This document shows, piece after piece, positions 1 through 64,000 of a DNA stretch of 64,000 nt; the stretch's first letter is position 1; every line of letters begins with the position of its first letter. The notes beneath the pieces were generated by a model. It made no database searches and had not been told where the DNA came from. It saw only the letters and a program-made list of their open reading frames with translations. Location: the NCBI GenBank assembly GCA_016218045.1, contig JACRFB010000059.1, positions 124,001 to 188,000 of the forward strand. Direction: 5' to 3'. Origin of the DNA: Ignavibacteriota bacterium (GTDB lineage Bacteria > Bacteroidota > Ignavibacteria > SZUA-365). Position numbers and translations under genes: made by a program.

Positions 1-2
1 TT

Positions 3-1061
3 GGTACAGATGCATGGGATCCGACGATCTACATGAACATTTGGGTCTGCAACACCTCGGGGGTGTGCTGGGGCAGATTCCCCGGTACAGGGGTGACCGA
101 TGCGTATGGCGTTGTAATGCACCATGGTTATTTCGGGTACATCGATTCCACATTAAACATGGGCAGTGGTGGTGTGACCACGCATGAACTGGGTCATTGC
201 CTGGATCTCCGGCACACATGGGGCGACGATGGCACCGCGTGCACAGGCAGCGACATGGCAGCGGATACACCGAACGAAGCGGGGTACACATCCGGATACC
301 ACACGGGCCTGCTCACAGACGTGTGCTCACCAGTGAGTCCGGGAATCATGTACATGAACTTTATGGACTACACCAGTGATCGAGTACTCGCCAACTTCAC
401 GCCCGACCAAAAGGCGCGTGCCCAAGCATGTTTTGCATCCCCGAGTGGTCCACTTCTTCCCCTGCTCGCATCCACAGCATGCTCGGCTCCATCGTCCTGT
501 GAAGTGCCAACATCGCTCAAGGCCGGTTCGCTCACGCGCACAAAGGCGACAGTGTCTTGGACTGCAATGGTGAATTCGATTGGTTATAATGTGCGTTACA
601 GGAAAGTCGGCACTACCACCTGGAGTTCGACGTCCTCACCCACAAACAGCAAACAATTGACAGGATTGATCAAGAACACGTTCTACGAATTCCAGGTGCA
701 AAACATATGTTCATCCACTTCCGCGTATTCCCCGTCGAAGACGTTCCAGACACCCAAGACCGGTCCGGCGAAGGAAAACAGCATAAACGAGACGGAGCCG
801 CCCGAAGTCTTCACACTGTTCCCGAATCCGACAGCGGATTATACGAACCTGTTTTACACGCTGACGGAAACCGGTCTCGTCTCGATTCACGTCTTTAATT
901 CGGCGGGAGCCGACGTGGATTATATCGCACCCACGCATCTGCAGGACGCGGGCACCTACACCTTCCAGTACAACGTGTCGCATCTCCCCGCAGGGATGTA
1001 TTTCATCCGGATCACCGCGGGACCCAATTCTTCTACGCGACTGCTCACCATTCGCCGCTGA
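3..1061 (+). CDS. M43-type (pappalysin-like) metalloprotease with FnIII and T9SS sorting domain, 5' partial
   Basis: The reading frame is open to the left edge of the window, so the N-terminus is missing. The first visible residues read GTDAWDPTIYMNIWVCN, typical of secreted M43 cytophagalysin-type proteases. The zinc site HELGHCLDLRHTW is intact (two His, catalytic Glu, third His) and is followed by the Met-turn region MYMNFMDYTSD. After a Cys-rich stretch comes a fibronectin type III-like domain, about residues 160-245 of the visible part, and then a C-terminal domain beginning FTLFPNPTADY and ending in a short basic tail (LLTIRR). That is a type A T9SS sorting signal. The product should be exported across the outer membrane and cleave extracellular protein. 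Family assignment is strong; substrate is unknown. Confidence 0.9.
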   Translation, partial: GTDAWDPTIYMNIWVCNTSGVCWGRFPGTGVTDAYGVVMHHGYFGYIDSTLNMGSGGVTTHELGHCLDLRHTWGDDGTACTGSDMAADTPNEAGYTSGYHTGLLTDVCSPVSPGIMYMNFMDYTSDRVLANFTPDQKARAQACFASPSGPLLPLLASTACSAPSSCEVPTSLKAGSLTRTKATVSWTAMVNSIGYNVRYRKVGTTTWSSTSSPTNSKQLTGLIKNTFYEFQVQNICSSTSAYSPSKTFQTPKTGPAKENSINETEPPEVFTLFPNPTADYTNLFYTLTETGLVSIHVFNSAGADVDYIAPTHLQDAGTYTFQYNVSHLPAGMYFIRITAGPNSSTRLLTIRR

Positions 1062-1080
1062 GTCCAGTAGTCGTTCTTGC

Positions 1081-1113
1081 GGTCGCGGGTTCTCGACGAG
1101 AGGACCCGCGACC
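1081..1113 (+). terminator. Inverted repeat, probable transcription terminator
   Basis: Perfect 10-bp arms, ggtcgcgggt at 1081-1090 and acccgcgacc at 1104-1113, enclose a 13-nt loop 20 bp after the protease stop codon. There is no clear U-tract, so termination could be by the hairpin alone or with Rho. The position between two same-strand secreted-protein genes supports a terminator. Confidence 0.55.
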
Positions 1114-1247
1114 TTGGGTAATGGGACAAACGGCGGCACCCGTACCACTCGGGGAGAATAAACCGGATTCATGACCGAGACCCGCGCGAAGAAGATGGTA
1201 AAACACGGGCGCCTGTGTCAGGTTTCGACTCGATGCAGTATCTTTCC

Positions 1248-3266
1248 ATGAACAAACATCCATCGAGTCCGAATATGGGTTGTATTCGCGTGTGGATTCC
1301 CGTGCTGTGTCTGTGCGGAGTGCTTACTCCGCTGCACGCGCAGTGGCAGTTAATGGTGCGGCAGGTGCGTTTGTCGGATCTGCCCGTGGTGCACATGAAC
1401 GTGCTGATGCTCGAGGAGGGCCGGCCGTACGTGCTTGCCGGAAGCTCGACGTGGGAGGTGCAGGTGGACAATGTGCCCGTGCCGGTTGAGGTCACATGTC
1501 CCGACACAACGTGGCGCAACTCGGTGGCCATGGTGCTCGACAATTCCGGCTCCATGATCGGCGGACCATTCGACATGCTGCAGTCCGCGGCATCGACGCT
1601 GGTGACCGCCTTCGGGATGTATGACGAGGGCGCCATTTTTGCGTACAAGAGCGGGCCTCTGCGTGTGTGTGATTTTACCACGGACAAGGACACCCTCCGC
1701 GCATCGATATCCCGCATGCGCGCGTGGGGGAACACGTACATGACCGTCACCGTACTGCAAGCGCTGAGGGAGTTGGTGCAACGCGGCGGGAAACGTTCGC
1801 TCGTGGTGTTCAGCGACGGCGTCGATGTGATGCTCGACGACAGCGTGTCGGTCATTCGCGCGATCGCCCTGGGCGGCGAGGTGCGGCTCTTCACCATCGG
1901 GTACGGATTCAACTCCAACGGCGACCGCGCGCTGCAGACATTGGCCAACAGTACGGGCGGCCGGCATTGGCACGTGGAGAACGCCTCCCAGTTCAACAAC
2001 GCGTTCCGTGCCATCGCAGCCGAACTCATCCCGCCCGGATGCCGGCTCAGCTTCCCGCTTCCGCAATGCGCCGTCAGCATACATCCCGTGTTTGTGCAGG
2101 CCTGGCTCGACAGCGCCGTGGTGTCGTGGGACTCGACCCTCATCATCCCCTCGCGGCCCGACACCGTGTACCTCTCGCTCGATGCTCCCACTGCGGTGCG
2201 CGCGGGCGACGTGGCGGAGGTGGCCGTGACGCTGTCGCCCGCCATGCCCGCGACACTCCCCCTCTCGTTTCGATTCGTACTCCGCTACGACGAACACCTG
2301 CTCGACCTCGCCGACGACCGCGTGCGCACCTCCGGCACGCTGCTCGACGGATCAACGGTCTCAATGCGGGCGGCGGGGCCTGGACGTGTTGTCTGCGAAG
2401 CCCTGCGCCTGCACCCGCGCGGCGGTGCGGGCGTGTTGTTTACCGTACCCTTCCGCGGCCTCTTCGCCGACAGCAGCCGTGCCGTGCCACTTTCCTTCGA
2501 AGAGGCAACTCTTTCATCGGCGTGTGAAAATGTTGTCATGACGCGCGCCGATACGATGGACGTGTGTCAGTGCATCGACGCGCTGCCCCTGCGGCTGCGC
2601 GCGGATGTGTATGCGCGCGCCGACACGCCGCTGCACGTGGATATGCTTCTGCCCGCTCCCCTGCTGCGGGAGGGCGGACGTTTCCGCGCGCAGTTGCAGT
2701 ACGATCGCTCGATGGTGCAGTTCATCGATGTCGCGGCGGCACACGACTCGGTCACGATACGTACGTCCGCCGGCGCGGATCGAATACACATTGACATCAT
2801 GTTCCCGCGGTCGTCCGGCGACGATTCACTGCTGTGCCGGGCGCGTTTCCGTGTGCGGCAATCGGCACAATCGGCACACACGGCTATGGCACTCCCGGTG
2901 GCGAAGGCCTGGGCCGACTGCTGTTACGGCCTCGAGAATCCGCTGCGCGGTGATGTGTCCGTTGACGGGTACTGCAGCGCCCTGCTCGGCCGCCGCGACG
3001 GGATTTCGATGGGAACACCGCTCCCGCATCCCGTACACGGCCGCGCGATGCTGCCGGTGTCCGTCAACAGGCCGAGCTCGCGCGCCGTTCGGATCATTCT
3101 TTCTGATGCGCACGCCGGCATCGTTTCGATCGTGTACGACGCACCACTGGCGCCCGGAACACATTTCATCCCCATCGACGTTTCGACATTTCCCGCCGGC
3201 ATGTACGTCTGCATACTCGATGACGGCGAAAAACCCATAGCGCGGAGCATCACCGTGCTGCAATAA
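1248..3266 (+). CDS. Secreted VWA-domain protein with T9SS sorting domain
   Basis: The ATG at 1248 is chosen because the frame carries a signal peptide ending LTPLHAQ; an internal ATG at 1275 just before the hydrophobic core is equally possible. A von Willebrand factor A domain follows, with the MIDAS motif DNSGSM (Asp about residue 98) and later VVFSDGVD. The middle holds cohesin-like/beta-sandwich segments. The C-terminus (GTHFIPIDVSTFPAGMYVC, then IARSITVLQ) is a T9SS sorting domain. The domains predict a metal-dependent adhesion or scaffold protein on the cell surface. It resembles the longer VWA protein at 30.3-33.3 kb in architecture. The binding partner is unknown. Confidence 0.85.
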   Translation: MNKHPSSPNMGCIRVWIPVLCLCGVLTPLHAQWQLMVRQVRLSDLPVVHMNVLMLEEGRPYVLAGSSTWEVQVDNVPVPVEVTCPDTTWRNSVAMVLDNSGSMIGGPFDMLQSAASTLVTAFGMYDEGAIFAYKSGPLRVCDFTTDKDTLRASISRMRAWGNTYMTVTVLQALRELVQRGGKRSLVVFSDGVDVMLDDSVSVIRAIALGGEVRLFTIGYGFNSNGDRALQTLANSTGGRHWHVENASQFNNAFRAIAAELIPPGCRLSFPLPQCAVSIHPVFVQAWLDSAVVSWDSTLIIPSRPDTVYLSLDAPTAVRAGDVAEVAVTLSPAMPATLPLSFRFVLRYDEHLLDLADDRVRTSGTLLDGSTVSMRAAGPGRVVCEALRLHPRGGAGVLFTVPFRGLFADSSRAVPLSFEEATLSSACENVVMTRADTMDVCQCIDALPLRLRADVYARADTPLHVDMLLPAPLLREGGRFRAQLQYDRSMVQFIDVAAAHDSVTIRTSAGADRIHIDIMFPRSSGDDSLLCRARFRVRQSAQSAHTAMALPVAKAWADCCYGLENPLRGDVSVDGYCSALLGRRDGISMGTPLPHPVHGRAMLPVSVNRPSSRAVRIILSDAHAGIVSIVYDAPLAPGTHFIPIDVSTFPAGMYVCILDDGEKPIARSITVLQ

Positions 3267-3429
3267 ACGCCGGTACAGGCGTCGGATAATTCATGGAGCA
3301 TCGGTGACGGCTGCCTTTTGCTTGTATCGAGTCGGGGGAGACACCACTCAACGAAACCGCAGCAGACGGCCTGTACGATTGGTGGCGCAACCGCGACGTT
3401 GGTGCCTGCGCGTTTGTATGGTCGCTCCG

Positions 3430-3460
3430 TTTTGCGGTTTTGTTCCGATCCGCTAGCTTG
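3430..3460 (+). promoter_or_regulatory. Candidate Bacteroidota-type promoter for tex
   Basis: TTTG at 3431-3434 and TAGCTTG at 3454-3460 are separated by 19 bp, close to the Bacteroidota -33/-7 pattern (TTTG, TAnnTTTG). The -7 lies 26 bp before the tex ATG. A similar pair precedes rmuC. This is a pattern match only. Confidence 0.45.
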
Positions 3461-3485
3461 TTCCGTCACGAACAATCACATTCAT

Positions 3486-5642
3486 ATGCTCGATATCGTA
3501 CACACTCTCATATCCGAACTTGGTCTGCACGAATGGCAGATCCGCAACGCCCTCACGCTGTTCGCCGAAGGAGCCACCGTTCCATTCGTGGCACGGTACC
3601 GCAAGGAACGCACAGGCGAGATGGACGAAGTACAACTGCGCTCCCTTCTCGAGCGGCACACGTATCTGACCGAACTCGAGGACCGCAAGCGTGTCGTTCT
3701 CGAATCCATCGAGCAGCAGGGAGCCCTCACCGACGAGCTGCGTGAACGCATCGAGGCCTGCCTGACCAAGACCGAACTCGAAGATCTCTACCTCCCCTAC
3801 AAACCGCGCAAACGCACACGCGCCACCATTGCGCGCGAACGCGGACTCGCGCCGCTGGCCGAGCAGATCGCCGCATGGAACACACCCGACACAACAAGCA
3901 CCGACCTGCTTGCCGCGGCGGCAGCGTTTGTGAACGAGGAGGCGGGCGTGCCCACCGCCGCCGACGCACTCGCGGGCGCGTCCGACATACTCGCCGAGGA
4001 CGTGTCGGAACGCGCGGAATTACGTTCGTGGGTACGCGCATTTTTTGTTGAGACCGGCGTATTCCGTTCAACCGTGAAGAGCGAATTCCCCGCGGGCACA
4101 ACCAAGTTCGAGATGTATCGCGACTTCTCCGCGCCTGTACAGAGCATCGCGCCGCACAGCATGCTCGCGATGCGCCGTGGCGAACACGAGGGTGTGCTGC
4201 TGCTCGAACTGCAGTTCAACGAGGAGGCCGTGCTTGCGCGCATCGAGGGTCGCACGTCCTTCAGCAACGCCGGGGAACTGCGCGAGTTCTGGCGCGGCAT
4301 GTGCACCGACGCCTTCCGGCGTCTGATGAAAAACACACTCATCGCCGACGTGCGCCTCGAGAAAAAAACCGAGGCCGATGTCGCGTCGATACGCGCCTTC
4401 GGCGAGAATCTCCGCGAGCTGCTGCTCGCGCCGCCCGCAGGCATGAAACCCACGCTCGGCATCGATCCGGGCTTCCGCACGGGCTGCAAATGTGCGGTGG
4501 TGGACCACACGGGCAAACTCGTCGAATACCGCACCATCCATCCGCACACGGGTGAAGGCAGGTGCACGGAGGCCGCGGAGCAATTGCGCGACCTGCTGCA
4601 CAGACACGGAAGTCAACTGGTGGCCATCGGCAACGGCACCGCGGGACGCGAGACGCAGGCCTTTGTGGTCGAAGCGTTGAGCGGCAGCGACCTCCGCCCC
4701 GTCGTGGTGCTGGTCAACGAATCGGGCGCTTCCATTTACAGCGCGAGCGAGGTGGCGATCGAGGAATTTCCCGATCTCGACCTCACCGTGCGCGGCGCGG
4801 TGTCCATCGCGCGCCGCCTGCAGGATCCTTTGGCGGAACTCGTGAAGATCGATCCGAAGTCCATCGGTGTCGGCCAGTATCAGCACGATGTGGACCAGCG
4901 CGCGCTGCAGACCGAACTCGATGCCACGGTGGAAAGTTGTGTGAACTACGTGGGAGTGGATCTGAATCTCGCCTCGAAAAAACTGCTCTCGTATGTGTCG
5001 GGCCTGTCGCCTTCCATCGCGAAGAACATCGTCGAGCGCCGCGATACACGCGGGCCGTATCGCAGCCGCGCGGAATTGCTCGAGGTTCCGCGATTCGGAC
5101 CCAAGGCTTTCGAGCAGAGCGCGGGCTTCCTGCGCATTCGCGGCGGCGATCATCCGCTCGACAACACGGCCGTACATCCCGAGAGTTACCACATCGTGGA
5201 AGACATGGCGCGCGACCTCGGCATACCCGTCGAACACATCGGCGAATTGGCTTCGCGCGCGCGCAGCATCGATGCAAAACGGTACGTGCGCGGCGAGGCG
5301 GGTGAACCGACCATCCGCGACATACTCCGCGAACTCGAGAAGCCCGGCCGCGATCCGCGCGCCGAATTCCGCAGCGCCTCGTTCAAGGAGAATGTGAACG
5401 CGATCACCGATCTCGTGCCCGACATGGTGCTCGAGGGTGTGGTGACCAACGTCGCCAACTTCGGCGCCTTTGTCGACATCGGCGTGCATCAGGACGGCCT
5501 CGTGCACATCTCGCAACTCGCGGACCGCTTCGTGAAAGATCCCCGCGCCGTTGTCAAGGTCGGCCAGGTCGTGACCGTGCGCGTCCTCGATGTGAATCTT
5601 GCGCTGAAGCGGATTGCGCTGTCGATGAAGTCGAGGAGCTAG
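3486..5642 (+). CDS. tex: Tex-family S1 RNA-binding transcription accessory protein
   Basis: A 718-residue protein matching Tex in length and order: an N-terminal helical Tex domain (MLDIVHTLISELGLHEWQI), a YqgF/RNase H-like core (LGIDPGFRTGCKCAVVD), helix-hairpin-helix segments (LSPSIAKNIVERRDTRGPY and RSRAELLEVPRFGPKAFEQ), and a C-terminal S1 domain (LEGVVTNVANFGAFVDIGV) ending in KRIALSMKSRS. Tex binds nucleic acid and helps transcription and, in several bacteria, stress tolerance and toxin expression. The ATG at 3486 fits the family N-terminus; the longer frame upstream has no family similarity. The TAG stop lies inside the first copies of a heptad repeat array. Confidence 0.95.
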   Translation: MLDIVHTLISELGLHEWQIRNALTLFAEGATVPFVARYRKERTGEMDEVQLRSLLERHTYLTELEDRKRVVLESIEQQGALTDELRERIEACLTKTELEDLYLPYKPRKRTRATIARERGLAPLAEQIAAWNTPDTTSTDLLAAAAAFVNEEAGVPTAADALAGASDILAEDVSERAELRSWVRAFFVETGVFRSTVKSEFPAGTTKFEMYRDFSAPVQSIAPHSMLAMRRGEHEGVLLLELQFNEEAVLARIEGRTSFSNAGELREFWRGMCTDAFRRLMKNTLIADVRLEKKTEADVASIRAFGENLRELLLAPPAGMKPTLGIDPGFRTGCKCAVVDHTGKLVEYRTIHPHTGEGRCTEAAEQLRDLLHRHGSQLVAIGNGTAGRETQAFVVEALSGSDLRPVVVLVNESGASIYSASEVAIEEFPDLDLTVRGAVSIARRLQDPLAELVKIDPKSIGVGQYQHDVDQRALQTELDATVESCVNYVGVDLNLASKKLLSYVSGLSPSIAKNIVERRDTRGPYRSRAELLEVPRFGPKAFEQSAGFLRIRGGDHPLDNTAVHPESYHIVEDMARDLGIPVEHIGELASRARSIDAKRYVRGEAGEPTIRDILRELEKPGRDPRAEFRSASFKENVNAITDLVPDMVLEGVVTNVANFGAFVDIGVHQDGLVHISQLADRFVKDPRAVVKVGQVVTVRVLDVNLALKRIALSMKSRS

Positions 5643-5689
5643 GAGTTAGGAGTTGGGAGGAGGGAGTTGGGAGTGGGGAGTAGGGACGA
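5634..5689 (+). repeat. Heptad array, consensus GGAGTT(A/G), across the tex stop codon
   Basis: Eight consecutive 7-mers (AGGAGCT, AGGAGTT, AGGAGTT, GGGAGGA, GGGAGTT, GGGAGTG, GGGAGTA, GGGACGA) run without phase break. The tex stop codon straddles copies one and two. No complementary arm is visible directly downstream. Confidence 0.8.
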
Positions 5690-5713
5690 GGAACATGCGT
5701 CTCCTCGATACCC

Positions 5714-5857
5714 CGTCTCACGTCTGCGTCTCACGTCTGCGTCTCACGTCTGCCGTCTCACGTCTGCGTCTCACGTCTGCCGTCTCACGTCTGCCGTCTC
5801 ACGTCTGCCGTCTCACGTCTGCGTCTCACGTCTGCCGTCTCACGTCTGCGTCTCACG
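5714..5857. repeat. Tandem array of CGTCTCA / CGTCTGC units
   Basis: Alternating 6- and 7-nt pieces CGTCTCA and CGTCTGC(C) repeat for about 140 bp and stop 6 bp before the 3' end of tRNA-Arg. All copies are in one orientation. The open frames across it are products of the repeat, not genes. Confidence 0.8.
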
Positions 5858-5863
5858 CATTCG

Positions 5864-5937
5864 TACCCCCGGGGTGACTCGAACACCCGACCTGCGGTTT
5901 AGGAAACCGTCGCTCTATCCACCTGAGCTACGGGGGC
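5864..5937 (-). tRNA. tRNA-Arg (anticodon CCT)
   Basis: The reverse complement folds into a 74-nt cloverleaf: acceptor GCCCCCG with CGGGGGT, D-stem GCTC/GAGC, anticodon loop TTCCTAA giving CCT, and T-arm GGGTG-TTCGAGT-CACCC. The discriminator base is A and CCA is not encoded. It reads AGG codons. Confidence 0.93.
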
Positions 5938-6036
5938 GGATCACAATTGGGTAAAATACACTTCTTGCGTCAGTTTGGAAAACGACGCGGTGTGGTTGTG
6001 CAGTCTGTGTTCAGCGCCGACCGCTGTATGCAGGGA

Positions 6037-6423
6037 TCAGTCGCGCGATGGTGAACCGCCCGGGAAGACAAGCCGCTCGAACGCTATGGCACTGCTTGCG
6101 CCGAGGACGTACATAAGCAGGTCGAGGGGATCGAACGTGCTACCGAAGAGCGGAACGCCGAGGTACTGAAGGAACTCGACAGCCGCACCGAAGAGGAAAA
6201 CCGCCGTGGCGCGTACAACCGGGCGGAAAAGACGCGGCACTCGTTCCAAACCGACTCCAAGAAGAAGAACGAGCGAGAACGGAAGGAGCAGGTCGATCAG
6301 ATAGCCGTTGACAAACGCGGGAAATGGGCCGCCGTAGTTCGGTCCGGTGACAAGATGCAGGGCGCCGACAGACAGGCAGATGGCGACGACCACGGGTTTG
6401 CGGGAAAGATTCAGTGAAGGCAT
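6037..6423 (-). CDS. Small integral membrane protein, VanZ/DUF2809-like
   Basis: A 128-residue protein with four predicted membrane helices. The segment AAVEFLQYLGVPLFGSTFDPLDLLMYVLGA, described here by its parts EFLQ and STFDPLDLL, resembles the conserved E-LQ...FDPLDLLA pattern of VanZ-like and DUF2809 membrane proteins. The role of this class is poorly known; in Gram-positives VanZ changes teicoplanin sensitivity. It lies 21 bp downstream of the TMEM175-like gene on the same strand, so the two may be co-transcribed. Confidence 0.6.
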   Translation of the reverse strand: MPSLNLSRKPVVVAICLSVGALHLVTGPNYGGPFPAFVNGYLIDLLLPFSLVLLLGVGLERVPRLFRPVVRATAVFLFGAAVEFLQYLGVPLFGSTFDPLDLLMYVLGASSAIAFERLVFPGGSPSRD

Positions 6424-6444
6424 CGATTGTTATGCGCTCTGTGT

Positions 6445-7044
6445 TCATGGAACTCTGGTCGCTGACATTTGTTTCTCGATCCGTCGATCCGGCACAAGCC
6501 ACATAACGGCCACGATAATGTAGATCGCATCCGCCATCAACGGCTGCACAAGAGCAATCCCGATGGCCACCGCGTATAAGATCACCGACGCTTTACCTTT
6601 CCAGTCTCTCCCAACGGCCTTTTTTAATGTCGAATGTATTCCCTGCGCACGAATGATCACGTTCTGCAAGATAAAATACGCGACTCCCGCCATGAAAAGT
6701 ACTACGCCATAGAGCGCAGTGGGTAACTCATGCAGAAGGTTTTCACCCTGCCAACCCGTCGCAACAGGTATCAGCGAAAGCCAGAACAGAAGATGCAGAT
6801 TTGCCCAGAGGATCCCACCGGTCACCCGCTCCATTGTGTGAAGCAAGTGATGATGATTGTTCCAATATATCCCGAGATAGACGAAACTCATCACATAGGA
6901 CAACAGGTGAGGGATCAGGGGTTTCAGGCTCTCCGCGTCGGCGCCATAAGGCATCCTAAGCTCGAGCACCATAATCGTGATAATGATAGCGAGAACGCCA
7001 TCACTGAATGCTTCAAGTCGTGTCGTCTTCATATTCGCATCCAC
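6445..7044 (-). CDS. TMEM175-family (DUF1211) potassium channel-like protein
   Basis: The N-terminus TTRLEAFSDGVLAIIITIMV carries the (R)xxxFSD signature of TMEM175 proteins, in the first pore-lining helix. The 199-residue length and six hydrophobic helices match prokaryotic TMEM175, which forms tetrameric K+ leak channels. The helix with NNHHHLLHT is also typical (WxNHH). An internal ATG at 7032 (MKTTRLEAF) is an alternative start close to the family N-terminus. Confidence 0.85.
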   Translation of the reverse strand: MDANMKTTRLEAFSDGVLAIIITIMVLELRMPYGADAESLKPLIPHLLSYVMSFVYLGIYWNNHHHLLHTMERVTGGILWANLHLLFWLSLIPVATGWQGENLLHELPTALYGVVLFMAGVAYFILQNVIIRAQGIHSTLKKAVGRDWKGKASVILYAVAIGIALVQPLMADAIYIIVAVMWLVPDRRIEKQMSATRVP

Positions 7045-7278
7045 ATCTCAGACGTTCTTATCGATTTCATCAAAGGTGTTTGCACGGAACTCCAGGTTGC
7101 ATGCTCCGCCCGGTTCTTTGCAGGTCATTGCCTTGATAGCCGTTTCTCTATTGTGTTTATCGTTCTTGATTCTCATGCAACGCCACCGTGAGACCGAACG
7201 TTCCGCTTCAGCGGTGGATTCTTATTGGCGGAAAGGGTGTTCGGCAGCGGGCATGACACGGCGGCGCCGACGACAGCA

Positions 7279-7860
7279 TCAGAGGGTTATGCTCCGATCT
7301 CCATTCTTTTTTACCTCTTCATATTCCCGATCGAGCATCGCGAATATGACATCATCAACCCAGGACCCTTTGAACCACAAACTCTCCTTCAAATGAGCTT
7401 CCTTGCGCATCCCGACTCGCTGCATCAAGGCCATTGACGGGGAATTCCTTGGGTCCACCGATCCAAATACTCTATGCATCTGTAATTGATCAAATAGGAA
7501 ACCGAGCAGCGCCGTGACCGCTTCGGCTGCCAATCCACGACCATGATATTTCGGTGCGAGTGTTATGCCCAGCTCGGCTTGTTTGGAATCATCATGCAAT
7601 ACATGAATCCCCAGATCTCCAATAAGCTCATCGTTCTCGATGAGAAATATCCCCAGTTGATACCACGTTCCTGGTTGCCCGATTTCTTCCGATTCGAGAT
7701 TACGAATGAACGACTCTACTTCCCCCACGTCGGATGGTTCCCAGTATTGATATCTGGCAACACCTGGATCGGACCTATATATATACATGGCCGATGCGTT
7801 GCCGGCATCGAGCCTGTCAATTCTGAGTCGATCCGTCAGCAAGGGAATGTTCATAGACAC
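7279..7860 (-). CDS. GNAT-family N-acetyltransferase (RimJ/RimL type)
   Basis: A 193-residue protein starting PLLTDRLRIDRLDAGNASAM and containing ELGITLAPKYHGRGLAAEAV, the acetyl-CoA pyrophosphate-binding loop (Q/RxxGxG/A form, here YHGRGLA). The later HRVFGSVDPRNSPSMALMQR and LRK-like stretch are typical of RimJ/RimL enzymes that acetylate ribosomal proteins or small amines. The substrate cannot be told. Confidence 0.85.
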   Translation of the reverse strand: MSMNIPLLTDRLRIDRLDAGNASAMYIYRSDPGVARYQYWEPSDVGEVESFIRNLESEEIGQPGTWYQLGIFLIENDELIGDLGIHVLHDDSKQAELGITLAPKYHGRGLAAEAVTALLGFLFDQLQMHRVFGSVDPRNSPSMALMQRVGMRKEAHLKESLWFKGSWVDDVIFAMLDREYEEVKKNGDRSITL

Positions 7861-7998
7861 TCTTATATATTCAGTTCATACACCTGCCGAACGGTTATAC
7901 GACGCGGCGTCACCGGAGCGGCACGGTGTGATGGTGGAAGAGACGAATGCCGGTAGCATCCGCATGAGCGGAAGCGTTGGCCGCGGCGATTGGGGTCG

Positions 7999-8298
7999 TC
8001 ATACCTTGGTGGGAATTCTGGAACGTACTGGAAGGATCTCGATGCTGCGCCACACGTCTCCCACAACATACGGCTCGTGTGATAACCACACCTCCTCCAT
8101 TTCGTCGCGTGAAGCGAATTCGCACACGATCACGGAGCCCACCATCTGTTGTTTGTCATCCAGAATTGCGCAGCCATACTTAAAAACACCCGCATTCGTG
8201 AATCGATCGAAACACTCCAGATGCTGTTCTCGAACTGCCAGGCGTCGATCCAATGCGCCCGCATCCGTTCCATCACGTCCAATAATCATGAATTCCAT
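7999..8298 (-). CDS. YCII-related domain protein
   Basis: A 99-residue single-domain protein. MEFMIIGRDGTDAGALDRRL, then HLECFDRFTNAGVFKYGCAI, VGSVIVCEFASRDEMEEVWL and the DP-like region EPYVVGDVWRSIEILPV follow the dimeric alpha-beta barrel pattern of YCII proteins. The family has conserved His and Asp in a small active-site pocket but mostly unknown reactions. It stands alone on its strand. Confidence 0.75.
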   Translation of the reverse strand: MEFMIIGRDGTDAGALDRRLAVREQHLECFDRFTNAGVFKYGCAILDDKQQMVGSVIVCEFASRDEMEEVWLSHEPYVVGDVWRSIEILPVRSRIPTKV

Positions 8299-8598
8299 TG
8301 GTGCTCCGATATGTTGCTACAAATGTATGGGCGAGCTTCGAGGTTACCAATCCTGTTGCGACTCGGGTGGATCGATTCCATTACATCCACACCGCAAGAG
8401 CAAATTATGGACACCACTCATGCATGCTCCCTGACGGCTGCCCCCGTCGTCTCCCTTTGTTGTTCCTTGATGCCATTCGGTGTTCCACGACATCTGTGTC
8501 GTGTGCACCGGCGCTGCACATCCCCTGCAACGTCGAATGGAAGCTAACAAAGCTCGTGGTGTTATGCACTCTCATCACCATTGCGTAGGTTTGAGCGC
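8299..8598. other. Intergenic region with one strong hairpin
   Basis: No convincing coding frame is seen. The one structured element is CACGACA (8486-8492) and TGTCGTG (8497-8503) around a 4-nt loop, which could be a bidirectional terminator or an operator between the divergent YCII-like gene and the gene at 8599. Confidence 0.5.
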
Positions 8599-9021
8599 AT
8601 GATACCACCCTTTCACGACGTGAACATTCCCTTCCGCATCGAGATCTACGAGGGTCTCGGCGAAGTGCACGGCCGCCTGCGCATCGGCGAGGGCGTGCTG
8701 CGCATCGAATACCTGATGAAGGATGCGGTGATCGGATTGCTTCGCACCGAGGCGCGGGAATTGAATGTCGCGCTCGAAAGTATCGACGAAATAGATTTCC
8801 ATGACGGCTGGTTCCGCAAACGGCTCACGATACGCGCCGGGAGCATCAGCAGCTTCGCCGATATCCCCGGAGCCGAGAACGGTGTTCTTGTGCTCAAGAT
8901 CGCACGCAAGGATACACAGCGCGCGCTGCAGGCGGTCTCGTCTCTGCGCCTGCTGCTCGCGGAGGCCAAGCTCAAGGCGCTGGATGGTTGGGACCAGCGC
9001 CCATTGCCAGACCAGACCTGA
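8599..9021 (+). CDS. Conserved-looking hypothetical protein, PH-like fold possible
   Basis: I do not recognise the family. The ATG at 8599 is preferred to the TTG at 8581. The 140-residue product has no signal peptide or membrane helix. Alternating short beta-like stretches (IPFRIEIYEGLGEVHGRLRI, VLRIEYLMKDAV) followed by a final helix (ALQAVSSLRLLLAEAKLKAL) resemble small PH-like or cytoplasmic regulatory folds. Codon use and base composition match neighbouring real genes, which supports coding. Confidence 0.6.
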   Translation: MIPPFHDVNIPFRIEIYEGLGEVHGRLRIGEGVLRIEYLMKDAVIGLLRTEARELNVALESIDEIDFHDGWFRKRLTIRAGSISSFADIPGAENGVLVLKIARKDTQRALQAVSSLRLLLAEAKLKALDGWDQRPLPDQT

Positions 9022-9105
9022 CGCACCGAGTCACGCTCGGGTTTCCCTCGCGTCCCGCGGATACTCGCCCTTGGATTCAGGCGACGAGAGACGCGGGGTC
9101 GTGAT

Positions 9106-9882
9106 TCACAGTCGAATCACGAGGAACTGTCCCGCCGCTCGCCCGGGACTCAGTGCCACGAAATATGTACCGCGCGCGAGTCCGTGTGTATCGAACCGTG
9201 TCGTCGTTGCGCCCGCGGCCGCGTGCTGCACAGTTCTGCCGAGCATGTCGAGCAGGGTGATCTCGTGTACATCCCGTCCCGGGTACGTGAGCACAAGCTG
9301 GTGTTCCGCGGCGTTGATGTACACCGACACTCCCGCGGCGGCGGAAGTCTCGATGCCGGTGCTGCCGCTGCCTGTGGTGATGGGCGCGTTGAGCATTTCC
9401 TCGTACGCGTAATCCTTGATGGTGAAACTCGACGCGTCGGCGGGCATGCTGACACGCGCCCACCCGTAATGCCATTCCCCTCTCCGCTTGAAGCGGAAGC
9501 CGAAATACTTGTCCCCTCCCCCATACCACGGGGCGTCGAGGATTCCGTATTGATCCTGCCCCCAATACGATGAGGACGACGAGATCACGATGCCGTTTCC
9601 GAACACACGCGCGTGACCGCTGGCATGTGTCAGCACCTGCGGCTCCACGGTGCTGTGCGGATTGCGATGCAATTCCACCGCGAGGTTGTTCGGATCAGGA
9701 TTGAAGTGGCGTAGTTCCATCTCGTACGTGCCGTCGTTGTCGAGATCGATGTTGTAGGATTTGATGACCTGCGCCTGGGTGGCCGACACGGTGCTGTCGG
9801 GCACCACGTCGGTGTACACGATCTGGGACGCGGACCTGTCCGTCGCGACGACAAACAGGATAAGCGTGAGGAGCTTTTTCAT
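9106..9882 (-). CDS. Secreted T9SS-sorted protein of unknown function
   Basis: The start at 9882 is fixed by a signal peptide (MKKLLTLILFVVATDRSASQ). The 258-residue product opens with an acidic, calcium-site-like stretch (NIDLDNDGTYEMEL), has the HYGWARVSM segment often seen in exported anchor-type proteins of this phylum, and ends with a T9SS sorting domain (EITLLDMLGRTVQH, then GTYFVALSPG and FLVIRL). The whole protein may be a small surface or released beta-sandwich. Function not recognised. Confidence 0.8.
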   Translation of the reverse strand: MKKLLTLILFVVATDRSASQIVYTDVVPDSTVSATQAQVIKSYNIDLDNDGTYEMELRHFNPDPNNLAVELHRNPHSTVEPQVLTHASGHARVFGNGIVISSSSSYWGQDQYGILDAPWYGGGDKYFGFRFKRRGEWHYGWARVSMPADASSFTIKDYAYEEMLNAPITTGSGSTGIETSAAAGVSVYINAAEHQLVLTYPGRDVHEITLLDMLGRTVQHAAAGATTTRFDTHGLARGTYFVALSPGRAAGQFLVIRL

Positions 9883-10034
9883 GAGTCTCTCCGAATCCAT
9901 CCATGAATGATGACAGCCGCCGCGCCGGGTCGGTATACACGCGGCTGTCTCGGTTCGTGAGGAAGTGTATATACGATGAAGACACGCCGCTCCGCACAAG
10001 GTTACAGGGGCGCAGTGACGCGCAGCGTCCCTCC

Positions 10035-10065
10035 TTTGTCCTTCGACCCGAAATACGCTAGCTTT
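10035..10065 (+). promoter_or_regulatory. Candidate promoter for rmuC
   Basis: TTTG at 10035-10038 and TAGCTTT at 10059-10065 are 20 bp apart and lie 25 bp before the rmuC ATG. The arrangement copies the one before tex. Pattern match only. Confidence 0.4.
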
Positions 10066-10090
10066 CAACAGAACATTTGCAAGGGCAGAC

Positions 10091-11623
10091 ATGGACATCC
10101 TCTTCCTTCTCGGCGGTATTATTCTCGGCGCGGTCATCGGCTGGACCATCGCAACGCAGCGCGCGCGGCAGGGACTCGTCCCACGCGCGGAACTCGACGC
10201 GGCGGCACAAAACCTGAATCAGACCGTCACCGAACTCCGCGTGGAACAGGAACGCGGCCGCGCACTTGCCACGCAGCGGGAAGAGGCGCTGACGTCGCTC
10301 CGCGAAAAGGAGAACGCGGTGTTGGCGCTGTCGAGCGCGGCGTCGTCGCGGGAGGCCGAACTCAAGGCAGCGCGGCAGCAGGCCGAGGAAACACGCGCCG
10401 CACTCGCCGCGCTCGGCGAGTCGTTCGAAAAACTGCGTGGCGACATCGAAGAACGAAACGCGCAGCTCGCGGAATTGCGCGCACAGAAACAGGCGGCTGA
10501 CGAGAAACTCACGACGCAGAAATCGGAGATCGAGGCGATACGCCGCCAGTCGGAGGCGGAGTTTAAAAATCTCGCGACGCAGATCCTCGATGAAAAGGCG
10601 GAGAAGTTCACGGCGCTGAACAAAAGCAATATCGAGACCATTCTGAAACCGCTCGGCGACAACCTGCTCGAGTTCAAGAAGAAGGTCGAGGATGTGTACG
10701 ACAAGGAGGCCCAGCAGCGCTTCTCGCTGGGTCAGGAAGTGGAAAAACTGGTGAAGCTCAACCAGCAGATCAGTCTCGACGCAACCAATCTCACCAAGGC
10801 CCTCGAGGGGAATTCGAAAACGCAGGGCGACTGGGGCGAAATGATTCTCGAACGAATCCTCGAGCAGTCGGGCCTGGTGAAGGGACGCGAGTATGTTGTG
10901 CAGGAATTCCTCCGCGACGATGCCGGATCGGTGCTGAAAAACGAGGAAGGATCGAAGATGCAGCCCGACGTGCTGGTCTCGTACCCCGGCGACCGTAAGG
11001 TGATCATCGATTCGAAGGTGTCGCTTCTTGCATACAAACGGTACGCGGCCGCCGACTCGCGCGAGGAACAGTCCGCCGCGCTTAAACAGCATGTCGATTC
11101 CATCAAACGGCACATCGAGGGTTTGAGCAGGAAAAACTATCCGGACTTCACACAGAGTCTCGACTTTGTGATGATGTTTGTGCCCATCGAACCGGCCTTC
11201 CTCGCGGCGCTGCAGCACGATCCCGAGCTGTGGAATTACGCGTATTCGCGGCGTGTGCTGCTGATGAGTCCGACCAACCTCATCGCAGCGCTAAAGCTCG
11301 TGGCCGATCTCTGGCAGCGTGAATATCAGAACCGTAACGCCATCGAGATCGCGGAGCGGGGTGGCGCTCTCTACGACAAGTTCGCGGGTTTTGTGGACAC
11401 CCTCGCCTCAGTCGGCGAATCGATCGACAAGGCGCAGGTCCGGTACACCTCGGCGATGAACATGCTGAAGGACGGCAAAGGCAATCTGCTCACACGTGTC
11501 GAGGGACTAAAAAAACTCGGCATCAAGGCGAAGAAGGCACTGCCGTCGTCGCTACTTATATCAGCGGAAGACGAGGAGAACGCGGATGCGGACAACACCG
11601 ACGAAGAGAGCGGGGCCGCGTGA
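10091..11623 (+). CDS. rmuC: DNA recombination protein RmuC
   Basis: A 510-residue protein with an N-terminal membrane anchor (MDILFLLGGIILGAVIGWTI), a long coiled coil (about residues 35-170) and the RmuC nuclease-like core: GNSKTQGDWGEMILERILEQ, then QPDVLVSYPGDRKVIIDSKV, the PD-(D/E)xK-like DSKVS site, and FVMMFVPIEPAF. RmuC limits recombination at inverted repeats, possibly by cutting DNA structures. The tail EDEENADADNTDEESG is acidic. The stop codon is followed at once by a repeat array. Confidence 0.93.
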   Translation: MDILFLLGGIILGAVIGWTIATQRARQGLVPRAELDAAAQNLNQTVTELRVEQERGRALATQREEALTSLREKENAVLALSSAASSREAELKAARQQAEETRAALAALGESFEKLRGDIEERNAQLAELRAQKQAADEKLTTQKSEIEAIRRQSEAEFKNLATQILDEKAEKFTALNKSNIETILKPLGDNLLEFKKKVEDVYDKEAQQRFSLGQEVEKLVKLNQQISLDATNLTKALEGNSKTQGDWGEMILERILEQSGLVKGREYVVQEFLRDDAGSVLKNEEGSKMQPDVLVSYPGDRKVIIDSKVSLLAYKRYAAADSREEQSAALKQHVDSIKRHIEGLSRKNYPDFTQSLDFVMMFVPIEPAFLAALQHDPELWNYAYSRRVLLMSPTNLIAALKLVADLWQREYQNRNAIEIAERGGALYDKFAGFVDTLASVGESIDKAQVRYTSAMNMLKDGKGNLLTRVEGLKKLGIKAKKALPSSLLISAEDEENADADNTDEESGAA

Positions 11624-11900
11624 CAGCGGGAGAGCGTGACAGCGAACCTGTGTCTCGCTGAGCGGAGTCGAAGCGCGACGGAACAGCGGGACAGCGGGAG
11701 AGCGGGACAGCGAACCTGTGTCTCGCTGAGCGGAGTCGAAGCGCGACGGGACAGCGGGACAGCGGGAGAGCGGGACAGCGGGAGAGCGGGACAGCGAACC
11801 TGTGTCTCGCTGAGCGGAGTCGAAGCGCGACGGAACAGCGGGACAGCGGGACAGCGGGACAGCGGGAGAGCGGGACAGTGGGAGAGCGGGACAGCGGCCG
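11624..11900 (+). repeat. Octad array with three copies of a CTGAGCGGAGTCGAAG element
   Basis: The region alternates 8-mers GGGACAGC and GGGAGAGC with three near-identical copies of a block reading GAACCTGTGTCTCGCTGA then GCGGAGTCGAAGCGCGAC, at about 11644, 11722 and 11795. The inner CTGAGCGGAGTCGAAG piece, reverse CTTCGACTCCGCTCAG, is a motif I remember from intergenic repeats in many environmental bacteria. Open frames here are not judged to be genes. Confidence 0.8.
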
Positions 11901-11970
11901 AAGGCCGCAAGAAAAAACCTCCTTTTCTCCGTTCCTCCTGTGAAAACAGGCCTTCAGCGCGACACACCGC

Positions 11971-12330
11971 CTAGAACGTCAGCACCTTGTCACACTCCAC
12001 CGTCCACTGCGCGAATTCCTTCATGTTGGAAAGTTGCACTCCCTCGATGAAAGGCAGGCCGCTGATGCCACGCGCCTCGGAGCAGCCACCGCAACTCTTC
12101 ACTTCCCCACCCTTCTGCAGCACCGACTGCAGCATACGCTCGATGTTGTAATACCCCGTCGGTGTATTCTGCTTCGGCAGTGCACAGAAGACCGCGTCGG
12201 CAAGCAGGAATATCTTCACGGCAACGTTGTTGCTGTGTTCCTTCTGCAAGGTCATGGCCATACGAAGAGCATTGTATGCTTTTTCAGTTCCGTACGGCGC
12301 GTCGTTGATGATGATGAGTATTGTCTGCAT
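11971..12330 (-). CDS. DsrE-family sulfur-relay-like protein
   Basis: The start MQTILIIINDAPYGTEKAYN at 12330 fits the DsrE/DsrF fold; the longer frame adds unrelated residues. The 119-residue product shows the typical ALRMAMTLQ helix, IFLLADAVFCAL and a C-rich loop (SCGGCSEARGI). Members bind persulfide sulfur on a Cys or act as small regulators. Two Cys in CGGC could hold the reactive sulfur. It follows the 105-residue membrane protein by 29 bp on the same strand. Confidence 0.8.
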   Translation of the reverse strand: MQTILIIINDAPYGTEKAYNALRMAMTLQKEHSNNVAVKIFLLADAVFCALPKQNTPTGYYNIERMLQSVLQKGGEVKSCGGCSEARGISGLPFIEGVQLSNMKEFAQWTVECDKVLTF

Positions 12331-12359
12331 TGTGCCGTGTGTAATCGTGATGTGATCAA

Positions 12360-12677
12360 TCAATTGCCTGAGGCAAAAAGCCGGAACAGGAGCAGTACTA
12401 TACTGCCTGAAACGAAGTTGAGAAGCACATTGACACCACCCCTCTTCATGAAGCCATACTCCTTGAAGCTGAGGAAATGTATGGAGTGCATCAGCATGGC
12501 GAGCAGGAGAAGATCCCGAATATCACCGGTAAATCCGGTAAAATCCGGAGAGGACCACGGGCTTGATTCCACGACAATCCACGCAAGTATGGATCCTGCC
12601 AGTACCCCGAAGAGATCGATTATTCGGCCAAGCCACTCATACGTTGCCAGCTCTGCATTCATCGCACTCTTTTCCAT
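12360..12677 (-). CDS. Small hypothetical membrane protein
   Basis: A 105-residue protein with three hydrophobic stretches (IDLFGVLAGSILAWIVVE, LLLLAMLMHSIHFLSF, VNVLLNFVSGSIVLLLFRLF). Its family is not recognised. An ATG at 12677 has a GGAG six bases upstream. It probably forms a two-gene unit with the DsrE-like gene; small membrane proteins next to DsrE genes are sometimes sulfur or thiol transporters, but nothing in this sequence shows that. Confidence 0.55.
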   Translation of the reverse strand: MEKSAMNAELATYEWLGRIIDLFGVLAGSILAWIVVESSPWSSPDFTGFTGDIRDLLLLAMLMHSIHFLSFKEYGFMKRGGVNVLLNFVSGSIVLLLFRLFASGN

Positions 12678-12762
12678 GGGTACTCCATTGTATTACCCAT
12701 AAAATATCAGGGCCCAATCGAAGCACCAAACCACCGGCACTGAATGACGATGTGTGCTTTGG

Positions 12763-13432
12763 TGTATCGTGACACCGGCAGCGGTGTATCGGGACGCGAT
12801 TGCGGTGTATCGGGACACCGGCATCGGTGTAAGGGGCCGCGATTGTGGTGTATCGGGACAATGGCAAAGGTGTACCGGGACAATGGCAACGGTGCAACGG
12901 GCCGCGATTGCGGTGTATCGGGACACCGGCAACGGTGTATCGGGCCGCGATTGCGGTGTATCGGGACAACGGCATCGGTGTAAGGGGCCGCGATTGTGGT
13001 GTATCGGGACAATGGCAAAGGTGTACCGGGACAACGGCAACGGTGTATCGGGCCTCGATTGCGGTGTACCGGGACAATGGCAAAGGTGTATCGGGACAAC
13101 GGTAACGGTGTATGGGGCCGTGCTCGCGATGTACCGGGACAACGGCAACGGTGTATGGGGCCGCGATTGCGGTGTACCGGGACAATGGCAAAGGTGTATC
13201 GGGACAACGGCAACGGTGTATGGGGCCGTGCTCGCGACGCACCGGGACAATGGCAAAGGTGTATCGGGACAACGGCAACGGTGTATGGGGCCGTGCTCGC
13301 GATGTACCGGGACAACGGCAACGGTGCAACGGGACAACGGCAACGGTGTATCGGGCCGCGATTGCGGTGTACCGGGACAATGGCAAAGGTGTATCGGGAC
13401 AACGGCAACGCTGTACCGGTCAAGCGGGATAC
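12763..13432. repeat. Array of about 31 imperfect 21-22-bp modules
   Basis: Each unit begins GTGTA(T/C)CGGG and ends in one of a few alternative tails: ACAACGGCAACG or ACAATGGCAAAG (22 bp), CCGCGATTGCG (21 bp) and CCGTGCTCGCGA(T/C). The order is mixed but some longer blocks recur. The junction CGGTGTACCG is nearly palindromic. Neither strand meets stops in several frames, which creates long artificial ORFs rich in PLSRYT or YRDNG repeats. There is no spacer variation of CRISPR type. The array lies between the divergent genes at 12677 and 13681. Confidence 0.9.
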
Positions 13433-13680
13433 GTTTAACGCGCCGCGATAAAAAGGCAGCGAGTACACGTCGACGGAGTGACGGGTCCCAGCGTACGTAT
13501 GCCAGTGTCCAGGCGTGGAATTATCGGACGTACCCATCGTAATATTTTCCGTGAACCGAGGCGCGGGGAATATCCGTGTAACGGATCTGTATATCCTGAA
13601 AATGGAATTATTTTTTCTTGACATTCTCCTTTCCATGTGCAAGATTCCGGTGTCTCATCCCTCGAAAGGAGTGTCAGGTG

Positions 13681-16600
13681 ATGAACTCGATGGCACAAAC
13701 GGCAGCATCAGGGAACGGCCGGCGGGCGGGAAACACGTGGCCGTCCATCTCCGGCGACTTCCAGCCGATTTCCAACACGAGTGTGAGTATTGCCGGAGTG
13801 ATCGGACTCGTGATAGGTGTGGGCTGGTTGCTCGGAGAGTGGCGATACGGCACCTTCGGGCACGGGTACGTGCCGATGGCCCCGGCGACGGCGTGGCTCT
13901 TCGTCCTGCTCAGTATGTTGATGTTCCTGCGCACCCGGCTGCTGCAATCGCGACGTGCGGCACTGGTATCGATGGTGCTGCCTCTGATGGTGCTCGCGAC
14001 AGTGCTCACCAACACCGACTGGCGCGGGTCCATTGAAATTGAACGGCACTTCACGCTACGCGCGGGCGATCTCCCGGGTGTCCGTACAGGGTGGATGTCG
14101 CCACTCACCGGCGCCGCCTTCCTTCTGTGCTCGCTCGGTGTGGTCCTGAGCATGCCCTGGATAACACGGCACCGGTCGGCACGTCTGACGGCCCTGGTGA
14201 TGGGTTGCACGGTATTGAGTCTTGGCCTTGTGGTGCTCCTGAGTTACATCATGAACGCGCCATTGCTCTACGACGGGCACACAGTGCCGATGGCTGTGGG
14301 TACGGCAGTGTGCTTCGTGCTGCTTGCATTCGGGATCGTGACGGGCGCAGGCTTGGAGAAGTGGTACTGGAATTATAAGGGCCAGCGCTGGTTGTTGACC
14401 GTGTGCGTATTGTGTTGCCTGGCCATCCTGGGACGCGGGGCGTGGAGCTTCCGAACACAGAATGTACTCTATGAAAGGGAGGCGGTGAATCAACTCACCG
14501 CCATCTCGACGATCAAGGTGCATCAGATCGAACAGTGGCGAAAAGAACGGCTCGGTGACGCCGCAGTGTTGAACTCGAGTCTCCTCTTTAAGGAAGCCGC
14601 CAGGGAGTGGATGCGCAGCGGCGATGTGTCGTTGCAGGAAAAACTCCTGCAACGTATCAGCGCCATGACCGTGTATTACGGATACAACGATGTCATCCTG
14701 ACCGATACTCTTGGAAATATTCTGTTGAGTACCGGAGGATCATCCGGGGAGGTCGATGGCGAGATGCGTCACATGTGTGAACGCGCGCTGCGAGCGGGCA
14801 GGCCGCTGCTCAGCGACGTGTACCCAGGTCGCGATTCCTCGGAGACACATATCGCGGTGGTAGCTCCACTCATCGATCCGTCCTCAACGCGTTCATCGGC
14901 ATTCGGTCTGGTAATACTCCAGTCGCGGACGCTGACCTCGCTGGACACGCTGGTCCGTTTCTGGCCCGTCCTAAGCCCGACGGCGGAGGCGATGTTGGTG
15001 CAAGGGTATGCCCAGGAAGTGCACTTCCTGAACGATGTGGGGCATGGTACAGCATCGATGACGCGGCTGCGCTTCCCGTTGAGCCGCACCGAACTTCCGT
15101 CCGTTCGTGCAGTACTCGGCGCGCGGGGCATACTCACGGGCCGCGACCACCGCGGAGTCCGCGTCCTCGCGTACGTGATGGCGGTGCCCGACTCACCATG
15201 GCTGCTTGTGAGCAAGATCGGTGTCGACGAGGTATTCGCGCCACTGTGGCGCGAGGGTGCCGGTATCGGCATTACCGTGGTACTGCTCATGGCGGTGGTC
15301 TGTCTGGGTTTTGTGCTTGTGCAAAAGAGCCGGAACACGGCGCGCGACCACTATGAACGCGAGGAAAAACTCTCCGTCACGCTTCGCGCCATCGGCGACG
15401 GTGTGCTTGTGACGGATGCCGACGGTCGCATCACACGCATCAACCGCGTGACGGAAATACTCACGGGTTGGAGCGAGCAGGAAGCGCTTGGCAGACCCGT
15501 GGAGGAGGTCTTCCGCATCGTGAACGCGGAGACACGCGTCCCCGTTGTTGTTCCCGTTGCGCGCGTGCTGGTAACTGGTGAGCAGCACGGACTCTCGAAT
15601 AACACGCTGCTGATAGCGCGCGACGGTAGCGAATGCCCCATCGACGACAGCGCCGCACCAATTCACGACGCCGACGGCACCCTGATAGGCGTGATCATGG
15701 TATTTCGGGATGTGTCGGAGGAACGGCGGGCGCGGCAGGCCCTGCACTCCATCAATACGACGTTGGAACAACTGGTGCAGGCGCGCACATCCGAGTTGCG
15801 GGAAAGCGAAGAACGTTTCCGCACCCTCATCGAGGCGGCGGCGAGCGTCATCGTGGCTCTGGCCCCCGACGAAAGCATTCTGGAGTTCAACCCCGAGGCG
15901 CAGAAGGTGTTCGGACGCTCGCGCGAGGACGTTCTCGGAAAAAATTACGTGGAGACGTTTATTCCCGAAAGCGCCCGTGCGGAAGTGCGGAATGATATTC
16001 GGAAAGTGCTCACGGGTGTTCCGACACGCGGACATGAGAACCCGATCACACGGGCTGATGGAACACAGCGGATCATCTCGTGGAATGCCAGTCCCCTTCC
16101 GGATGTGCAGGGACGGTCCAGCGGCATCATTGCGGTCGGTCACGACATCACCGAGCGTGTACGTGCGGAGGCCGAACTGCTCGCCGCGAAAGAGCGTGCG
16201 GAAAGGTCCGACAAACTCAAGGACGCCTTCATTGCCAACATCTCGCACGAAGTGCGCACGCCTCTCAACAGTATACTCGGCTTCACGGAGATCCTCCGCG
16301 AACGTGTGCATCCATACCAAACTGCGGATCTCGCACGCATTTTCGACCGCATCCAGGCGGGATCGGATCGGTTGACACGCACCATCGATCTTATATTGAA
16401 CGTCTCACGCATGCAGGCGGGCGACACACTTCTGCGCGCCGCTCCGGTGGATGTATCGATCATGGTCAGCAAGGTTCTGGACGGGCTCGCGCCGCTGGCG
16501 GCCAACAAATCCATCGGCCTCGACTTCCATAACGACAGCGAGGGTACAACCATCATTCAAGCCGACGAATACCTTCTCTCACAAGCCCTGATCAATCTTG

Positions 16601-17343
16601 TCGACAACGCCATCAAATTCACCAGGCAGGGTTCGGTAACCGTACACCTGCGGCGTACGGACGGCCGCCTTTTGCTCGACGTCACGGATACGGGGGTCGG
16701 CATCTCGGAGGAATACCTGCCCCATCTCTTCAAAGCGTACTCGCAGGAGGAGACGGGCATGACCAAGACGTATCAAGGCATCGGTCTGGGCATGACTCTT
16801 GTAAAACAGTATTGCGACGTTCACGGTGTGCCGATCACAGTGCGGAGCAAAAAACACGAGGGCAGCACCTTCTCGCTCGATCTGAGCGCACTGCTGACTG
16901 CGGACGGAAGTATTTCTCCTGCCCCTCTCCACGCCGCTCCCGCGCAGTCGGCGGTGACGGGGCACAGAACAACGGAAAGACCCACGATCCTTGCGGTGGA
17001 AGACGATCAACTCACGCAGGACTTTCTCGCATCCATTCTCACAGATTCATTCGACGTGTTGTTTGCATCGTCCGCCGCCGCTGCCCTGGACCAACTGCAG
17101 ATGCATACCGTCGATCTCATCCTGATGGATCTGTCGCTGGAGGGTGACGTCAACGGACTGCTGCTCACACGGCGGCTGCGGGGCTCGGATCAGCATACAC
17201 ACATTCCGGTCATCGCCGTGACCGCGCATGCCTTCCCCGAAGATGAACGTCTGGCACTCGATGCCGGCTGCGATGCGTACATCGCCAAGCCGGTGACACG
17301 CGCGCGGCTCGTGCAGATGATTCGGAAACACCTCCCGACCTGA
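13681..17343 (+). CDS. Membrane hybrid sensor histidine kinase (7TM-sensor-PAS-PAS-HK-REC)
   Basis: The ATG at 13681 is preceded by AAAGGAG. The 1220-residue protein has about seven membrane helices in residues 30-260, a periplasmic sensor region (about 265-525), another helix (about 529-549), two PAS domains (about 569-680 and 709-824), a DHp domain with the H-box SHEVRTPLN (His856), an ATP-binding domain (N-box DNAIKFT, DTGVGIS, GIGLGM) and a C-terminal receiver with phospho-acceptor Asp1150 (LILMDLSLEG) and Lys in IAKPVT. The first PAS stretch LRAIGDGVLVTDADGRI is typical. The transmitter and receiver are unusually close to those of the gene at 18217-20295. Signal unknown. Confidence 0.92.
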   Translation: MNSMAQTAASGNGRRAGNTWPSISGDFQPISNTSVSIAGVIGLVIGVGWLLGEWRYGTFGHGYVPMAPATAWLFVLLSMLMFLRTRLLQSRRAALVSMVLPLMVLATVLTNTDWRGSIEIERHFTLRAGDLPGVRTGWMSPLTGAAFLLCSLGVVLSMPWITRHRSARLTALVMGCTVLSLGLVVLLSYIMNAPLLYDGHTVPMAVGTAVCFVLLAFGIVTGAGLEKWYWNYKGQRWLLTVCVLCCLAILGRGAWSFRTQNVLYEREAVNQLTAISTIKVHQIEQWRKERLGDAAVLNSSLLFKEAAREWMRSGDVSLQEKLLQRISAMTVYYGYNDVILTDTLGNILLSTGGSSGEVDGEMRHMCERALRAGRPLLSDVYPGRDSSETHIAVVAPLIDPSSTRSSAFGLVILQSRTLTSLDTLVRFWPVLSPTAEAMLVQGYAQEVHFLNDVGHGTASMTRLRFPLSRTELPSVRAVLGARGILTGRDHRGVRVLAYVMAVPDSPWLLVSKIGVDEVFAPLWREGAGIGITVVLLMAVVCLGFVLVQKSRNTARDHYEREEKLSVTLRAIGDGVLVTDADGRITRINRVTEILTGWSEQEALGRPVEEVFRIVNAETRVPVVVPVARVLVTGEQHGLSNNTLLIARDGSECPIDDSAAPIHDADGTLIGVIMVFRDVSEERRARQALHSINTTLEQLVQARTSELRESEERFRTLIEAAASVIVALAPDESILEFNPEAQKVFGRSREDVLGKNYVETFIPESARAEVRNDIRKVLTGVPTRGHENPITRADGTQRIISWNASPLPDVQGRSSGIIAVGHDITERVRAEAELLAAKERAERSDKLKDAFIANISHEVRTPLNSILGFTEILRERVHPYQTADLARIFDRIQAGSDRLTRTIDLILNVSRMQAGDTLLRAAPVDVSIMVSKVLDGLAPLAANKSIGLDFHNDSEGTTIIQADEYLLSQALINLVDNAIKFTRQGSVTVHLRRTDGRLLLDVTDTGVGISEEYLPHLFKAYSQEETGMTKTYQGIGLGMTLVKQYCDVHGVPITVRSKKHEGSTFSLDLSALLTADGSISPAPLHAAPAQSAVTGHRTTERPTILAVEDDQLTQDFLASILTDSFDVLFASSAAAALDQLQMHTVDLILMDLSLEGDVNGLLLTRRLRGSDQHTHIPVIAVTAHAFPEDERLALDAGCDAYIAKPVTRARLVQMIRKHLPT

Positions 17344-17397
17344 ACAGGCGCTGAACGGTGCGAGCGCCGACGGGTATCACAGCCCGCGGTATGCCGC

Positions 17398-17772
17398 TCA
17401 TGCCCCGATGTGCAGTTGCCGGCTGAGATCGCCGATCAGATCCGGCAGAAGAAGCAGATGCTCCTTGAGCACGTAGTCGGTGGCCCCGGCCTCGCGGGCC
17501 GCGCTGCGATAGTCCGCAACATCGTAGTCGGTGACGATGACTATCAGCGCCCGTGGATCGATCGCGCGAATGGCGCGTGTGGCGTCGAGTCCGTCCATGT
17601 GAGGCATGCGCACTTCCATCAACACCACGTCGGGATGCCAGTTTGTGTATTGCGCGATGGCGTCACGGCCGTCGACGGCCTCCCGGATCTCGCCCGCCCT
17701 CGACGAGAGAATACTGCGGATGAATCCGCGGATGACTCTATTGCTGTCTACTATGAGAATGCGTGGACGCAT
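17398..17772 (-). CDS. Single-domain receiver protein lacking the phospho-acceptor Asp
   Basis: The start MRPRILIVDSNRVIRGFIR at 17772 fits a receiver N-terminus; the longer frame upstream does not. The 124-residue protein has the receiver fold, including the conserved Thr (VIVTDYD, Thr81) and Lys103 (VLKEH). The phospho-acceptor position reads VVLMEVRMPHMDG, so Glu53 replaces Asp, and the second acidic-pocket residue is Ser10 rather than Asp. Glu at this place can mimic phosphorylation in receivers. It is convergent with the hybrid kinase gene ending at 17343, 54 bp away. Confidence 0.85.
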   Translation of the reverse strand: MRPRILIVDSNRVIRGFIRSILSSRAGEIREAVDGRDAIAQYTNWHPDVVLMEVRMPHMDGLDATRAIRAIDPRALIVIVTDYDVADYRSAAREAGATDYVLKEHLLLLPDLIGDLSRQLHIGA

Positions 17773-18012
17773 GGTGGTACTTTCGGTCTGTCTTTGAGGC
17801 AATGTTGCGCAGACAACTGCAAGTGTCAATGCACAGATTTCGCGCCTTTTGCGGAATCTGCACCGTGCGGCAGCACGGAAGCACTCCTCCGCCGCGCAGC
17901 GGACCCCGGAAGCGCGAAAAAAAAACAGCGTACCACGCGGATCATATCGCACATGTCCGCGAAAGCGCGTACCTTGCCGTCACTTCACCACACACATCAT
18001 TGCGGAGGAATC

Positions 18013-18201
18013 ATGAAGAATGTGGACATGACACTCGACGGCAACATCCTCATCATCAAGGTCGACGTGACCAAGGAATTCGGCCCGTCATCGTCCGGAA
18101 AAACGATCATCATCGCCTCCACCGAGGGGAACATCTCCGTGGAAGGAAAAGAGGATGTGAAGGTCGGATTAAACGTATACAAGAAACCCGCGCAGGGGTA
18201 A
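18013..18201 (+). CDS. Small conserved-type hypothetical protein
   Basis: A 62-residue protein (MKNVDMTLDGNILIIKVDVT, ending KVGLNVYKKPAQG) with a GGAGGAA ribosome binding site a few bases upstream. It is mostly short beta strands with FGPSSSGKTIIIASTEGN in the middle, a P-loop-looking GxxxxSGKT that is probably coincidental in so small a protein. I recall very similar short proteins in diverse anaerobes, with no assigned function. A possible -7 box (TACCTTG, 17970-17976) lies upstream. Its end converges with the operon end at 18217. Confidence 0.7.
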   Translation: MKNVDMTLDGNILIIKVDVTKEFGPSSSGKTIIIASTEGNISVEGKEDVKVGLNVYKKPAQG

Positions 18202-18216
18202 TACTTCGTCGCGCCT

Positions 18217-20295
18217 TCAGCTCTCCAGCAGCGCGTTCATCTTCGCGAACAGGTCCGCCTTTCGAATCGGCTTACTCAGAAATTCATCGCAGCCGGCTTC
18301 GAGACAGATGGCGCGATCGGTGTCGTACGCGTGTGCCGTCACAGCTATTATCGGAATATGTGCGATACGACTATGCGCGCGGATATCGCGGGTGAGTTCC
18401 AGACCGGTCTTATGACCCGCGAGTGAGATGTCCATGAGCACCAATTTGACGGGTATCGTAGCGAGCATGTCCCACGCCAGTTCCGCCGTGCGGGCTGTGT
18501 GCAATATAAAATCCCCGCCGAGGAGCACTTCCATAAATTCGATGGTCTGTTCATCGTCCTCCACAAGAAGCACCACGGCTTTATCTGACGGCGCGGTCCT
18601 TTTCTCGGGCGCCGTGTAGGTTTGATGCGGGGCCGGGTGAGACACCGGTGTGACGTTCGGATCAGCACCGGTCGTAAACGTGATGGTGAAGATACTGCCC
18701 TTGCCCTTCCGACTCTCGACCGAAATCTCCGCACGATTCAGATCAAGGTATCCCTTGACCAATGCCATGCCCAGTCCCAGACCTTCGTATTCCCGTGTGT
18801 ACCCCATCTCCTCCTGGGAATACCGCGTAAACAGCATGGGTAGATACTCTTCGGAGATTCCGATACCCGTATCCTGCACAGAGAGGCAGACGCGATCCAG
18901 CGCATCTCGAAATACCCGTAGGATCACTTGCCCGCTGGGCGTGAATTTAATTGCATTGTGCACGAGGTTGCTCACCGCCTGAACCAGGCTGTATTCGTCT
19001 GCAACGACGGCAATGGGGCCGGTTTCATCCGCGGTGCATAGGATCAGATTTTTTTCCTCGGCCAGGGGTTGATGATCGAGTGCGATGGTGCGCATAAGCG
19101 CAGAAACATCAATGGGCACTGGATGAGGCGTGTATTCGCCTGCCTGCAGCCGGGAGACATTGAGAATCATGTCGACGGTGCGAAGCAGGCGGTCGCCGCC
19201 ACGTCGCACACTATCGAAAAACGACCTGTCGCCATCAGTCGCCAACGGAAGAAACCTCTCGGCGATCACACCCGTGTACCCGAGAATGATATTCAAGGGC
19301 GTGCGGATCTCATGCGAGATGTTCGCAATAAAGGCGTCCTTCAGTTTCTCGCTATGTTCCGCCCTGTTCTTGGCCGCGTGTAATTCCTCCGCGACACGGC
19401 GCCTCTCGGTGATGTCGGTCAGACCGCCGTATAGGATGGTTGCACCGTCAGACGCCGGATCTGTGACACACTCCACGGTGGATTCGAGCCAGACGATGTG
19501 TCCGTCCTTGTGATGAATCCGTAATTCGCACGTGGCCTTGGCACCGGCCGGTACGGACACGACATTCGCGTCGAACATCGACTGATCTTCATCCACGACA
19601 AGGAATCTCCAACAACCCTTGTCCTGGATATATTCCCGGCTGTACCCCGTGATTCGTTCCGCGGCGCCCGTGATCCAGACAATAGTGTAGCGATTTTTCG
19701 TCTCAGCGGAACAGGAATATGCAATATCGCTGGTGATGGCCGAGACGCGTCGAAAGTACTCCTCGCTCCGCTTGCGCGCCTCATTTTCCCGGTGCAGATC
19801 CTCGAGCAGGTTCAGCGTGGCGCGATGGGCTCTGCGTAATTCGGTGGTGCGTTCCTCGACCAGTTCCTGGAGAACGCGGCGTTCGTCGCGGTCGCGGCGT
19901 CCCGCCTCGTTGATCTTCAGCATCGCCGAAAGGATCGCCTCCAACTCAACTTGATCGAACGGTTTATGCAGGAAGCCATCGGCGCCACACTCGAGGGCGC
20001 GGATACGACTGGCCTTGTCATCACGCATCGCCGTGACAAAGACGACCGGTATGTCCCGTGTTGTCGAATCCGCCTTGAGTCGTTTACAAATCTCGTACCC
20101 GCTCACCCCGGGCATGACGATGTCAAGGAATATCACATTCGGCTGCGTTACCCGCGCGACATCAAGTCCAGCAATACCATCACGTGCCAGTAATATTTCC
20201 GCCGAGGGAGCGATCTCCCCCACGAGTGCCTTGATGGTGACAAGATTGTCTTCTGCGTCATCAATGGCCAGTATCAGGGCCTTGAAATCATGCAT
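18217..20295 (-). CDS. Soluble hybrid kinase REC-PAS-HK-REC
   Basis: Last gene of the leftward operon; its start overlaps the preceding stop by 8 bp. The 692-residue protein has no membrane helix. An N-terminal receiver (LAIDDAEDN; Asp58 in VIFLDIVMPG; Lys in FLHKPFD) leads through a helix to a PAS domain (about 185-300), a DHp domain with His328 (SHEIRTPLN), an ATPase domain (HNAIKFT, DTGIGIS, GLGLGM) and a second receiver (VVLLVEDDEQ, LVLMDISLAG, FLSKPIRK). It can receive phosphate through the first receiver and pass it within or out of the second. No DNA-binding output is present in the operon. Confidence 0.93.
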   Translation of the reverse strand: MHDFKALILAIDDAEDNLVTIKALVGEIAPSAEILLARDGIAGLDVARVTQPNVIFLDIVMPGVSGYEICKRLKADSTTRDIPVVFVTAMRDDKASRIRALECGADGFLHKPFDQVELEAILSAMLKINEAGRRDRDERRVLQELVEERTTELRRAHRATLNLLEDLHRENEARKRSEEYFRRVSAITSDIAYSCSAETKNRYTIVWITGAAERITGYSREYIQDKGCWRFLVVDEDQSMFDANVVSVPAGAKATCELRIHHKDGHIVWLESTVECVTDPASDGATILYGGLTDITERRRVAEELHAAKNRAEHSEKLKDAFIANISHEIRTPLNIILGYTGVIAERFLPLATDGDRSFFDSVRRGGDRLLRTVDMILNVSRLQAGEYTPHPVPIDVSALMRTIALDHQPLAEEKNLILCTADETGPIAVVADEYSLVQAVSNLVHNAIKFTPSGQVILRVFRDALDRVCLSVQDTGIGISEEYLPMLFTRYSQEEMGYTREYEGLGLGMALVKGYLDLNRAEISVESRKGKGSIFTITFTTGADPNVTPVSHPAPHQTYTAPEKRTAPSDKAVVLLVEDDEQTIEFMEVLLGGDFILHTARTAELAWDMLATIPVKLVLMDISLAGHKTGLELTRDIRAHSRIAHIPIIAVTAHAYDTDRAICLEAGCDEFLSKPIRKADLFAKMNALLES

Positions 20296-23200
20296 TCAGC
20301 GCCTCGTGTATTGCTGCTAACAGAAGTGTCGCATCCACCGGCTTTGCAATGTATCCATCAAATCCGTGCGAAAGAATCCACGCCTTCTCCTCCACTGTTG
20401 CACTGGCGGTCACTGCAATCACAGGAATCGATCGCAGCTCCGCATGCTCGCGCAGATGCCGCAACACCTCAATGCCGGTCATGCCCGGCAAGGCAATATC
20501 CAGTAATATGATATCCGGTCGTCGCTCGCCGGCAAGCGCGAGGCCTGTCGGACCGTCTGTTGCAGAGAGCACCCGATATGTATCCGCAAGCAATGCCTGT
20601 AAGGTCAGGAGATTGTCGGGCTGATCCTCGACAATGAGTACCAGTGCCTGAGCGGAAGCGGCATCTTCCGTGCCTGTCATCACAGGGCGCTGTGCCGCTG
20701 GATTCGGTGCTGTATGGCCGGAACGTGTGATGGCTGCCACCGCGCTCAACAACTCCTCCCGGTTGATATCACCCTTCTGAATCAACTGTATCACGTGGTT
20801 GCGTCTCAGGTACTGCAATTCATCCGGCGATATCTCCTTCGCCGTGAGGATTATCACGGGCAAGGTCCGCGTGGCTTCATTTTCACGGATGGCACCGAGG
20901 ACCTGGAAGCCGTCTATCTTCGGCATCATGAGATCGAGGATCACTCCATCGGGTCGGGTCTGTCTGAGTATTGCGAGCGCCTCCTCGCCATTCCGGGCGA
21001 TGAGGAGATTGTACCCGGCTCCTGCCAGAGTTTCCTGCAATTGTACTATCGCCGCCTCCGTATCGTCGACAAGGAGCAGCGTGTATCCCTCCGCCCTGTC
21101 GGAGCGCGCATCGATGGGAGCGTTCACATTCGAACCATCAGCAGACGTCGGCGCTTTCCGGATTGCAGGCCGGCCGCCGGGTATCGGCAACGTGAGTGTG
21201 AAGGTGCTGCCGACGCCGGGTTCGCTTGTGACGGTCAGCTCTCCACCCAAAAGCGAGACAAATCGCTTCGCGATGCTCAGGCCGAGACCTGACCCACCGT
21301 ATCGACGGGACGCACTTGCATCGGCCTGCCTGAACTCATCAAAAATGAAAGGCACGTCACCGGCGGCAATTCCGATACCGGTATCACACACCGCAATGGC
21401 TGCAGTATCGTTTGTGTGGGACAGCGTTACAGTGATGGAGCCCTGTTCTGTGAACTTTACGGCATTCGCGAGAAGATTGTGAAGCACATGCTTCAATTTT
21501 TCCGGATCATTCCACAGGAGTATGCGGGAATCGAGTCCTTCATAATTCATAGTTATGTTTTTTTCTCTCGCATCCTCGGAATGAAGCTCCACGACCTCGC
21601 GGATAACGGAGCAAAGATCCACTTCGTCGTATTCCATGTGTTCATAACCGGATTCGACACGTGCGATATCGAGAATATTGTTGATGAGTGCAAGCAGCCG
21701 TTTGCCGTTCCGCATAATTACATGCAGGTACGAGTATTCTTCGTCGGGGATTCGACCTTCCAATTTCCGGGTCAATACTCCCGACAAACCAATAACGGAG
21801 TTGAGCGGGGTCCGCAATTCATGACTCATGGTCGAAATAAATGTCGTCTTGAGTCGATTCGCTTCATCGAGCCGCTGCTTTTGTTCCTCGAGCACAATAT
21901 TCTGATGAGACAATTCATCGGCCTGCACGCGTAATTCCGCACTCTGTACCTCAAGTTCGCGGTTGAGTCCATGCAGTTTCTCAAGCAGCCCCATCCGTCG
22001 CATTTCACCCAGAGCACTGTCAACACGTGCCGCGACGAGGTCTGCGACACTCTCCGTGAGGGAGATGGCATAGGTGTCATACGTATTTGTTGTCGCAAGC
22101 GACACCACCGCGATCACGGTGTCGGAGATAACCACAGGGAGCGTGAGGATTTCCCTGGCGCGGATCGACCCACCCACCGTCTCGAGATACAATCTCGTGT
22201 CATCCAGATCACGAATGGTGATGTGCTGAAGAGACCGCGTTTGGAGCGCACGACCGAATTCACCCTCAAATGTGGAGGCGTCGAAACTGGCTCGTGCCTG
22301 CTCGTGAAGCCCGATGGAAGCATGGTGGGTGAATGTGCGACCGTCATTCGAACGCAGATACAGCGCACCCATCTGCGAACGTGTCTCGCTCATCAGTACG
22401 CCGAGAAGCTGTTGAAAAAACACGGCCGGTTCCTGTGCATTCGGCACCACACGGGCAACCGCCGCTTCGCCGCTTCGAATGTTGATCGACGACTCCAATT
22501 CGCGCGCAAGCGCGTTGAATTCCGTGGCGAGCACGCCGAATTCGTTGGAATATGGATAATTGCATCGTGCGCCAAGTTCCCCTTCTCTGAATGAATGCGT
22601 GGTGCTCAACAGGAGTCCCAACGGCCGTTTGATGGTAAATATCAATCCCGCCCCAATTACAACAGAAAGAAATACCACGAACGTGAGCAACGTCGCCATT
22701 TGTTTCTGAAGATCGGCATTGATCACCTCTGACTGTTGGTACAATTCCCTGGCCCTGCCACGAGCGAAGCGGTCAATAACATCCAACGCCCTCATGACAT
22801 GTCCCCAGCTTTTTTCCGCCTCCTTGGACATTACTTCACTGTGGCCGAGTACGTTATTATCCCCCGTCTTGTGCCAGTTCATTATCGCTGATTGAACCAC
22901 CTCGTATTCGAGCATCCTCACAGAGAGTGTGTCCACATCGGAGGCCGGACCGAGATACTGCGACCGGAATATTCGTACCTGCTCCCTGCAGTGCGCCTGG
23001 AGGACATGGAGTTGCGCTTCCGCGTCGAGCAATTCCTGCTGTGACATCACCGAGCGGAGATTTCTGTGCATCAGCTCTATGGTGAGGAGATCCGCCCGCA
23101 GAACGCCGATGGCGGTACGTACTGTCAGCGGATGGTTGTAGAGTAAACGTGTCTGCTCGTGAATCCTATCGGCCTGCCATATCGCAACCCCGCCGATCGT

Positions 23201-23308
23201 TACATCAAATAGGATGAATGCGGTGAGACTCAGCACAAGCCAGTTGCGAATGGAAAAATTACGTAGGTGCATGATCGGTCCAGTCATGGCGTTGGTGAGG
23301 ATAGTCAT
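20288..23308 (-). CDS. Membrane hybrid kinase 4HB-HAMP-GAF-HK-REC-REC
   Basis: The ATG at 23308 overlaps the cheR stop as ATGA, which supports this start; ATGs at 23287 and 23272 are closer to the first helix. The 1006-residue product has a membrane helix, a four-helix-bundle periplasmic sensor (about residues 45-190), a second helix (TFVVFLSVVIGAGLIFTI), HAMP, a GAF domain, a coiled coil, a DHp domain with His496 (SHELRTPLN), an ATPase domain (ANAVKFT, DTGIGIA, GSGLGL) and two receivers with Asp792 and Asp937. Sensors with 4HB and HAMP are shared with chemoreceptors, which makes it a possible partner of the CheR encoded just upstream. Confidence 0.92.
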   Translation of the reverse strand: MTILTNAMTGPIMHLRNFSIRNWLVLSLTAFILFDVTIGGVAIWQADRIHEQTRLLYNHPLTVRTAIGVLRADLLTIELMHRNLRSVMSQQELLDAEAQLHVLQAHCREQVRIFRSQYLGPASDVDTLSVRMLEYEVVQSAIMNWHKTGDNNVLGHSEVMSKEAEKSWGHVMRALDVIDRFARGRARELYQQSEVINADLQKQMATLLTFVVFLSVVIGAGLIFTIKRPLGLLLSTTHSFREGELGARCNYPYSNEFGVLATEFNALARELESSINIRSGEAAVARVVPNAQEPAVFFQQLLGVLMSETRSQMGALYLRSNDGRTFTHHASIGLHEQARASFDASTFEGEFGRALQTRSLQHITIRDLDDTRLYLETVGGSIRAREILTLPVVISDTVIAVVSLATTNTYDTYAISLTESVADLVAARVDSALGEMRRMGLLEKLHGLNRELEVQSAELRVQADELSHQNIVLEEQKQRLDEANRLKTTFISTMSHELRTPLNSVIGLSGVLTRKLEGRIPDEEYSYLHVIMRNGKRLLALINNILDIARVESGYEHMEYDEVDLCSVIREVVELHSEDAREKNITMNYEGLDSRILLWNDPEKLKHVLHNLLANAVKFTEQGSITVTLSHTNDTAAIAVCDTGIGIAAGDVPFIFDEFRQADASASRRYGGSGLGLSIAKRFVSLLGGELTVTSEPGVGSTFTLTLPIPGGRPAIRKAPTSADGSNVNAPIDARSDRAEGYTLLLVDDTEAAIVQLQETLAGAGYNLLIARNGEEALAILRQTRPDGVILDLMMPKIDGFQVLGAIRENEATRTLPVIILTAKEISPDELQYLRRNHVIQLIQKGDINREELLSAVAAITRSGHTAPNPAAQRPVMTGTEDAASAQALVLIVEDQPDNLLTLQALLADTYRVLSATDGPTGLALAGERRPDIILLDIALPGMTGIEVLRHLREHAELRSIPVIAVTASATVEEKAWILSHGFDGYIAKPVDATLLLAAIHEALNA

Positions 23309-24126
23309 GGGCGGAATATTGCGGAATACGCGACGACTTCGCTGTATCCACGATCTGCTAAAAGACTCCGTTCGGCTTCTCCCACAATCAGATAGCAGCC
23401 GGGATTCAATGCAGCAACAAGTTTGTCTATTATTACATCCTGCTTGGACGAGGAATAATACATGAGAAGATTCGAACACATGATGACATCAAAGCCGCCG
23501 TAAATACTGCCAGGGGGCGCCGCATGTTTGGAATTACACACATCGAAAACGGAAAATTCAATGTTGCGTTTCAAGACGTCATTCACCACACACATGCCGT
23601 TGCTGACGGTGAACCACTCTGATGCACGTTCCATCGTCAGTGTCAGCAATGCCGCTTCCGGGTATGCTCCCAACGCGGCCTTCGCTATTTGCACCTTGCA
23701 TAAGTCCGTGGCAAACATCCGGTAGGGCAATCCGCGGGGCTCTTTCGCGGAGGCCTCTTCGAGGAGTATCGCCAGACTGTACGATTCCTGTCCGGCCGCA
23801 CAACCGACGGACCACACTCGTAATTCTCTATGTTGCGTTTCGTTCGAGATTCGTGTGAGTCTCGGTACAATTGTATGTTCGAACACCGCAAAGGTAAATG
23901 TGTTACGAAAGAATGCGCTATAACCGTTGAACAACAATTTCACAAGTTGATGCGACTCTCCCGGGGATTCGACGATGAGTGATACATATTCGGATACACC
24001 CGTACACATGAGTGCGGACACTCGCTGCATAATGCAGCGTTCCACAAATGATGGTTCGAACTGCGTAATATCCACACCACAGTTGTGTCGCAACGTTTCC
24101 CGCACGGGTTCCGGAAAGTCCATCAT
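23305..24126 (-). CDS. cheR: CheR-type protein glutamate methyltransferase
   Basis: A 273-residue protein with the CheR N-terminal helical domain and the SAM-binding core LRVWSVGCAAGQESYSLAIL, then the Asp in FATDLCK, and IMCSNLLMYYSSSKQ where CheR has the (C/F)RNVLIYF motif. The substrate loop LLFNGYSAFFRNTFTFAVFE keeps the FFR core. CheR methylates chemoreceptor Glu residues. No CheB, CheA or chemoreceptor lies in the window, so the target may be a kinase of the same operon. It overlaps both neighbours by 4 bp (ATGA). Confidence 0.87.
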   Translation of the reverse strand: MMDFPEPVRETLRHNCGVDITQFEPSFVERCIMQRVSALMCTGVSEYVSLIVESPGESHQLVKLLFNGYSAFFRNTFTFAVFEHTIVPRLTRISNETQHRELRVWSVGCAAGQESYSLAILLEEASAKEPRGLPYRMFATDLCKVQIAKAALGAYPEAALLTLTMERASEWFTVSNGMCVVNDVLKRNIEFSVFDVCNSKHAAPPGSIYGGFDVIMCSNLLMYYSSSKQDVIIDKLVAALNPGCYLIVGEAERSLLADRGYSEVVAYSAIFRP

Positions 24127-25469
24127 TCATCAATCGAATATTTTGCTTCCTTTCCGAGTGCCTGCAGCAAAGCATTGACCTCCTTTTTCATCGCGACCAT
24201 TGCGAGTTCACGGTCGACTGTGAGATTAAAAAATCGCTGCATTTCCTGCATCCGTTCCTGCAATTTGAGGTTGGCCTTAATCCTGTCCGACACGTCGTGC
24301 GCGCTCGTCCTGAATCCAATGAAGTGGCCTTGCCCGTCATATAGCGGACGCCAGGAGACCGTCACCCATATCGTGCCACCATCCTTACATTTGGCACGAA
24401 TTTCAAGGCAGTCGCCGCTAGAACCACGCAATGCGTCCTGCATGGCAAGTTGGAGTTTCTCGCGATCCTCTTCGATCACGATCATGCCGAACACGTCGCC
24501 CGAGTCGATATATTCCGCGGGTGTGTACCCTGTAAACGTGACTGCATTGTTGTTCATCCACACGAGTGCGCCTTGTGCATCAAACCACGCCTCCCAACTC
24601 GCGGAGTATTCCGTGAGTGCACGGAATCTGGTTTCGCTTTCCACGAGCGCTTTCTCCGCACGTTTTCGCTCGTTTATCACGTCGAACACCACCGCAAAAT
24701 GAGCCGGCATCGGGCTGTATACAGAGAGGTTGACCCACAGCCCCATTGATTGTATGTAATACTCCAAACTCTGTGGTGCTCCTGTGTTGGCGACATTCTC
24801 GTAGATTCGTAGCAGGTCGAGATCAAGCTCCACGGCTTTCGGCAGAATTTCGCTGAGCCGACGCCCGACTACATCGGTCAGTCCGGTCTGTCTTTCAAAA
24901 GCCGCGTTGACAGTGATGTATATAAAATCGGGAGCTGACCCGTCCGTTTCAATCATCCGACAGAGAGCAAAGGCATTAAGCATGTTCTCGAACAAGGATC
25001 TGTACAGATATTCACTTTCACGCAGCGCCTTTTCCGCCGCATGCCGCGCTTCGAGACTACTCTTTTCTTCGAGCACTCGAAGTATGGCCAGGGAGAGCCG
25101 GTCGAGACGAAATTTCGACACGTAATCCTTCGCGCCGCGTTTTAAAAGATCAACTGCGGTCTCCTCACCAATTGCTCCTGAAACACACAGAAACGGAGTT
25201 GTCGGGGCACGTTCCTGGGCGATACGCAGCGCCTGCTGTGCATTATATCCGGGCAGGTCATAGTCGGAGAGAATAACATCAAACACACGTTCCGAGAGTG
25301 CAGCAATGAATCGTCGCTCGGAGTTCACCCACTTGACCTCCGCATTGAACCACTCCTTGCGCAATTTTGCGGACACAAGCTCATAGTCGCCTTCCGAGTC
25401 CTCGAGGTACAGGACACGCAATGCCATGTTCCCCACGTCTGCTGGAAATTCCGCATCTGGTTGAGACAT
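24123..25469 (-). CDS. Receiver-PAS-PAS protein without kinase domain
   Basis: The 448-residue product has a receiver (about residues 16-135, YLEDSEGDYE, Asp69 in VILSDYDLPG, Lys in YVSKF), two PAS/PAC units (about 150-275 and 280-400, second with TVSWRPLYDGQGHFIGF) and a C-terminal coiled coil with NLTVDRELAMVAMKKEVNAL, a helix seen in many PAS regulators next to separate kinases. No DHp or ATPase domain is present. It probably works as a phosphorylatable adaptor passing ligand or redox information. The gap to the upstream receiver gene is 23 bp; it overlaps cheR by 4 bp. Confidence 0.88.
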   Translation of the reverse strand: MSQPDAEFPADVGNMALRVLYLEDSEGDYELVSAKLRKEWFNAEVKWVNSERRFIAALSERVFDVILSDYDLPGYNAQQALRIAQERAPTTPFLCVSGAIGEETAVDLLKRGAKDYVSKFRLDRLSLAILRVLEEKSSLEARHAAEKALRESEYLYRSLFENMLNAFALCRMIETDGSAPDFIYITVNAAFERQTGLTDVVGRRLSEILPKAVELDLDLLRIYENVANTGAPQSLEYYIQSMGLWVNLSVYSPMPAHFAVVFDVINERKRAEKALVESETRFRALTEYSASWEAWFDAQGALVWMNNNAVTFTGYTPAEYIDSGDVFGMIVIEEDREKLQLAMQDALRGSSGDCLEIRAKCKDGGTIWVTVSWRPLYDGQGHFIGFRTSAHDVSDRIKANLKLQERMQEMQRFFNLTVDRELAMVAMKKEVNALLQALGKEAKYSIDE

Positions 25470-25492
25470 GATTTCTCCGCTCGTGATAGACG

Positions 25493-25942
25493 TTATCGAT
25501 ACAAGATGTCCGGCGGCCTTTCGTTCACTATAGCCCAGAACAGGCCGATGGCCTGCACCGCCTCCATAAATTTCTGATATCGCACAGGTTTGACAACAAA
25601 GGCGTCCGCACCGAGTTTATAACTTCGCAGAATATCCTCCTCTTGTGATGAGGATGTGAGCATTACCACTCGAATATACCGCAGGGCAGCATCGCCGCGA
25701 ATGGCGGCAAGAGTTTCAATGCCGTCCATTCGCGGCATTTTCACATCCAACAGCACGACCACTGGATCACCCGATTCGCGGTTTGTATACTGTCCCTGCC
25801 TGCGCAGGTATTCGAGTGCTTCGACACCGTCACGCACATGGACGACATCATTCGCAAGCCGTAACTGCGTGAATCCCTCCAGTATCAGTTCTGCATCCAT
25901 GGGGCTGTCTTCCACCAGCAGAACCTTGCGCATGTCACCCAT
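25493..25942 (-). CDS. Rcp1-like single-domain response regulator
   Basis: The ATG at 25942 overlaps the end of the upstream sensor gene by 8 bp. The 149-residue protein is a receiver (KVLLVEDSPMDAELI, VVLLDVKMPRMDG, Thr/Ser in MLTSSS, Lys in FVVKPVR) with the C-terminal extension AIGLFWAIVNERPP that is typical of regulators paired with phytochrome-type kinases such as cyanobacterial Rcp1. The gene arrangement, overlapping the phytochrome-type kinase end, makes it the direct phosphate acceptor. A close paralogue is at 33512-33955. Confidence 0.92.
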   Translation of the reverse strand: MGDMRKVLLVEDSPMDAELILEGFTQLRLANDVVHVRDGVEALEYLRRQGQYTNRESGDPVVVLLDVKMPRMDGIETLAAIRGDAALRYIRVVMLTSSSQEEDILRSYKLGADAFVVKPVRYQKFMEAVQAIGLFWAIVNERPPDILYR

Positions 25943-28900
25943 TGTTCTCCTCCGGTTCGTAGGGTAAGGTGAAGTGAAACGTTGCGCCGCGGTTGAGTTC
26001 CGCTTCCGCCCACACGCGGCCGCCGTGGCGAAGAATGATGCGCTGCACGGTTGCAAGTCCGATGCCATTCCCCTCGAACTCCGTGCTCGTGTGCAGACGT
26101 TGGAATACGCCGAACAGCTTTCCGGCATATTGCATGTCGAAACCCGCACCGTTGTCGCTTACAGTGTATTCAGCATATGTTCCCGCATCGCGCCCCTTGA
26201 TGCTGATGCGCGCCTGCTCCTTCTGCCGCGTATATTTCACCGCGTTGTCGAGCAGGTTGGTCCAGACTTGCCGGAGCAGATTACGTTCCCCCGGCGCGTC
26301 GGGCAGTTCGCCGATCGTCCAGTGAATCACACGCTGTGTGTGGATCTGATCCAGGACCGAGACGATATCCTGCACAAGTGTATTCATTACCACGGGACGT
26401 TTTGTCAATTCCGATTTGGCGGTGCGTGAGAATTTCAGCAGATCATCGATGAGACCGCCCATCTGCCGCGCCGCGGTCGAGATGCAGCCCGCGTACCGCG
26501 AGCCGGTCTCGTCGAGTTGGCCCGCGGTGTTCTCGAGCAGCAATTCCACATACCCGTCGAGATGCCGCAGCGGTGCGCGCAAATCGTGCGACACCGAGTA
26601 GCAGAAGGCCTCCAACTCCTTGTTCACGGCCTCCACCTGCGCGGTTCTTTCCGCCACACGTTCCTCGAGATGGATGTTGGCGTCCCGTAATTTCATCTCG
26701 AGCTGTTTCCGTGCAGTAATATCCTGCATCGCGGTGATGAAGTAGAGCGGCTCGCCGGCGGCATCACGACGCAGCACAGTGGCGAGGTCCACCCAGATAA
26801 CCTGACCTGATTTGGTGATGTATCGCTTTTCGAATCGCGCTGCGGAAACATCGCCGCGCATGACCTGTGCTACAAACAGCAACGAGGATTCTACATCGTC
26901 GGGATGTGTAATGTCCATCCAATTTCGCGACGCAAGTTCAGCTTCTGAGTAGCCGAGCATAGCCCGAAAGGTTGCGTTGGTACGAAGGGTGCCATCGGGA
27001 TTCGTGATGGAAAATCCTACAAGCGAGTTTTCGAAGATGCTGCGGAAGTACGCTTCACTCGTGCGCAAATTCTCTTCTGCGCGAATACGTTCGTCGATCT
27101 CTGCCCGCAGCCGCGCGTTTGCCTCCCGCAGTTCGTGTGTTCGTGTTGCGACGAGCGAATCCGCCTCGTTGTATGCACGCTGCAGGGCCTGCTGTGTTTC
27201 GAGCAGTTTGTCCTTCTCGCGCTCCAGGGCCGCGTTTACAGTGCGCAACTGCGTCGGACTCGGTATGGCGAGAAGTTTTGGCAGCGTGGGCCACAGCGCG
27301 ATGGCCGTTGCAAAGGATACGGCGGCGCAGAGCGAATCCACAAGCGCCTGCCAGGCATCCACCGGCCTCCATACTCCCACCACATGCACCATGTGGGTGA
27401 TGCCGCAGGCCAGGATAAACAGTCCGAAGAGGAAGAGCACCCATGTAAAGGGCATGTCGGTGCGTTTGCGCACGAAAATGATCAGAAAAAACGGTATCGA
27501 TGAGTACGAAACGGCGATGAGGCCGTTGGCAATGGCCATCACCATCATGGCCGGCGAAGTCATGGCGCCGGCAATCGCGCCGCGTATCTCCATCGGCTCG
27601 GACATGCTCACCATCGGCACCACGATGAGCAGGCCGAGTGCAAGCGCCGGACCGGCGAGTCGCGGGATCTGGCGCAGCACCATGCGTCCGGCCGTCGGCA
27701 CACGGCTGTCGGAGCGCAGCGTCGTTCTGCGCAAATAGAGACTGTTGGTGACCATAAAAAGCGAGCTGCATACCATGGCACCCGCGGCCGCCATCGGCAC
27801 GAGCAGGCCGTACGCCGCGATCGGAATGAGGGCGACGTTGTACAGCAGCGCCCAGACAAGGTTCTGGATGATCGTCTGCGATGTCGCTCGCGAGCGCAGT
27901 ATGGCCTGTGTCACCGCGCCCACCTCGTTCGACAGTATCGTTACCCCCGCGGCTGCCTGCGCAATATCGGTGCCGCTTCCGAAACTGATACCCACATCCG
28001 CTTGAGCAAGCGCCGGAGCGTCGTTTATTCCATCACCCACCATCATCACCGTCGGATGCGCGTAATTCCCCAGCGTACACGCCTCCTGCAGTTCCTGAAT
28101 GGCACGGGCCTTTTGCTCGGGCGTCCGTTCCGCAAGCACACGTGGAATGCCGAGCTGCCCGGCAAGCGCATCGGCGGCACGCCGGCTGTCGCCGGTGAGC
28201 AGCACCATGTCGATGCCCAGCGTTTTCAGATCGGCAACGGCGGCGGCCGCGTCGGGACGCACTGTATCGGCAACAGCGATGATGCCGACGGGAACCGCGG
28301 ATGTGTCACTTCCCCTCTCACGCGCGGTGACGATTATCGTTGTCTTGCCATCCGTTTGCAGCGGTTCGAGGAGCTGCTTCAGCGCATCCGTATCGACTCC
28401 ATCATTGCGTGCCATGGACTCATTCCCGACGGCCACGGTCAATGATGCAATCGTTCCGCGCACACCCGATCCGCCAAAGGTTCGCACGTCCTCCGCGTCA
28501 ACAATAAACACGGCACGTGCTTCCGCCTCTTTTGCCAGTGCCCGGGAAATCGGGTGATCGGTCCCTCGCTCCACACTTGCCGCAAGGCGGAGCACTTCTT
28601 CGGGAGTATATCCGTCACATGGGAGAATGTCGGTGACACGGGGTGTGCCGGTGGTAAGTGTGCCGGTTTTGTCGAACACCACGATGTGTGCCTGTCCCGC
28701 TCGCTCGAGCATGTCTCCGCTCCGGAACAGCACGCCCGCTTCCGCAGCGCCCGCCATGCCCGCCATCACCGCTGTGGGAGCGGCCAGGCCGATGGCGCAG
28801 GGGCAGGCGATGACAAGCACCGCAACAGTATTCATCATGGCCACGGACCATCCCGCCTCGGCCACAACCATCCAACCGACACAGGTGCATGCCGCGAATC

Positions 28901-30149
28901 CGATGATCACGGGTACGAGATACCGGCCCACCTCGTCCGTGAGTTTCCTCAGAGGCGCACGACCCGTGCGCGCATCACGCACGAGGCGCGCGATCTGCGC
29001 GAGCCGCGTATCGGCACCGACCCTCGTGGCCTCGATATAGAGCTGGCCGTCGTGGTTCAGCGTTGCGCCGGTGACCGTGTCGCCCGGGCCCTTGCTCACC
29101 GGCATCATCTCACCGGTGATCATGGATTCATCGAGACGCGAAGACCCACGCGTAATGATGCCATCGACAGGTATACGTTCGCCTGGAAGAATACGAAGCA
29201 GATCGCCGACTCGGACGTCAGAATAGGCCACTACGTACTCCGCTCCATCGCGCAGAACCGTACACGTCTCGGGTCTTGTGGCCAGAAGACGTTCGAAGGC
29301 GCCACCCGCGCGCGCGCGCGCACCCATCTCCAGATATTTCCCGACACGGATCAACGTGACAATCACGGCGCCCGTCTCATAATACACATCGGAGCCCGGC
29401 AGAAGGCCGAGTGATACACCCAGACTCGAAAGATATGCGATGCTCGATCCGAGAACCACGAGCACATCCATGTCGGGATGGCCCGCGCGCAGGCCGCGCA
29501 GGGCGCCCGCATAGAAACGCCCTCCGATCAGGACCTGCACCAGCGTCGCGAGCACAAAGAGGAGAAGGATGTCTCCGTGAAAAGACACATTCAGCATGTC
29601 ACGCGCCATACTCACGGCGACAAGTGGCAGCGTGAGTGCGATTCCAATGAATATCCGTGCCTTCTCCCGTGCTCGGGTGTCGCGTGTTACCGGGATAGTC
29701 TCGTCGGCCGGCGCAGCCTCGGCGGGAGGGATGGGAATGTTGTATCCCGCGTTCCGTATCAGCGATGTCAGGTCAGAGACGGATATCATCGCGGGGATAC
29801 AAGACACCCGTACACGTTCACACCCCGCGTCGACGGATGCGGTGAGCACACCGTCGGTCTGCGCGAGAAGGGCTTGCAGATCCGTCTGTGGTGCCGCTGC
29901 GGCACCGGCTTCTATGCCGAATTCGAGCGTTGTTGTTACCGCCTCGTGTCCGATGGAGCGCAGTCGCGACAGAATATCGTGCGGACGCAGAAGAGCGCCA
30001 TCGTAGACGACAGTCAGAACTTCTTCCGCATAATCAACGGACGCGCTTCGTACTCCCGGCAGTGCCGAAAGTGACATCTCTATCGGCCATACACAGCCGA
30101 TGCAAGTAATACCAGTAATTCGGACGGTGCAATGTCGTACAGACAACAA
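25935..30149 (-). CDS. Fusion: CPx copper P-type ATPase + ethylene-receptor-like domain + PAS + histidine kinase
   Basis: One uninterrupted frame of about 1404 codons (residues below count from the TTG at 30167, giving 1410). An HMA domain with Cys22-x2-Cys25, a second HMA lacking CxxC, then a full P1B ATPase: TGE (351), CPC (455-457), DKTGT (Asp499), HP (538) and GDGINDAP (711). Past the last ATPase helix comes an extra helix (838-855), then three helices matching the ethylene-binding domain: NGLIAVSYSSIPFFLIIFV, FILACGITHMVHVVGVW with Cys921 and His925, and AAVSFATAIALWPTLPKLL. A coiled coil, a PAS domain (about 1036-1152) and a phytochrome-type kinase (His1194, DNAVKYT, DNGAGF, GNGIGL) complete it. 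Cys-x3-His equals the Cys65/His69 copper ligands of ETR1; the ETR1 Asp25 position is Asn. The likely start is TTG at 30149 or 30146, after a perfect AGGAGGT. Confidence 0.9.
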   Translation of the reverse strand: MLSVRHCTVRITGITCIGCVWPIEMSLSALPGVRSASVDYAEEVLTVVYDGALLRPHDILSRLRSIGHEAVTTTLEFGIEAGAAAAPQTDLQALLAQTDGVLTASVDAGCERVRVSCIPAMISVSDLTSLIRNAGYNIPIPPAEAAPADETIPVTRDTRAREKARIFIGIALTLPLVAVSMARDMLNVSFHGDILLLFVLATLVQVLIGGRFYAGALRGLRAGHPDMDVLVVLGSSIAYLSSLGVSLGLLPGSDVYYETGAVIVTLIRVGKYLEMGARARAGGAFERLLATRPETCTVLRDGAEYVVAYSDVRVGDLLRILPGERIPVDGIITRGSSRLDESMITGEMMPVSKGPGDTVTGATLNHDGQLYIEATRVGADTRLAQIARLVRDARTGRAPLRKLTDEVGRYLVPVIIGFAACTCVGWMVVAEAGWSVAMMNTVAVLVIACPCAIGLAAPTAVMAGMAGAAEAGVLFRSGDMLERAGQAHIVVFDKTGTLTTGTPRVTDILPCDGYTPEEVLRLAASVERGTDHPISRALAKEAEARAVFIVDAEDVRTFGGSGVRGTIASLTVAVGNESMARNDGVDTDALKQLLEPLQTDGKTTIIVTARERGSDTSAVPVGIIAVADTVRPDAAAAVADLKTLGIDMVLLTGDSRRAADALAGQLGIPRVLAERTPEQKARAIQELQEACTLGNYAHPTVMMVGDGINDAPALAQADVGISFGSGTDIAQAAAGVTILSNEVGAVTQAILRSRATSQTIIQNLVWALLYNVALIPIAAYGLLVPMAAAGAMVCSSLFMVTNSLYLRRTTLRSDSRVPTAGRMVLRQIPRLAGPALALGLLIVVPMVSMSEPMEIRGAIAGAMTSPAMMVMAIANGLIAVSYSSIPFFLIIFVRKRTDMPFTWVLFLFGLFILACGITHMVHVVGVWRPVDAWQALVDSLCAAVSFATAIALWPTLPKLLAIPSPTQLRTVNAALEREKDKLLETQQALQRAYNEADSLVATRTHELREANARLRAEIDERIRAEENLRTSEAYFRSIFENSLVGFSITNPDGTLRTNATFRAMLGYSEAELASRNWMDITHPDDVESSLLFVAQVMRGDVSAARFEKRYITKSGQVIWVDLATVLRRDAAGEPLYFITAMQDITARKQLEMKLRDANIHLEERVAERTAQVEAVNKELEAFCYSVSHDLRAPLRHLDGYVELLLENTAGQLDETGSRYAGCISTAARQMGGLIDDLLKFSRTAKSELTKRPVVMNTLVQDIVSVLDQIHTQRVIHWTIGELPDAPGERNLLRQVWTNLLDNAVKYTRQKEQARISIKGRDAGTYAEYTVSDNGAGFDMQYAGKLFGVFQRLHTSTEFEGNGIGLATVQRIILRHGGRVWAEAELNRGATFHFTLPYEPEENNG

Positions 30150-30193
30150 ATAGACCTCCTGCCGCAAGGAGTTGAAACACTAGCGTCGGACTG

Positions 30194-30211
30194 GTACACC
30201 CCCGGATGTAC
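30194..30211. promoter_or_regulatory. Imperfect dyad upstream of the copper ATPase-sensor gene
   Basis: GTACACCCCCGGATGTAC is an 8-2-8 inverted repeat with one mismatch, 45-62 bp before the proposed start. It fits the place of an operator. Outer half-sites GTACA/TGTAC recall metal-repressor boxes, but the spacing does not match the CopY box exactly. No regulator gene lies next to it. Confidence 0.35.
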
Positions 30212-30313
30212 GCCGGAATAGTACGGCTTTCGCCCGCAATAGCCAAGAGCATCCGGCACGGACGGATCAAAAACTGCAAAGCGTACGAACGACGCGGGTG
30301 TACCGCGGCAGGA

Positions 30314-33300
30314 TTACCTGGCAATAACAAATCCGCGTGCCAGTGAACCCGATGATGTATGGACACGAACGAAGTAGGTGCCGTTGCGGAGCGACATGGT
30401 TTCCACGGGTATGGCATACACTCCGGCCTCGAACTGCCCGTGCGCGAGCAGACGCAACTCGCGGCCGAGCGCATCGCACAGAGTGATGCGAAGCGTGCCG
30501 GCATGTGCAAGCGTGCAGTGTATCACACCCACGCCGCGTACAGGATTCGGATACATTTCGCCCAGCGTAATGTCGCGCGCCCATCCGGGTGTTCGATCTA
30601 GCGCCGTGGGATATCCGTTGGCGGACAGGATGACGCTGGTGTCGGGCGAGAGAGGATCGTTGCTCCGTATAGTCAGGTGTGCCAGGCGTCCGCCGATTTG
30701 TGACGGCGCGCAGCGCAGGGTCACAACCGTCTGACCTCCGGGTATCAGCGTCGAAGTTGTACCGCTGAGGAGTGTGAAGTCCGCACTGTCCGGACCCTGC
30801 ACCTGCCATACGGAAAACGTGAGATCGGCAGTCCCGGCGTTTGACACAACGAGCGTGCGTTCGGCGCTGGTATCGAGCCGGATGTTCCCGAAGTCGAGCA
30901 GGCGTGTACTGAGAGTCAGATGAGGCGCCGACTGGATCACACCTGTTCCGGCAAGTCGGATGACAGGGTTGCGCAGAGCGGTGTCGTCGACGGTCAGTGT
31001 ATACTCCGTCAGAAGCCGTCCGACACGTGTCGGAGTAAAGACAAATTCCACATTGGCCCTTTCACCCATGCGTAGTGAATCCGGAAAGCGCGGGGCGATG
31101 GTAAACTGGTCTGCATCAAAACGTGTCATGGATTGCGTGAGGAAATGCAGCGTGGCCGCGCCGGTATTCTGCACGGACACGGAACGGCGCGCGGTGTTGC
31201 CGAGGAGAACGGGACCAAAGTCGATGGAATCCGTTGTCAGCGACATACGGGGCTGCGGCACCATCTGCACGCCGTTCCCCGTCAAGCCCACACGCATCAG
31301 CAGCACCTGCTCGTCATCAGTAACGATACGCAGTTCCGCGCTTCTCCTTCCGAGAGCCGACGGACGGAAGGCCAGATCCACATCGGCACTCGTTCCCGGT
31401 GATAGTATCGTTCCCGAGGGATCCCTGTTCACCACAAAAGATGATGCACTGAAGCCTGCCACCTGCACCGACTGGATGGATACCGGTGCGGTGCCATCAT
31501 TCACGATACGCAGCGACCGCTGCTGCTCGCGGCCAACAACCACATCGCCGAAATTCACGAGTGTATCGGCAGCGCGCACGTGCAACGCGGAAGGAACGTA
31601 GATTTTTTTCCTGCAGCGAACGGGAGGATGGTTGTCGAATTCCGCCAGCATCGAGATGAACAGAGTATCTGAAGTCGCGCGAGGTTTGGCCGACACGGCC
31701 CAGGCCCCTTCGGAGAACAGACCAGGACCGGCTGTGGGAGGAACGCCGGCCTGCGTGAAGACACGCGGAGATTCGAGCACAAAGTCGGCTGTGTCGATTT
31801 CGATAGTGAAGCGTGTATTTGTCGCTTCGAGGTCCCCGGTATTCACTATCACCTGTTTTGCCAGGAAAGGATGCGCGACGTAGGTCCGGTCGCGCCACGA
31901 CCACGCGAGCGCGGTGGGCAGCACCATGTCGCAGAGGACACTCGGTGATCGCGGTACAACGGTGACGGCTCCATCCTGCAATACAGGACGGAAACATCCG
32001 GCTTCAAACATCCACGAGGTGAGGTCCAACGGAACCTGCACCGTGTCCCTGCCCGTGAGATCCGCGGCGGTAAAGGTGAGATGCGCCAGTGCCTCGGGGA
32101 TAGTCGTTGCGTGAATGACTTTTTTCTCCAAGGTCTGCAGAATGATCCCGCCCGAAATATGTGTGACTGTGACCGGCACGTTTTCGAGAAGCGTACCTGG
32201 CGGTGTGGTGATGCCGGTGAATGACAGACGTGTAGTATCGAAGAGAATCGTCCACGTCGCAGGGTGAAACACTCCTGCCGGGTCCACGGGCGACCAGAGT
32301 TGCAGCGGTACGGTGACGGTCTGCAAGCCGCGAGTAGCCGCTGAGCCGAGTCCGATATTCAATGGAATGAACGTGGACGAATCCAATGCCGCCTTGTATG
32401 TTTTCGTTTTTGTGTCGTTGCCATTGCAGAAGTTCAGCACCGAGAGATCCACCTTGCGCATGCTCCCGTCCATACAACTGCTGTTGTACACGATGCGGCA
32501 TTCCTGAAATCCCTGGCGCACGAGCTGTGACAGTTCGGTGTAAATAGCCGTGAATTCATTTGCTTCCGCAGCGGGGTAATACCTGCCGCCGGTGAGATCC
32601 GCCACCGATTGCAGCGCTGCGGTCGGAGCATATTGCCCGAAGCCGATAGGGAAAACGCGTATTCGGTTGCGAGAGGCGAGCGAGATGACATCCGCCTGTG
32701 TATGCGTGCTTCCCGCGTCCGGACCATCGGTAAGAAAGATGACCGCCGTGCACGGATTGGTGCCGGTGAGCACGACGGACTGCAGACCCTGGTAGACGCC
32801 GTCCCACATTTTTCCGAGACTGCTTGCGGGCAGACCATTGATGGCGGTGTGGAGCAGATCCTTGTACTTGGTCATTGGTTGCGCGGTGGTAACCGTCGAC
32901 GAGAACCATATGACCGAGGCCTCGTCGACAGTGCCGTCCATCAAATCGACAAACGCATTGCCCGCGGCTCTTGCACCGGCGTTTCCGCTTCCGGCCATCG
33001 ATCCGCCCGCATCAAACACCAGCGCCACCGACATCGGGCAGCGTGTGGTCGGGTCGGGGCACCACAGATCGAAGGATCCGACGGGGAGTCCGTTTTCCAT
33101 CACCGCCAGATGTTGTTTGTCGGTGAAGTACACTGGCAATCCGTTGCACCCCACGGAGAAATACATTTCGACTCTGGGCCAGTCGACCGTGATGCGTTTA
33201 AAATTGAGCACCGGCTGCGCTCCTGTCTCACACACAAACGACAACATCACCAGCAGGATAAGGTATCCAATTCGTGTGCGTCCACGCGTCTTCACAAATC

Positions 33301-33316
33301 GTATCAGACCAATCAT
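30314..33316 (-). CDS. Large secreted VWA protein with ASH/HYDIN-like repeats and T9SS domain
   Basis: A 1000-residue protein. A signal peptide (GYLILLVMLSFVCETGAQ) precedes a VWA domain whose MIDAS reads VFDAGGSM, so the first of the two Ser is Gly. Later VIFLTDGPD is conserved. A cohesin-like stretch is followed by at least three ASH/HYDIN-type beta repeats of the form NFGDVVVGREQQRSLRIVND, DFGPVLLGNTARRSVSVQNT and DFGNIRLDTSAERTLVVSNA. The C-terminus (TLGEMYPNPVRGVGVIHCTL, ending LARGFVIAR) is a T9SS sorting domain. It sits between two sensor kinase gene groups but has no visible signalling role. Confidence 0.88.
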   Translation of the reverse strand: MIGLIRFVKTRGRTRIGYLILLVMLSFVCETGAQPVLNFKRITVDWPRVEMYFSVGCNGLPVYFTDKQHLAVMENGLPVGSFDLWCPDPTTRCPMSVALVFDAGGSMAGSGNAGARAAGNAFVDLMDGTVDEASVIWFSSTVTTAQPMTKYKDLLHTAINGLPASSLGKMWDGVYQGLQSVVLTGTNPCTAVIFLTDGPDAGSTHTQADVISLASRNRIRVFPIGFGQYAPTAALQSVADLTGGRYYPAAEANEFTAIYTELSQLVRQGFQECRIVYNSSCMDGSMRKVDLSVLNFCNGNDTKTKTYKAALDSSTFIPLNIGLGSAATRGLQTVTVPLQLWSPVDPAGVFHPATWTILFDTTRLSFTGITTPPGTLLENVPVTVTHISGGIILQTLEKKVIHATTIPEALAHLTFTAADLTGRDTVQVPLDLTSWMFEAGCFRPVLQDGAVTVVPRSPSVLCDMVLPTALAWSWRDRTYVAHPFLAKQVIVNTGDLEATNTRFTIEIDTADFVLESPRVFTQAGVPPTAGPGLFSEGAWAVSAKPRATSDTLFISMLAEFDNHPPVRCRKKIYVPSALHVRAADTLVNFGDVVVGREQQRSLRIVNDGTAPVSIQSVQVAGFSASSFVVNRDPSGTILSPGTSADVDLAFRPSALGRRSAELRIVTDDEQVLLMRVGLTGNGVQMVPQPRMSLTTDSIDFGPVLLGNTARRSVSVQNTGAATLHFLTQSMTRFDADQFTIAPRFPDSLRMGERANVEFVFTPTRVGRLLTEYTLTVDDTALRNPVIRLAGTGVIQSAPHLTLSTRLLDFGNIRLDTSAERTLVVSNAGTADLTFSVWQVQGPDSADFTLLSGTTSTLIPGGQTVVTLRCAPSQIGGRLAHLTIRSNDPLSPDTSVILSANGYPTALDRTPGWARDITLGEMYPNPVRGVGVIHCTLAHAGTLRITLCDALGRELRLLAHGQFEAGVYAIPVETMSLRNGTYFVRVHTSSGSLARGFVIAR

Positions 33317-33420
33317 GGGACCCTCGCTTTGATGTGATGAAACGCGGCATCGTATTGACAGATTCCCCCTATAGGAACCTGACAGCCGTATCCCTCGAAT
33401 TGTTACACCCCCTCCCCTCC

Positions 33421-33505
33421 CTACCTTTCACAACTTTCAACCTTGCCACTTTCCACTCTCAACCTTCCAACTTTCCACTTTCCACCTTCGACCATCCACA
33501 TCCCC
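33421..33505 (-). repeat. Heptad array 6 bp after the end of a response-regulator gene
   Basis: Read on the minus strand, the sense strand of the preceding gene, copies close to GGAAAGT, GGAAGGT and TGGAAAG follow each other with 7-nt phase for about 80 bp. Only one orientation is present. The purine-rich strand is the transcribed-sense strand, as at other loci. Confidence 0.7.
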
Positions 33506-33511
33506 ACCGCC

Positions 33512-33955
33512 CTATCGTGGCGGTGCGTTCACAAGCAGCCAGTACAGTCCGATCTGGGCCATCGCTTCAATAAAGGCAGTGGACTCGACAGGTTTCACCA
33601 CATAACTATTCACTCCGAGCGCATAGGCAGTTTTGATATCGGGATCCTCACTCGACGAGGTAACAACAACCACGGGGATGTGCCGTGTCGCCTCTTCACG
33701 TTTGATGGCCTCGAGCACTTCCAATCCGTTGATTTTAGGAAGCTTGAGATCAAGCATGATCATCTTTGGCTGCATGGTCATGGTACGCTGAGCGTAGCTG
33801 CCGCGGCAGAATATAAAATCGAGTGCTTCCGCCCCGTCTTCGACCACGTGCAGGGGATTGAGAATGTTCTGTCGTCGAATGGCTCTTACGATCAGCTCGG
33901 CATCACCCGGATTATCCTCCACGAGAAGAATATCGACAATGTCAGGGATGGTCAT
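33512..33955 (-). CDS. Rcp1-like single-domain response regulator
   Basis: A 147-residue receiver (DILLVEDNPGDAELIVRAI, Asp in MIMLDLKLPKING, Thr/Ser in VVTSSSEDP, Lys in VVKPVES) with the C-terminal helix AQIGLYWLLVNAPP. Start overlaps the stop of the kinase gene at 33952 by 4 bp (ATGA), so the pair is translationally coupled. It is a paralogue of the regulator at 25493-25942 and almost certainly the target of the adjacent kinase. Confidence 0.93.
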   Translation of the reverse strand: MTIPDIVDILLVEDNPGDAELIVRAIRRQNILNPLHVVEDGAEALDFIFCRGSYAQRTMTMQPKMIMLDLKLPKINGLEVLEAIKREEATRHIPVVVVTSSSEDPDIKTAYALGVNSYVVKPVESTAFIEAMAQIGLYWLLVNAPPR

Positions 33956-35676
33956 GGATGTTCTCCTGTTGGTAGAGAAAATGTGAAGGCCGCGCCAGCT
34001 CCCAGCGTACTCTGTGCGCGCACGCTGCCTCCGTGTCTCTCGACAATTCGTTTCACAATTGCGAGACCAACGCCGGTTCCCGGATACTCTTTGACGGAGT
34101 GCAGACGCTGGAAAACACCGAACAGTTTGTCGGAGTACCGTGCGTCAAAGCCCGCGCCGTTGTCGCGCACCGTGTATTCCACAAAACCATCATGCGCGGT
34201 GCCGGTGATTTCTATGCGCGGGGAGTGAGTATTCGACGTGAACTTTAATGCATTCGAGAGGAGATTGGTCCACACGAGTCGAATCATCGTTTCGTCACCT
34301 CGTGCCGGCAACAGAGTACCGAGCTGCAGATCGACGTGTGCGTGTTCGTTGCCGGACATCAATTCACGAAACACCTGACGCACCTCCGCCAGCATGTCGA
34401 TGCGAGAGTTTTTCATCTCGGTCCGGCCGAGACGTGAGAAAGCGAGCAGATCGTCTATCAGTACACCGAGTTTCACAGCGCCATCGGCGATTACCGTGCA
34501 GATGCGGCGGCCTTCGGCATCGAGCTTCGGCGCATGGTCCTCGAGCAACATGCGGGTGAAACCGTCGATTGTTCGCAGTGGTGCGCGCAAATCGTGCGAC
34601 ACCGAATAGGCAAAGGATTCCAGTTCCTTGTTTGCGATCTCAAGCTGCGCGGTCCGCTCTGCAACACGCCGTTCGAGTTCCTCCGCGTGACGGGTGGATT
34701 CGGTGAGGAGCGCCTCTTCCGTATTCACACGGTCGGTAATATCACGAACCGTTCCCACGAAACTGACGGCGTGGCGAGTATCACCTGTACCGTCGAATTC
34801 GGCCACCCCATGTGCCTCGACCCATCGAAGGCCACCCGTTTCCGGGAGCACACGGTACACGATCATGTAGGGCGCCGGGTGCTGAGGATCGAGTGCCGCT
34901 TGAACGGCCTTCAGCACCTGCGGAAGATCATCCGGATGGAGCAATTTCAGAATCAGATCATTGTCGCGTTCGCTCCCGGTGACGCCGAATATCTCCGCGT
35001 ATCGTGTATCCCATGTTGACCTGTTCGTGATGGGATTGTAATGCCACCATCCCATCTGAGCGGCGTCGAGCGCGAGTTGTCGTTGACGGTCGAAATATTG
35101 TGCTTCACGTTCGGCCGTCTTCCGGGCAGTGATGTCGATCATGGATGAAATCGTACACCTTTCTCCGAAGAGATCGACTATCACAATGGAGCCGAGAACA
35201 GATTTTATCGCGCCGGAACGCGCGCGTATGGTGAATTCGATCTCACGGGCAGATCCGTGTTCGAGCACCGATTGTATCCGCTCCTTCCGTTGTTCCGCCG
35301 TTGCCACGTGTAGCTGCACACTTGAATGGCCCAGGACGTCCTCGCGCGGATACTCGATCAGGCGGAGAAAGACGTCGTTCACTTCCAGGAAGGCGCCATC
35401 GGAGAGGCGGCTTATCGCCAATGCAATGGGGCTACCGTGAAACACAGCCGAGAAGGTGGTCTCGGACCGCTGCAGTTCGTCCTGTAAAGTTCGTAACGCA
35501 TTCCGGGTCGCGCGTCTGTGTGCGTAGAACACGGCGAGTGCACCAAGCATCAACAACAGAGCGATGATGACATACATCAACGTGTCCGCGGTACGCGTGA
35601 TGCGCGGCATCTCCGCCGCCAGCATGGGCGCTGCAGGCAGGAACAGTTCGATACCGATCACACACAGATGTACCAT
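33952..35676 (-). CDS. PAS-PAS phytochrome-type sensor histidine kinase
   Basis: The ATG at 35676 is preferred to a TTG at 35721 because it starts a hydrophobic N-terminus (MVHLCVIGIELFLPAAPMLA). One clear helix follows (LMYVIIALLLMLGALAVFYA), then PAS (FSAVFHGSPIALAISRLSDG), a second PAS with PAC (LALDAAQMGWWHYNPITNRS, VGTVRDITDRV), a coiled coil and a phytochrome-class kinase: SVSHDLRAPLRTIDGF, SNALKFT, DNGAGFD and GTGVGLAIV. The transmitter is closely related to the one of the copper ATPase fusion. The signal is unknown. Confidence 0.9.
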   Translation of the reverse strand: MVHLCVIGIELFLPAAPMLAAEMPRITRTADTLMYVIIALLLMLGALAVFYAHRRATRNALRTLQDELQRSETTFSAVFHGSPIALAISRLSDGAFLEVNDVFLRLIEYPREDVLGHSSVQLHVATAEQRKERIQSVLEHGSAREIEFTIRARSGAIKSVLGSIVIVDLFGERCTISSMIDITARKTAEREAQYFDRQRQLALDAAQMGWWHYNPITNRSTWDTRYAEIFGVTGSERDNDLILKLLHPDDLPQVLKAVQAALDPQHPAPYMIVYRVLPETGGLRWVEAHGVAEFDGTGDTRHAVSFVGTVRDITDRVNTEEALLTESTRHAEELERRVAERTAQLEIANKELESFAYSVSHDLRAPLRTIDGFTRMLLEDHAPKLDAEGRRICTVIADGAVKLGVLIDDLLAFSRLGRTEMKNSRIDMLAEVRQVFRELMSGNEHAHVDLQLGTLLPARGDETMIRLVWTNLLSNALKFTSNTHSPRIEITGTAHDGFVEYTVRDNGAGFDARYSDKLFGVFQRLHSVKEYPGTGVGLAIVKRIVERHGGSVRAQSTLGAGAAFTFSLPTGEHP

Positions 35677-35932
35677 GCGTCGATGACCACACAGGCGTCC
35701 GTTATCTCGAACGAGGGCCAAGATTCGTCAATGCTCTAGGTACGCGGGGGAGGCCGGAGTGCAGAGGAGTCTGCAAATGATAAAGAATCCAACGGGAGGA
35801 GGGCGCTTCTCAGATTTCCGCGGGGAAGAACAAACTACCGGCTCAGGTTGGGGCAATAGTACGGCGGGCAAGCAAGAGAAGCAAGATGTTGGAATCGATT
35901 CGTATCTCCTTTCTCCTAACACGAGCGGGTGG

Positions 35933-36031
35933 AGACAGGAGGAAGGAGTCAGGAGACACGTACTGATTCAATACCTGGCTCCTGACTCCTGTCTCCTCAC
36001 ACGGCCTTCGTAGATCGACCTACCCTTCTAC
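35933..36031. repeat. Heptad hairpin, GGAGACA family, with TAGATCGACCTAC motif
   Basis: Heptads GGAGACA, GGAGGAA, GGAGTCA and GGAGACA are followed by a 17-nt loop and complementary heptads TGGCTCC, TGACTCC and TGTCTCC. Then come GTAGATCGACCTAC and CTACGGTCTACCG palindromic pieces. It lies in the 463-bp gap between the divergent kinase and pseudouridine synthase genes. The rest of that gap shows no gene. Confidence 0.8.
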
Positions 36032-36139
36032 GGTCTACCGTCGGAGTGCAGCCGCAGCACTTCCGAATTATGGGACGACGACGGAGCCCCTCCGCATCGC
36101 CCGGGAGCAATTCGTCTCCGCGTGCTATCTTATGGAGGC

Positions 36140-37048
36140 ATGTTCAACGGAGGATACACATACCGCGATCGCATTTCGCGCGCATGGCAAGGGAAACCTG
36201 CGCTGCAGTATTACATGACGCATCACGGACACCTCGACGAGGAGCAGTGGATACTTCGCTTCACAGGCGGTTTCATCACCTGCAACGGACAGACGATACG
36301 CGCCACTGATCCATTGCGCGCGGGCATGCTGCTGGAATATCATCGTGCGCCCTGGATCGAACCGGAGGTGCCGGACGAACTGCCCGTTCTATACAGTGAT
36401 GACGACGTACTGGTCTTCGACAAGCCCGACCGTTTGCCCGTGCTGCCCGGTGGTCTGTATCTCGAGAACACCCTGGTACTGCGGGCGCGGCGTCTGTACG
36501 GCGACGCAGTGATCCCCGCGCACCGCCTGGGGCGCGGCACAACGGGCGCCATTCTCTGCACACGCACCACGCGCGCGGCCACGGCCTTTCACGCGATGAT
36601 GCGCGGAGGCCGCATAGCGAAAACGTACCTGGCCCTCGTGCAGGGACTGCCGCAGCGGGACTCCTTCACCATCACCACACCTATCGGACGCGTCGAACAT
36701 GCGCGGCTTGGAAGCATTCACGATGTGACGCCATCGGGCAAACACGCCGTGAGTGTATGCGAGGTGCTCGCGCGGGACGAGTCCGCCTCCACCTCCCTGC
36801 TCCGTGTTACAATTCCGACCGGACGCACGCATCAGATCCGCATACATCTCGCATCGATCGATCATCCGCTTGTCGGAGACCGTTTCTACCGCGGTCCCGC
36901 GGCCGCACCCGATCCCGCGCCTGTTAATCCGGGGGATCCCGGGTATCTCCTCCATTCGTGGAGACTGGAGTATATCGATCCCTTCTCAGGTGAAACGCGG
37001 GTTGTTGTGGCGCCGGCACCAGCGTGGGCTGGGATGGGTAGATGGTAG
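36140..37048 (+). CDS. RluA-like RNA pseudouridine synthase, HRLGRGT subfamily
   Basis: The ATG at 36140 (MFNGGYTYRDRISRAWQGKP) matches the N-terminus I recall for a mostly cyanobacterial subfamily; a GTG at 36122 is the alternative. An S4-like segment is followed by the RluA core: VLVFDKPDRLPVLPGG, PAHRLGRGTTGAILCTR, KTYLALVQG and IPTGRTHQIRIHLASIDHPL. In typical RluA enzymes the catalytic Asp sits in HRLDxxTSG; here it is Gly. The subfamily appears to share this change, so activity is uncertain. The last codons Gly-Arg-Trp and the stop come from a heptad repeat. Confidence 0.85.
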   Translation: MFNGGYTYRDRISRAWQGKPALQYYMTHHGHLDEEQWILRFTGGFITCNGQTIRATDPLRAGMLLEYHRAPWIEPEVPDELPVLYSDDDVLVFDKPDRLPVLPGGLYLENTLVLRARRLYGDAVIPAHRLGRGTTGAILCTRTTRAATAFHAMMRGGRIAKTYLALVQGLPQRDSFTITTPIGRVEHARLGSIHDVTPSGKHAVSVCEVLARDESASTSLLRVTIPTGRTHQIRIHLASIDHPLVGDRFYRGPAAAPDPAPVNPGDPGYLLHSWRLEYIDPFSGETRVVVAPAPAWAGMGRW

Positions 37049-37295
37049 TTAGTAGTTAGTAGTTGGTAGTTGGGTAGTTCGATCTACGAAGGCCGTGTGA
37101 GGATACAGGAGGAAGGAGTCAGGAGACATGCACCATTTCAACTCGTGTCTCCTGTATCCTGTATCCTCACGCTCGTGTGAGGACACAGGAGGAAGGAGTC
37201 AGGAGACATGCACGATTCCAACCCGTGTCTCCTGTATCCTGTATCCTGTATCCTCACGCTCGTGTGAGGATACAGGAGGAAGGAGTCAGGAGAAA
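37037..37295 (+). repeat. Composite heptad array, TAGTTGG then repeated GGAGACA hairpins
   Basis: It begins inside the last codons of the preceding gene with TAGTTAG/TAGTTGG heptads, then TTCGATCTACGAAGG. From 37101 there are hairpin units: four heptads of GGAnnnA type, a 17-nt loop (TGCACCATTTCAACTCG or close), three or four TGTnTCC heptads and a 14-nt linker TCACGCTCGTGTGA. Units are 80 bp (37101-37180) and 87 bp (37181-37267), followed by a half unit. This fills the gap to the gene at 37349. Confidence 0.88.
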
Positions 37296-37348
37296 GAACT
37301 GCGGCAAACACCTTGCACCATTGCCGCGGCTTCTGTACACTACACCCC

Positions 37349-38050
37349 ATGCCCACATTCGCACCGGGATTCAGGCCCGCAACATATTGGGATGAAAATC
37401 TCACGCGCATCGCCGCAGTAAAGGGAACACTGCGGCAGAACCTCCTCATCGAGGAGGCCGCCAGCGGCATACCCAACGACATGCCCGAAATGCTGCGGCA
37501 ACCGTCGCTGCCACCCGCGGTACTCGTCATGGTGCGCGCGATGGACGCGGCCTTCGTGAGCGGCGAATACTTGCCGGATCTGCTGCCGGAGGAAACGGAG
37601 ATCGCGCGCATCACGCGCACGCGCACTCCGGAGGGCGGCGTGTGCAGCATACGCGCCCAAAAAACGGATACGGAGATCCGATACCGCGCGGTGGACGAGG
37701 AAGGCGGCGACTACACACTCGCGCGCAACACGTCCGCCGATCCGCTCACATTGCGCGAGCTGACAGCGCTTATCGATACCGCGCGCTGCACGGCGTCCGA
37801 CGGTGACGCGCTCCTGCTTCGCCGCGACGGACTCGTGCTCGGCGAGGCCGCATGCCGTCTGCAGACGCTGAATCCCGAACCGCTGGACCTGCTCGACTTC
37901 CTCGCGGCGTCGTCGGTGTATTATCCCGGACTCGAGGACTGGTACGAACACGCCCTCGTCAAATGGATACGACTCGTACAAAATGGAACACGGCCCCCGA
38001 TCGATTCGGAGGCCGTGTTGAAAATGCCGCTGGAAGCCGGGACCGATTAA
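37349..38050 (+). CDS. Hypothetical protein, family not recognised
   Basis: The ATG at 37349 starts MPTFAPGFRPATYWDENLTR. The 233-residue product is soluble with no signal peptide, rich in Leu and acidic residues. N-terminal half is probably helical (ALVMVRAMDAAFVSGEYLP is partly so) and is followed by beta-like stretches (VCSIRAQKTDTEIRYRAVDE) and EALLLRRDG-like segments. Codon use fits the genome. It converges with, and overlaps by 4 bp, the LppM-like gene. No function is proposed. Confidence 0.55.
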   Translation: MPTFAPGFRPATYWDENLTRIAAVKGTLRQNLLIEEAASGIPNDMPEMLRQPSLPPAVLVMVRAMDAAFVSGEYLPDLLPEETEIARITRTRTPEGGVCSIRAQKTDTEIRYRAVDEEGGDYTLARNTSADPLTLRELTALIDTARCTASDGDALLLRRDGLVLGEAACRLQTLNPEPLDLLDFLAASSVYYPGLEDWYEHALVKWIRLVQNGTRPPIDSEAVLKMPLEAGTD

Positions 38051-38724
38051 ACGGTCGGCGCCGGTTTCTTGCGTCGTATCAGCAGCGCCACAATCACACC
38101 GAGGAAGAGCACCAGGCCGGCGATGGTCAGGACCCAGGTGATGTCGAAGCCTGAGCCTGTGCTCACCGTGGCGGTCAGCATCACATCCTTCGACAGCTCG
38201 GGCAGCGAGTACTGCCACGTGAGCGTGCTGCCATCGACCTTTGTGGCATTGCTCGCCACAACCTCGCCCGGCATCGTGTAGGAATAGACGAATTTGAATT
38301 CCTCCATGCCCATGCCATTGGCGTTGTTGCTTCCCTTGATCGTCTGTTTGAACACCAGCTTGTCGCCCTCGGGCTTGAACGAGAACGTGGCGTTCTTAAA
38401 TGCCGCAGTCTCGGACAGCTTGTTGATGTCCTTGAACGACACCTCGAGACGAACGTGCCGGGTCGAATCCTTGACGTCCAGATCGACGGTCACCTTCTCA
38501 ACCTCGACGCCGCTGTTGGTGTAGCGATTCTTGATCTCGGATTCCTGGAAGGAAAAATTGTCGTTCCCCATCCACTGGACGTTGTCTTCCTTGGTCCAGT
38601 AATGGATTTCCATCTCTCCGGATCCGTCGGCATTCAGCGTGGCTTTCTGCTCGTAATTCAGACAGCCCGACAGTATCAGGACCGGCAACAGAGCGGCTGC
38701 GGCAATTGCGGCGAACTTTTTCAT
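38047..38724 (-). CDS. LppM-like lipoprotein with C-terminal membrane helix
   Basis: A 225-residue protein with a lipobox (LILSGC, Cys21) directly after a short signal peptide, a beta-rich domain (QKATLNADGSGEMEIHYWTK, then EVSFKDINKLSE) and a C-terminal helix followed by basic residues (VLTIAGLVLFLGVIVALLIRRKK). This two-anchor arrangement is seen in LppM-type proteins of Actinobacteria and relatives elsewhere. Function is not established; a role at the envelope is likely. The opening start is MKKFAAIAAAALLPV. Confidence 0.7.
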   Translation of the reverse strand: MKKFAAIAAAALLPVLILSGCLNYEQKATLNADGSGEMEIHYWTKEDNVQWMGNDNFSFQESEIKNRYTNSGVEVEKVTVDLDVKDSTRHVRLEVSFKDINKLSETAAFKNATFSFKPEGDKLVFKQTIKGSNNANGMGMEEFKFVYSYTMPGEVVASNATKVDGSTLTWQYSLPELSKDVMLTATVSTGSGFDITWVLTIAGLVLFLGVIVALLIRRKKPAPTV

Positions 38725-38778
38725 GGCGACCCCTTGATGGGTGGAAGTTGAGCGGAGCGCGCGGCGCCCCGCGCGTAA

Positions 38779-39456
38779 TTAGGCCGGCTCGACCGGCTTG
38801 ACCTTCTTCACGAGCATCGTGTCGATCAGCCCGTATTCGCGGGCTTCCTCGGGACTCATGTACTTGTCGCGGTCGGAGTCGATCTCGATCTGCTCCACGG
38901 TTTTACCGGAATGCTCCGCGAGGATGGCGTACAGCGTCTTTTTCACACGGATGATTTCCTGCGTGTAGATCTCGATGTCGGTGACAGGACCCTGCGTCCC
39001 GCCCGCCGGCTGATGAATCATGATACGCGCGTGCGGAAGCGCGATGCGTTTGCCCGCGGCGCCGCCCGCCAGAAGAATGGCACCCATGCTCGCGGCAAGG
39101 CCGATGCAGATCGTCGACACGTCGGCGCGGATGTACTGCATGGTATCGTAGATCGCGAGTCCGGCTGTGACGCTGCCGCCCGGACTGTTGATGTACAGCG
39201 AGATGTCCTTGGTCGGATCCTCGGATTCGAGATGCAGGAGCTGCGCAACAACGAGACTCGCAACGTAGTCGTCGATCGGCGTGCCGATGAAGACGATGCG
39301 CTCACGCAGAAGGCGCGAGAAGATGTCCCAACTGCGTTCGCCGCGGCCCGTGGTCTCGACGACGATGGGCACGAGCTGATTCATGATCGACGCCGCCTCG
39401 CTGGTGCCGGCCACGTCTTTCAGGACGCTGGTGAAGTCGTGTATGTTCTGCGACAT
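38779..39456 (-). CDS. clpP: ATP-dependent Clp protease proteolytic subunit ClpP
   Basis: A 225-residue serine peptidase with the catalytic triad in place: Ser in [12 protein letters not shown], His in [11 protein letters not shown] and Asp in [34 protein letters not shown] is typical. ClpP forms two heptamer rings and degrades unfolded substrates delivered by ClpX or ClpA, which are not in this window. The N-terminal 30 residues are longer than in E. coli mature ClpP and may include a propeptide. It starts 2 bp after the tig stop, so tig and clpP form an operon. Confidence 0.96.
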
Positions 39457-39458
39457 GT

Positions 39459-40943
39459 TTAACCCTTTGTGTCTTTGTGTTCATCATCCTCATGATCGTG
39501 GTCGTGATCATGGTCGTGATGCGAATGATCGTGATGATCGTGGTCGTGATCGTGATGATCGTGGTCGTGATGATCGTGATCGTGATGATCGTGATCGTGA
39601 TGATCGTGGTCGTGATGATCGTGGTCGTGATGATCGTGGTCGTGGTCATGCATGTGCAGACCGTCGAGTGCGGTGCCGCGCACGTCTTCATCGTCTACAT
39701 CCTTGATAACGGATGCGGCGAGAAGATAGTCCATCACCTTTTCGTACAACAGCGTGGCCGAGCGTTCGGGTTGGCGGTAGAACGAGAGCAGGTGTTCCTT
39801 CGCGATGCCGAGGCGTACGGAATCCTCGTCGGCCTTTTTCTCGATGTCCTCCTCGCCCACTGTCAGGCCTTCGGCCTCGATGATCGCGTCGCGGATGAAT
39901 ATCCACTTGGCGAGGAAGCGCGCCTCGTCCTCGCGGGCGCTGCGGAATTCGTCCACCTTAAAACTCGCCGGCAGCTTTTTATCCGGATAGCGGCCTTCGA
40001 CTTCCTTCACAAAACCGTCGAGCAGTTCATTGACCACCGAACGCGGCACATTGAAGGGATTGTTGTTGACGAGCTGTTTGACGAGATCGTCGCGCAGCAT
40101 GCCCTCGTAGCGCTCCTTCCAGCTCTTCTCGAGATACGTGCGCACATCTGCGCGCAGCGCGTCGAAGGTGGTGATGCGTCCGCCCGTGACGAGCGACGCG
40201 AAGGCGTCGTCGAGTTCGGGCAGGATGATGCGTTCGATTTTTTTGACGTTGATGCGCGCGCGTTCCGATTTTTCGCCGTCGGTGGAATCGAAGGTGAGAT
40301 CCGCCTCCTTTTCCTCCCCTGCCGACATGTTCAGCAGTTCGGCTTTGAGGTCGCGATTCACACCATCCTCGCCGAGATCGATTTTCAGATCGGGATAGTT
40401 GCGATCCGGCAGAGGTGCACCCTCGGCGTCAAGGATGGTGACGTCGCAGGTCACGAGATATCCCTCCTCGTCGGCCTTCTCGGCTTCAACTAGAGTGCGG
40501 CGCGCCTTGCGCAGCGCGGTGATTTCGTCCTCCACCTCATCGTCTGCCACTTCGTGGACGAAGCGCTCGAGCTGAAGATCCTTGTAGCCCGTCACAACGA
40601 TTTCCGGCGCGGTTTCGTAACGGATTTTGATCGTCAGCGGTTTGCCCGGTTCGAAGTCGATATTCTCGAGCACCGGTGCGCCGATCGGGCGCAGGTTGCG
40701 CTCCTCGAGCGCCTGCTGGAAGAATTCGTTCGACAGCTTTTCGATGGCCTGATACTCGATCATGTCGCCGAACCGTTTTTTCACGATGGCGAGCGGCACA
40801 CGGCCCGGGCGGAATCCGGGAATGGTGAGCTTCTTCCCCTCTTCGCGATACGCTTTTTCAAAGTGCGGGACGAGATCCTCGGCCGGCACCACAATTTCCA
40901 TTGCGTGTTCGACGTCGTTCGTCGACTGAATCAGTACGTCCAA
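39459..40943 (-). CDS. tig: Trigger factor with long His/Asp-rich C-terminal tail
   Basis: Residues 1-about 145 form the ribosome-binding domain with the signature [17 protein letters not shown]. The FKBP-like domain (about 150-240) and the C-terminal arm (to about 420) follow. The normal end is followed by about 65 residues made almost only of His and Asp ([14 protein letters not shown] pattern), ending [10 protein letters not shown]. Trigger factor usually ends without such a tail; a similar metal-binding tail is known in SlyD. The tail could bind Ni, Zn or Cu or buffer metal near the ribosome. The tail DNA has 9- and 18-bp repeats. The gene follows tRNA-Leu by 34 bp. Confidence 0.95.
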
Positions 40944-40977
40944 AAGAATACTCCTTGTCTTGCTCGTAGGTGTCTTG

Positions 40978-41059
<82 letters not shown>

Positions 41060-41075
41060 TCTTAATTTAACATTT

Positions 41076-41501
41076 TTATTTGTAACGAATTACAGAACCG
41101 GAATATTGGGCCTTGTTTGTATCTATTGGTACCAAAATTGCCCGATTTGCATCCAAAATGGTACCAATTTGGTGCCAGATGGAGCCAGTTATTCTGGTAG
41201 CAGTGTCACCAGAATAAACGTCTTGCATCCTACCAGCAATTTCGGTCTCTTGTGCATGAGAAGCTATCCAGTACCGAAGGCTACCCGATAACTGAGGCAT
41301 ACTCATGGCAGTATAACCCAAAGCAAACGGCAAGAACAAAAAACTGAGTGTTAAGCAAAGCGGGTATTGCGACAAGAAACAACGCACCAAGTCCCTGTAC
41401 TTGCGGGGCGGAGTGTGGACATTGCGATAGACGACAGCGGATTTCAAGAGAACACAGATAAGTTGTGACACAAGCGATCTCGACGAGGCAGTCGAGTTCA
41501 T
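41076..41501 (-). CDS. Doubtful small membrane ORF next to the recombinase
   Basis: A 141-residue frame with one hydrophobic segment (YPLCLTLSFLFLPFALGYTA) and no recognised motif. Its ATG overlaps the ATG region of the recombinase remnant on the other strand (catg). Region composition is lower in GC than the housekeeping genes. It could be a foreign gene or chance. Confidence 0.25.
   Translation of the reverse strand: MNSTASSRSLVSQLICVLLKSAVVYRNVHTPPRKYRDLVRCFLSQYPLCLTLSFLFLPFALGYTAMSMPQLSGSLRYWIASHAQETEIAGRMQDVYSGDTATRITGSIWHQIGTILDANRAILVPIDTNKAQYSGSVIRYK
41125..41168. repeat. Inverted repeat with GGTACC cores
   Basis: ATTGGTACCA (41125-41134) and TGGTACCAAT (41159-41168) form 10-bp arms 24 bp apart. 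The right arm is part of AAAATGGTACCA (41155-41166), which recurs inverted at 42839-42850 beyond the recombinase remnant. The pair could mark recombinase sites. Confidence 0.5.
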
Positions 41502-42690
41502 GCACGGCTTCTCTCCTCATCTGCCCCCACCTCTTCAGAAGGCGCATCAAACCGGGGAGAACCTAAAAGATAAAGTAACGCAAGAACAAGTCAAAGACCA
41601 AACAAACTCTAAGGTCAGATCGCGCAAGGAAGCATGGGCGTTGACGCTCTCCGCACTGGAGACAGGAGCACTGCAGACACCCACACTCAAGACACACCGG
41701 GAAAGCACACTGAGCAACTTCCGGAAAACGATAGACAGATTCCTCAGATTCGTGGAGACCGCTACCTACTCTGAAAGCAAGTCCTGGACCAGATACAACG
41801 AAAAGGCTCTTCAGCGTTTCTTCGATCTGTTTCTCGAATCACTCGATGTAGCGATCACTACAAAACGGAATTGCACGCGCGACGTTTCCATCATCCTCAA
41901 TCCTATGGTGGAGCACGGAGTCATCGAGCAGAATCCTCTTTACTACCGCACCAAGAAGACAAAGAGAACCCAGTCCGAAAAGGCACAGAAGAAGAACGAG
42001 TACGCCGTCTTCTCCATCGACGAATTCGGGAAGATCGTGAACACGATGGATGAGGCTCTCGACCAGCCAAGCACCGAGGGCGTGTGCTTCAAATACCTTC
42101 AGAACCTGTTGTAGGACGTAGGCGACATGACGGTGATGACCTTTGCCACCGGGATGAGGATTTCCTAGATCACTCATCTCCGCTGGGAAAACGTCCGACT
42201 CAGCGAAGATCCGGAACAACGGTGGATCTTCGTCCGTGCAGAACCAAACGGAACGTGGGCACCCAAAACGCAGGCATCCGTGAGAGACATTCCGCTCCCT
42301 GATGGTGAGATTCTCAGAATTCTCCTTCGGCGGTATCGAGGTTACTCGTCCAAAGTGAAACGTCTCGGAGCAGATGTGATGGACCCGCATGTCTTCGCAC
42401 GAGGATCTCGGATACCAGATGGAACACCTTCTGTCTACACCAAGGATTACATCAGCCACAGGTTCAAATATTACGTGACGAAGGTGTTTGGAGCGGCGGA
42501 TAAACGTCACTTCCATTCGTTGCGTCACAGCATCATTTCCTTGTGGGTCAATGGTGATCCACAGGGCCGCGTACAGAAACTCTCGATTTACCAGGCCCAT
42601 GACATCGCCGGGCACACCAGTTCCGCTGTGACTGAAACCTACATGCACACCAACACAGAGATGATCAAGCGTGAAGCGATGAAAGTATAA
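41500..42690 (+). pseudogene. Tyrosine recombinase (phage-type integrase) broken by two in-frame TAG codons
   Basis: One frame runs through the whole region with only two stops, TAG at 42112-42114 and 42166-42168. The N-terminal part has a SAM-like core-binding domain (TLKTHRESTLSNFRKTIDRF). The catalytic part has ATGMRIS followed by the second TAG and ITHLRWENV, then HFHSLRHSIIS and HDIAGHTSSAVTETYMH, so Arg, His-x2-Arg, His and Tyr are all kept. In family members the residue after RIS is usually Glu. Either the gene was recently lost by GAG to TAG changes or amber codons are read through. No suppressor tRNA is seen. It opens the lower-GC metal-resistance region. Confidence 0.85.
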
Positions 42691-43075
42691 ATCAAGCTTG
42701 AAAGACCCGAGCTCCTTCAGTCGTTCGTTCCCAGTGAGTGACAGAAACCAAAATATATCCATTCCAGATATACTATCTGGTACAATTCGCTAAAATTCAG
42801 GTGTATTATCGATATCCCGCCAATATGGAAGCATATTATGGTACCATTTTATGTTTATTAACCACAATTCTTCTCGAGAAAGCCAGACCATCATAATCGG
42901 TCCGTCTCGGCATGCCACGCGATTGTCACGTCTTTCTGGATATTCGAATCAACGAGGCTATGCCGTAGGCCTCTTCGGTGTTCTCCCAGTAATCCGGCAG
43001 TCTGCTGAACACTCCCGTCCAGACTGTCCAGACTTCATGACTTGCATTAAAAGCGGATTCGTTATAGATTAATTT
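42691..43075. other. AT-richer intergenic region between recombinase remnant and metal operon
   Basis: No supported gene. It holds the second AAAATGGTACCA copy (inverted, 42839-42850) within ATTATGGTACCATTTTAT, and an AT-rich stretch just before 43076 that may contain the promoter of the metal operon. Confidence 0.5.
42839..42850 (-). repeat. Inverted copy of AAAATGGTACCA
   Basis: TGGTACCATTTT here is the exact reverse complement of the 12 bp at 41155-41166. The two copies bracket the broken recombinase at 1.67 kb distance. GGTACC is a palindrome, so only six flanking bases add information. Confidence 0.4.
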
Positions 43076-43408
43076 ATGTATTCAAAGGTAATCCGTCTTG
43101 TCATACTGGTTTCTTTCTCAATCTCGATGACCATCCCGTGCAGCGAGATGATGTACGGTCTATCCGGACAGCAAAGGACGGAAACCACGTACAAACAAGC
43201 GACAGGGAGTACAGGTGAATCACACTCCGAGCATATTCGTGAGCGTCACACGGACATATGCACATGTCCATGTCACGTCCCTATTGTGACAGGTGAATAC
43301 CTCGCATTGCTCGGGATGGCTATCGCTACACAAGTCCAAATCTCCGCTCCTCCCAACGCCTGCCCAGGCACCCTCCCGGATATCTTTCATCCTCCGGTTC
43401 TGATCTGA
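43076..43408 (+). CDS. Small Cys/His protein at the head of the metal-efflux operon, CzcI-like by position
   Basis: A 110-residue protein with a signal peptide (VIRLVILVSFSISMTIPC), a His/Cys cluster (HSEHIRERHTDICTCPCHVP) and a C-terminus PDIFHPPVLI. Small exported proteins with a CPCH-type cluster and a terminal (F)HPP or FRPP motif often precede czc-type operons (CzcI or similar), where they tune metal response. The family match is weak and rests mostly on position and composition. The gap to the czcA start is 183 bp and holds hairpin GCACTG-AAG-CAGTGC (43455-43469). Confidence 0.5.
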   Translation: MYSKVIRLVILVSFSISMTIPCSEMMYGLSGQQRTETTYKQATGSTGESHSEHIRERHTDICTCPCHVPIVTGEYLALLGMAIATQVQISAPPNACPGTLPDIFHPPVLI

Positions 43409-43591
43409 GACCGCGCCTGAACGCGCAATCCCCCGCCGTTTAGGACGTTCTGCTGCACTGAAGCAGTGCCGTACGGTTCCAGCGTCTGCTCGACGCTTTC
43501 CGTACGAATTCGCCGCTGCGCTGATTCGGCAACCGTCTCCATTCACAGGCCGTGCCTGGAACACATGCATGGCACCAGGAGGATCCTCCAT

Positions 43592-46500
43592 ATGATCGAA
43601 GGTATCATTCGTTTTTCAATACGCAACAAGCTCATGGTGAGCCTGTTCACTCTTGCCCTCTTGACGGGTGGCATTTACGCGATGCTCGGACTTCCGATCG
43701 ACGCTGTTCCAGACATCACCAACAATCAGGTCCAGATCATCTCACGCGCTCCCTCGCTCGCAGTACAAGAGGTGGAAAATTTCATCACGGCACCTATCGA
43801 ATTTTCCGTCACAAATATCCCTCGCGTGATTGAACTGCGTTCAATCTCGCGACTTGGAGTCTCGGTGGTGACGGTTGTTTTCGAGGAGGGAGCAGACATC
43901 TACTGGGCACGCCAGCAGATCGGCGAGCGGCTGCGTGAAGCCGAAGCACAAATCCCCGACGGACTCGCGGAAATCGAACTCGCTCCGGTCTCCACCGGAC
44001 TTGGCGAGATTTTTCAGTACACCCTCGAGATAGATCCGACGCAACGCGGTAAGTACACGCTCGAGGATCTGCGCACGATGCAGGACTGGATCGTTCGTCG
44101 CCAGTTGCTGGGCACAAAAGGTGTCGCCGATGTCAACAGCTATGGCGGCTTCGTCAAACAGTACGAGATTGCAGTGAACCCTGAAAGGCTCCGGGCACTG
44201 GGCATCTCAATGACCGATATCTTCGATGCTCTCGAGAAGAACAATCAGAATACCGGCAGCGCCTACATCGATCGCAAACCGTCGGCCTATTTCATCCGCG
44301 GTGTTGGCCTCGTGCGCACGCTTGAAGACATCGAAAATGTTCCCATCGCTCGAGTGAACAATCTACCTGTGTTAATCCGAGATGTCGCCTCGGTCCGGTA
44401 CGGGCACGCGACGAGATACGGGGCGCTCGTCTCCGATACCTCGGAAACAGTCGGCGGTGTGGTGATGATGCTCAAGGGAGAGAACGCCAATCTCGTGATC
44501 GCTAATGTCAAAGAGCGGTTGGAGGCTATCCAGAAATCGTTGCCCGCAGAAGTGCGCATTACACCATTTCTCGACCGTTCGGACCTTGTCGGACGAGCTA
44601 TCAACACAGTATCGCGCAACCTCATAGAGGGCGCGCTGATCGTGATCCTGGTGCTTGTGCTGCTGCTCGGCAACCTTAGGGCTGGTCTGATCGTCGCATC
44701 GGTGATACCGCTGTCGATGCTGTTTGCGATTATCATGATGCGTCTATTCGGCGTGACTGGCAATCTGATGAGTCTCGGTGCGATCGATTTCGGCCTCATC
44801 GTCGACGGGGCCGTGATCATCGTCGAGAGCATTGTACACCGATTCGTAAAGCATCCTGACATCTTCACACAAGGGCAGGAGCGCATCGATCAAGAGGTGT
44901 TCGCTGCATCAAGTCGAATCCGCAAAGCTGCCGCGTTTGGAGAAATCATCATCGTTATTGTGTATCTCCCGATTCTTGCTCTCGTTGGGATCGAGGGTAA
45001 AATGTTTCGTCCCATGGCCCAGGTAGTTGGTTTCGCGATTCTCGGAGCCTTCCTGTTGTCGCTGACATGGGTCCCAATGATCTCGGCTGTCATCCTTCGC
45101 GTGCGTCACTCAGGGCGGCAGAATGTTTCCGATAAAATAATGGATGCGCTCCATTGGGCGTTTGAGCCCGTGATAGGGTTTGCCCTCCGGAGAAAGCGTA
45201 TCGTGGTTGGTTGTGCTTTAGCACTGCTGCTCGTCGGCGCGCTGTTATTCGGACGCTTGGGCGGGGAGTTCATTCCTGAACTCGAGGAGGGCGACCTCGC
45301 CGCACTGGTGATCACTCTGCAGGGAAGCTCGCCCTCGCATACGGTTGAGGTGGTGCGCACCGCCAATGAGATCCTGCGGAAGAACTTCCCCGAGGTGAAG
45401 CACTTAATATGCAAGATCGGACCGGGCGAGATCCCGACCGATCCCACACCGATGGAGACAGGCGACTATATCATCACGCTGAAGGACAAGAGTGAATGGT
45501 CGAGTGCGAAATCGCGCGAGGAACTCGTCGAATTAATGGAGGAGAAGCTCGCGGTGATTCCGGGTGTGAAGTTCGAATTCCAGCAACCGATCCAGCTTCG
45601 TTTCAATGAGCTGATGACGGGGTCGCGGCAGGATGTCGCGGTGAAGCTGTTTGGTGACAATCTCGACACACTGGCTGAGCGTGCGGAAGCAATCAACGAG
45701 CTCATCGGCGGCATTCCCGGCGTGGAGGATCGAAACATCGAACGTGTGACAGGGCTTGCACAGATCGTGGTCGAGTACGATCGTGCACGACTCGCTCAGT
45801 TCGGGATTCCGATCGAAGAGGCAAACCGGGTGCTGAGGGCAGGTTTCGCCGGCACGGAGACTGGTGTCGTCTTCGAGGAGGGTCGGCGCTTCGATATGGT
45901 TGTCCGGTTGGATCCTCACTTCCGCACCGATATCGACGACATCGCCTCGTTGCCATTGACACTTCACGATGGAACGCAGATTCCACTTGAGCAGGTAGCG
46001 CGCATTGGCATTCAGTCAGGACCGGCGCAAGTGTCACGTGAGAAAGCGGCCCGCCGGCTGACCGTGGGTTTCAATGTCCGCGGTCGTGACATCCAGTCCG
46101 TGGTAGAAGATGTACAACGTGTACTCGGTGCGAAGCTGCGTCTTCCTGCCGGGTATTACCTCGCCTATGGCGGGGAGTTCGAAAATCTGACCGCTGCGCG
46201 AAACCGGCTGGCCATGACAGTTCCCGTAGCCCTGCTCCTGATCGTGCTGCTTTTGTACTTCACGTTCCATTCGATGAAGCAGACGTTGCTCATCTTCTCG
46301 GCAGTACCGCTGGCAGCGATCGGCGGTGTGTTAGCGCTCCTCGTACGCTCGATGCACTTCTCGATCTCGGCGGGAGTGGGATTCATCGCGTTGTTCGGCG
46401 TCGCAGTGCTCAACGGTATCGTGCTCATCTCCGAATTCAACGCGCTCGAGCGCGACGGCGTGACAGATATCGAGGAACGCGTGCGGAGTGGCCTGAAAAC

Positions 46501-47971
46501 ACGCTTGCGCCCTGTTGTCATGACCGCCGCTGTAGCATCGCTCGGCTTCCTTCCGATGGCTATCTCGACGTCAGCGGGTGCGGAGGTACAGCGCCCTCTT
46601 GCCACCGTGGTCATAGGCGGTATCCTGACTTCGACGTTTCTGACACTGGTTGTGCTTCCTGTTCTGTATGTACTCGTGACGCGTGGAGGGTGGTTCCGGC
46701 GTGGATGGTTCCGCCTTCGGGGGCAACGTACCGCCGTGACCGCCGCTATTGCACTCTTCCTGTGCTCGGCTGCTCCCACCCAGGCGCAAGAGGCGATTCC
46801 GACCGGACTCACGCTGGACCAAGCTATCTCGCATGCGATCCGCACCAACCTCGAAGTGACCGCCGCGGAGAGGGAGTATGAGGCGGCGGACGCCGCACGC
46901 GGTGCAGCGTGGGATGTGGGCAAGACCAGCATCGACTTCGAGTATGGGCAACTAAACTCGCCAATGAACGACAACGCCTTGACCCTCGCACAGACCTTCT
47001 CCTTCCCAACACTGTATCTTTCGCAGCGCCGCCTGGCGGGGGCGGTTGCTGATCGCGCAGGTGTGCTGCGATCGGGCACACGGCTTGAAATCGCAACACA
47101 GGTCAAGCGGCTGTACTGGCAAATCGTGTATCAGAGCGCGATGCGCCAACTGCTGTCATCTCAGGACAGCCTCTACAGCGGCTTCCTGCATGCAGCTGAA
47201 CTTCGCGCGAAGGTCGGTGAAACGACAAAGCTCGAGGCGATGACGGCACGATCGCATCAAATGGAAGTGCGGAACCAACTTCGCGAAATAGAGATCGACC
47301 AAGCAACTGCGGGACGCACTCTGCAAGTACTTCTTAACGTCGAGCAAGCAGTCCGGCCCCTCGATACCACGCTGCCCGCAGCCACGGAAGTTTCTTCCAT
47401 CAAGGACGGAGCGACCGGTAGTCCCCATCGCCTACTCCCTATTTTAGATAGAGAGATAGCGGAGAAGGAGGCCACAGTAGAGCTGCACCGCGTGCTTCCC
47501 GACATCAGTCTTGGGCTGACCACACAGACGATGAACGGAGTGGCGGATCCGAACAGTGGACGCCTCTATCCCTCCGGCCAGCGCTTCACGGGCGTGCGAA
47601 TAGGCGTCGCTGTTCCGCTTTGGTTCCTCCCCCAAGTCGCGAAAGTGGAGGCCGCCGGCATCCGGGCCGAGGCCGCACGCGCGCGCTCGGAGTACCGCAT
47701 ACGCTCTCTTGACGTCCAAATCCGGAATTTGCGCGATGACGTCTCGAAGTACCGCAATAGCCGCATGTACTACGAAGAGCAGGCGCTGCCCGAGGCACGG
47801 CAGATCGAGCAGCAAGCCGTGAAGGGGTACAGTTCCGGTGCGATGGACTATCTCGAGTACGTGCAGTCCATTACCCGTGTAAACGAGATCCGTCGCAGTG
47901 CCTTGCGAGCGTCGTTTGATCATCTTATGTCAATCATCAACTTTGAATATCTTGAAGGAATAGAGAAATGA
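43592..47971 (+). CDS. czcA: CzcA-type heavy-metal RND pump fused to a TolC-like outer-membrane factor
   Basis: The ATG at 43592 (MIEGIIRFSIRNKLMVSLFT) follows AGGAGG. Residues 1 to about 1030 are an HME-family RND pump with 12 helices; GAIDFGLIVDGAVIIVE has the DFGxxVDG pattern of Co/Zn/Cd exporters (CzcA) rather than the Cu/Ag form. After a new hydrophobic segment ending APTQAQ, residues about 1060-1459 are an outer-membrane factor with long coiled coils (LTLDQAISHAIRTNLEVTAA, LPDISLGLT). The segment before it resembles a signal peptide, so cleavage could separate the two halves. Such fusions are known in Bacteroidota. The stop overlaps czcB (ATGA). Confidence 0.93.
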   Translation: MIEGIIRFSIRNKLMVSLFTLALLTGGIYAMLGLPIDAVPDITNNQVQIISRAPSLAVQEVENFITAPIEFSVTNIPRVIELRSISRLGVSVVTVVFEEGADIYWARQQIGERLREAEAQIPDGLAEIELAPVSTGLGEIFQYTLEIDPTQRGKYTLEDLRTMQDWIVRRQLLGTKGVADVNSYGGFVKQYEIAVNPERLRALGISMTDIFDALEKNNQNTGSAYIDRKPSAYFIRGVGLVRTLEDIENVPIARVNNLPVLIRDVASVRYGHATRYGALVSDTSETVGGVVMMLKGENANLVIANVKERLEAIQKSLPAEVRITPFLDRSDLVGRAINTVSRNLIEGALIVILVLVLLLGNLRAGLIVASVIPLSMLFAIIMMRLFGVTGNLMSLGAIDFGLIVDGAVIIVESIVHRFVKHPDIFTQGQERIDQEVFAASSRIRKAAAFGEIIIVIVYLPILALVGIEGKMFRPMAQVVGFAILGAFLLSLTWVPMISAVILRVRHSGRQNVSDKIMDALHWAFEPVIGFALRRKRIVVGCALALLLVGALLFGRLGGEFIPELEEGDLAALVITLQGSSPSHTVEVVRTANEILRKNFPEVKHLICKIGPGEIPTDPTPMETGDYIITLKDKSEWSSAKSREELVELMEEKLAVIPGVKFEFQQPIQLRFNELMTGSRQDVAVKLFGDNLDTLAERAEAINELIGGIPGVEDRNIERVTGLAQIVVEYDRARLAQFGIPIEEANRVLRAGFAGTETGVVFEEGRRFDMVVRLDPHFRTDIDDIASLPLTLHDGTQIPLEQVARIGIQSGPAQVSREKAARRLTVGFNVRGRDIQSVVEDVQRVLGAKLRLPAGYYLAYGGEFENLTAARNRLAMTVPVALLLIVLLLYFTFHSMKQTLLIFSAVPLAAIGGVLALLVRSMHFSISAGVGFIALFGVAVLNGIVLISEFNALERDGVTDIEERVRSGLKTRLRPVVMTAAVASLGFLPMAISTSAGAEVQRPLATVVIGGILTSTFLTLVVLPVLYVLVTRGGWFRRGWFRLRGQRTAVTAAIALFLCSAAPTQAQEAIPTGLTLDQAISHAIRTNLEVTAAEREYEAADAARGAAWDVGKTSIDFEYGQLNSPMNDNALTLAQTFSFPTLYLSQRRLAGAVADRAGVLRSGTRLEIATQVKRLYWQIVYQSAMRQLLSSQDSLYSGFLHAAELRAKVGETTKLEAMTARSHQMEVRNQLREIEIDQATAGRTLQVLLNVEQAVRPLDTTLPAATEVSSIKDGATGSPHRLLPILDREIAEKEATVELHRVLPDISLGLTTQTMNGVADPNSGRLYPSGQRFTGVRIGVAVPLWFLPQVAKVEAAGIRAEAARARSEYRIRSLDVQIRNLRDDVSKYRNSRMYYEEQALPEARQIEQQAVKGYSSGAMDYLEYVQSITRVNEIRRSALRASFDHLMSIINFEYLEGIEK

Positions 47972-49233
47972 ATAGATTAATGGAATCCGCGATGGCGTTC
48001 ATCACCTACATGACCGTAATTCTCGTCGCGGCAGGTTGCGGCGAACGGAGCGGGTCAGACAAGGCACACAACAATTTGGAAGAAATGAAGACTTCGGCTC
48101 CCACCTCTGGGCGCTCCGAACATACCGTTCCTACTGATGGAGAGGAGCATGAAGAACTCGCTGAGAACATCGTTGAACTTTCGCAGGATCAGATAGCACT
48201 TGCAGGCATCTCGTATGGTACCGCTGAGAAGGGTACCATTGGTGACGCTCTTCGGGTCACAGGAACCGTACGGTCGACACCTCAGGGCACCGCGTCTGTG
48301 AGCATGCCCTTCGGCGGCTTCATCAAGTCGACATCGCTGCTGCCCGGTGCGTCTGTGCGCAAGGGTCAGGTGCTTGCGATTATTGAGAACACCGAGTTTG
48401 TTGACCTTCAGCAGAACTATCTGGATGTAAGGCACCGCCTCGGGTATGCTGAGGGCGAATTCAAGCGGCATCAGGAGTTATTCAAGGAAGACGTCTACTC
48501 GCAGAAAAGCGCACAGCAAACAACGGCGGAGTACCAATCGCTGAAAGCACAACTGCGAGGGCTCGAGCAGAAACTTGTCGTGCTCGGAATCAATCCGGTA
48601 ACACTGAATGAAGACAACATTACGGCCCTACTGCCCGTTCGCTCACCTATCAGTGGCCACGTTTCGGGCGTGAACGTCAACCTCGGTAAGTACGTCTCGC
48701 CGACCGACGTACTCTTCACGATTGTCGGCTCGGAGCAGCTCATCCTTGAGCTCACCCTGTTCGAAAATGACGCGCGTACAATCGCGTCTGGGTCGTCTGT
48801 GCATTTCACTGTTAACAACGAGAAGCATGAACACTCCGCTACTGTGTATCAGGTCGGCAGTTCAATCACCGCATCCCGAACCTATTTGGCCTATGCTACG
48901 GTGCGCCCCCCATGTCCAAACCTCCTGCCCGGCATGTATGTGAATGCGCGAATCGAGCACGGTGACCGTCAGGCCTACGTCGTACCAAAGGAAAGCGTCG
49001 TCTCTTTCAACGACGTTTCGTACGTACTGGTATTCGAACGGCAGAAAAGTGAGAATGGAAAACCGTTCACAGAATACCGGTTCATCAAAATCCGTGCAGG
49101 CGCCTCCCGCGAAGGTTTGATTGAGATATCTCCGCTTGAAGAGGTCGATCTCCAACAAGCGAAACTTGTCATCAAGGGCGCATACGCACTCCTGTCCGCG
49201 AAAAGGAATGCGGGCGAAATGACATGCGGATGA
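47968..49233 (+). CDS. czcB: CzcB/CusB-type periplasmic adaptor, lipoprotein
   Basis: A 421-residue membrane-fusion protein starting 4 bp inside the czcA stop. A lipobox (LVAAGC) suggests a lipid anchor. The order is His/Glu-poor linker, beta-barrel start (IALAGISYGTAEKGTIGDAL), lipoyl domain (VSMPFGGFIKSTSLLPGASV), helical hairpin (LQQNYLDVRHRLGYAEGEF), RSPISGHVSGVNVNLGKYVS and barrel (YVVPKESVVSFNDVSYVLVF). It bridges the inner-membrane pump and the outer-membrane channel. No His-rich N-terminal metal domain is present. Confidence 0.92.
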   Translation: MNRLMESAMAFITYMTVILVAAGCGERSGSDKAHNNLEEMKTSAPTSGRSEHTVPTDGEEHEELAENIVELSQDQIALAGISYGTAEKGTIGDALRVTGTVRSTPQGTASVSMPFGGFIKSTSLLPGASVRKGQVLAIIENTEFVDLQQNYLDVRHRLGYAEGEFKRHQELFKEDVYSQKSAQQTTAEYQSLKAQLRGLEQKLVVLGINPVTLNEDNITALLPVRSPISGHVSGVNVNLGKYVSPTDVLFTIVGSEQLILELTLFENDARTIASGSSVHFTVNNEKHEHSATVYQVGSSITASRTYLAYATVRPPCPNLLPGMYVNARIEHGDRQAYVVPKESVVSFNDVSYVLVFERQKSENGKPFTEYRFIKIRAGASREGLIEISPLEEVDLQQAKLVIKGAYALLSAKRNAGEMTCG

Positions 49234-49241
49234 GGTAGCGA

Positions 49242-51356
49242 ATGACAACGAAGCTGAGCGATAGGATCACATGGCGCGTTGCCAATCTCGACTGCGAGAA
49301 TGAGGCGCGTACTATTGAGAAGAGGCTCTCTGCATTTCCCGGACTCTCTGAACTATTAGTGTATCCACAAACGGCCAAGGTCTCGTTCATCGTGGGCACT
49401 GGCGCCCCCGAACTTGAATCGATCAAGGAAACACTATCAGAGCTGGGCTTTCCGATTCTGCATGAGGGAGCGGCGCCTGTGTACCCTCCCGTGTGGCGAA
49501 ACAACAAGGTGATTGTCTCGGCTGGTTCAGGTGTGCTTTTGGGTGTTACCTACCTCCTTGAGTCGATTGTGCTGCCCCCATCACTGCTCTCTACGGTTCT
49601 TTACGGCATTGGCATGCTGCTCGGTGGCTGGTATTTCTTTCGCGAGGCAATCACCGACTTTGTCCGTGAGAGAATTGTCGGGATAGAGTTGCTTATGATG
49701 GTGGCCGCCATCGGAGCATTTTTGCTGGGACAGCATGTTCAAGCATTGATTTTGGTGTTCCTGTACTCAATTTCGGAGGCGCTTGAGGGTTACACGGTCG
49801 ATAAAACACGAAATGCCGTTCGTGCATTGATGAACCTGGCGCCAGGCATGGCAACCGTGCTACGGGATTCTGTCGAGGTTGACATCCCTGTCGAGCAATT
49901 GGCAGTTGGTGATGTTTTTCTACTACGATCCGGCCAATCGATTCCGACCGACGGTGTGATAGTTGATGGAACCTCGCATGTGAATGAAGCCACACTCACT
50001 GGAGAGTCTCGGCCTGTATTAAAAACTATCGATGATCCTGTTTTTGCAGGCACGAACAATGTCGAGGGCATGCTTTCGATCAAGGCGACTCGTACGACAA
50101 GCGACAATACCCTGAGTAGAATCATCAAGCTGGTCGAGGATGCTCAGGAAAAAAAGGCGAATTCAGAACTGATGATTCGCCGATTCGGGCGTTGGTATAG
50201 TCCGGGTGTTCTCCTCGCCGGGTTACTTCTCGCTGCCGTTCCCGGACTGTTAACTGGGGACTGGAGTGAATGGACCGCAAGAGCAATGGTGTTTATCGTT
50301 TCAGCCTCACCCTGCGCTTTGATCATTTCGATTCCAATCACGATGGTGGCGGCGATTGGTACTGGGGCGCGGATGGGAATATTATTGAAGGGCGGGAACG
50401 TTCTCGAACAGCTTGCGGGAGTGCGTGCACTCGCTTTCGACAAAACCGGCACTCTCACAGTCGGCAAACCGAAAGTCACCCGCGTCATTTCCGTTGACGG
50501 CACCTCTGAAGATCTCTTGATAGAAATTGCTGCCTCGGTCGAGCGTTTTTCAAAACATCCGCTCGCAGAGGCAATTGTCAATGAAGGGCAACTACGTGGG
50601 ATCATTCCAGGGACTGTGCGAGATGCGACGTCCATCACCGGGAACGGGATTTTCGCGCGATACCGTGATTTGGAAGTGTTCATCGGAAAGAAGGAATGGG
50701 TGGCTGCATCATGTGAAACGAGCATTGATGCGATATCAAGTTCTGTGTCGCAATCTGGTCATGAGGAGGATTCAGTAGTCTACATTGCCACGAGGGCTGC
50801 CCTGCTGGGAGCGATTCTCATTGGAGACGAAGTTCGACCGAATGCCGCTGAGACAATCAAGAACCTCAATCGCTGCGGCATCACGCATACTGCTCTGCTT
50901 ACTGGAGATCATTTGGATGCTGCCAGTGCTATTGCCCATTTGACTGGAATTCGAGAGTTCCATGCTAATCTGTCCCCTGAGGATAAAATGGCGGTGATTG
51001 CTAACCTGCAAAGCACCTACGGCGCCACAGCTATGATCGGTGATGGTGTGAATGACGCACCGGCGCTAGCGAGTGCGACCGTCGGCATAGCCATGGGGGC
51101 GGCCGGCAGTGATGTCGCTTTGGAAACCGCGGATGTTGCGCTTCTGGCTGATGATCTATCCAAGATTTCTCAGTCCCTTCTGCTGGCAAAAAAAGCCCGC
51201 CGTGTTGTTCGTCAGAATCTGGTGCTCTCCATGGTAGTGATTACAGCGTTGATCACAGCCTCTTTCTTCGGGGCGACCCTACCGATCGCAGTGGTCGCGC
51301 ATGAAGCGAGTGAATTCATCGTCATCCTCAATGGACTGCGCTTGCTACGCGATTGA
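49242..51356 (+). CDS. P1B-type metal ATPase with SPC motif (P1B-4-like)
   Basis: A 704-residue ATPase 8 bp after czcB. The N-terminal HMA-like domain has NLDCENEA in place of CxxC. The membrane motif reads ASPCALIISIPI (Ser356-Pro-Cys358), then DKTGTLTVGKPK (Asp400), HPLAEAIV and GDGVNDAPALAS. The last helix has AHEASEFIVILNGLRLL, matching the HExxx motif of the P1B-4 group (Co, Zn, Fe, Cd exporters). This differs from the CPC copper pump of the fusion at 26-30 kb. With czcA and czcB it forms an export system for divalent metals. Confidence 0.93.
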   Translation: MTTKLSDRITWRVANLDCENEARTIEKRLSAFPGLSELLVYPQTAKVSFIVGTGAPELESIKETLSELGFPILHEGAAPVYPPVWRNNKVIVSAGSGVLLGVTYLLESIVLPPSLLSTVLYGIGMLLGGWYFFREAITDFVRERIVGIELLMMVAAIGAFLLGQHVQALILVFLYSISEALEGYTVDKTRNAVRALMNLAPGMATVLRDSVEVDIPVEQLAVGDVFLLRSGQSIPTDGVIVDGTSHVNEATLTGESRPVLKTIDDPVFAGTNNVEGMLSIKATRTTSDNTLSRIIKLVEDAQEKKANSELMIRRFGRWYSPGVLLAGLLLAAVPGLLTGDWSEWTARAMVFIVSASPCALIISIPITMVAAIGTGARMGILLKGGNVLEQLAGVRALAFDKTGTLTVGKPKVTRVISVDGTSEDLLIEIAASVERFSKHPLAEAIVNEGQLRGIIPGTVRDATSITGNGIFARYRDLEVFIGKKEWVAASCETSIDAISSSVSQSGHEEDSVVYIATRAALLGAILIGDEVRPNAAETIKNLNRCGITHTALLTGDHLDAASAIAHLTGIREFHANLSPEDKMAVIANLQSTYGATAMIGDGVNDAPALASATVGIAMGAAGSDVALETADVALLADDLSKISQSLLLAKKARRVVRQNLVLSMVVITALITASFFGATLPIAVVAHEASEFIVILNGLRLLRD

Positions 51357-51711
51357 TAATAGCTGTGCAGCCTTCACGGCTTCTTCTTGAACAGAGAACG
51401 CTTCAACATTTCGGGTTCCTAGCGCTGATTCACGGCTCGGATACAGCGCTATCTTATCCGCAATCAGTATTTTTATCCTCCTCACATTCAATGTTGGGTT
51501 CGCGTGCAAGTCAGGTCATCCCGCACCTTATGAGGTTCACCTTAAGCGTCACCCAAGCAGGTTGCGACATCCACATTTCCAAATGACCATACCCCCGGCA
51601 GAATTGTGAAAGCATGCTTGGTCATCCGATCTCGCCCTTCATAGTGAGGTTAAATAAGGGGCGGGTTTTTGTCTCATCAATATAGGCAGGAAGGGCGGAA
51701 GGGTATCCGTG
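51357..51711. other. Intergenic region between convergent genes
   Basis: The short frames show no coding signature. A G/T-rich stretch (GGGGCGGGTTTTTGTC, about 51659-51674) could belong to a terminator but no clean stem is seen. Confidence 0.4.
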
Positions 51712-52545
51712 CTACGGCTGTCGATGTGCGGCGAGGAGTTCCAGAATCTGCGTCGAATACCGGTTGTTCTTTAGATTCCGTTCGTCATAAATGCCTAAAC
51801 CATTCGCACGCTTGCGCTTTGCAGATGAAACTATACGCGTGGTGAGGTACGCTCTGGAATCGTCCTTCGTCACGTATGGTCCAAGCGATATCGTGACCAT
51901 CTCTGCGCTGGGCCCTTTGAAACCGAATGATTGCAGGTAGCCATTGATTTGTAGATTGTACGCAGGGTACACACCCGTGCTGTCAAGAGTAGCAAGTTTT
52001 CGATCTGTGGCTTCATCCCACAATTCCATGACCCAGGTAAGTGTGTCCGGTACGGTGACCAGGCCGTTGATATCCTCGCTCCACATTTCGATCATCTTGA
52101 ACATATGTAACTCCAATCCGGGCGAGAGTGAAAAGGGTTTCGAACGTGTGTTTTGATTCACGTAGTCATATGAAGTCTCGAAAGACCCCTCGGAAGTGTT
52201 CAGCCGTTCGTCACGCACCGGGCACTGTCCTCCCGGCAGCGAAAACAGCGTCTGCCATTCCACATCATCGTCACGGTCCTGACTGCCGGACTTGTGCAGT
52301 TGCAGTTCTCCGTACAGGCACGACACACGCACGTGCGGATACGTTGCAAGAAGGCGTCGATAGTAGAAGTGCATATCATCCTTCGGAAGAGAAGCAGTCT
52401 CGTTATCGTCGCTGATTTCATGCAGTGCTGCCATGTTCATTGATTCGATTCGAAGGTGAAGCAAAACAAAAAACACACATGCGACAGTGCCTAGCGCCAC
52501 AATTCGAGCTACGATCTGCCTGAATACCGGGGCCGGGAGATTCAT
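51712..52545 (-). CDS. Hypothetical single-pass envelope protein
   Basis: The ATG at 52545 is preceded by AGGAG and starts MNLPAPVFRQIVARIVALGT, a signal anchor helix (IVARIVALGTVACVFFVLLH). The rest of the 277 residues is a periplasmic domain with FYYRRLLATYPHVRVSCLYG and LELHMFKMIEMWSEDINGLV; no family is recognised. A longer frame upstream to 52923 lacks features of a protein. The gene converges with the metal ATPase gene and diverges from the Omp28-like gene. Confidence 0.6.
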   Translation of the reverse strand: MNLPAPVFRQIVARIVALGTVACVFFVLLHLRIESMNMAALHEISDDNETASLPKDDMHFYYRRLLATYPHVRVSCLYGELQLHKSGSQDRDDDVEWQTLFSLPGGQCPVRDERLNTSEGSFETSYDYVNQNTRSKPFSLSPGLELHMFKMIEMWSEDINGLVTVPDTLTWVMELWDEATDRKLATLDSTGVYPAYNLQINGYLQSFGFKGPSAEMVTISLGPYVTKDDSRAYLTTRIVSSAKRKRANGLGIYDERNLKNNRYSTQILELLAAHRQP

Positions 52546-52756
52546 ACCAGGTGCTCCTGTGAAATATTCCGCGATGTGAACTGTACACCCTGATAAGGTG
52601 CCATCACCTTTCGATGCGTCGAAGTGTGGCTCACGACTGGATGCGTGAATGAAGCCGCCGAACCCTGTCCGGAAGCAACACTCGTTTATTGTCGAAAAAC
52701 TACTCACATTAAAGCCTGTTGTCAAAAACTTTTGTGACATCTGTGCGGCGGATGAC

Positions 52757-53896
52757 ATGAACACGACTCGTTTACTATCGGCAATGGGGCTCTGCCTGCT
52801 TCTGGCAACCATGCCACTCGCACGAGTGAAGGCGCAGGATGGCAATCGCAGTGCGGCGGTGGAGAGGATGGTGCTCTTCGAGGAGTTTACCGGCGAATGG
52901 TGCTCGCTCTGTCCTGCGGGCACGATCGAGATGGAAAACGCGCTGCATGCATATGCGGGTCGGGTGGTCCCCGTCGTGTATCACGACAACGATCCGCTCG
53001 AGATACCGGAACTGAACACGATGCTGGGAAGCATTCCCATCGATCCACTGTACCCGGGCGGAACCTTCGATCGTGTGCCGTTCGGTATCAGGAATCCGAA
53101 ACACAAAATGTCCGTCGACCGTGTGGAATTCCTCACAACGCTCGGGGCGGCGGCGGCACGACCTGCCCATACATCCATCGAGGCGTCCGTGACCATCGAC
53201 CCGGCTGCCCGCCTTCTCACGGTATCGCCGCGTATCGAATTTTTCGCCGCCGACACGGGCGACTTCCGCGTGCAATGTGTGGTGACTGAAAGCGGCATAC
53301 GCCGCGACAATGTGCAGCGCAACGCGTATGACAAGGACTCGACCAGCTACCCCACCCTGTTCGGGGCGGGCGATCCGCTTCGCAGTTACAGACACAATCA
53401 TGTGGCGCGCGCGCTGCTGGGCGGCGCGACGGGCAGATCGGGAGTGATTCCGGCACTGCCTCTTGCAGGCGGTGTGTATCAGACGACGTTCACGTACACC
53501 GTCCCGCAACAGTACGCACTCGACAGAATCGGCGTGGTGGTGTTTGCCTCACACTTTACGGCAGGGAGTCTCACCGGCAACGAGGTGCTGAACGCACGCG
53601 GGTATCTCGCGAGTGTCATCACCTCGCTGCCCTCTCACGCGTCTGCCGGGGACGACGGAATAACCCTCCACCCGAATCCCAGCGACGGCATGGTGTACGT
53701 CCGCTTTTCCTCCGCGCGGCCTCACACGCCGACGGTGGAGCTATTCGACATGATGGGCAGGCGCATGAATGTTCCACAGTACCGGCATTCGGATGGAATC
53801 CTGATGGTGGATCTTCACACCGTTCCTTCGGGAGTGTATATGCTGCAGTGTTATGACACAGGGCGGCTCAGCACGCGGCTCGTGTGTCGTCGCTGA
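52757..53896 (+). CDS. Omp28-like thioredoxin-fold protein with T9SS domain
   Basis: The start MNTTRLLSAMGLCLLLATMP at 52757 gives a signal peptide; the frame upstream of it is unrelated. After it comes VLFEEFTGEWCSLCPAGTIE, a thioredoxin-like active site Cys-x2-Cys (WCSLC) typical of Omp28-related proteins. Beta-rich middle domains follow and the C-terminus (ITLHPNPSDGMVYVRFSSAR, GVYMLQCYDT) is a T9SS sorting domain. Omp28 proteins are exported and probably act on disulfides or as adhesins. It is 379 residues. Confidence 0.87.
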   Translation: MNTTRLLSAMGLCLLLATMPLARVKAQDGNRSAAVERMVLFEEFTGEWCSLCPAGTIEMENALHAYAGRVVPVVYHDNDPLEIPELNTMLGSIPIDPLYPGGTFDRVPFGIRNPKHKMSVDRVEFLTTLGAAAARPAHTSIEASVTIDPAARLLTVSPRIEFFAADTGDFRVQCVVTESGIRRDNVQRNAYDKDSTSYPTLFGAGDPLRSYRHNHVARALLGGATGRSGVIPALPLAGGVYQTTFTYTVPQQYALDRIGVVVFASHFTAGSLTGNEVLNARGYLASVITSLPSHASAGDDGITLHPNPSDGMVYVRFSSARPHTPTVELFDMMGRRMNVPQYRHSDGILMVDLHTVPSGVYMLQCYDTGRLSTRLVCRR

Positions 53897-53954
53897 GTTT
53901 CGCTGCACAACGACAATCCTTGCCGCTCTCGCGGCAGGAAAAGCACATGTAGAG

Positions 53955-54251
53955 GAGTAGTAAGTAGTTGGTAGATAGTAGATCGGTCTACTCTGTCCGC
54001 GTCAGGAGACAGGATACAGGAGGAAGGAGACACAGATTGTTTCAATGCCTGTCTCCTGTCTCCATTCTCCTGTATCCTCACACGAGCATAAGGAGACAGG
54101 ATACAGGAGGCAGGAGACACGAATTGTGTCGATGCCTGTCTCCTGTCTCCTTTTTCCTGTATCCTCACACGAGCGTAAGGAGACAGGATACAGGAGGAAG
54201 GAGACACGAATTGTGTCGATGCCTGTCTCCTGTATCCTCACACGAGCATAA
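53955..54251 (+). repeat. Heptad hairpin array with 87-bp units
   Basis: TAGTAAG/TAGTTGG/TAGATAG heptads and TAGATCGGTCTAC come first. From 54005 there are two complete units of exactly 87 bp (54005-54091 and 54092-54178): heptads GGAGACA, GGATACA, GGAGGAA (or GGAGGCA) and GGAGACA, a 17-nt loop, four complementary heptads, and linker TCACACGAGC(A/G)TAA. A third, shorter unit ends at 54251. Loops differ (CAGATTGTTTCAATGCC and CGAATTGTGTCGATGCC) while stems are kept. Confidence 0.93.
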
Positions 54252-54263
54252 CCCGGTAACAAC

Positions 54264-55364
54264 ATGACACGAACATTGATGATCCTGGTTCTCCTGTGCG
54301 GCACACCTGCACTTCCTGTGTTTGCACAAGTGACAGTGGCGGTATATAACGACGAGGGCGCGTGGAGCGACGGCATCACCGCCTTCGAAAAGTTTCTGGA
54401 TTGGAAGGGCCTTACCCACCAACGGGTGAGCGCGGCCGACATCAACACAACAGCGCTCGATGGTACGTACAAGGTTGTATATTTTCCCGGGGGCTATGCG
54501 TACGACTATAAGCGCAAACTCACGGCGCGGGGGGAACAGCACATCCGTGATTTCGTAAACAACGGCGGCGCGTATATCGGGATATGCGCGGGCGCATTTT
54601 TTGCCGCGGACCGTGTGGATTGGGAGGGCGGATCGTATCCCTACACGCTGGGCCTGTTCAAGGGCACGGCGCGCGGAGCCCTGGATGTGATCACACCCTG
54701 GCCGGGTTGGGCAATGACATCGATCACCATGAGGCCGGACCATCCGATCACCGCAGGCAGGCGGTCGTCGTATACAACGCTCTACTACGGCGGACCCTCC
54801 TTCCATCCCGCCAGCGGCACACTGATCGACACACTCGCCACGTGGGACGCCGATGCCGCGTCACCCGCCATCATCACATTGACATACGGCAGCGGACGCG
54901 TGTTGCTTATCGGCCCGCATCCCGAGATCGAGGAGAACGACACACGCGACGGAACGGCCTTCGCCAGCGACCTGACCGACCCCGAGTCGGAATGGGGGAT
55001 GCTGTGGACATCGATGGACTGGCTATTACAACGTCCTATCAGCGATACAACGGTGACCGGCATTGAAGCGGGCGCGGAACCAACCACGCCGGACGTCATC
55101 ACCGTCTTTCCGAATCCCGCGGGGGCGTCCGCGACTGTCACACTCACGCAGCGTGTAACAACGACGGGGCGTCTCAGTCTCGTCGACGCGCTGGGACGTG
55201 AATGTATGGTGCTTCACGATGGTCCGGTGCTTCAGGGGCCTGCACATTTCCGCGTATCCATGCGAACGCCGGACGGAACAGCACTGCCTGCGGGGGTGTA
55301 TCACGTTGTGCTTCGTGTTGGTGACGGGGTACGAACGGCGCGTGTGGTAGTTGGTAGATGGTAG
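54264..55364 (+). CDS. Secreted BPL_N/glutamine-amidotransferase-like protein with T9SS domain
   Basis: A 366-residue protein with a signal peptide ending LPVFAQ and a class I amidotransferase-like fold of the biotin protein ligase N-terminal type: VYFPGGYAYDYKR, then GGAYIGICAGAFFAADRVDW with the nucleophile Cys. A His and Glu that could complete a triad occur in GPHPEIEEND. The C-terminus (ITVFPNPAGASATVTL, GVYHVVLRVG) is a T9SS domain. The substrate is unknown. Its last residues Gly-Arg-Trp and stop come from the heptad array that follows. Confidence 0.85.
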   Translation: MTRTLMILVLLCGTPALPVFAQVTVAVYNDEGAWSDGITAFEKFLDWKGLTHQRVSAADINTTALDGTYKVVYFPGGYAYDYKRKLTARGEQHIRDFVNNGGAYIGICAGAFFAADRVDWEGGSYPYTLGLFKGTARGALDVITPWPGWAMTSITMRPDHPITAGRRSSYTTLYYGGPSFHPASGTLIDTLATWDADAASPAIITLTYGSGRVLLIGPHPEIEENDTRDGTAFASDLTDPESEWGMLWTSMDWLLQRPISDTTVTGIEAGAEPTTPDVITVFPNPAGASATVTLTQRVTTTGRLSLVDALGRECMVLHDGPVLQGPAHFRVSMRTPDGTALPAGVYHVVLRVGDGVRTARVVVGRW

Positions 55365-55790
55365 TTAGTAGATAGTAGATCGGTCTACTGTGCCCCAGTG
55401 AGGAGACAGGAGACAGGAGACAGGAGACACGGATTGTTTCGATGCCTGTCTCCTGTCTCCTTCCTCCTGTATCCTCACACGAGCGTAAGGAGACAGAATA
55501 CAGGAGGAAGGAGGCCATCGAGTCAAGGCCTGTCTCCTGTCTCCTTCCTCCTGTGTCCTCACGGGAGTGTGAGGACCGCAGGGAGTTTTGGTGGCGCTGA
55601 ATGCAACCGGGTCGGTTACACAACTCCCCCTTCCCCCTCTTAAAAAGAGGGGGTTGTCCGATAATATTTTCAAACACGCGACTCCTGTCTCCTTCCTCCT
55701 GTATCCTCACACTCCTTGAATAGATCGATCTACCCATCTACCAACTACCATCTACCACCTACCACTTACCATCTACCAACCACCCTCGCC
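55345..55790 (+). repeat. Nested heptad array, outer TAGTTGG and inner GGAGACA families
   Basis: The array overlaps the end of the preceding gene. TAGTTGG-type heptads and TAGATCGGTCTAC start it; hairpin units of GGAGACA type with 17-nt and shorter loops follow to about 55580; an unrelated segment with a G/C hairpin lies at 55580-55670; then TGTCTCC-type heptads, TAGATCGATCTAC and CTACCAT/CTACCAC heptads close it. The outer and inner heptads are thus both arranged as opposite-strand pairs. Confidence 0.88.
55633..55653. terminator. Strong hairpin, CCCCCTCTT-AAA-AAGAGGGGG
   Basis: Nine-bp perfect arms with a 3-nt loop, within flanking AACTCCC...GGTTG sequence. It could terminate transcription in either direction. 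It sits in the middle of the nested heptad array. Confidence 0.5.
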
Positions 55791-55830
55791 CTACGTGGAA
55801 CGTTCCCAGACGGAACGTATTTTACGCTCC

Positions 55831-57117
55831 ATGAACTCCCGCCCCATTTTCCGGCAATGGCTGCCGTTGGCGACAACGTGGCTGATGATGTCGGCCGAGG
55901 GACCGTTTCTGGCGGCGGTGATTGCGCGGCTGGTGGATCCGAAGGAGAATCTGGCAGCGTATGGAGTGGCCTTTTCCTTTGCGCTGATCATGGAGGCGCC
56001 CATCATCATGATGATGAGCGCGGCGACGGCGCTGGTAAAGGACGGACGGTCGTACAGGCGGCTGCGTAACTTTTCCTATGCGCTGAACGGGCTCATCACG
56101 CTGGTCATGCTGCTGTTCCTGCTGCCGCCGGTGTTCGACACCGTGGCAATCCGCCTCATCGATCTGCCCGAACATGTCGCGCGCCTGACACACATGGCGA
56201 CACTCGCGCTGCTGCCCTGGCCCGCCGCCATCGGCTTCCGGCGTTTCTATCAGGGCATACTGATCAGCCGGCGGCTCACAAAATATGTGGCGTACGGCAC
56301 CGTGGTGCGTATCAGCACCATGGGCGGCGCGGCCCTGCTGCTCGCACAAGCCACAGAACTGCCCGGTGCAGCACTGGGCGGACTCGCGCTCAGCAGCGCG
56401 GTGGTGATTGAGGCCGTGCTGAGCCGTTTCATCACGGCGCGGTCCATCCGCGACCTCCGCGTCTCGCCCGACACGGTCGATCCTTCCACGATCACCTATC
56501 CCGCCATCGCGCGTTTCTACATTCCCCTCGCACTGACGTCGCTGCTCGCTCTCGGTGTACAACCGATGATCACATTTTTTATCGGCCAAAGCCGTATGGC
56601 GCTCGAATCGCTCGCGGTGCTGCCCGTCATCAACGCGCTCGTTTTTGTGTTCCGCAGTTTCGGTCTCTCGTTCCAGGAAGTCGCCATTGCAAACATCGGC
56701 GCGAGGCATGAGGGTCTGCCCGCTCTGCGCCGCTTTGCGACAGTGCTCGCCCTCTCAGCCGCGGGCGGACTCTCGCTCATCGCCTTCACACCGCTCGCAT
56801 CCTGGTGGCTCGGAAACGTGTCGGGCCTCCCGCCCGATCTCGCGGCCTTCGCCCTGATTCCGCTGCGCATTCAAACGCTCATACCCGCGGCCTCGGTGCT
56901 GCTCGCCTTTCAACACGCGCTGCTTGTACATGCGCGCACCACCACACCCATCACCTGGGGCACAGGCATAGAAGTGACCGGCATCATACTCATCCTTGTC
57001 GTCGCCGTGCCCTTCCTCGATCTCCCGGGCGCCGTCGCCGCCGCCTGCGCCCTGCTCATCGGCCGCGCCGCCGCAAACGTGTTCTTGATTCGGCCCAGTG
57101 CTGTTGCGGCTGCGTGA
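55831..57117 (+). CDS. MATE-like / ANK-like multi-helix transporter
   Basis: The ATG at 55831 (MNSRPIFRQWLPLATTWLMM) is chosen; GTG at 55795 would add 12 residues from the repeat region. The 428-residue product has about 12 hydrophobic helices. The motif LATTWLMMSAEGPFLAAVIA and later LLPWPAAIGFRRFYQGILIS place it in the MATE/polysaccharide-exporter superfamily, in the branch that includes progressive ankylosis (ANK)-like proteins. Substrate unknown. Stop is 38 bp before a heptad array. Confidence 0.8.
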   Translation: MNSRPIFRQWLPLATTWLMMSAEGPFLAAVIARLVDPKENLAAYGVAFSFALIMEAPIIMMMSAATALVKDGRSYRRLRNFSYALNGLITLVMLLFLLPPVFDTVAIRLIDLPEHVARLTHMATLALLPWPAAIGFRRFYQGILISRRLTKYVAYGTVVRISTMGGAALLLAQATELPGAALGGLALSSAVVIEAVLSRFITARSIRDLRVSPDTVDPSTITYPAIARFYIPLALTSLLALGVQPMITFFIGQSRMALESLAVLPVINALVFVFRSFGLSFQEVAIANIGARHEGLPALRRFATVLALSAAGGLSLIAFTPLASWWLGNVSGLPPDLAAFALIPLRIQTLIPAASVLLAFQHALLVHARTTTPITWGTGIEVTGIILILVVAVPFLDLPGAVAAACALLIGRAAANVFLIRPSAVAAA

Positions 57118-57154
57118 AGATTGGGTGTTTCACGCGTCATTGCGTCGCACGGTG

Positions 57155-57262
57155 TAGCAAGGTAGCAAAGTGGTAAGGTAGCAACGTGGAATGTCGCCAT
57201 CTTTTACTTTGCCACCTTGCTACTTTGCTACACGACTTGTCACGTTCACACGTGGAACGTTC
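57155..57262 (+). repeat. Heptad hairpin, GTAGCAA/AGGTAGC family
   Basis: GTAGCAA, GGTAGCA, AAGTGGT and AAGGTAG-type copies are followed, after a short loop around ATGTCGCCATC, by complementary copies (ACTTTGCCACCTTGC, TACTTTGCTAC). Then ACACGTGGAACGTTC, which also occurs near 55794. It lies between the transporter stop and gatB. Confidence 0.75.
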
Positions 57263-57295
57263 AAACTGACCGGCATTGATCCGTATATTGACGCT

Positions 57296-58750
57296 ATGAC
57301 AACGACGTACGAATCCGTGATAGGCCTCGAGGTCCATGCGCAGTTGCGCACGCGCAGCAAGGCGTTTTGCGCTTGTCCGAACGAGGCGGGGGCGGCTCCG
57401 AACTCCCGCACGTGTCCCGTCTGCCTCGGCCATCCGGGCACACTGCCGGTGCTGAACCGCGAGGCGGTGGATATGACCGTGTCGCTCGGCCTGGCCCTCG
57501 GTTGTTCCATACGCACCGTGTCGGGTTTTGCACGCAAGAATTATTTCTATCCGGATCTGCCCAAGGGGTATCAGATCACGCAGTACGAGGATCCGATCTG
57601 TCACAATGGCACCCTCGAGATAGAAACGGAGCAGGGAGTCCGAAAATCCGTTGGCATCATCCGCATCCATCTGGAAGAGGACGCGGGCAAGTCCATACAC
57701 GACATCGGACGTGAAACACTCATCGATCTGAATCGCAGCGGTGTGCCGCTGGCGGAAATCGTGAGTGCGCCCGATCTGCGCAGTCCCGCCGAGGCGCACG
57801 CCTATCTCACCCTGCTGCGGCAGACGGTGATGTACCTCGGCATCTGCGACGGCAACCTCGAGGACGGCTCCTTGCGCTGCGATGCAAATATCTCGGTGCG
57901 CCTCCGCGGCGACACGTCGTTCGGCACACGCACGGAATTGAAGAACCTGAATTCCTTCCGCAACGTGGAACGCGCGCTCGCCTTCGAAATCGAGCGGCAC
58001 ATCGCCGTGCTCGACGCGGGCGGCACAATCGTGCAACAGACGCTGCTGTGGGACGCGGGACGCGGCGAGACCGTGCCCATGCGCGGCAAGGAGGATGCGC
58101 ACGATTACCGCTACTTCCCCGAACCGGATCTGCCCGCCGTCGCCGTCGCACCCGAGCGCATCACGGCTCTGCGTGAACACCTGCCGGAGCTGCCTCTCGC
58201 GCTCCGCGACCGCCTCGCCGCACAGTACGGCATCCCGCTCTACGACGCGGGGGTGCTGACGGCCGAGCGTCCGATGGCCATGTATTTCGAACAGGTGGCG
58301 CGGGCGCTGAAAAGTCCCTCGCGGGAAACCTGGAAAATGGCCGCCAACTGGGTGATGGGTGATGTGTTGCGCGTGATGAAGGAGGAGCGCCGCGGCTTCG
58401 AGAATCCCGTCGTGCCCGCCGCGGCGATCGCCGATCTCATCGACCGCGTGCACGAGGGTGCCATTAGCGGAAAAATCGCGAAGGACGTATTCGAGGAAAT
58501 GCGGACGAGCGGCGATTCGCCCGCCGTGGTGATAGAACGCAAGGGACTCGCGCAGGTGTCGGACGAAAGCGCGCTCGAGGCGCTTGCCCGCGCGGCGCTC
58601 GAAACACATCCCGATTCGGTGGCGCTGTACCGCTCGGGACGCACAAATGTGCTCGGATTTTTTGTGGGCGAAGTGATGAAAGCCACACGCGGCCAAGCGA
58701 ATCCGGCCATCGTGAACCGCCTGCTGAAAGACATGCTGCATGGAGATTGA
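57296..58750 (+). CDS. gatB: Aspartyl/glutamyl-tRNA amidotransferase subunit B
   Basis: The start [20 protein letters not shown] at 57296 matches GatB. The 484-residue protein contains the signature [20 protein letters not shown], the Cys pair in [20 protein letters not shown] (zinc site), [20 protein letters not shown] and a C-terminal YqeY-like domain ending [16 protein letters not shown]-like. With GatA and GatC it converts Glu-tRNA(Gln) or Asp-tRNA(Asn) to the amide form. gatA and gatC are not in this window. The glycosyltransferase gene starts within its last 11 bp. Confidence 0.97.
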
Positions 58751-59930
58751 CCTTTTCCTCGCGCTGTGTGTGATCGGCTCGTCCCGATTTTTTGTGGTCC
58801 TCGGCATGGGCTGGGCGCGTCTCGAAGGACGGGCGGCGATCTGCGACATCGATACACGGCGCGCAGCCGACACACCGCAATCCGGCGCGGACACACAACA
58901 CGAGGGTGCGATCGACGCGGATTCGTCCGTTGATGTGACCGTGATCATCGCCGCGCACAACGAGGCGCGGCACATGCCGGCACTGTGCAACGCGCTCGCG
59001 CGGCAGACCTGGCCTCTGCATCGTTTCCGTGTGCTCCTCATCGACGACCGCTCCGACGACGGCACCGCCAGTGCCGCGCGCGCCGCCGCGCCGGCTAATC
59101 TGTCCCTGCGGATACTGCGCATCGACGCGGTGCCCGCGGGCGTCTCACCAAAAAAGTACGCGCTGCACACCGCCATAGAACACAGCGCAACCGAGAACCT
59201 GCTCTTCACCGATGCGGACTGCGAACCGGCGCCGCACTGGATCGAGTCTATGATGCGGCATTTCTCTGCAGGGGCCGATGTGGTGATCGGGCTCTCGCCC
59301 GCGAGGGGCGGCAGCGGCGTCGCCGCGCAATACGCCGCCTTCGAAAGTGTGCGAACCGTCCTGCTCTCCTGCGGCGCCGCAGGATGGGAACGTCCCTACA
59401 TGGCAACCGGACGAAACTGGGGATACCGCGCCTCGGTGTACCGGAATATCGGAGGACTCACTCCTTTGTTCTCACAGCTCGGCGGAGACGACGATCTGCT
59501 GTTCCAGCGCTTCACATCCGCTGGTGCACGCGTGCGCGTCAACACCGATCCGGGCGGCATCTGTCCCACCGCCCCGCCGAAATCGCTGCCCGCGCTGCTG
59601 CGCGCCAAACTCCGCCACTTCCGCACATCCGCCTCCTACACGCGTTCCTCACAACTGTGGCTCGGGCTGTTCGTCGCCAGTGAACTGCTGGCGCTGGGCG
59701 CGGCGCCCGTGTGGTTCGCCGTCGTCCGCGGAGTCCATCCACTGCTGCTTGTGACGGGAGTCGTTGCAAAACTCCTGTACGACACGTCCTTCCTGCTGCC
59801 CGCGGCGCGGACTATGGGTTTCAGCCCCGGTCTCACGTTCCGCCTTCGCTTCGTTTTCCTCGAATGGATACACGCGCTATTTTCTCCCTTCGTCGGACTC
59901 CTCTCATTCGTTGTACGAAGCCGCTGGTGA
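58740..59930 (+). CDS. Membrane-bound family 2 glycosyltransferase
   Basis: Starts inside gatB (11-bp overlap). One N-terminal helix, then the GT2 core: [20 protein letters not shown], a DDRSDDG loop, the metal-binding DAD in [15 protein letters not shown] and the acid-base region [11 protein letters not shown]. Two or more helices near the C-terminus ([19 protein letters not shown] and [14 protein letters not shown]) anchor it. It transfers a sugar, probably onto a lipid or surface glycan. The next gene begins 2 bp after its stop, so the product acts with the methyltransferase and radical SAM enzyme. Confidence 0.9.
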
Positions 59931-59932
59931 TC

Positions 59933-60769
59933 ATGTCGACCTCGGACGTCTTTCATAGCGCCTATGCGCTGGATCCCGCGCATCCCAATGCGGAGCGCTG
60001 GCAGCGCGCGATCGACGCCGCGCTTGCGCGGGGAGGTCTTGTTGTGCGGCTGCTGGAACACGCGGGTCTCGCCCCCGGCTCCGCTGTGCTGGATCTGGGC
60101 GCCGGCGTGGGAGGGACGGCGCAGGCGCTTGCCGTGCGCGGGTATCAGGTCACCGCCCTCGACCGCGATCCCGCGCGTGTCGCGGCGCTGTCGCGTCTCG
60201 CGGCATTCCGGGTGGAGACGGGAGATGCCGCGTGTACGGCCTTCGTGGACGCCTCCTTCGATGCGGTGGTATTGCAGGACATGCTGGAACACTGCGCGGA
60301 TCCGGCCGCGGTGCTGCGCGAAAGCGCACGGCTGCTGCGGCCCGAAGGAGTGTTGTACATCAGCACGCCGAATCGATTCGCCCTGCTGACTCTGGCGGCG
60401 GATCCGCACTGGGGCATCCCGCTGCTCGGTCTGCTGCGCAGATCCGCACTGCGCAGGGTGCTACGTCTCCTGCGTCCTCATGACGCCGTGCGTGAAGATC
60501 TTGCGCAGCTTCTCTCGTGGTCCGAACTGTCGTCCATGCTCCGCGGCGCGGGACTTCTGCCGACCCTGCACACGCGTGCTGTGACCGACGCGCTGTTCGA
60601 CCATCCCGGCGAAGTGGTGTGGAGCGATTTCCATCGGACCCTCGTGCGCGGCGCGTCGTTCCTCCGTCTCGACGCCGTTGTGCGCGGAATCGCGCGTGAT
60701 ACGGCGTCACCTCTGCAGCGTCTGCTTGTGCCCTCCTGGCATTGCATCTGCAGGAAGGCGCGGCCGTGA
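59933..60769 (+). CDS. Class I SAM-dependent methyltransferase
   Basis: The ATG at 59933 is 2 bp after the glycosyltransferase stop. The 278-residue product shows SAM motif I (AVLDLGAGVGGTAQALAV), the acidic residue in VTALDRDPARV, DAVVLQDMLEHCADPAAVLR and LLRPEGVLYISTPNRFALLT, typical of class I enzymes acting on lipids or small molecules (UbiE/Coq5-like). The C-terminal half holds a hydrophobic region and a SWSELSSMLRGAGL helix. Its stop overlaps the next start as GTGA. Confidence 0.88.
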   Translation: MSTSDVFHSAYALDPAHPNAERWQRAIDAALARGGLVVRLLEHAGLAPGSAVLDLGAGVGGTAQALAVRGYQVTALDRDPARVAALSRLAAFRVETGDAACTAFVDASFDAVVLQDMLEHCADPAAVLRESARLLRPEGVLYISTPNRFALLTLAADPHWGIPLLGLLRRSALRRVLRLLRPHDAVREDLAQLLSWSELSSMLRGAGLLPTLHTRAVTDALFDHPGEVVWSDFHRTLVRGASFLRLDAVVRGIARDTASPLQRLLVPSWHCICRKARP

Positions 60770-61773
60770 CGATCCGCACCCTCCGCAATCTGCTCCGCTG
60801 TGTCACGCCGCGACGCCTCTTCAATATGGCGGCCGTGCTGGTGTCGTACACGATATCCGATCTGACAAAACGGAGCTTGGTGTGGGGCATGCCGTACACC
60901 GTCACGCTCGAACCGACAAACCGCTGCAATCTGCGCTGCCCCGAATGTCCTTCCGGCAACGGCGAGATGGTGCGTCCGCTCGGCATGATGGACTACGATG
61001 CCTTCACGACGCTCATCGACGAACTCGCGCCCGAGACGTTTTACGTGCAGCTTTTTTTCCAGGGCGAGCCCTTCATCAATCCGCGCCTTGCCGACATGAT
61101 CCGTTACGCGCGCTCGAAGCGGATGTATGTGTCGGTGAGCACCAACGCGCATTACCTGCGCCCCGACACTGTGCGCGCGCTGTTCGCGAGCGGACTAGAC
61201 CGGCTCATCGTGTCGATCGACGGCATGAGCGAGGCGACGTATCAGGAATACCGAGTGGGCGGTTCCCTTGCGAAAGTACTCGCGGCACTCGATCTGCTCG
61301 ATGCGGAACGCGCCGCCTCCCCTTCCTCGATGGAAGTGGTGCTGCAATTCCTCATCACACGCGCAAACGAACACGAGATCCCCGCGCTACGCGCCCTTGC
61401 GGCGAAACATCGCGCGGCCGTGGCGCTCAAGACGATTCAGGTCTATTCGCTTGAATCGGCAGAGCAGTTCCTGCCACGCGAGGAGAAATACCGCCGCTAT
61501 ACCATCGAGGCGGGCGAGCTGCGGATGAAAGGCGCGCTGCGCAACCGCTGCGTGCGTCTCTGGGAGCGCAGTGTCATCACGTGGGACGGTGTTGTAGTAC
61601 CCTGCTGTTTCGATAAAAACGCCGCGTATCCCCTCGGCACCGTGAATGGCCGGCGCTTCCGCGACATCTGGCGTTCGGAGGAATATCACGCGTTCCGCCG
61701 CCGCATCCTCGCCGGCCGCCGCGAGGTGCCGATGTGTACGAATTGTACGGAGGGGCTGAGGGTGTATCGGTAG
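60766..61773 (+). CDS. Radical SAM/SPASM-type enzyme
   Basis: The GTG at 60766 overlaps the previous stop (GTGA) and is preferred to TTG at 60742. The 335-residue protein has LEPTNRCNLRCPECPSGNGE (Cys-x3-Cys-x2-Cys [4Fe-4S] site), SIDGMSEATYQEYR, and a C-terminal Cys cluster (CVRLWE..., VVPCCFDKN, MCTNCTEG) like SPASM domains that bind extra clusters. Such enzymes modify peptides, sugars or lipids. With the glycosyltransferase and methyltransferase it may build or alter a glycan or glycolipid. Its stop lies next to a heptad array. Confidence 0.88.
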   Translation: MTIRTLRNLLRCVTPRRLFNMAAVLVSYTISDLTKRSLVWGMPYTVTLEPTNRCNLRCPECPSGNGEMVRPLGMMDYDAFTTLIDELAPETFYVQLFFQGEPFINPRLADMIRYARSKRMYVSVSTNAHYLRPDTVRALFASGLDRLIVSIDGMSEATYQEYRVGGSLAKVLAALDLLDAERAASPSSMEVVLQFLITRANEHEIPALRALAAKHRAAVALKTIQVYSLESAEQFLPREEKYRRYTIEAGELRMKGALRNRCVRLWERSVITWDGVVVPCCFDKNAAYPLGTVNGRRFRDIWRSEEYHAFRRRILAGRREVPMCTNCTEGLRVYR

Positions 61774-61774
61774 G

Positions 61775-61988
61775 GAGAAGCTAGAATTCAGAAGCTAGAA
61801 TTCAGAATTCAGAATCCAGAATCCAGAATCCAGAATTCAGAATATCTACGATCAACGAGCATCGTGGGGATGGTACGTGTGCCGGGCGGAACAATCGTTA
61901 GACGGGCGTTACCGCAATGCGAATCACACTGCATTCTCGAATGTGATATTCTGGATTCTGAATTCTGGATTCTGGATTCTAGCTTCTT
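61775..61988 (+). repeat. Heptad hairpin, AGAATTC/AGAATCC family, around an 80-bp core
   Basis: About ten copies (AGAAGCT, AGAATTC, AGAATCC) start within two bases of the radical SAM stop codon. An ordinary-looking core of about 95 bp follows, then seven reverse-complementary copies (GGATTCT, GAATTCT, AGCTTCT). The outer pairs could form a stem of about 45 bp with a large loop. Confidence 0.88.
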
Positions 61989-62051
61989 CTTTCGCGACGT
62001 TTCCGTTTCGACGGCGTGTCGCGTACTTTGTACCGACCATCATCCACACAC

Positions 62052-63836
62052 ATGTCCGACCGTCCGGTGCAATCACATACCGTCCATGGAGGAATCTCCG
62101 ACAGCGCGGCGCTGCTCGAGCTGAGCGGTGTTTTGAATTCGTCGCAGAGTCTCGACTTCATTTTGGGGAATGTGCTGTTGACGGCGATGGGCAAGCTGCT
62201 CATCACCAAGGGTGTGGTGCTTGTGGCGGAGACCGATGGCGGCCGCTACCGCGCGCGCGCGTTGAAGGGTTTGGCCGACACACATTTTGCCGCGATGTAT
62301 CACATCGAGGGCGACTGGCATGGTCTGCGGCGCGTGGACGACCTCCGCAGCGCCGCCGATGCGGCCCGCGAGGATGCGGGCTCCGCGGATGATACCTGCG
62401 CGTTGCTCGATGCCTGCGCCACGGCGGGCCTGACGGCGCTTGCGCCGATGATACTCAACGGCACGATGGTGGGATTGGTGGGAGTCGGTCCGAGCCTGCA
62501 CGCGCGGCCCTTCGGTCAGCCCGAGACGGAATTTCTGGAATCGCTCGCGGCCATCGCCGCAACGGCCGTAAACAATGCCGTGACCATCGAGCGCCTGCGC
62601 GGCGCGAACCGCCGTCTCGACACAAAAGTGCAGGAGATGAACACGCTCTTCGAATTGAGCCGCGAGATGAACGCGTCCTTCGACGACCAGGCCATCCTCC
62701 GCACGCTCGGATACGCGCTGATGGGCCAGCTCCGTGCCACGCGGCACCTGGTCTTTGCCTGGGATGGCGCCACGATGCAGCCCGTGCTGGTGCGTGTTCC
62801 GGGCTTCACGCCCCGCGTGGAACTCTTCGGCGCAATTACCGACATAACGGATCCTGTTCTCCTGCATGAGGACGACGCTGATGCCGAGGACTTCCGGGCC
62901 TGGGCATTTTCGCAGGGCCTGCGTGTGCTCATCCCGATGCGATCGCAGAACGAGACCCGCGGCCTGCTCTGCCTCGGCGAACGGTTTGGTGTGTCGGACT
63001 ACGGCGCGCAGGACGTCGAATACCTGCTCGCGCTCGCGAACATCACCATCACCGCGCTCGAGAATGCGCGGCTTGTGCGCGAGATGGTCGAGAAGCAGCA
63101 GCTCGAACACGAAATCTCGCTGGCGCGCAGCATACAGAAGGGGCTGCTCCCCGCGGTGCTGCCGACACCGCCCGGGTACGAGATTGCCGCGGCGAACGAG
63201 TCGTCGCTCCAGGTAGGCGGCGACTATTACGACGCCATCGCGCTATCGAACCACGAGTTCATACTCGCTATCGGCGACGTGTCGGGCAAGGGTATCCCGG
63301 CGTCGCTGCTCATGGCCAACGTTCAGGCCGCCTTGCGCGCCATCGCCCCTCTGCGGCTCCCGCTGGCCGAGGCGACCGAGCGTCTCAACGCGATCGTGTT
63401 CACCAACACCGACTCCGACAAGTTCATCACCTTTTTCTGGGGCCTGCTCGACACGGAGGCGCACACCTTCACCTACGTCAACGCGGGTCACAATCCGCCC
63501 TGGCTCGTCTCGGCGGACGGACGCACGCGTCCGCTCTCCGAGGGCGGCCTGATACTCGGCATACTCGACGAAGTTCCGCCGTACGACATCGAGACCGTTC
63601 CGCTCGAACCGGGCGACACCATCGTCACCTACACCGACGGCGTCAACGAGGCGCTCTCCGTGGACCTCGTCGAATACGGCAACGACCGGCTCGAGTCGCA
63701 GCTCATCACCCTGCGCGACGAATGCCCCGCCACCATCATCGATCACATCCGCCGCGACATCCTCACCCACACCATCGGCGCCAAACAGAGCGACGATATA
63801 ACGATGCTCGTCGTGAAGCGGCTGCCAGGGGCGTGA
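62052..63836 (+). CDS. GAF-GAF-SpoIIE/RsbU-type serine phosphatase
   Basis: The ATG at 62052 (MSDRPVQSHTVHGGISDSAA) is preceded by a possible -7 box TACTTTG (62024-62030). Residues 14-195 and about 215-355 are GAF-like ligand domains. The C-terminal PP2C/SpoIIE domain has ARSIQKGLLPAVLPTPPGYE, VGGDYYDAIALSNHEFILAI, GDVSGKGIPASLLMANVQA and VTYTDGVNEALS with metal-binding Asp residues in GDYYD, GDVSGKG and YTDGVNE. Such phosphatases act on anti-anti-sigma factors (RsbV type) or similar proteins. No partner genes are visible here. Confidence 0.92.
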   Translation: MSDRPVQSHTVHGGISDSAALLELSGVLNSSQSLDFILGNVLLTAMGKLLITKGVVLVAETDGGRYRARALKGLADTHFAAMYHIEGDWHGLRRVDDLRSAADAAREDAGSADDTCALLDACATAGLTALAPMILNGTMVGLVGVGPSLHARPFGQPETEFLESLAAIAATAVNNAVTIERLRGANRRLDTKVQEMNTLFELSREMNASFDDQAILRTLGYALMGQLRATRHLVFAWDGATMQPVLVRVPGFTPRVELFGAITDITDPVLLHEDDADAEDFRAWAFSQGLRVLIPMRSQNETRGLLCLGERFGVSDYGAQDVEYLLALANITITALENARLVREMVEKQQLEHEISLARSIQKGLLPAVLPTPPGYEIAAANESSLQVGGDYYDAIALSNHEFILAIGDVSGKGIPASLLMANVQAALRAIAPLRLPLAEATERLNAIVFTNTDSDKFITFFWGLLDTEAHTFTYVNAGHNPPWLVSADGRTRPLSEGGLILGILDEVPPYDIETVPLEPGDTIVTYTDGVNEALSVDLVEYGNDRLESQLITLRDECPATIIDHIRRDILTHTIGAKQSDDITMLVVKRLPGA

Positions 63837-63838
63837 CA

Positions 63839-64000
63839 CGTAACACGTATCCACGTTACACGTTGCATGCAGGATGTAGCAAAGTGGAAAGTAGAACCGA
63901 GCGGTTTTTCTACTTTGCTACATTCAACGTTGAAAGTGGAAAGTAGCAAAGTGGAAAGTAGAACCGCGCGATTTTTCTACTTTGCTACATTCAACGTTGA
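63839..64000 (+). repeat. Heptad array, GTAGCAA/AGTGGAA/AGTAGAA family, cut by window edge
   Basis: Directly after the phosphatase stop, CACGTAACACGT/ACGTTACACGT pieces lead to GTAGCAA, AGTGGAA and AGTAGAA copies, the loop CCGAGCGGTTTTTC, complementary TACTTTG/CTACATT copies and ACGTTGA. The whole set then repeats with small changes to the window end. Confidence 0.85.

Follow-up and report, generated by a model that had tools for sequence, protein, structure and literature searches.

Prokaryotic families of non-coding satellites dispersed over one genome have been described in Leptospira interrogans and Methanocella conradii, and were called rare (PMC6749651). In Porphyromonas gingivalis, the BrickBuilt element is a 23-nt minisatellite within a MITE, found in arrays of 1 to 23 copies at many loci in one genome (PMC4596501). 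The array reported here lies in a 64,000-nucleotide stretch of an Ignavibacteriota genome (the window) and was compared with these systems by its unit structure, its sister arrays and its genomic setting.

The array, its sister arrays and their surroundings

By unit segmentation and TRF, the intact array occupied positions 12761..13409 (+ strand) and consisted of 30 head-to-tail units of 21-22 bp, with the caveat that array lengths may be collapsed in this assembly of 72 contigs. Nineteen units were 22 bp long (consensus GGTGTAYCGGGACAAYGGCAAM) and 11 were 21 bp long (consensus GGTGTATSGGGCCGCGATTGC); a degenerate 31st unit, GCTGTACCGGTCAAGCGGGATA, followed at 13410..13431 (+). The original prediction of a mosaic of about 31 modules agreed with this count of 30 full units and one decayed unit, and the GTGTAYCGGG that it described as shared was exact in 18 units. 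The 22-bp type ended in ACAAYGGCAAM and the 21-bp type in CCGCGATTGC or, in three units, CCGTGCTCGC; together with variants, these made up the small set of tails that had been claimed. Autocorrelation of the array peaked at 22 and 43, and the 7-bp unit of cyanobacterial-type heptamer repeats was absent, as neither period 7 nor period 8 dominated. TRF returned nested periods of 43, 65, 108 and 173 bp (2, 3, 5 and 8 units) with scores of 352-683, which places the array far beyond chance. It was the longest tandem array in the 848 kb sampled, where 100 TRF loci (about 118 per Mb), mostly of 7-8 bp or codon multiples, were counted.

The window array (contig C59) was one of at least five related arrays of 20-30 units each. 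Five is a lower bound, because the first-look genome filter scored 150 of about 1,300 candidates; 1.0 Mb was fully searched and held no others. The sister arrays, each of ~20-25 units, were located at about 5,700-6,215 of contig C19, about 22,697-23,153 of C26, about 40,342-40,818 of C29 and about 153,742-154,307 of C45, and identity between arrays was about 55-60%. To avoid circularity, an HMM was trained on the window-array units alone. Its only matches in 1.0 Mb of genome were the other four arrays (E between 7e-8 and 2e-4); among the controls, reversed sequence gave one borderline match (E 0.097) and 0.8 Mb from two relatives gave no match. The pattern GGTGT-N16/17-GGTGT-N16/17-GGTGT likewise occurred at five genome loci (36 matches vs 1 in the reversed control), and the 11-mer GGTGTAYCGGG clustered on C19 and C26 at a spacing of one unit length or 87 bp. 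A family model built from the five arrays had 71 genome matches, all inside these arrays, and isolated weak matches alone in 40 relatives. With five loci, this genome has the three or more related tandem arrays that mark a dispersed non-coding minisatellite family. The window array had no match among plasmids, phages and viral contigs. One exact 20-mer match to it was seen, in a Planctomycetota MAG.

All five arrays were intergenic, two between divergent, two between tandem and one between convergent genes. The window array was 84 bp from the start of the flanking gene on one side and about 270 bp on the other. On the left, a gene for a 105-aa predicted membrane protein without a Pfam match (12360..12677, -) had no homologue among 60 relatives, and overlapped by 4 bp a downstream DsrE/DsrF-like gene (Pfam PF02635; 11971..12363, -). 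On the right, a hybrid membrane histidine kinase (13681..17343, +; Cache-like, PAS, HisKA, HATPase_c and receiver domains, Pfam) had AAAGGAG immediately upstream of its ATG at 13681 and distant homologues alone among relatives. The setting first described, a divergent gap upstream of a large membrane kinase, was thus confirmed. The sister arrays lay between DUF3224 and DUF1801 genes (tandem), DinB and outer-membrane genes (tandem), an AAA/RloB operon and a further gene (divergent), and a DsbD-like gene and a gene for a T9SS-tail protein (convergent). Across the five arrays there was neither a constant neighbour nor a promoter bias. The AAA_21 ATPase and RloB-like gene pair beside one sister array (L093:7107-9091) is a possible abortive-infection type system.

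Block duplication and a probable dispersed minisatellite

The unit types followed one another along the array in the order ABABAABABABAABAACABAACAACAABAA. Exact blocks of 50-65 bp were repeated at distances of 65, 151, 173 and 195 bp in an exact-repeat scan. A 65-bp block at 12819..12883 (+) recurred 151 bp downstream at 12970-13034, a trace of block duplication, and a 62-bp block at 13176..13237 (+) had its exact copy 65 bp downstream at 13241-13302. The earlier description of a combinatorial text with a small alphabet stands, and its irregular order is what results when a few unit types are duplicated in blocks (higher-order duplication).

Unit identity was higher within than between arrays (0.67 vs 0.58 for 22-bp against 22-bp units, 0.85 vs 0.66 for 21-bp against 21-bp units), as would be seen under concerted evolution. 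The 21-bp units from different arrays were nevertheless more alike than label permutation predicts (P = 0.012). An A at position 2 or 3 was present in 17/28 units that followed 21-bp units vs 2/87 that followed 22-bp units, a contrast inflated by block duplication since the units are not independent. Both observations suggest that the unit types are probably older than the separation of the arrays. A tetrameric register shared by C26 and C45 in their 87-bp repeats found no support (0.632 in register vs 0.651 shifted).

The arrays are best read as a lineage-restricted, non-coding, dispersed intergenic minisatellite that evolves by block duplication (probability about 0.68). Under this reading, an ancestral module of 21-22 bp, composed of an imperfect 16-bp dyad (about GGTGTTCCGGGACACC) and a 5-6-bp linker, would have multiplied at unrelated intergenic sites to give arrays of 20-30 units, at least five in number. 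Duplication of 2-, 3-, 5- or 8-unit blocks, presumably by replication slippage or unequal recombination, would have lengthened and partly homogenised the arrays and left the mosaic order of few unit types. A seed array would have dispersed between sites. For the host, the window array would then act mainly as a spacer of variable length separating its two flanking genes, and the spacer of the original prediction is compatible with this. The likeness of the 21-bp units across arrays and the bias in their successor units amount to a degree of order beyond what a simple satellite requires, though descent of all arrays from a multi-unit seed would account for it. Retention of the dyad and of the left half-unit (GGTGT, G9) in all five arrays also counts against the minisatellite reading, as it could mean selection. 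With their discrete unit types and higher-order duplications, the five arrays would give a small, tractable bacterial example of how a satellite arises, is amplified in blocks and spreads.

The intra-unit dyad and alternative explanations

The palindrome CGGTGTACCG, originally placed at every junction, was exact at 3 junctions and found at 14 with <=1 mismatch, and the majority of its 31 copies genome-wide lay outside the array. In a dyad-axis scan of the five arrays, its junction axis was paired at background level (0.257), whereas an axis within the unit, covering unit positions 1-16 with GGTGTnnC on one side and GnnACACC on the other, was paired at 0.513. With its centre between positions 8 and 9 of the unit, this axis was 47-56% paired in every one of the five arrays. 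Any other axis in any array was <=43% paired, bar axis 39 (the same dyad one unit on), which reached 46%; column permutation gave P ~0.001 before correction for axis choice. The imperfect dyad is exemplified by GGTGTATCGTGACACC in unit 1 (12761..12776, +; dyad scan, column permutation), with the axis repeated in each unit. Across the units of the five arrays, G9 was invariant and GGTGT and C13 were nearly invariant. Pairing was no higher than column composition predicts, hence covariation in the dyad was absent from the five arrays, and the dyad was broken in many units of the window array (G2:C15 and the centre). The dyad may reflect ancestry or a DNA-level constraint.

Alternatively, the arrays may be tandem sites for a dimeric DNA-binding protein that acts in nucleoid organisation, partition or silencing. 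Each unit would then be an imperfect operator of 16 bp, and a period of 21-22 bp would place neighbouring sites on nearly the same helix face. The paired axis common to all five arrays, the near-invariant positions and a period close to two helical turns argue for such sites, and the arrays, if the dyad were a binding site, would be site clusters of a new class on the chromosome. However, many units of the window array break the dyad, covariation is absent, there is no fixed promoter relation (one site lies between convergent genes) and no candidate protein was found; since all arrays are homologous, their common dyad may simply be ancestry. We consider this explanation, the main rival of the minisatellite reading, unlikely. 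The binding-site array of the original prediction is conceivable in that an imperfect dyad recurs in all five arrays, but the axis is not the one named, and neither covariation nor promoter bias accompanies it. Quite doubtful is the more specific proposal that the five arrays are chromosome-wide operator tracts of about 0.45-0.65 kb, with 20-30 imperfect dyads at a two-turn period, for one lineage-specific dimeric architectural protein, the 21/22-bp units setting the helical phase. A role confined to the kinase/105-aa gene pair, as a promoter spacer or operator tract, would suit an array that fills the divergent gap at the distances given above; yet the sister arrays adjoin unrelated genes, one in a convergent gap, and the spread over divergent, tandem and convergent gaps lends a promoter role of the window array no special support. 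No promoter-like pair above chance was found in the gap, the neighbouring locus is not conserved in relatives, and such regulation is very unlikely.

The arrays also lack the signals of coding sequence, structured RNA and mobile elements. The original prediction had pointed to several frames without a stop codon and to a possible translated product. Four of the six frames were indeed open, with long frames on both strands, and a sub-threshold match to a Pfam antifreeze repeat (25.0 bits vs a cut-off of 30) would also fit a Pro/Arg- or Asn/Gly-rich repeat protein. Open frames are nevertheless common by chance for such units, about 40% of base-shuffled-unit arrays having three or six. Codon log-odds were below zero in each of the six array frames, whereas neighbouring real genes scored positive in their own frame, and the mixed 21/22-bp units break the frame. 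In sister arrays C19 and C29 each of the six frames was interrupted by stops, and in C26 and C45 the variable sites of the 87-bp repeats had no third-position bias. The intergenic positions, the codon scores and the codon-position test agree that the arrays are not part of a coding sequence, and the chance of a translated product is close to nil. Rfam had no match to the array, its RNA folding was not significant (z -1.9 and +0.6) and compensatory stem changes were absent, pairing being as expected from the columns. These RNA results count against a CRISPR/TIGR-like guide-RNA array, as do tails that are few and recurring rather than unique spacers (13 tail sequences over 30 units, mostly recurring). 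Like a MITE-like or REP/BIME-like mobile element, such an array could be dispersed and intergenic with a dyad in its unit, and the genome does have RAYT-family (Y1 transposase) genes; but the four PF01797 matches over the cut-off were all on contigs other than those of the five arrays. The common leader and tail with terminal inverted repeats of BrickBuilt or another MITE were absent from the 400-bp flanks of the five arrays, the sole flank similarity being a 22-bp match (E 0.003) between the left of C26 and the right of C45, at about 200 bp outside either array. Mobile-element and guide-array explanations are both highly improbable.

Other repeats and comparison with described families

Other dispersed repeats were seen in the same genome. 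Arrays of the octamer CGGGACAG occurred at 11609-11897 of the window, where they were interleaved with a CTGAGCGGAGTCGAAGC-type element, and at L038:1-136, L046:4880-5005 and L049:3212-3380; the octamer near the array has CGGGACA in common with the 22-bp module. Many degenerate heptamer arrays (CGTCTCA, GGTAGTT, AGGAGAC, ATCTACC and AGAATCC) were found in the window at 5713-5857, 37037-37293, 54004-54237, 55728-55778 and 61776-61980. In a genome of the same family but another genus (G006), dispersed 19-22-bp arrays combined AGGTGTT with a perfect stem-loop (L182:1936-2001, L189:13587-13675, L191:9004-9092 and L195:3404-3517). Their stems varied by locus (TGGCCC/GGGCCA, TCGCC/GGCGA, TGCGC/GCGCA), with changes that look compensatory, and a hairpin followed AGGTGTT at 20/82 sites vs 1/174 for four control heptamers; the present family may have a distant counterpart in these arrays. 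Intergenic 22-bp arrays with GGTGT but of different sequence were found elsewhere in the class, at G031 L136:1380-1720 (GGTGTCCGGCACTTGATGCGAC) and G154 L141:1500-1950 (GGTGTCTGCGGTATCTGCGTGA).

In the alpha-satellite-type higher-order repeats of eukaryotes, few monomer types make up multi-unit blocks, and it is whole blocks that are duplicated. The present arrays have tens, not thousands, of units and no centromeric role shown, but are similar in having few unit types in duplicated multi-unit blocks. The heptamer and octamer repeats of the same genome are also intergenic and differ in period. With the families of Leptospira and Methanocella the arrays share related non-coding copies at several loci and a unit that is not a multiple of 3, whereas the long-repeat families tabulated there have units >30 nt, compared with 21-22 bp and strong between-array divergence here (PMC6749651). 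BrickBuilt has 23-nt units, and most of its elements have a homologous leader and tail with inverted ends (PMC4596501); the present arrays differ in their mixed 21/22-bp units, discrete unit types, higher-order repeats and lack of common flanks. BrickBuilt is nevertheless the closest analogue described; both consist of dispersed intergenic arrays of imperfect, about-22-bp units in which the second half-unit is the more variable (PMC4596501).
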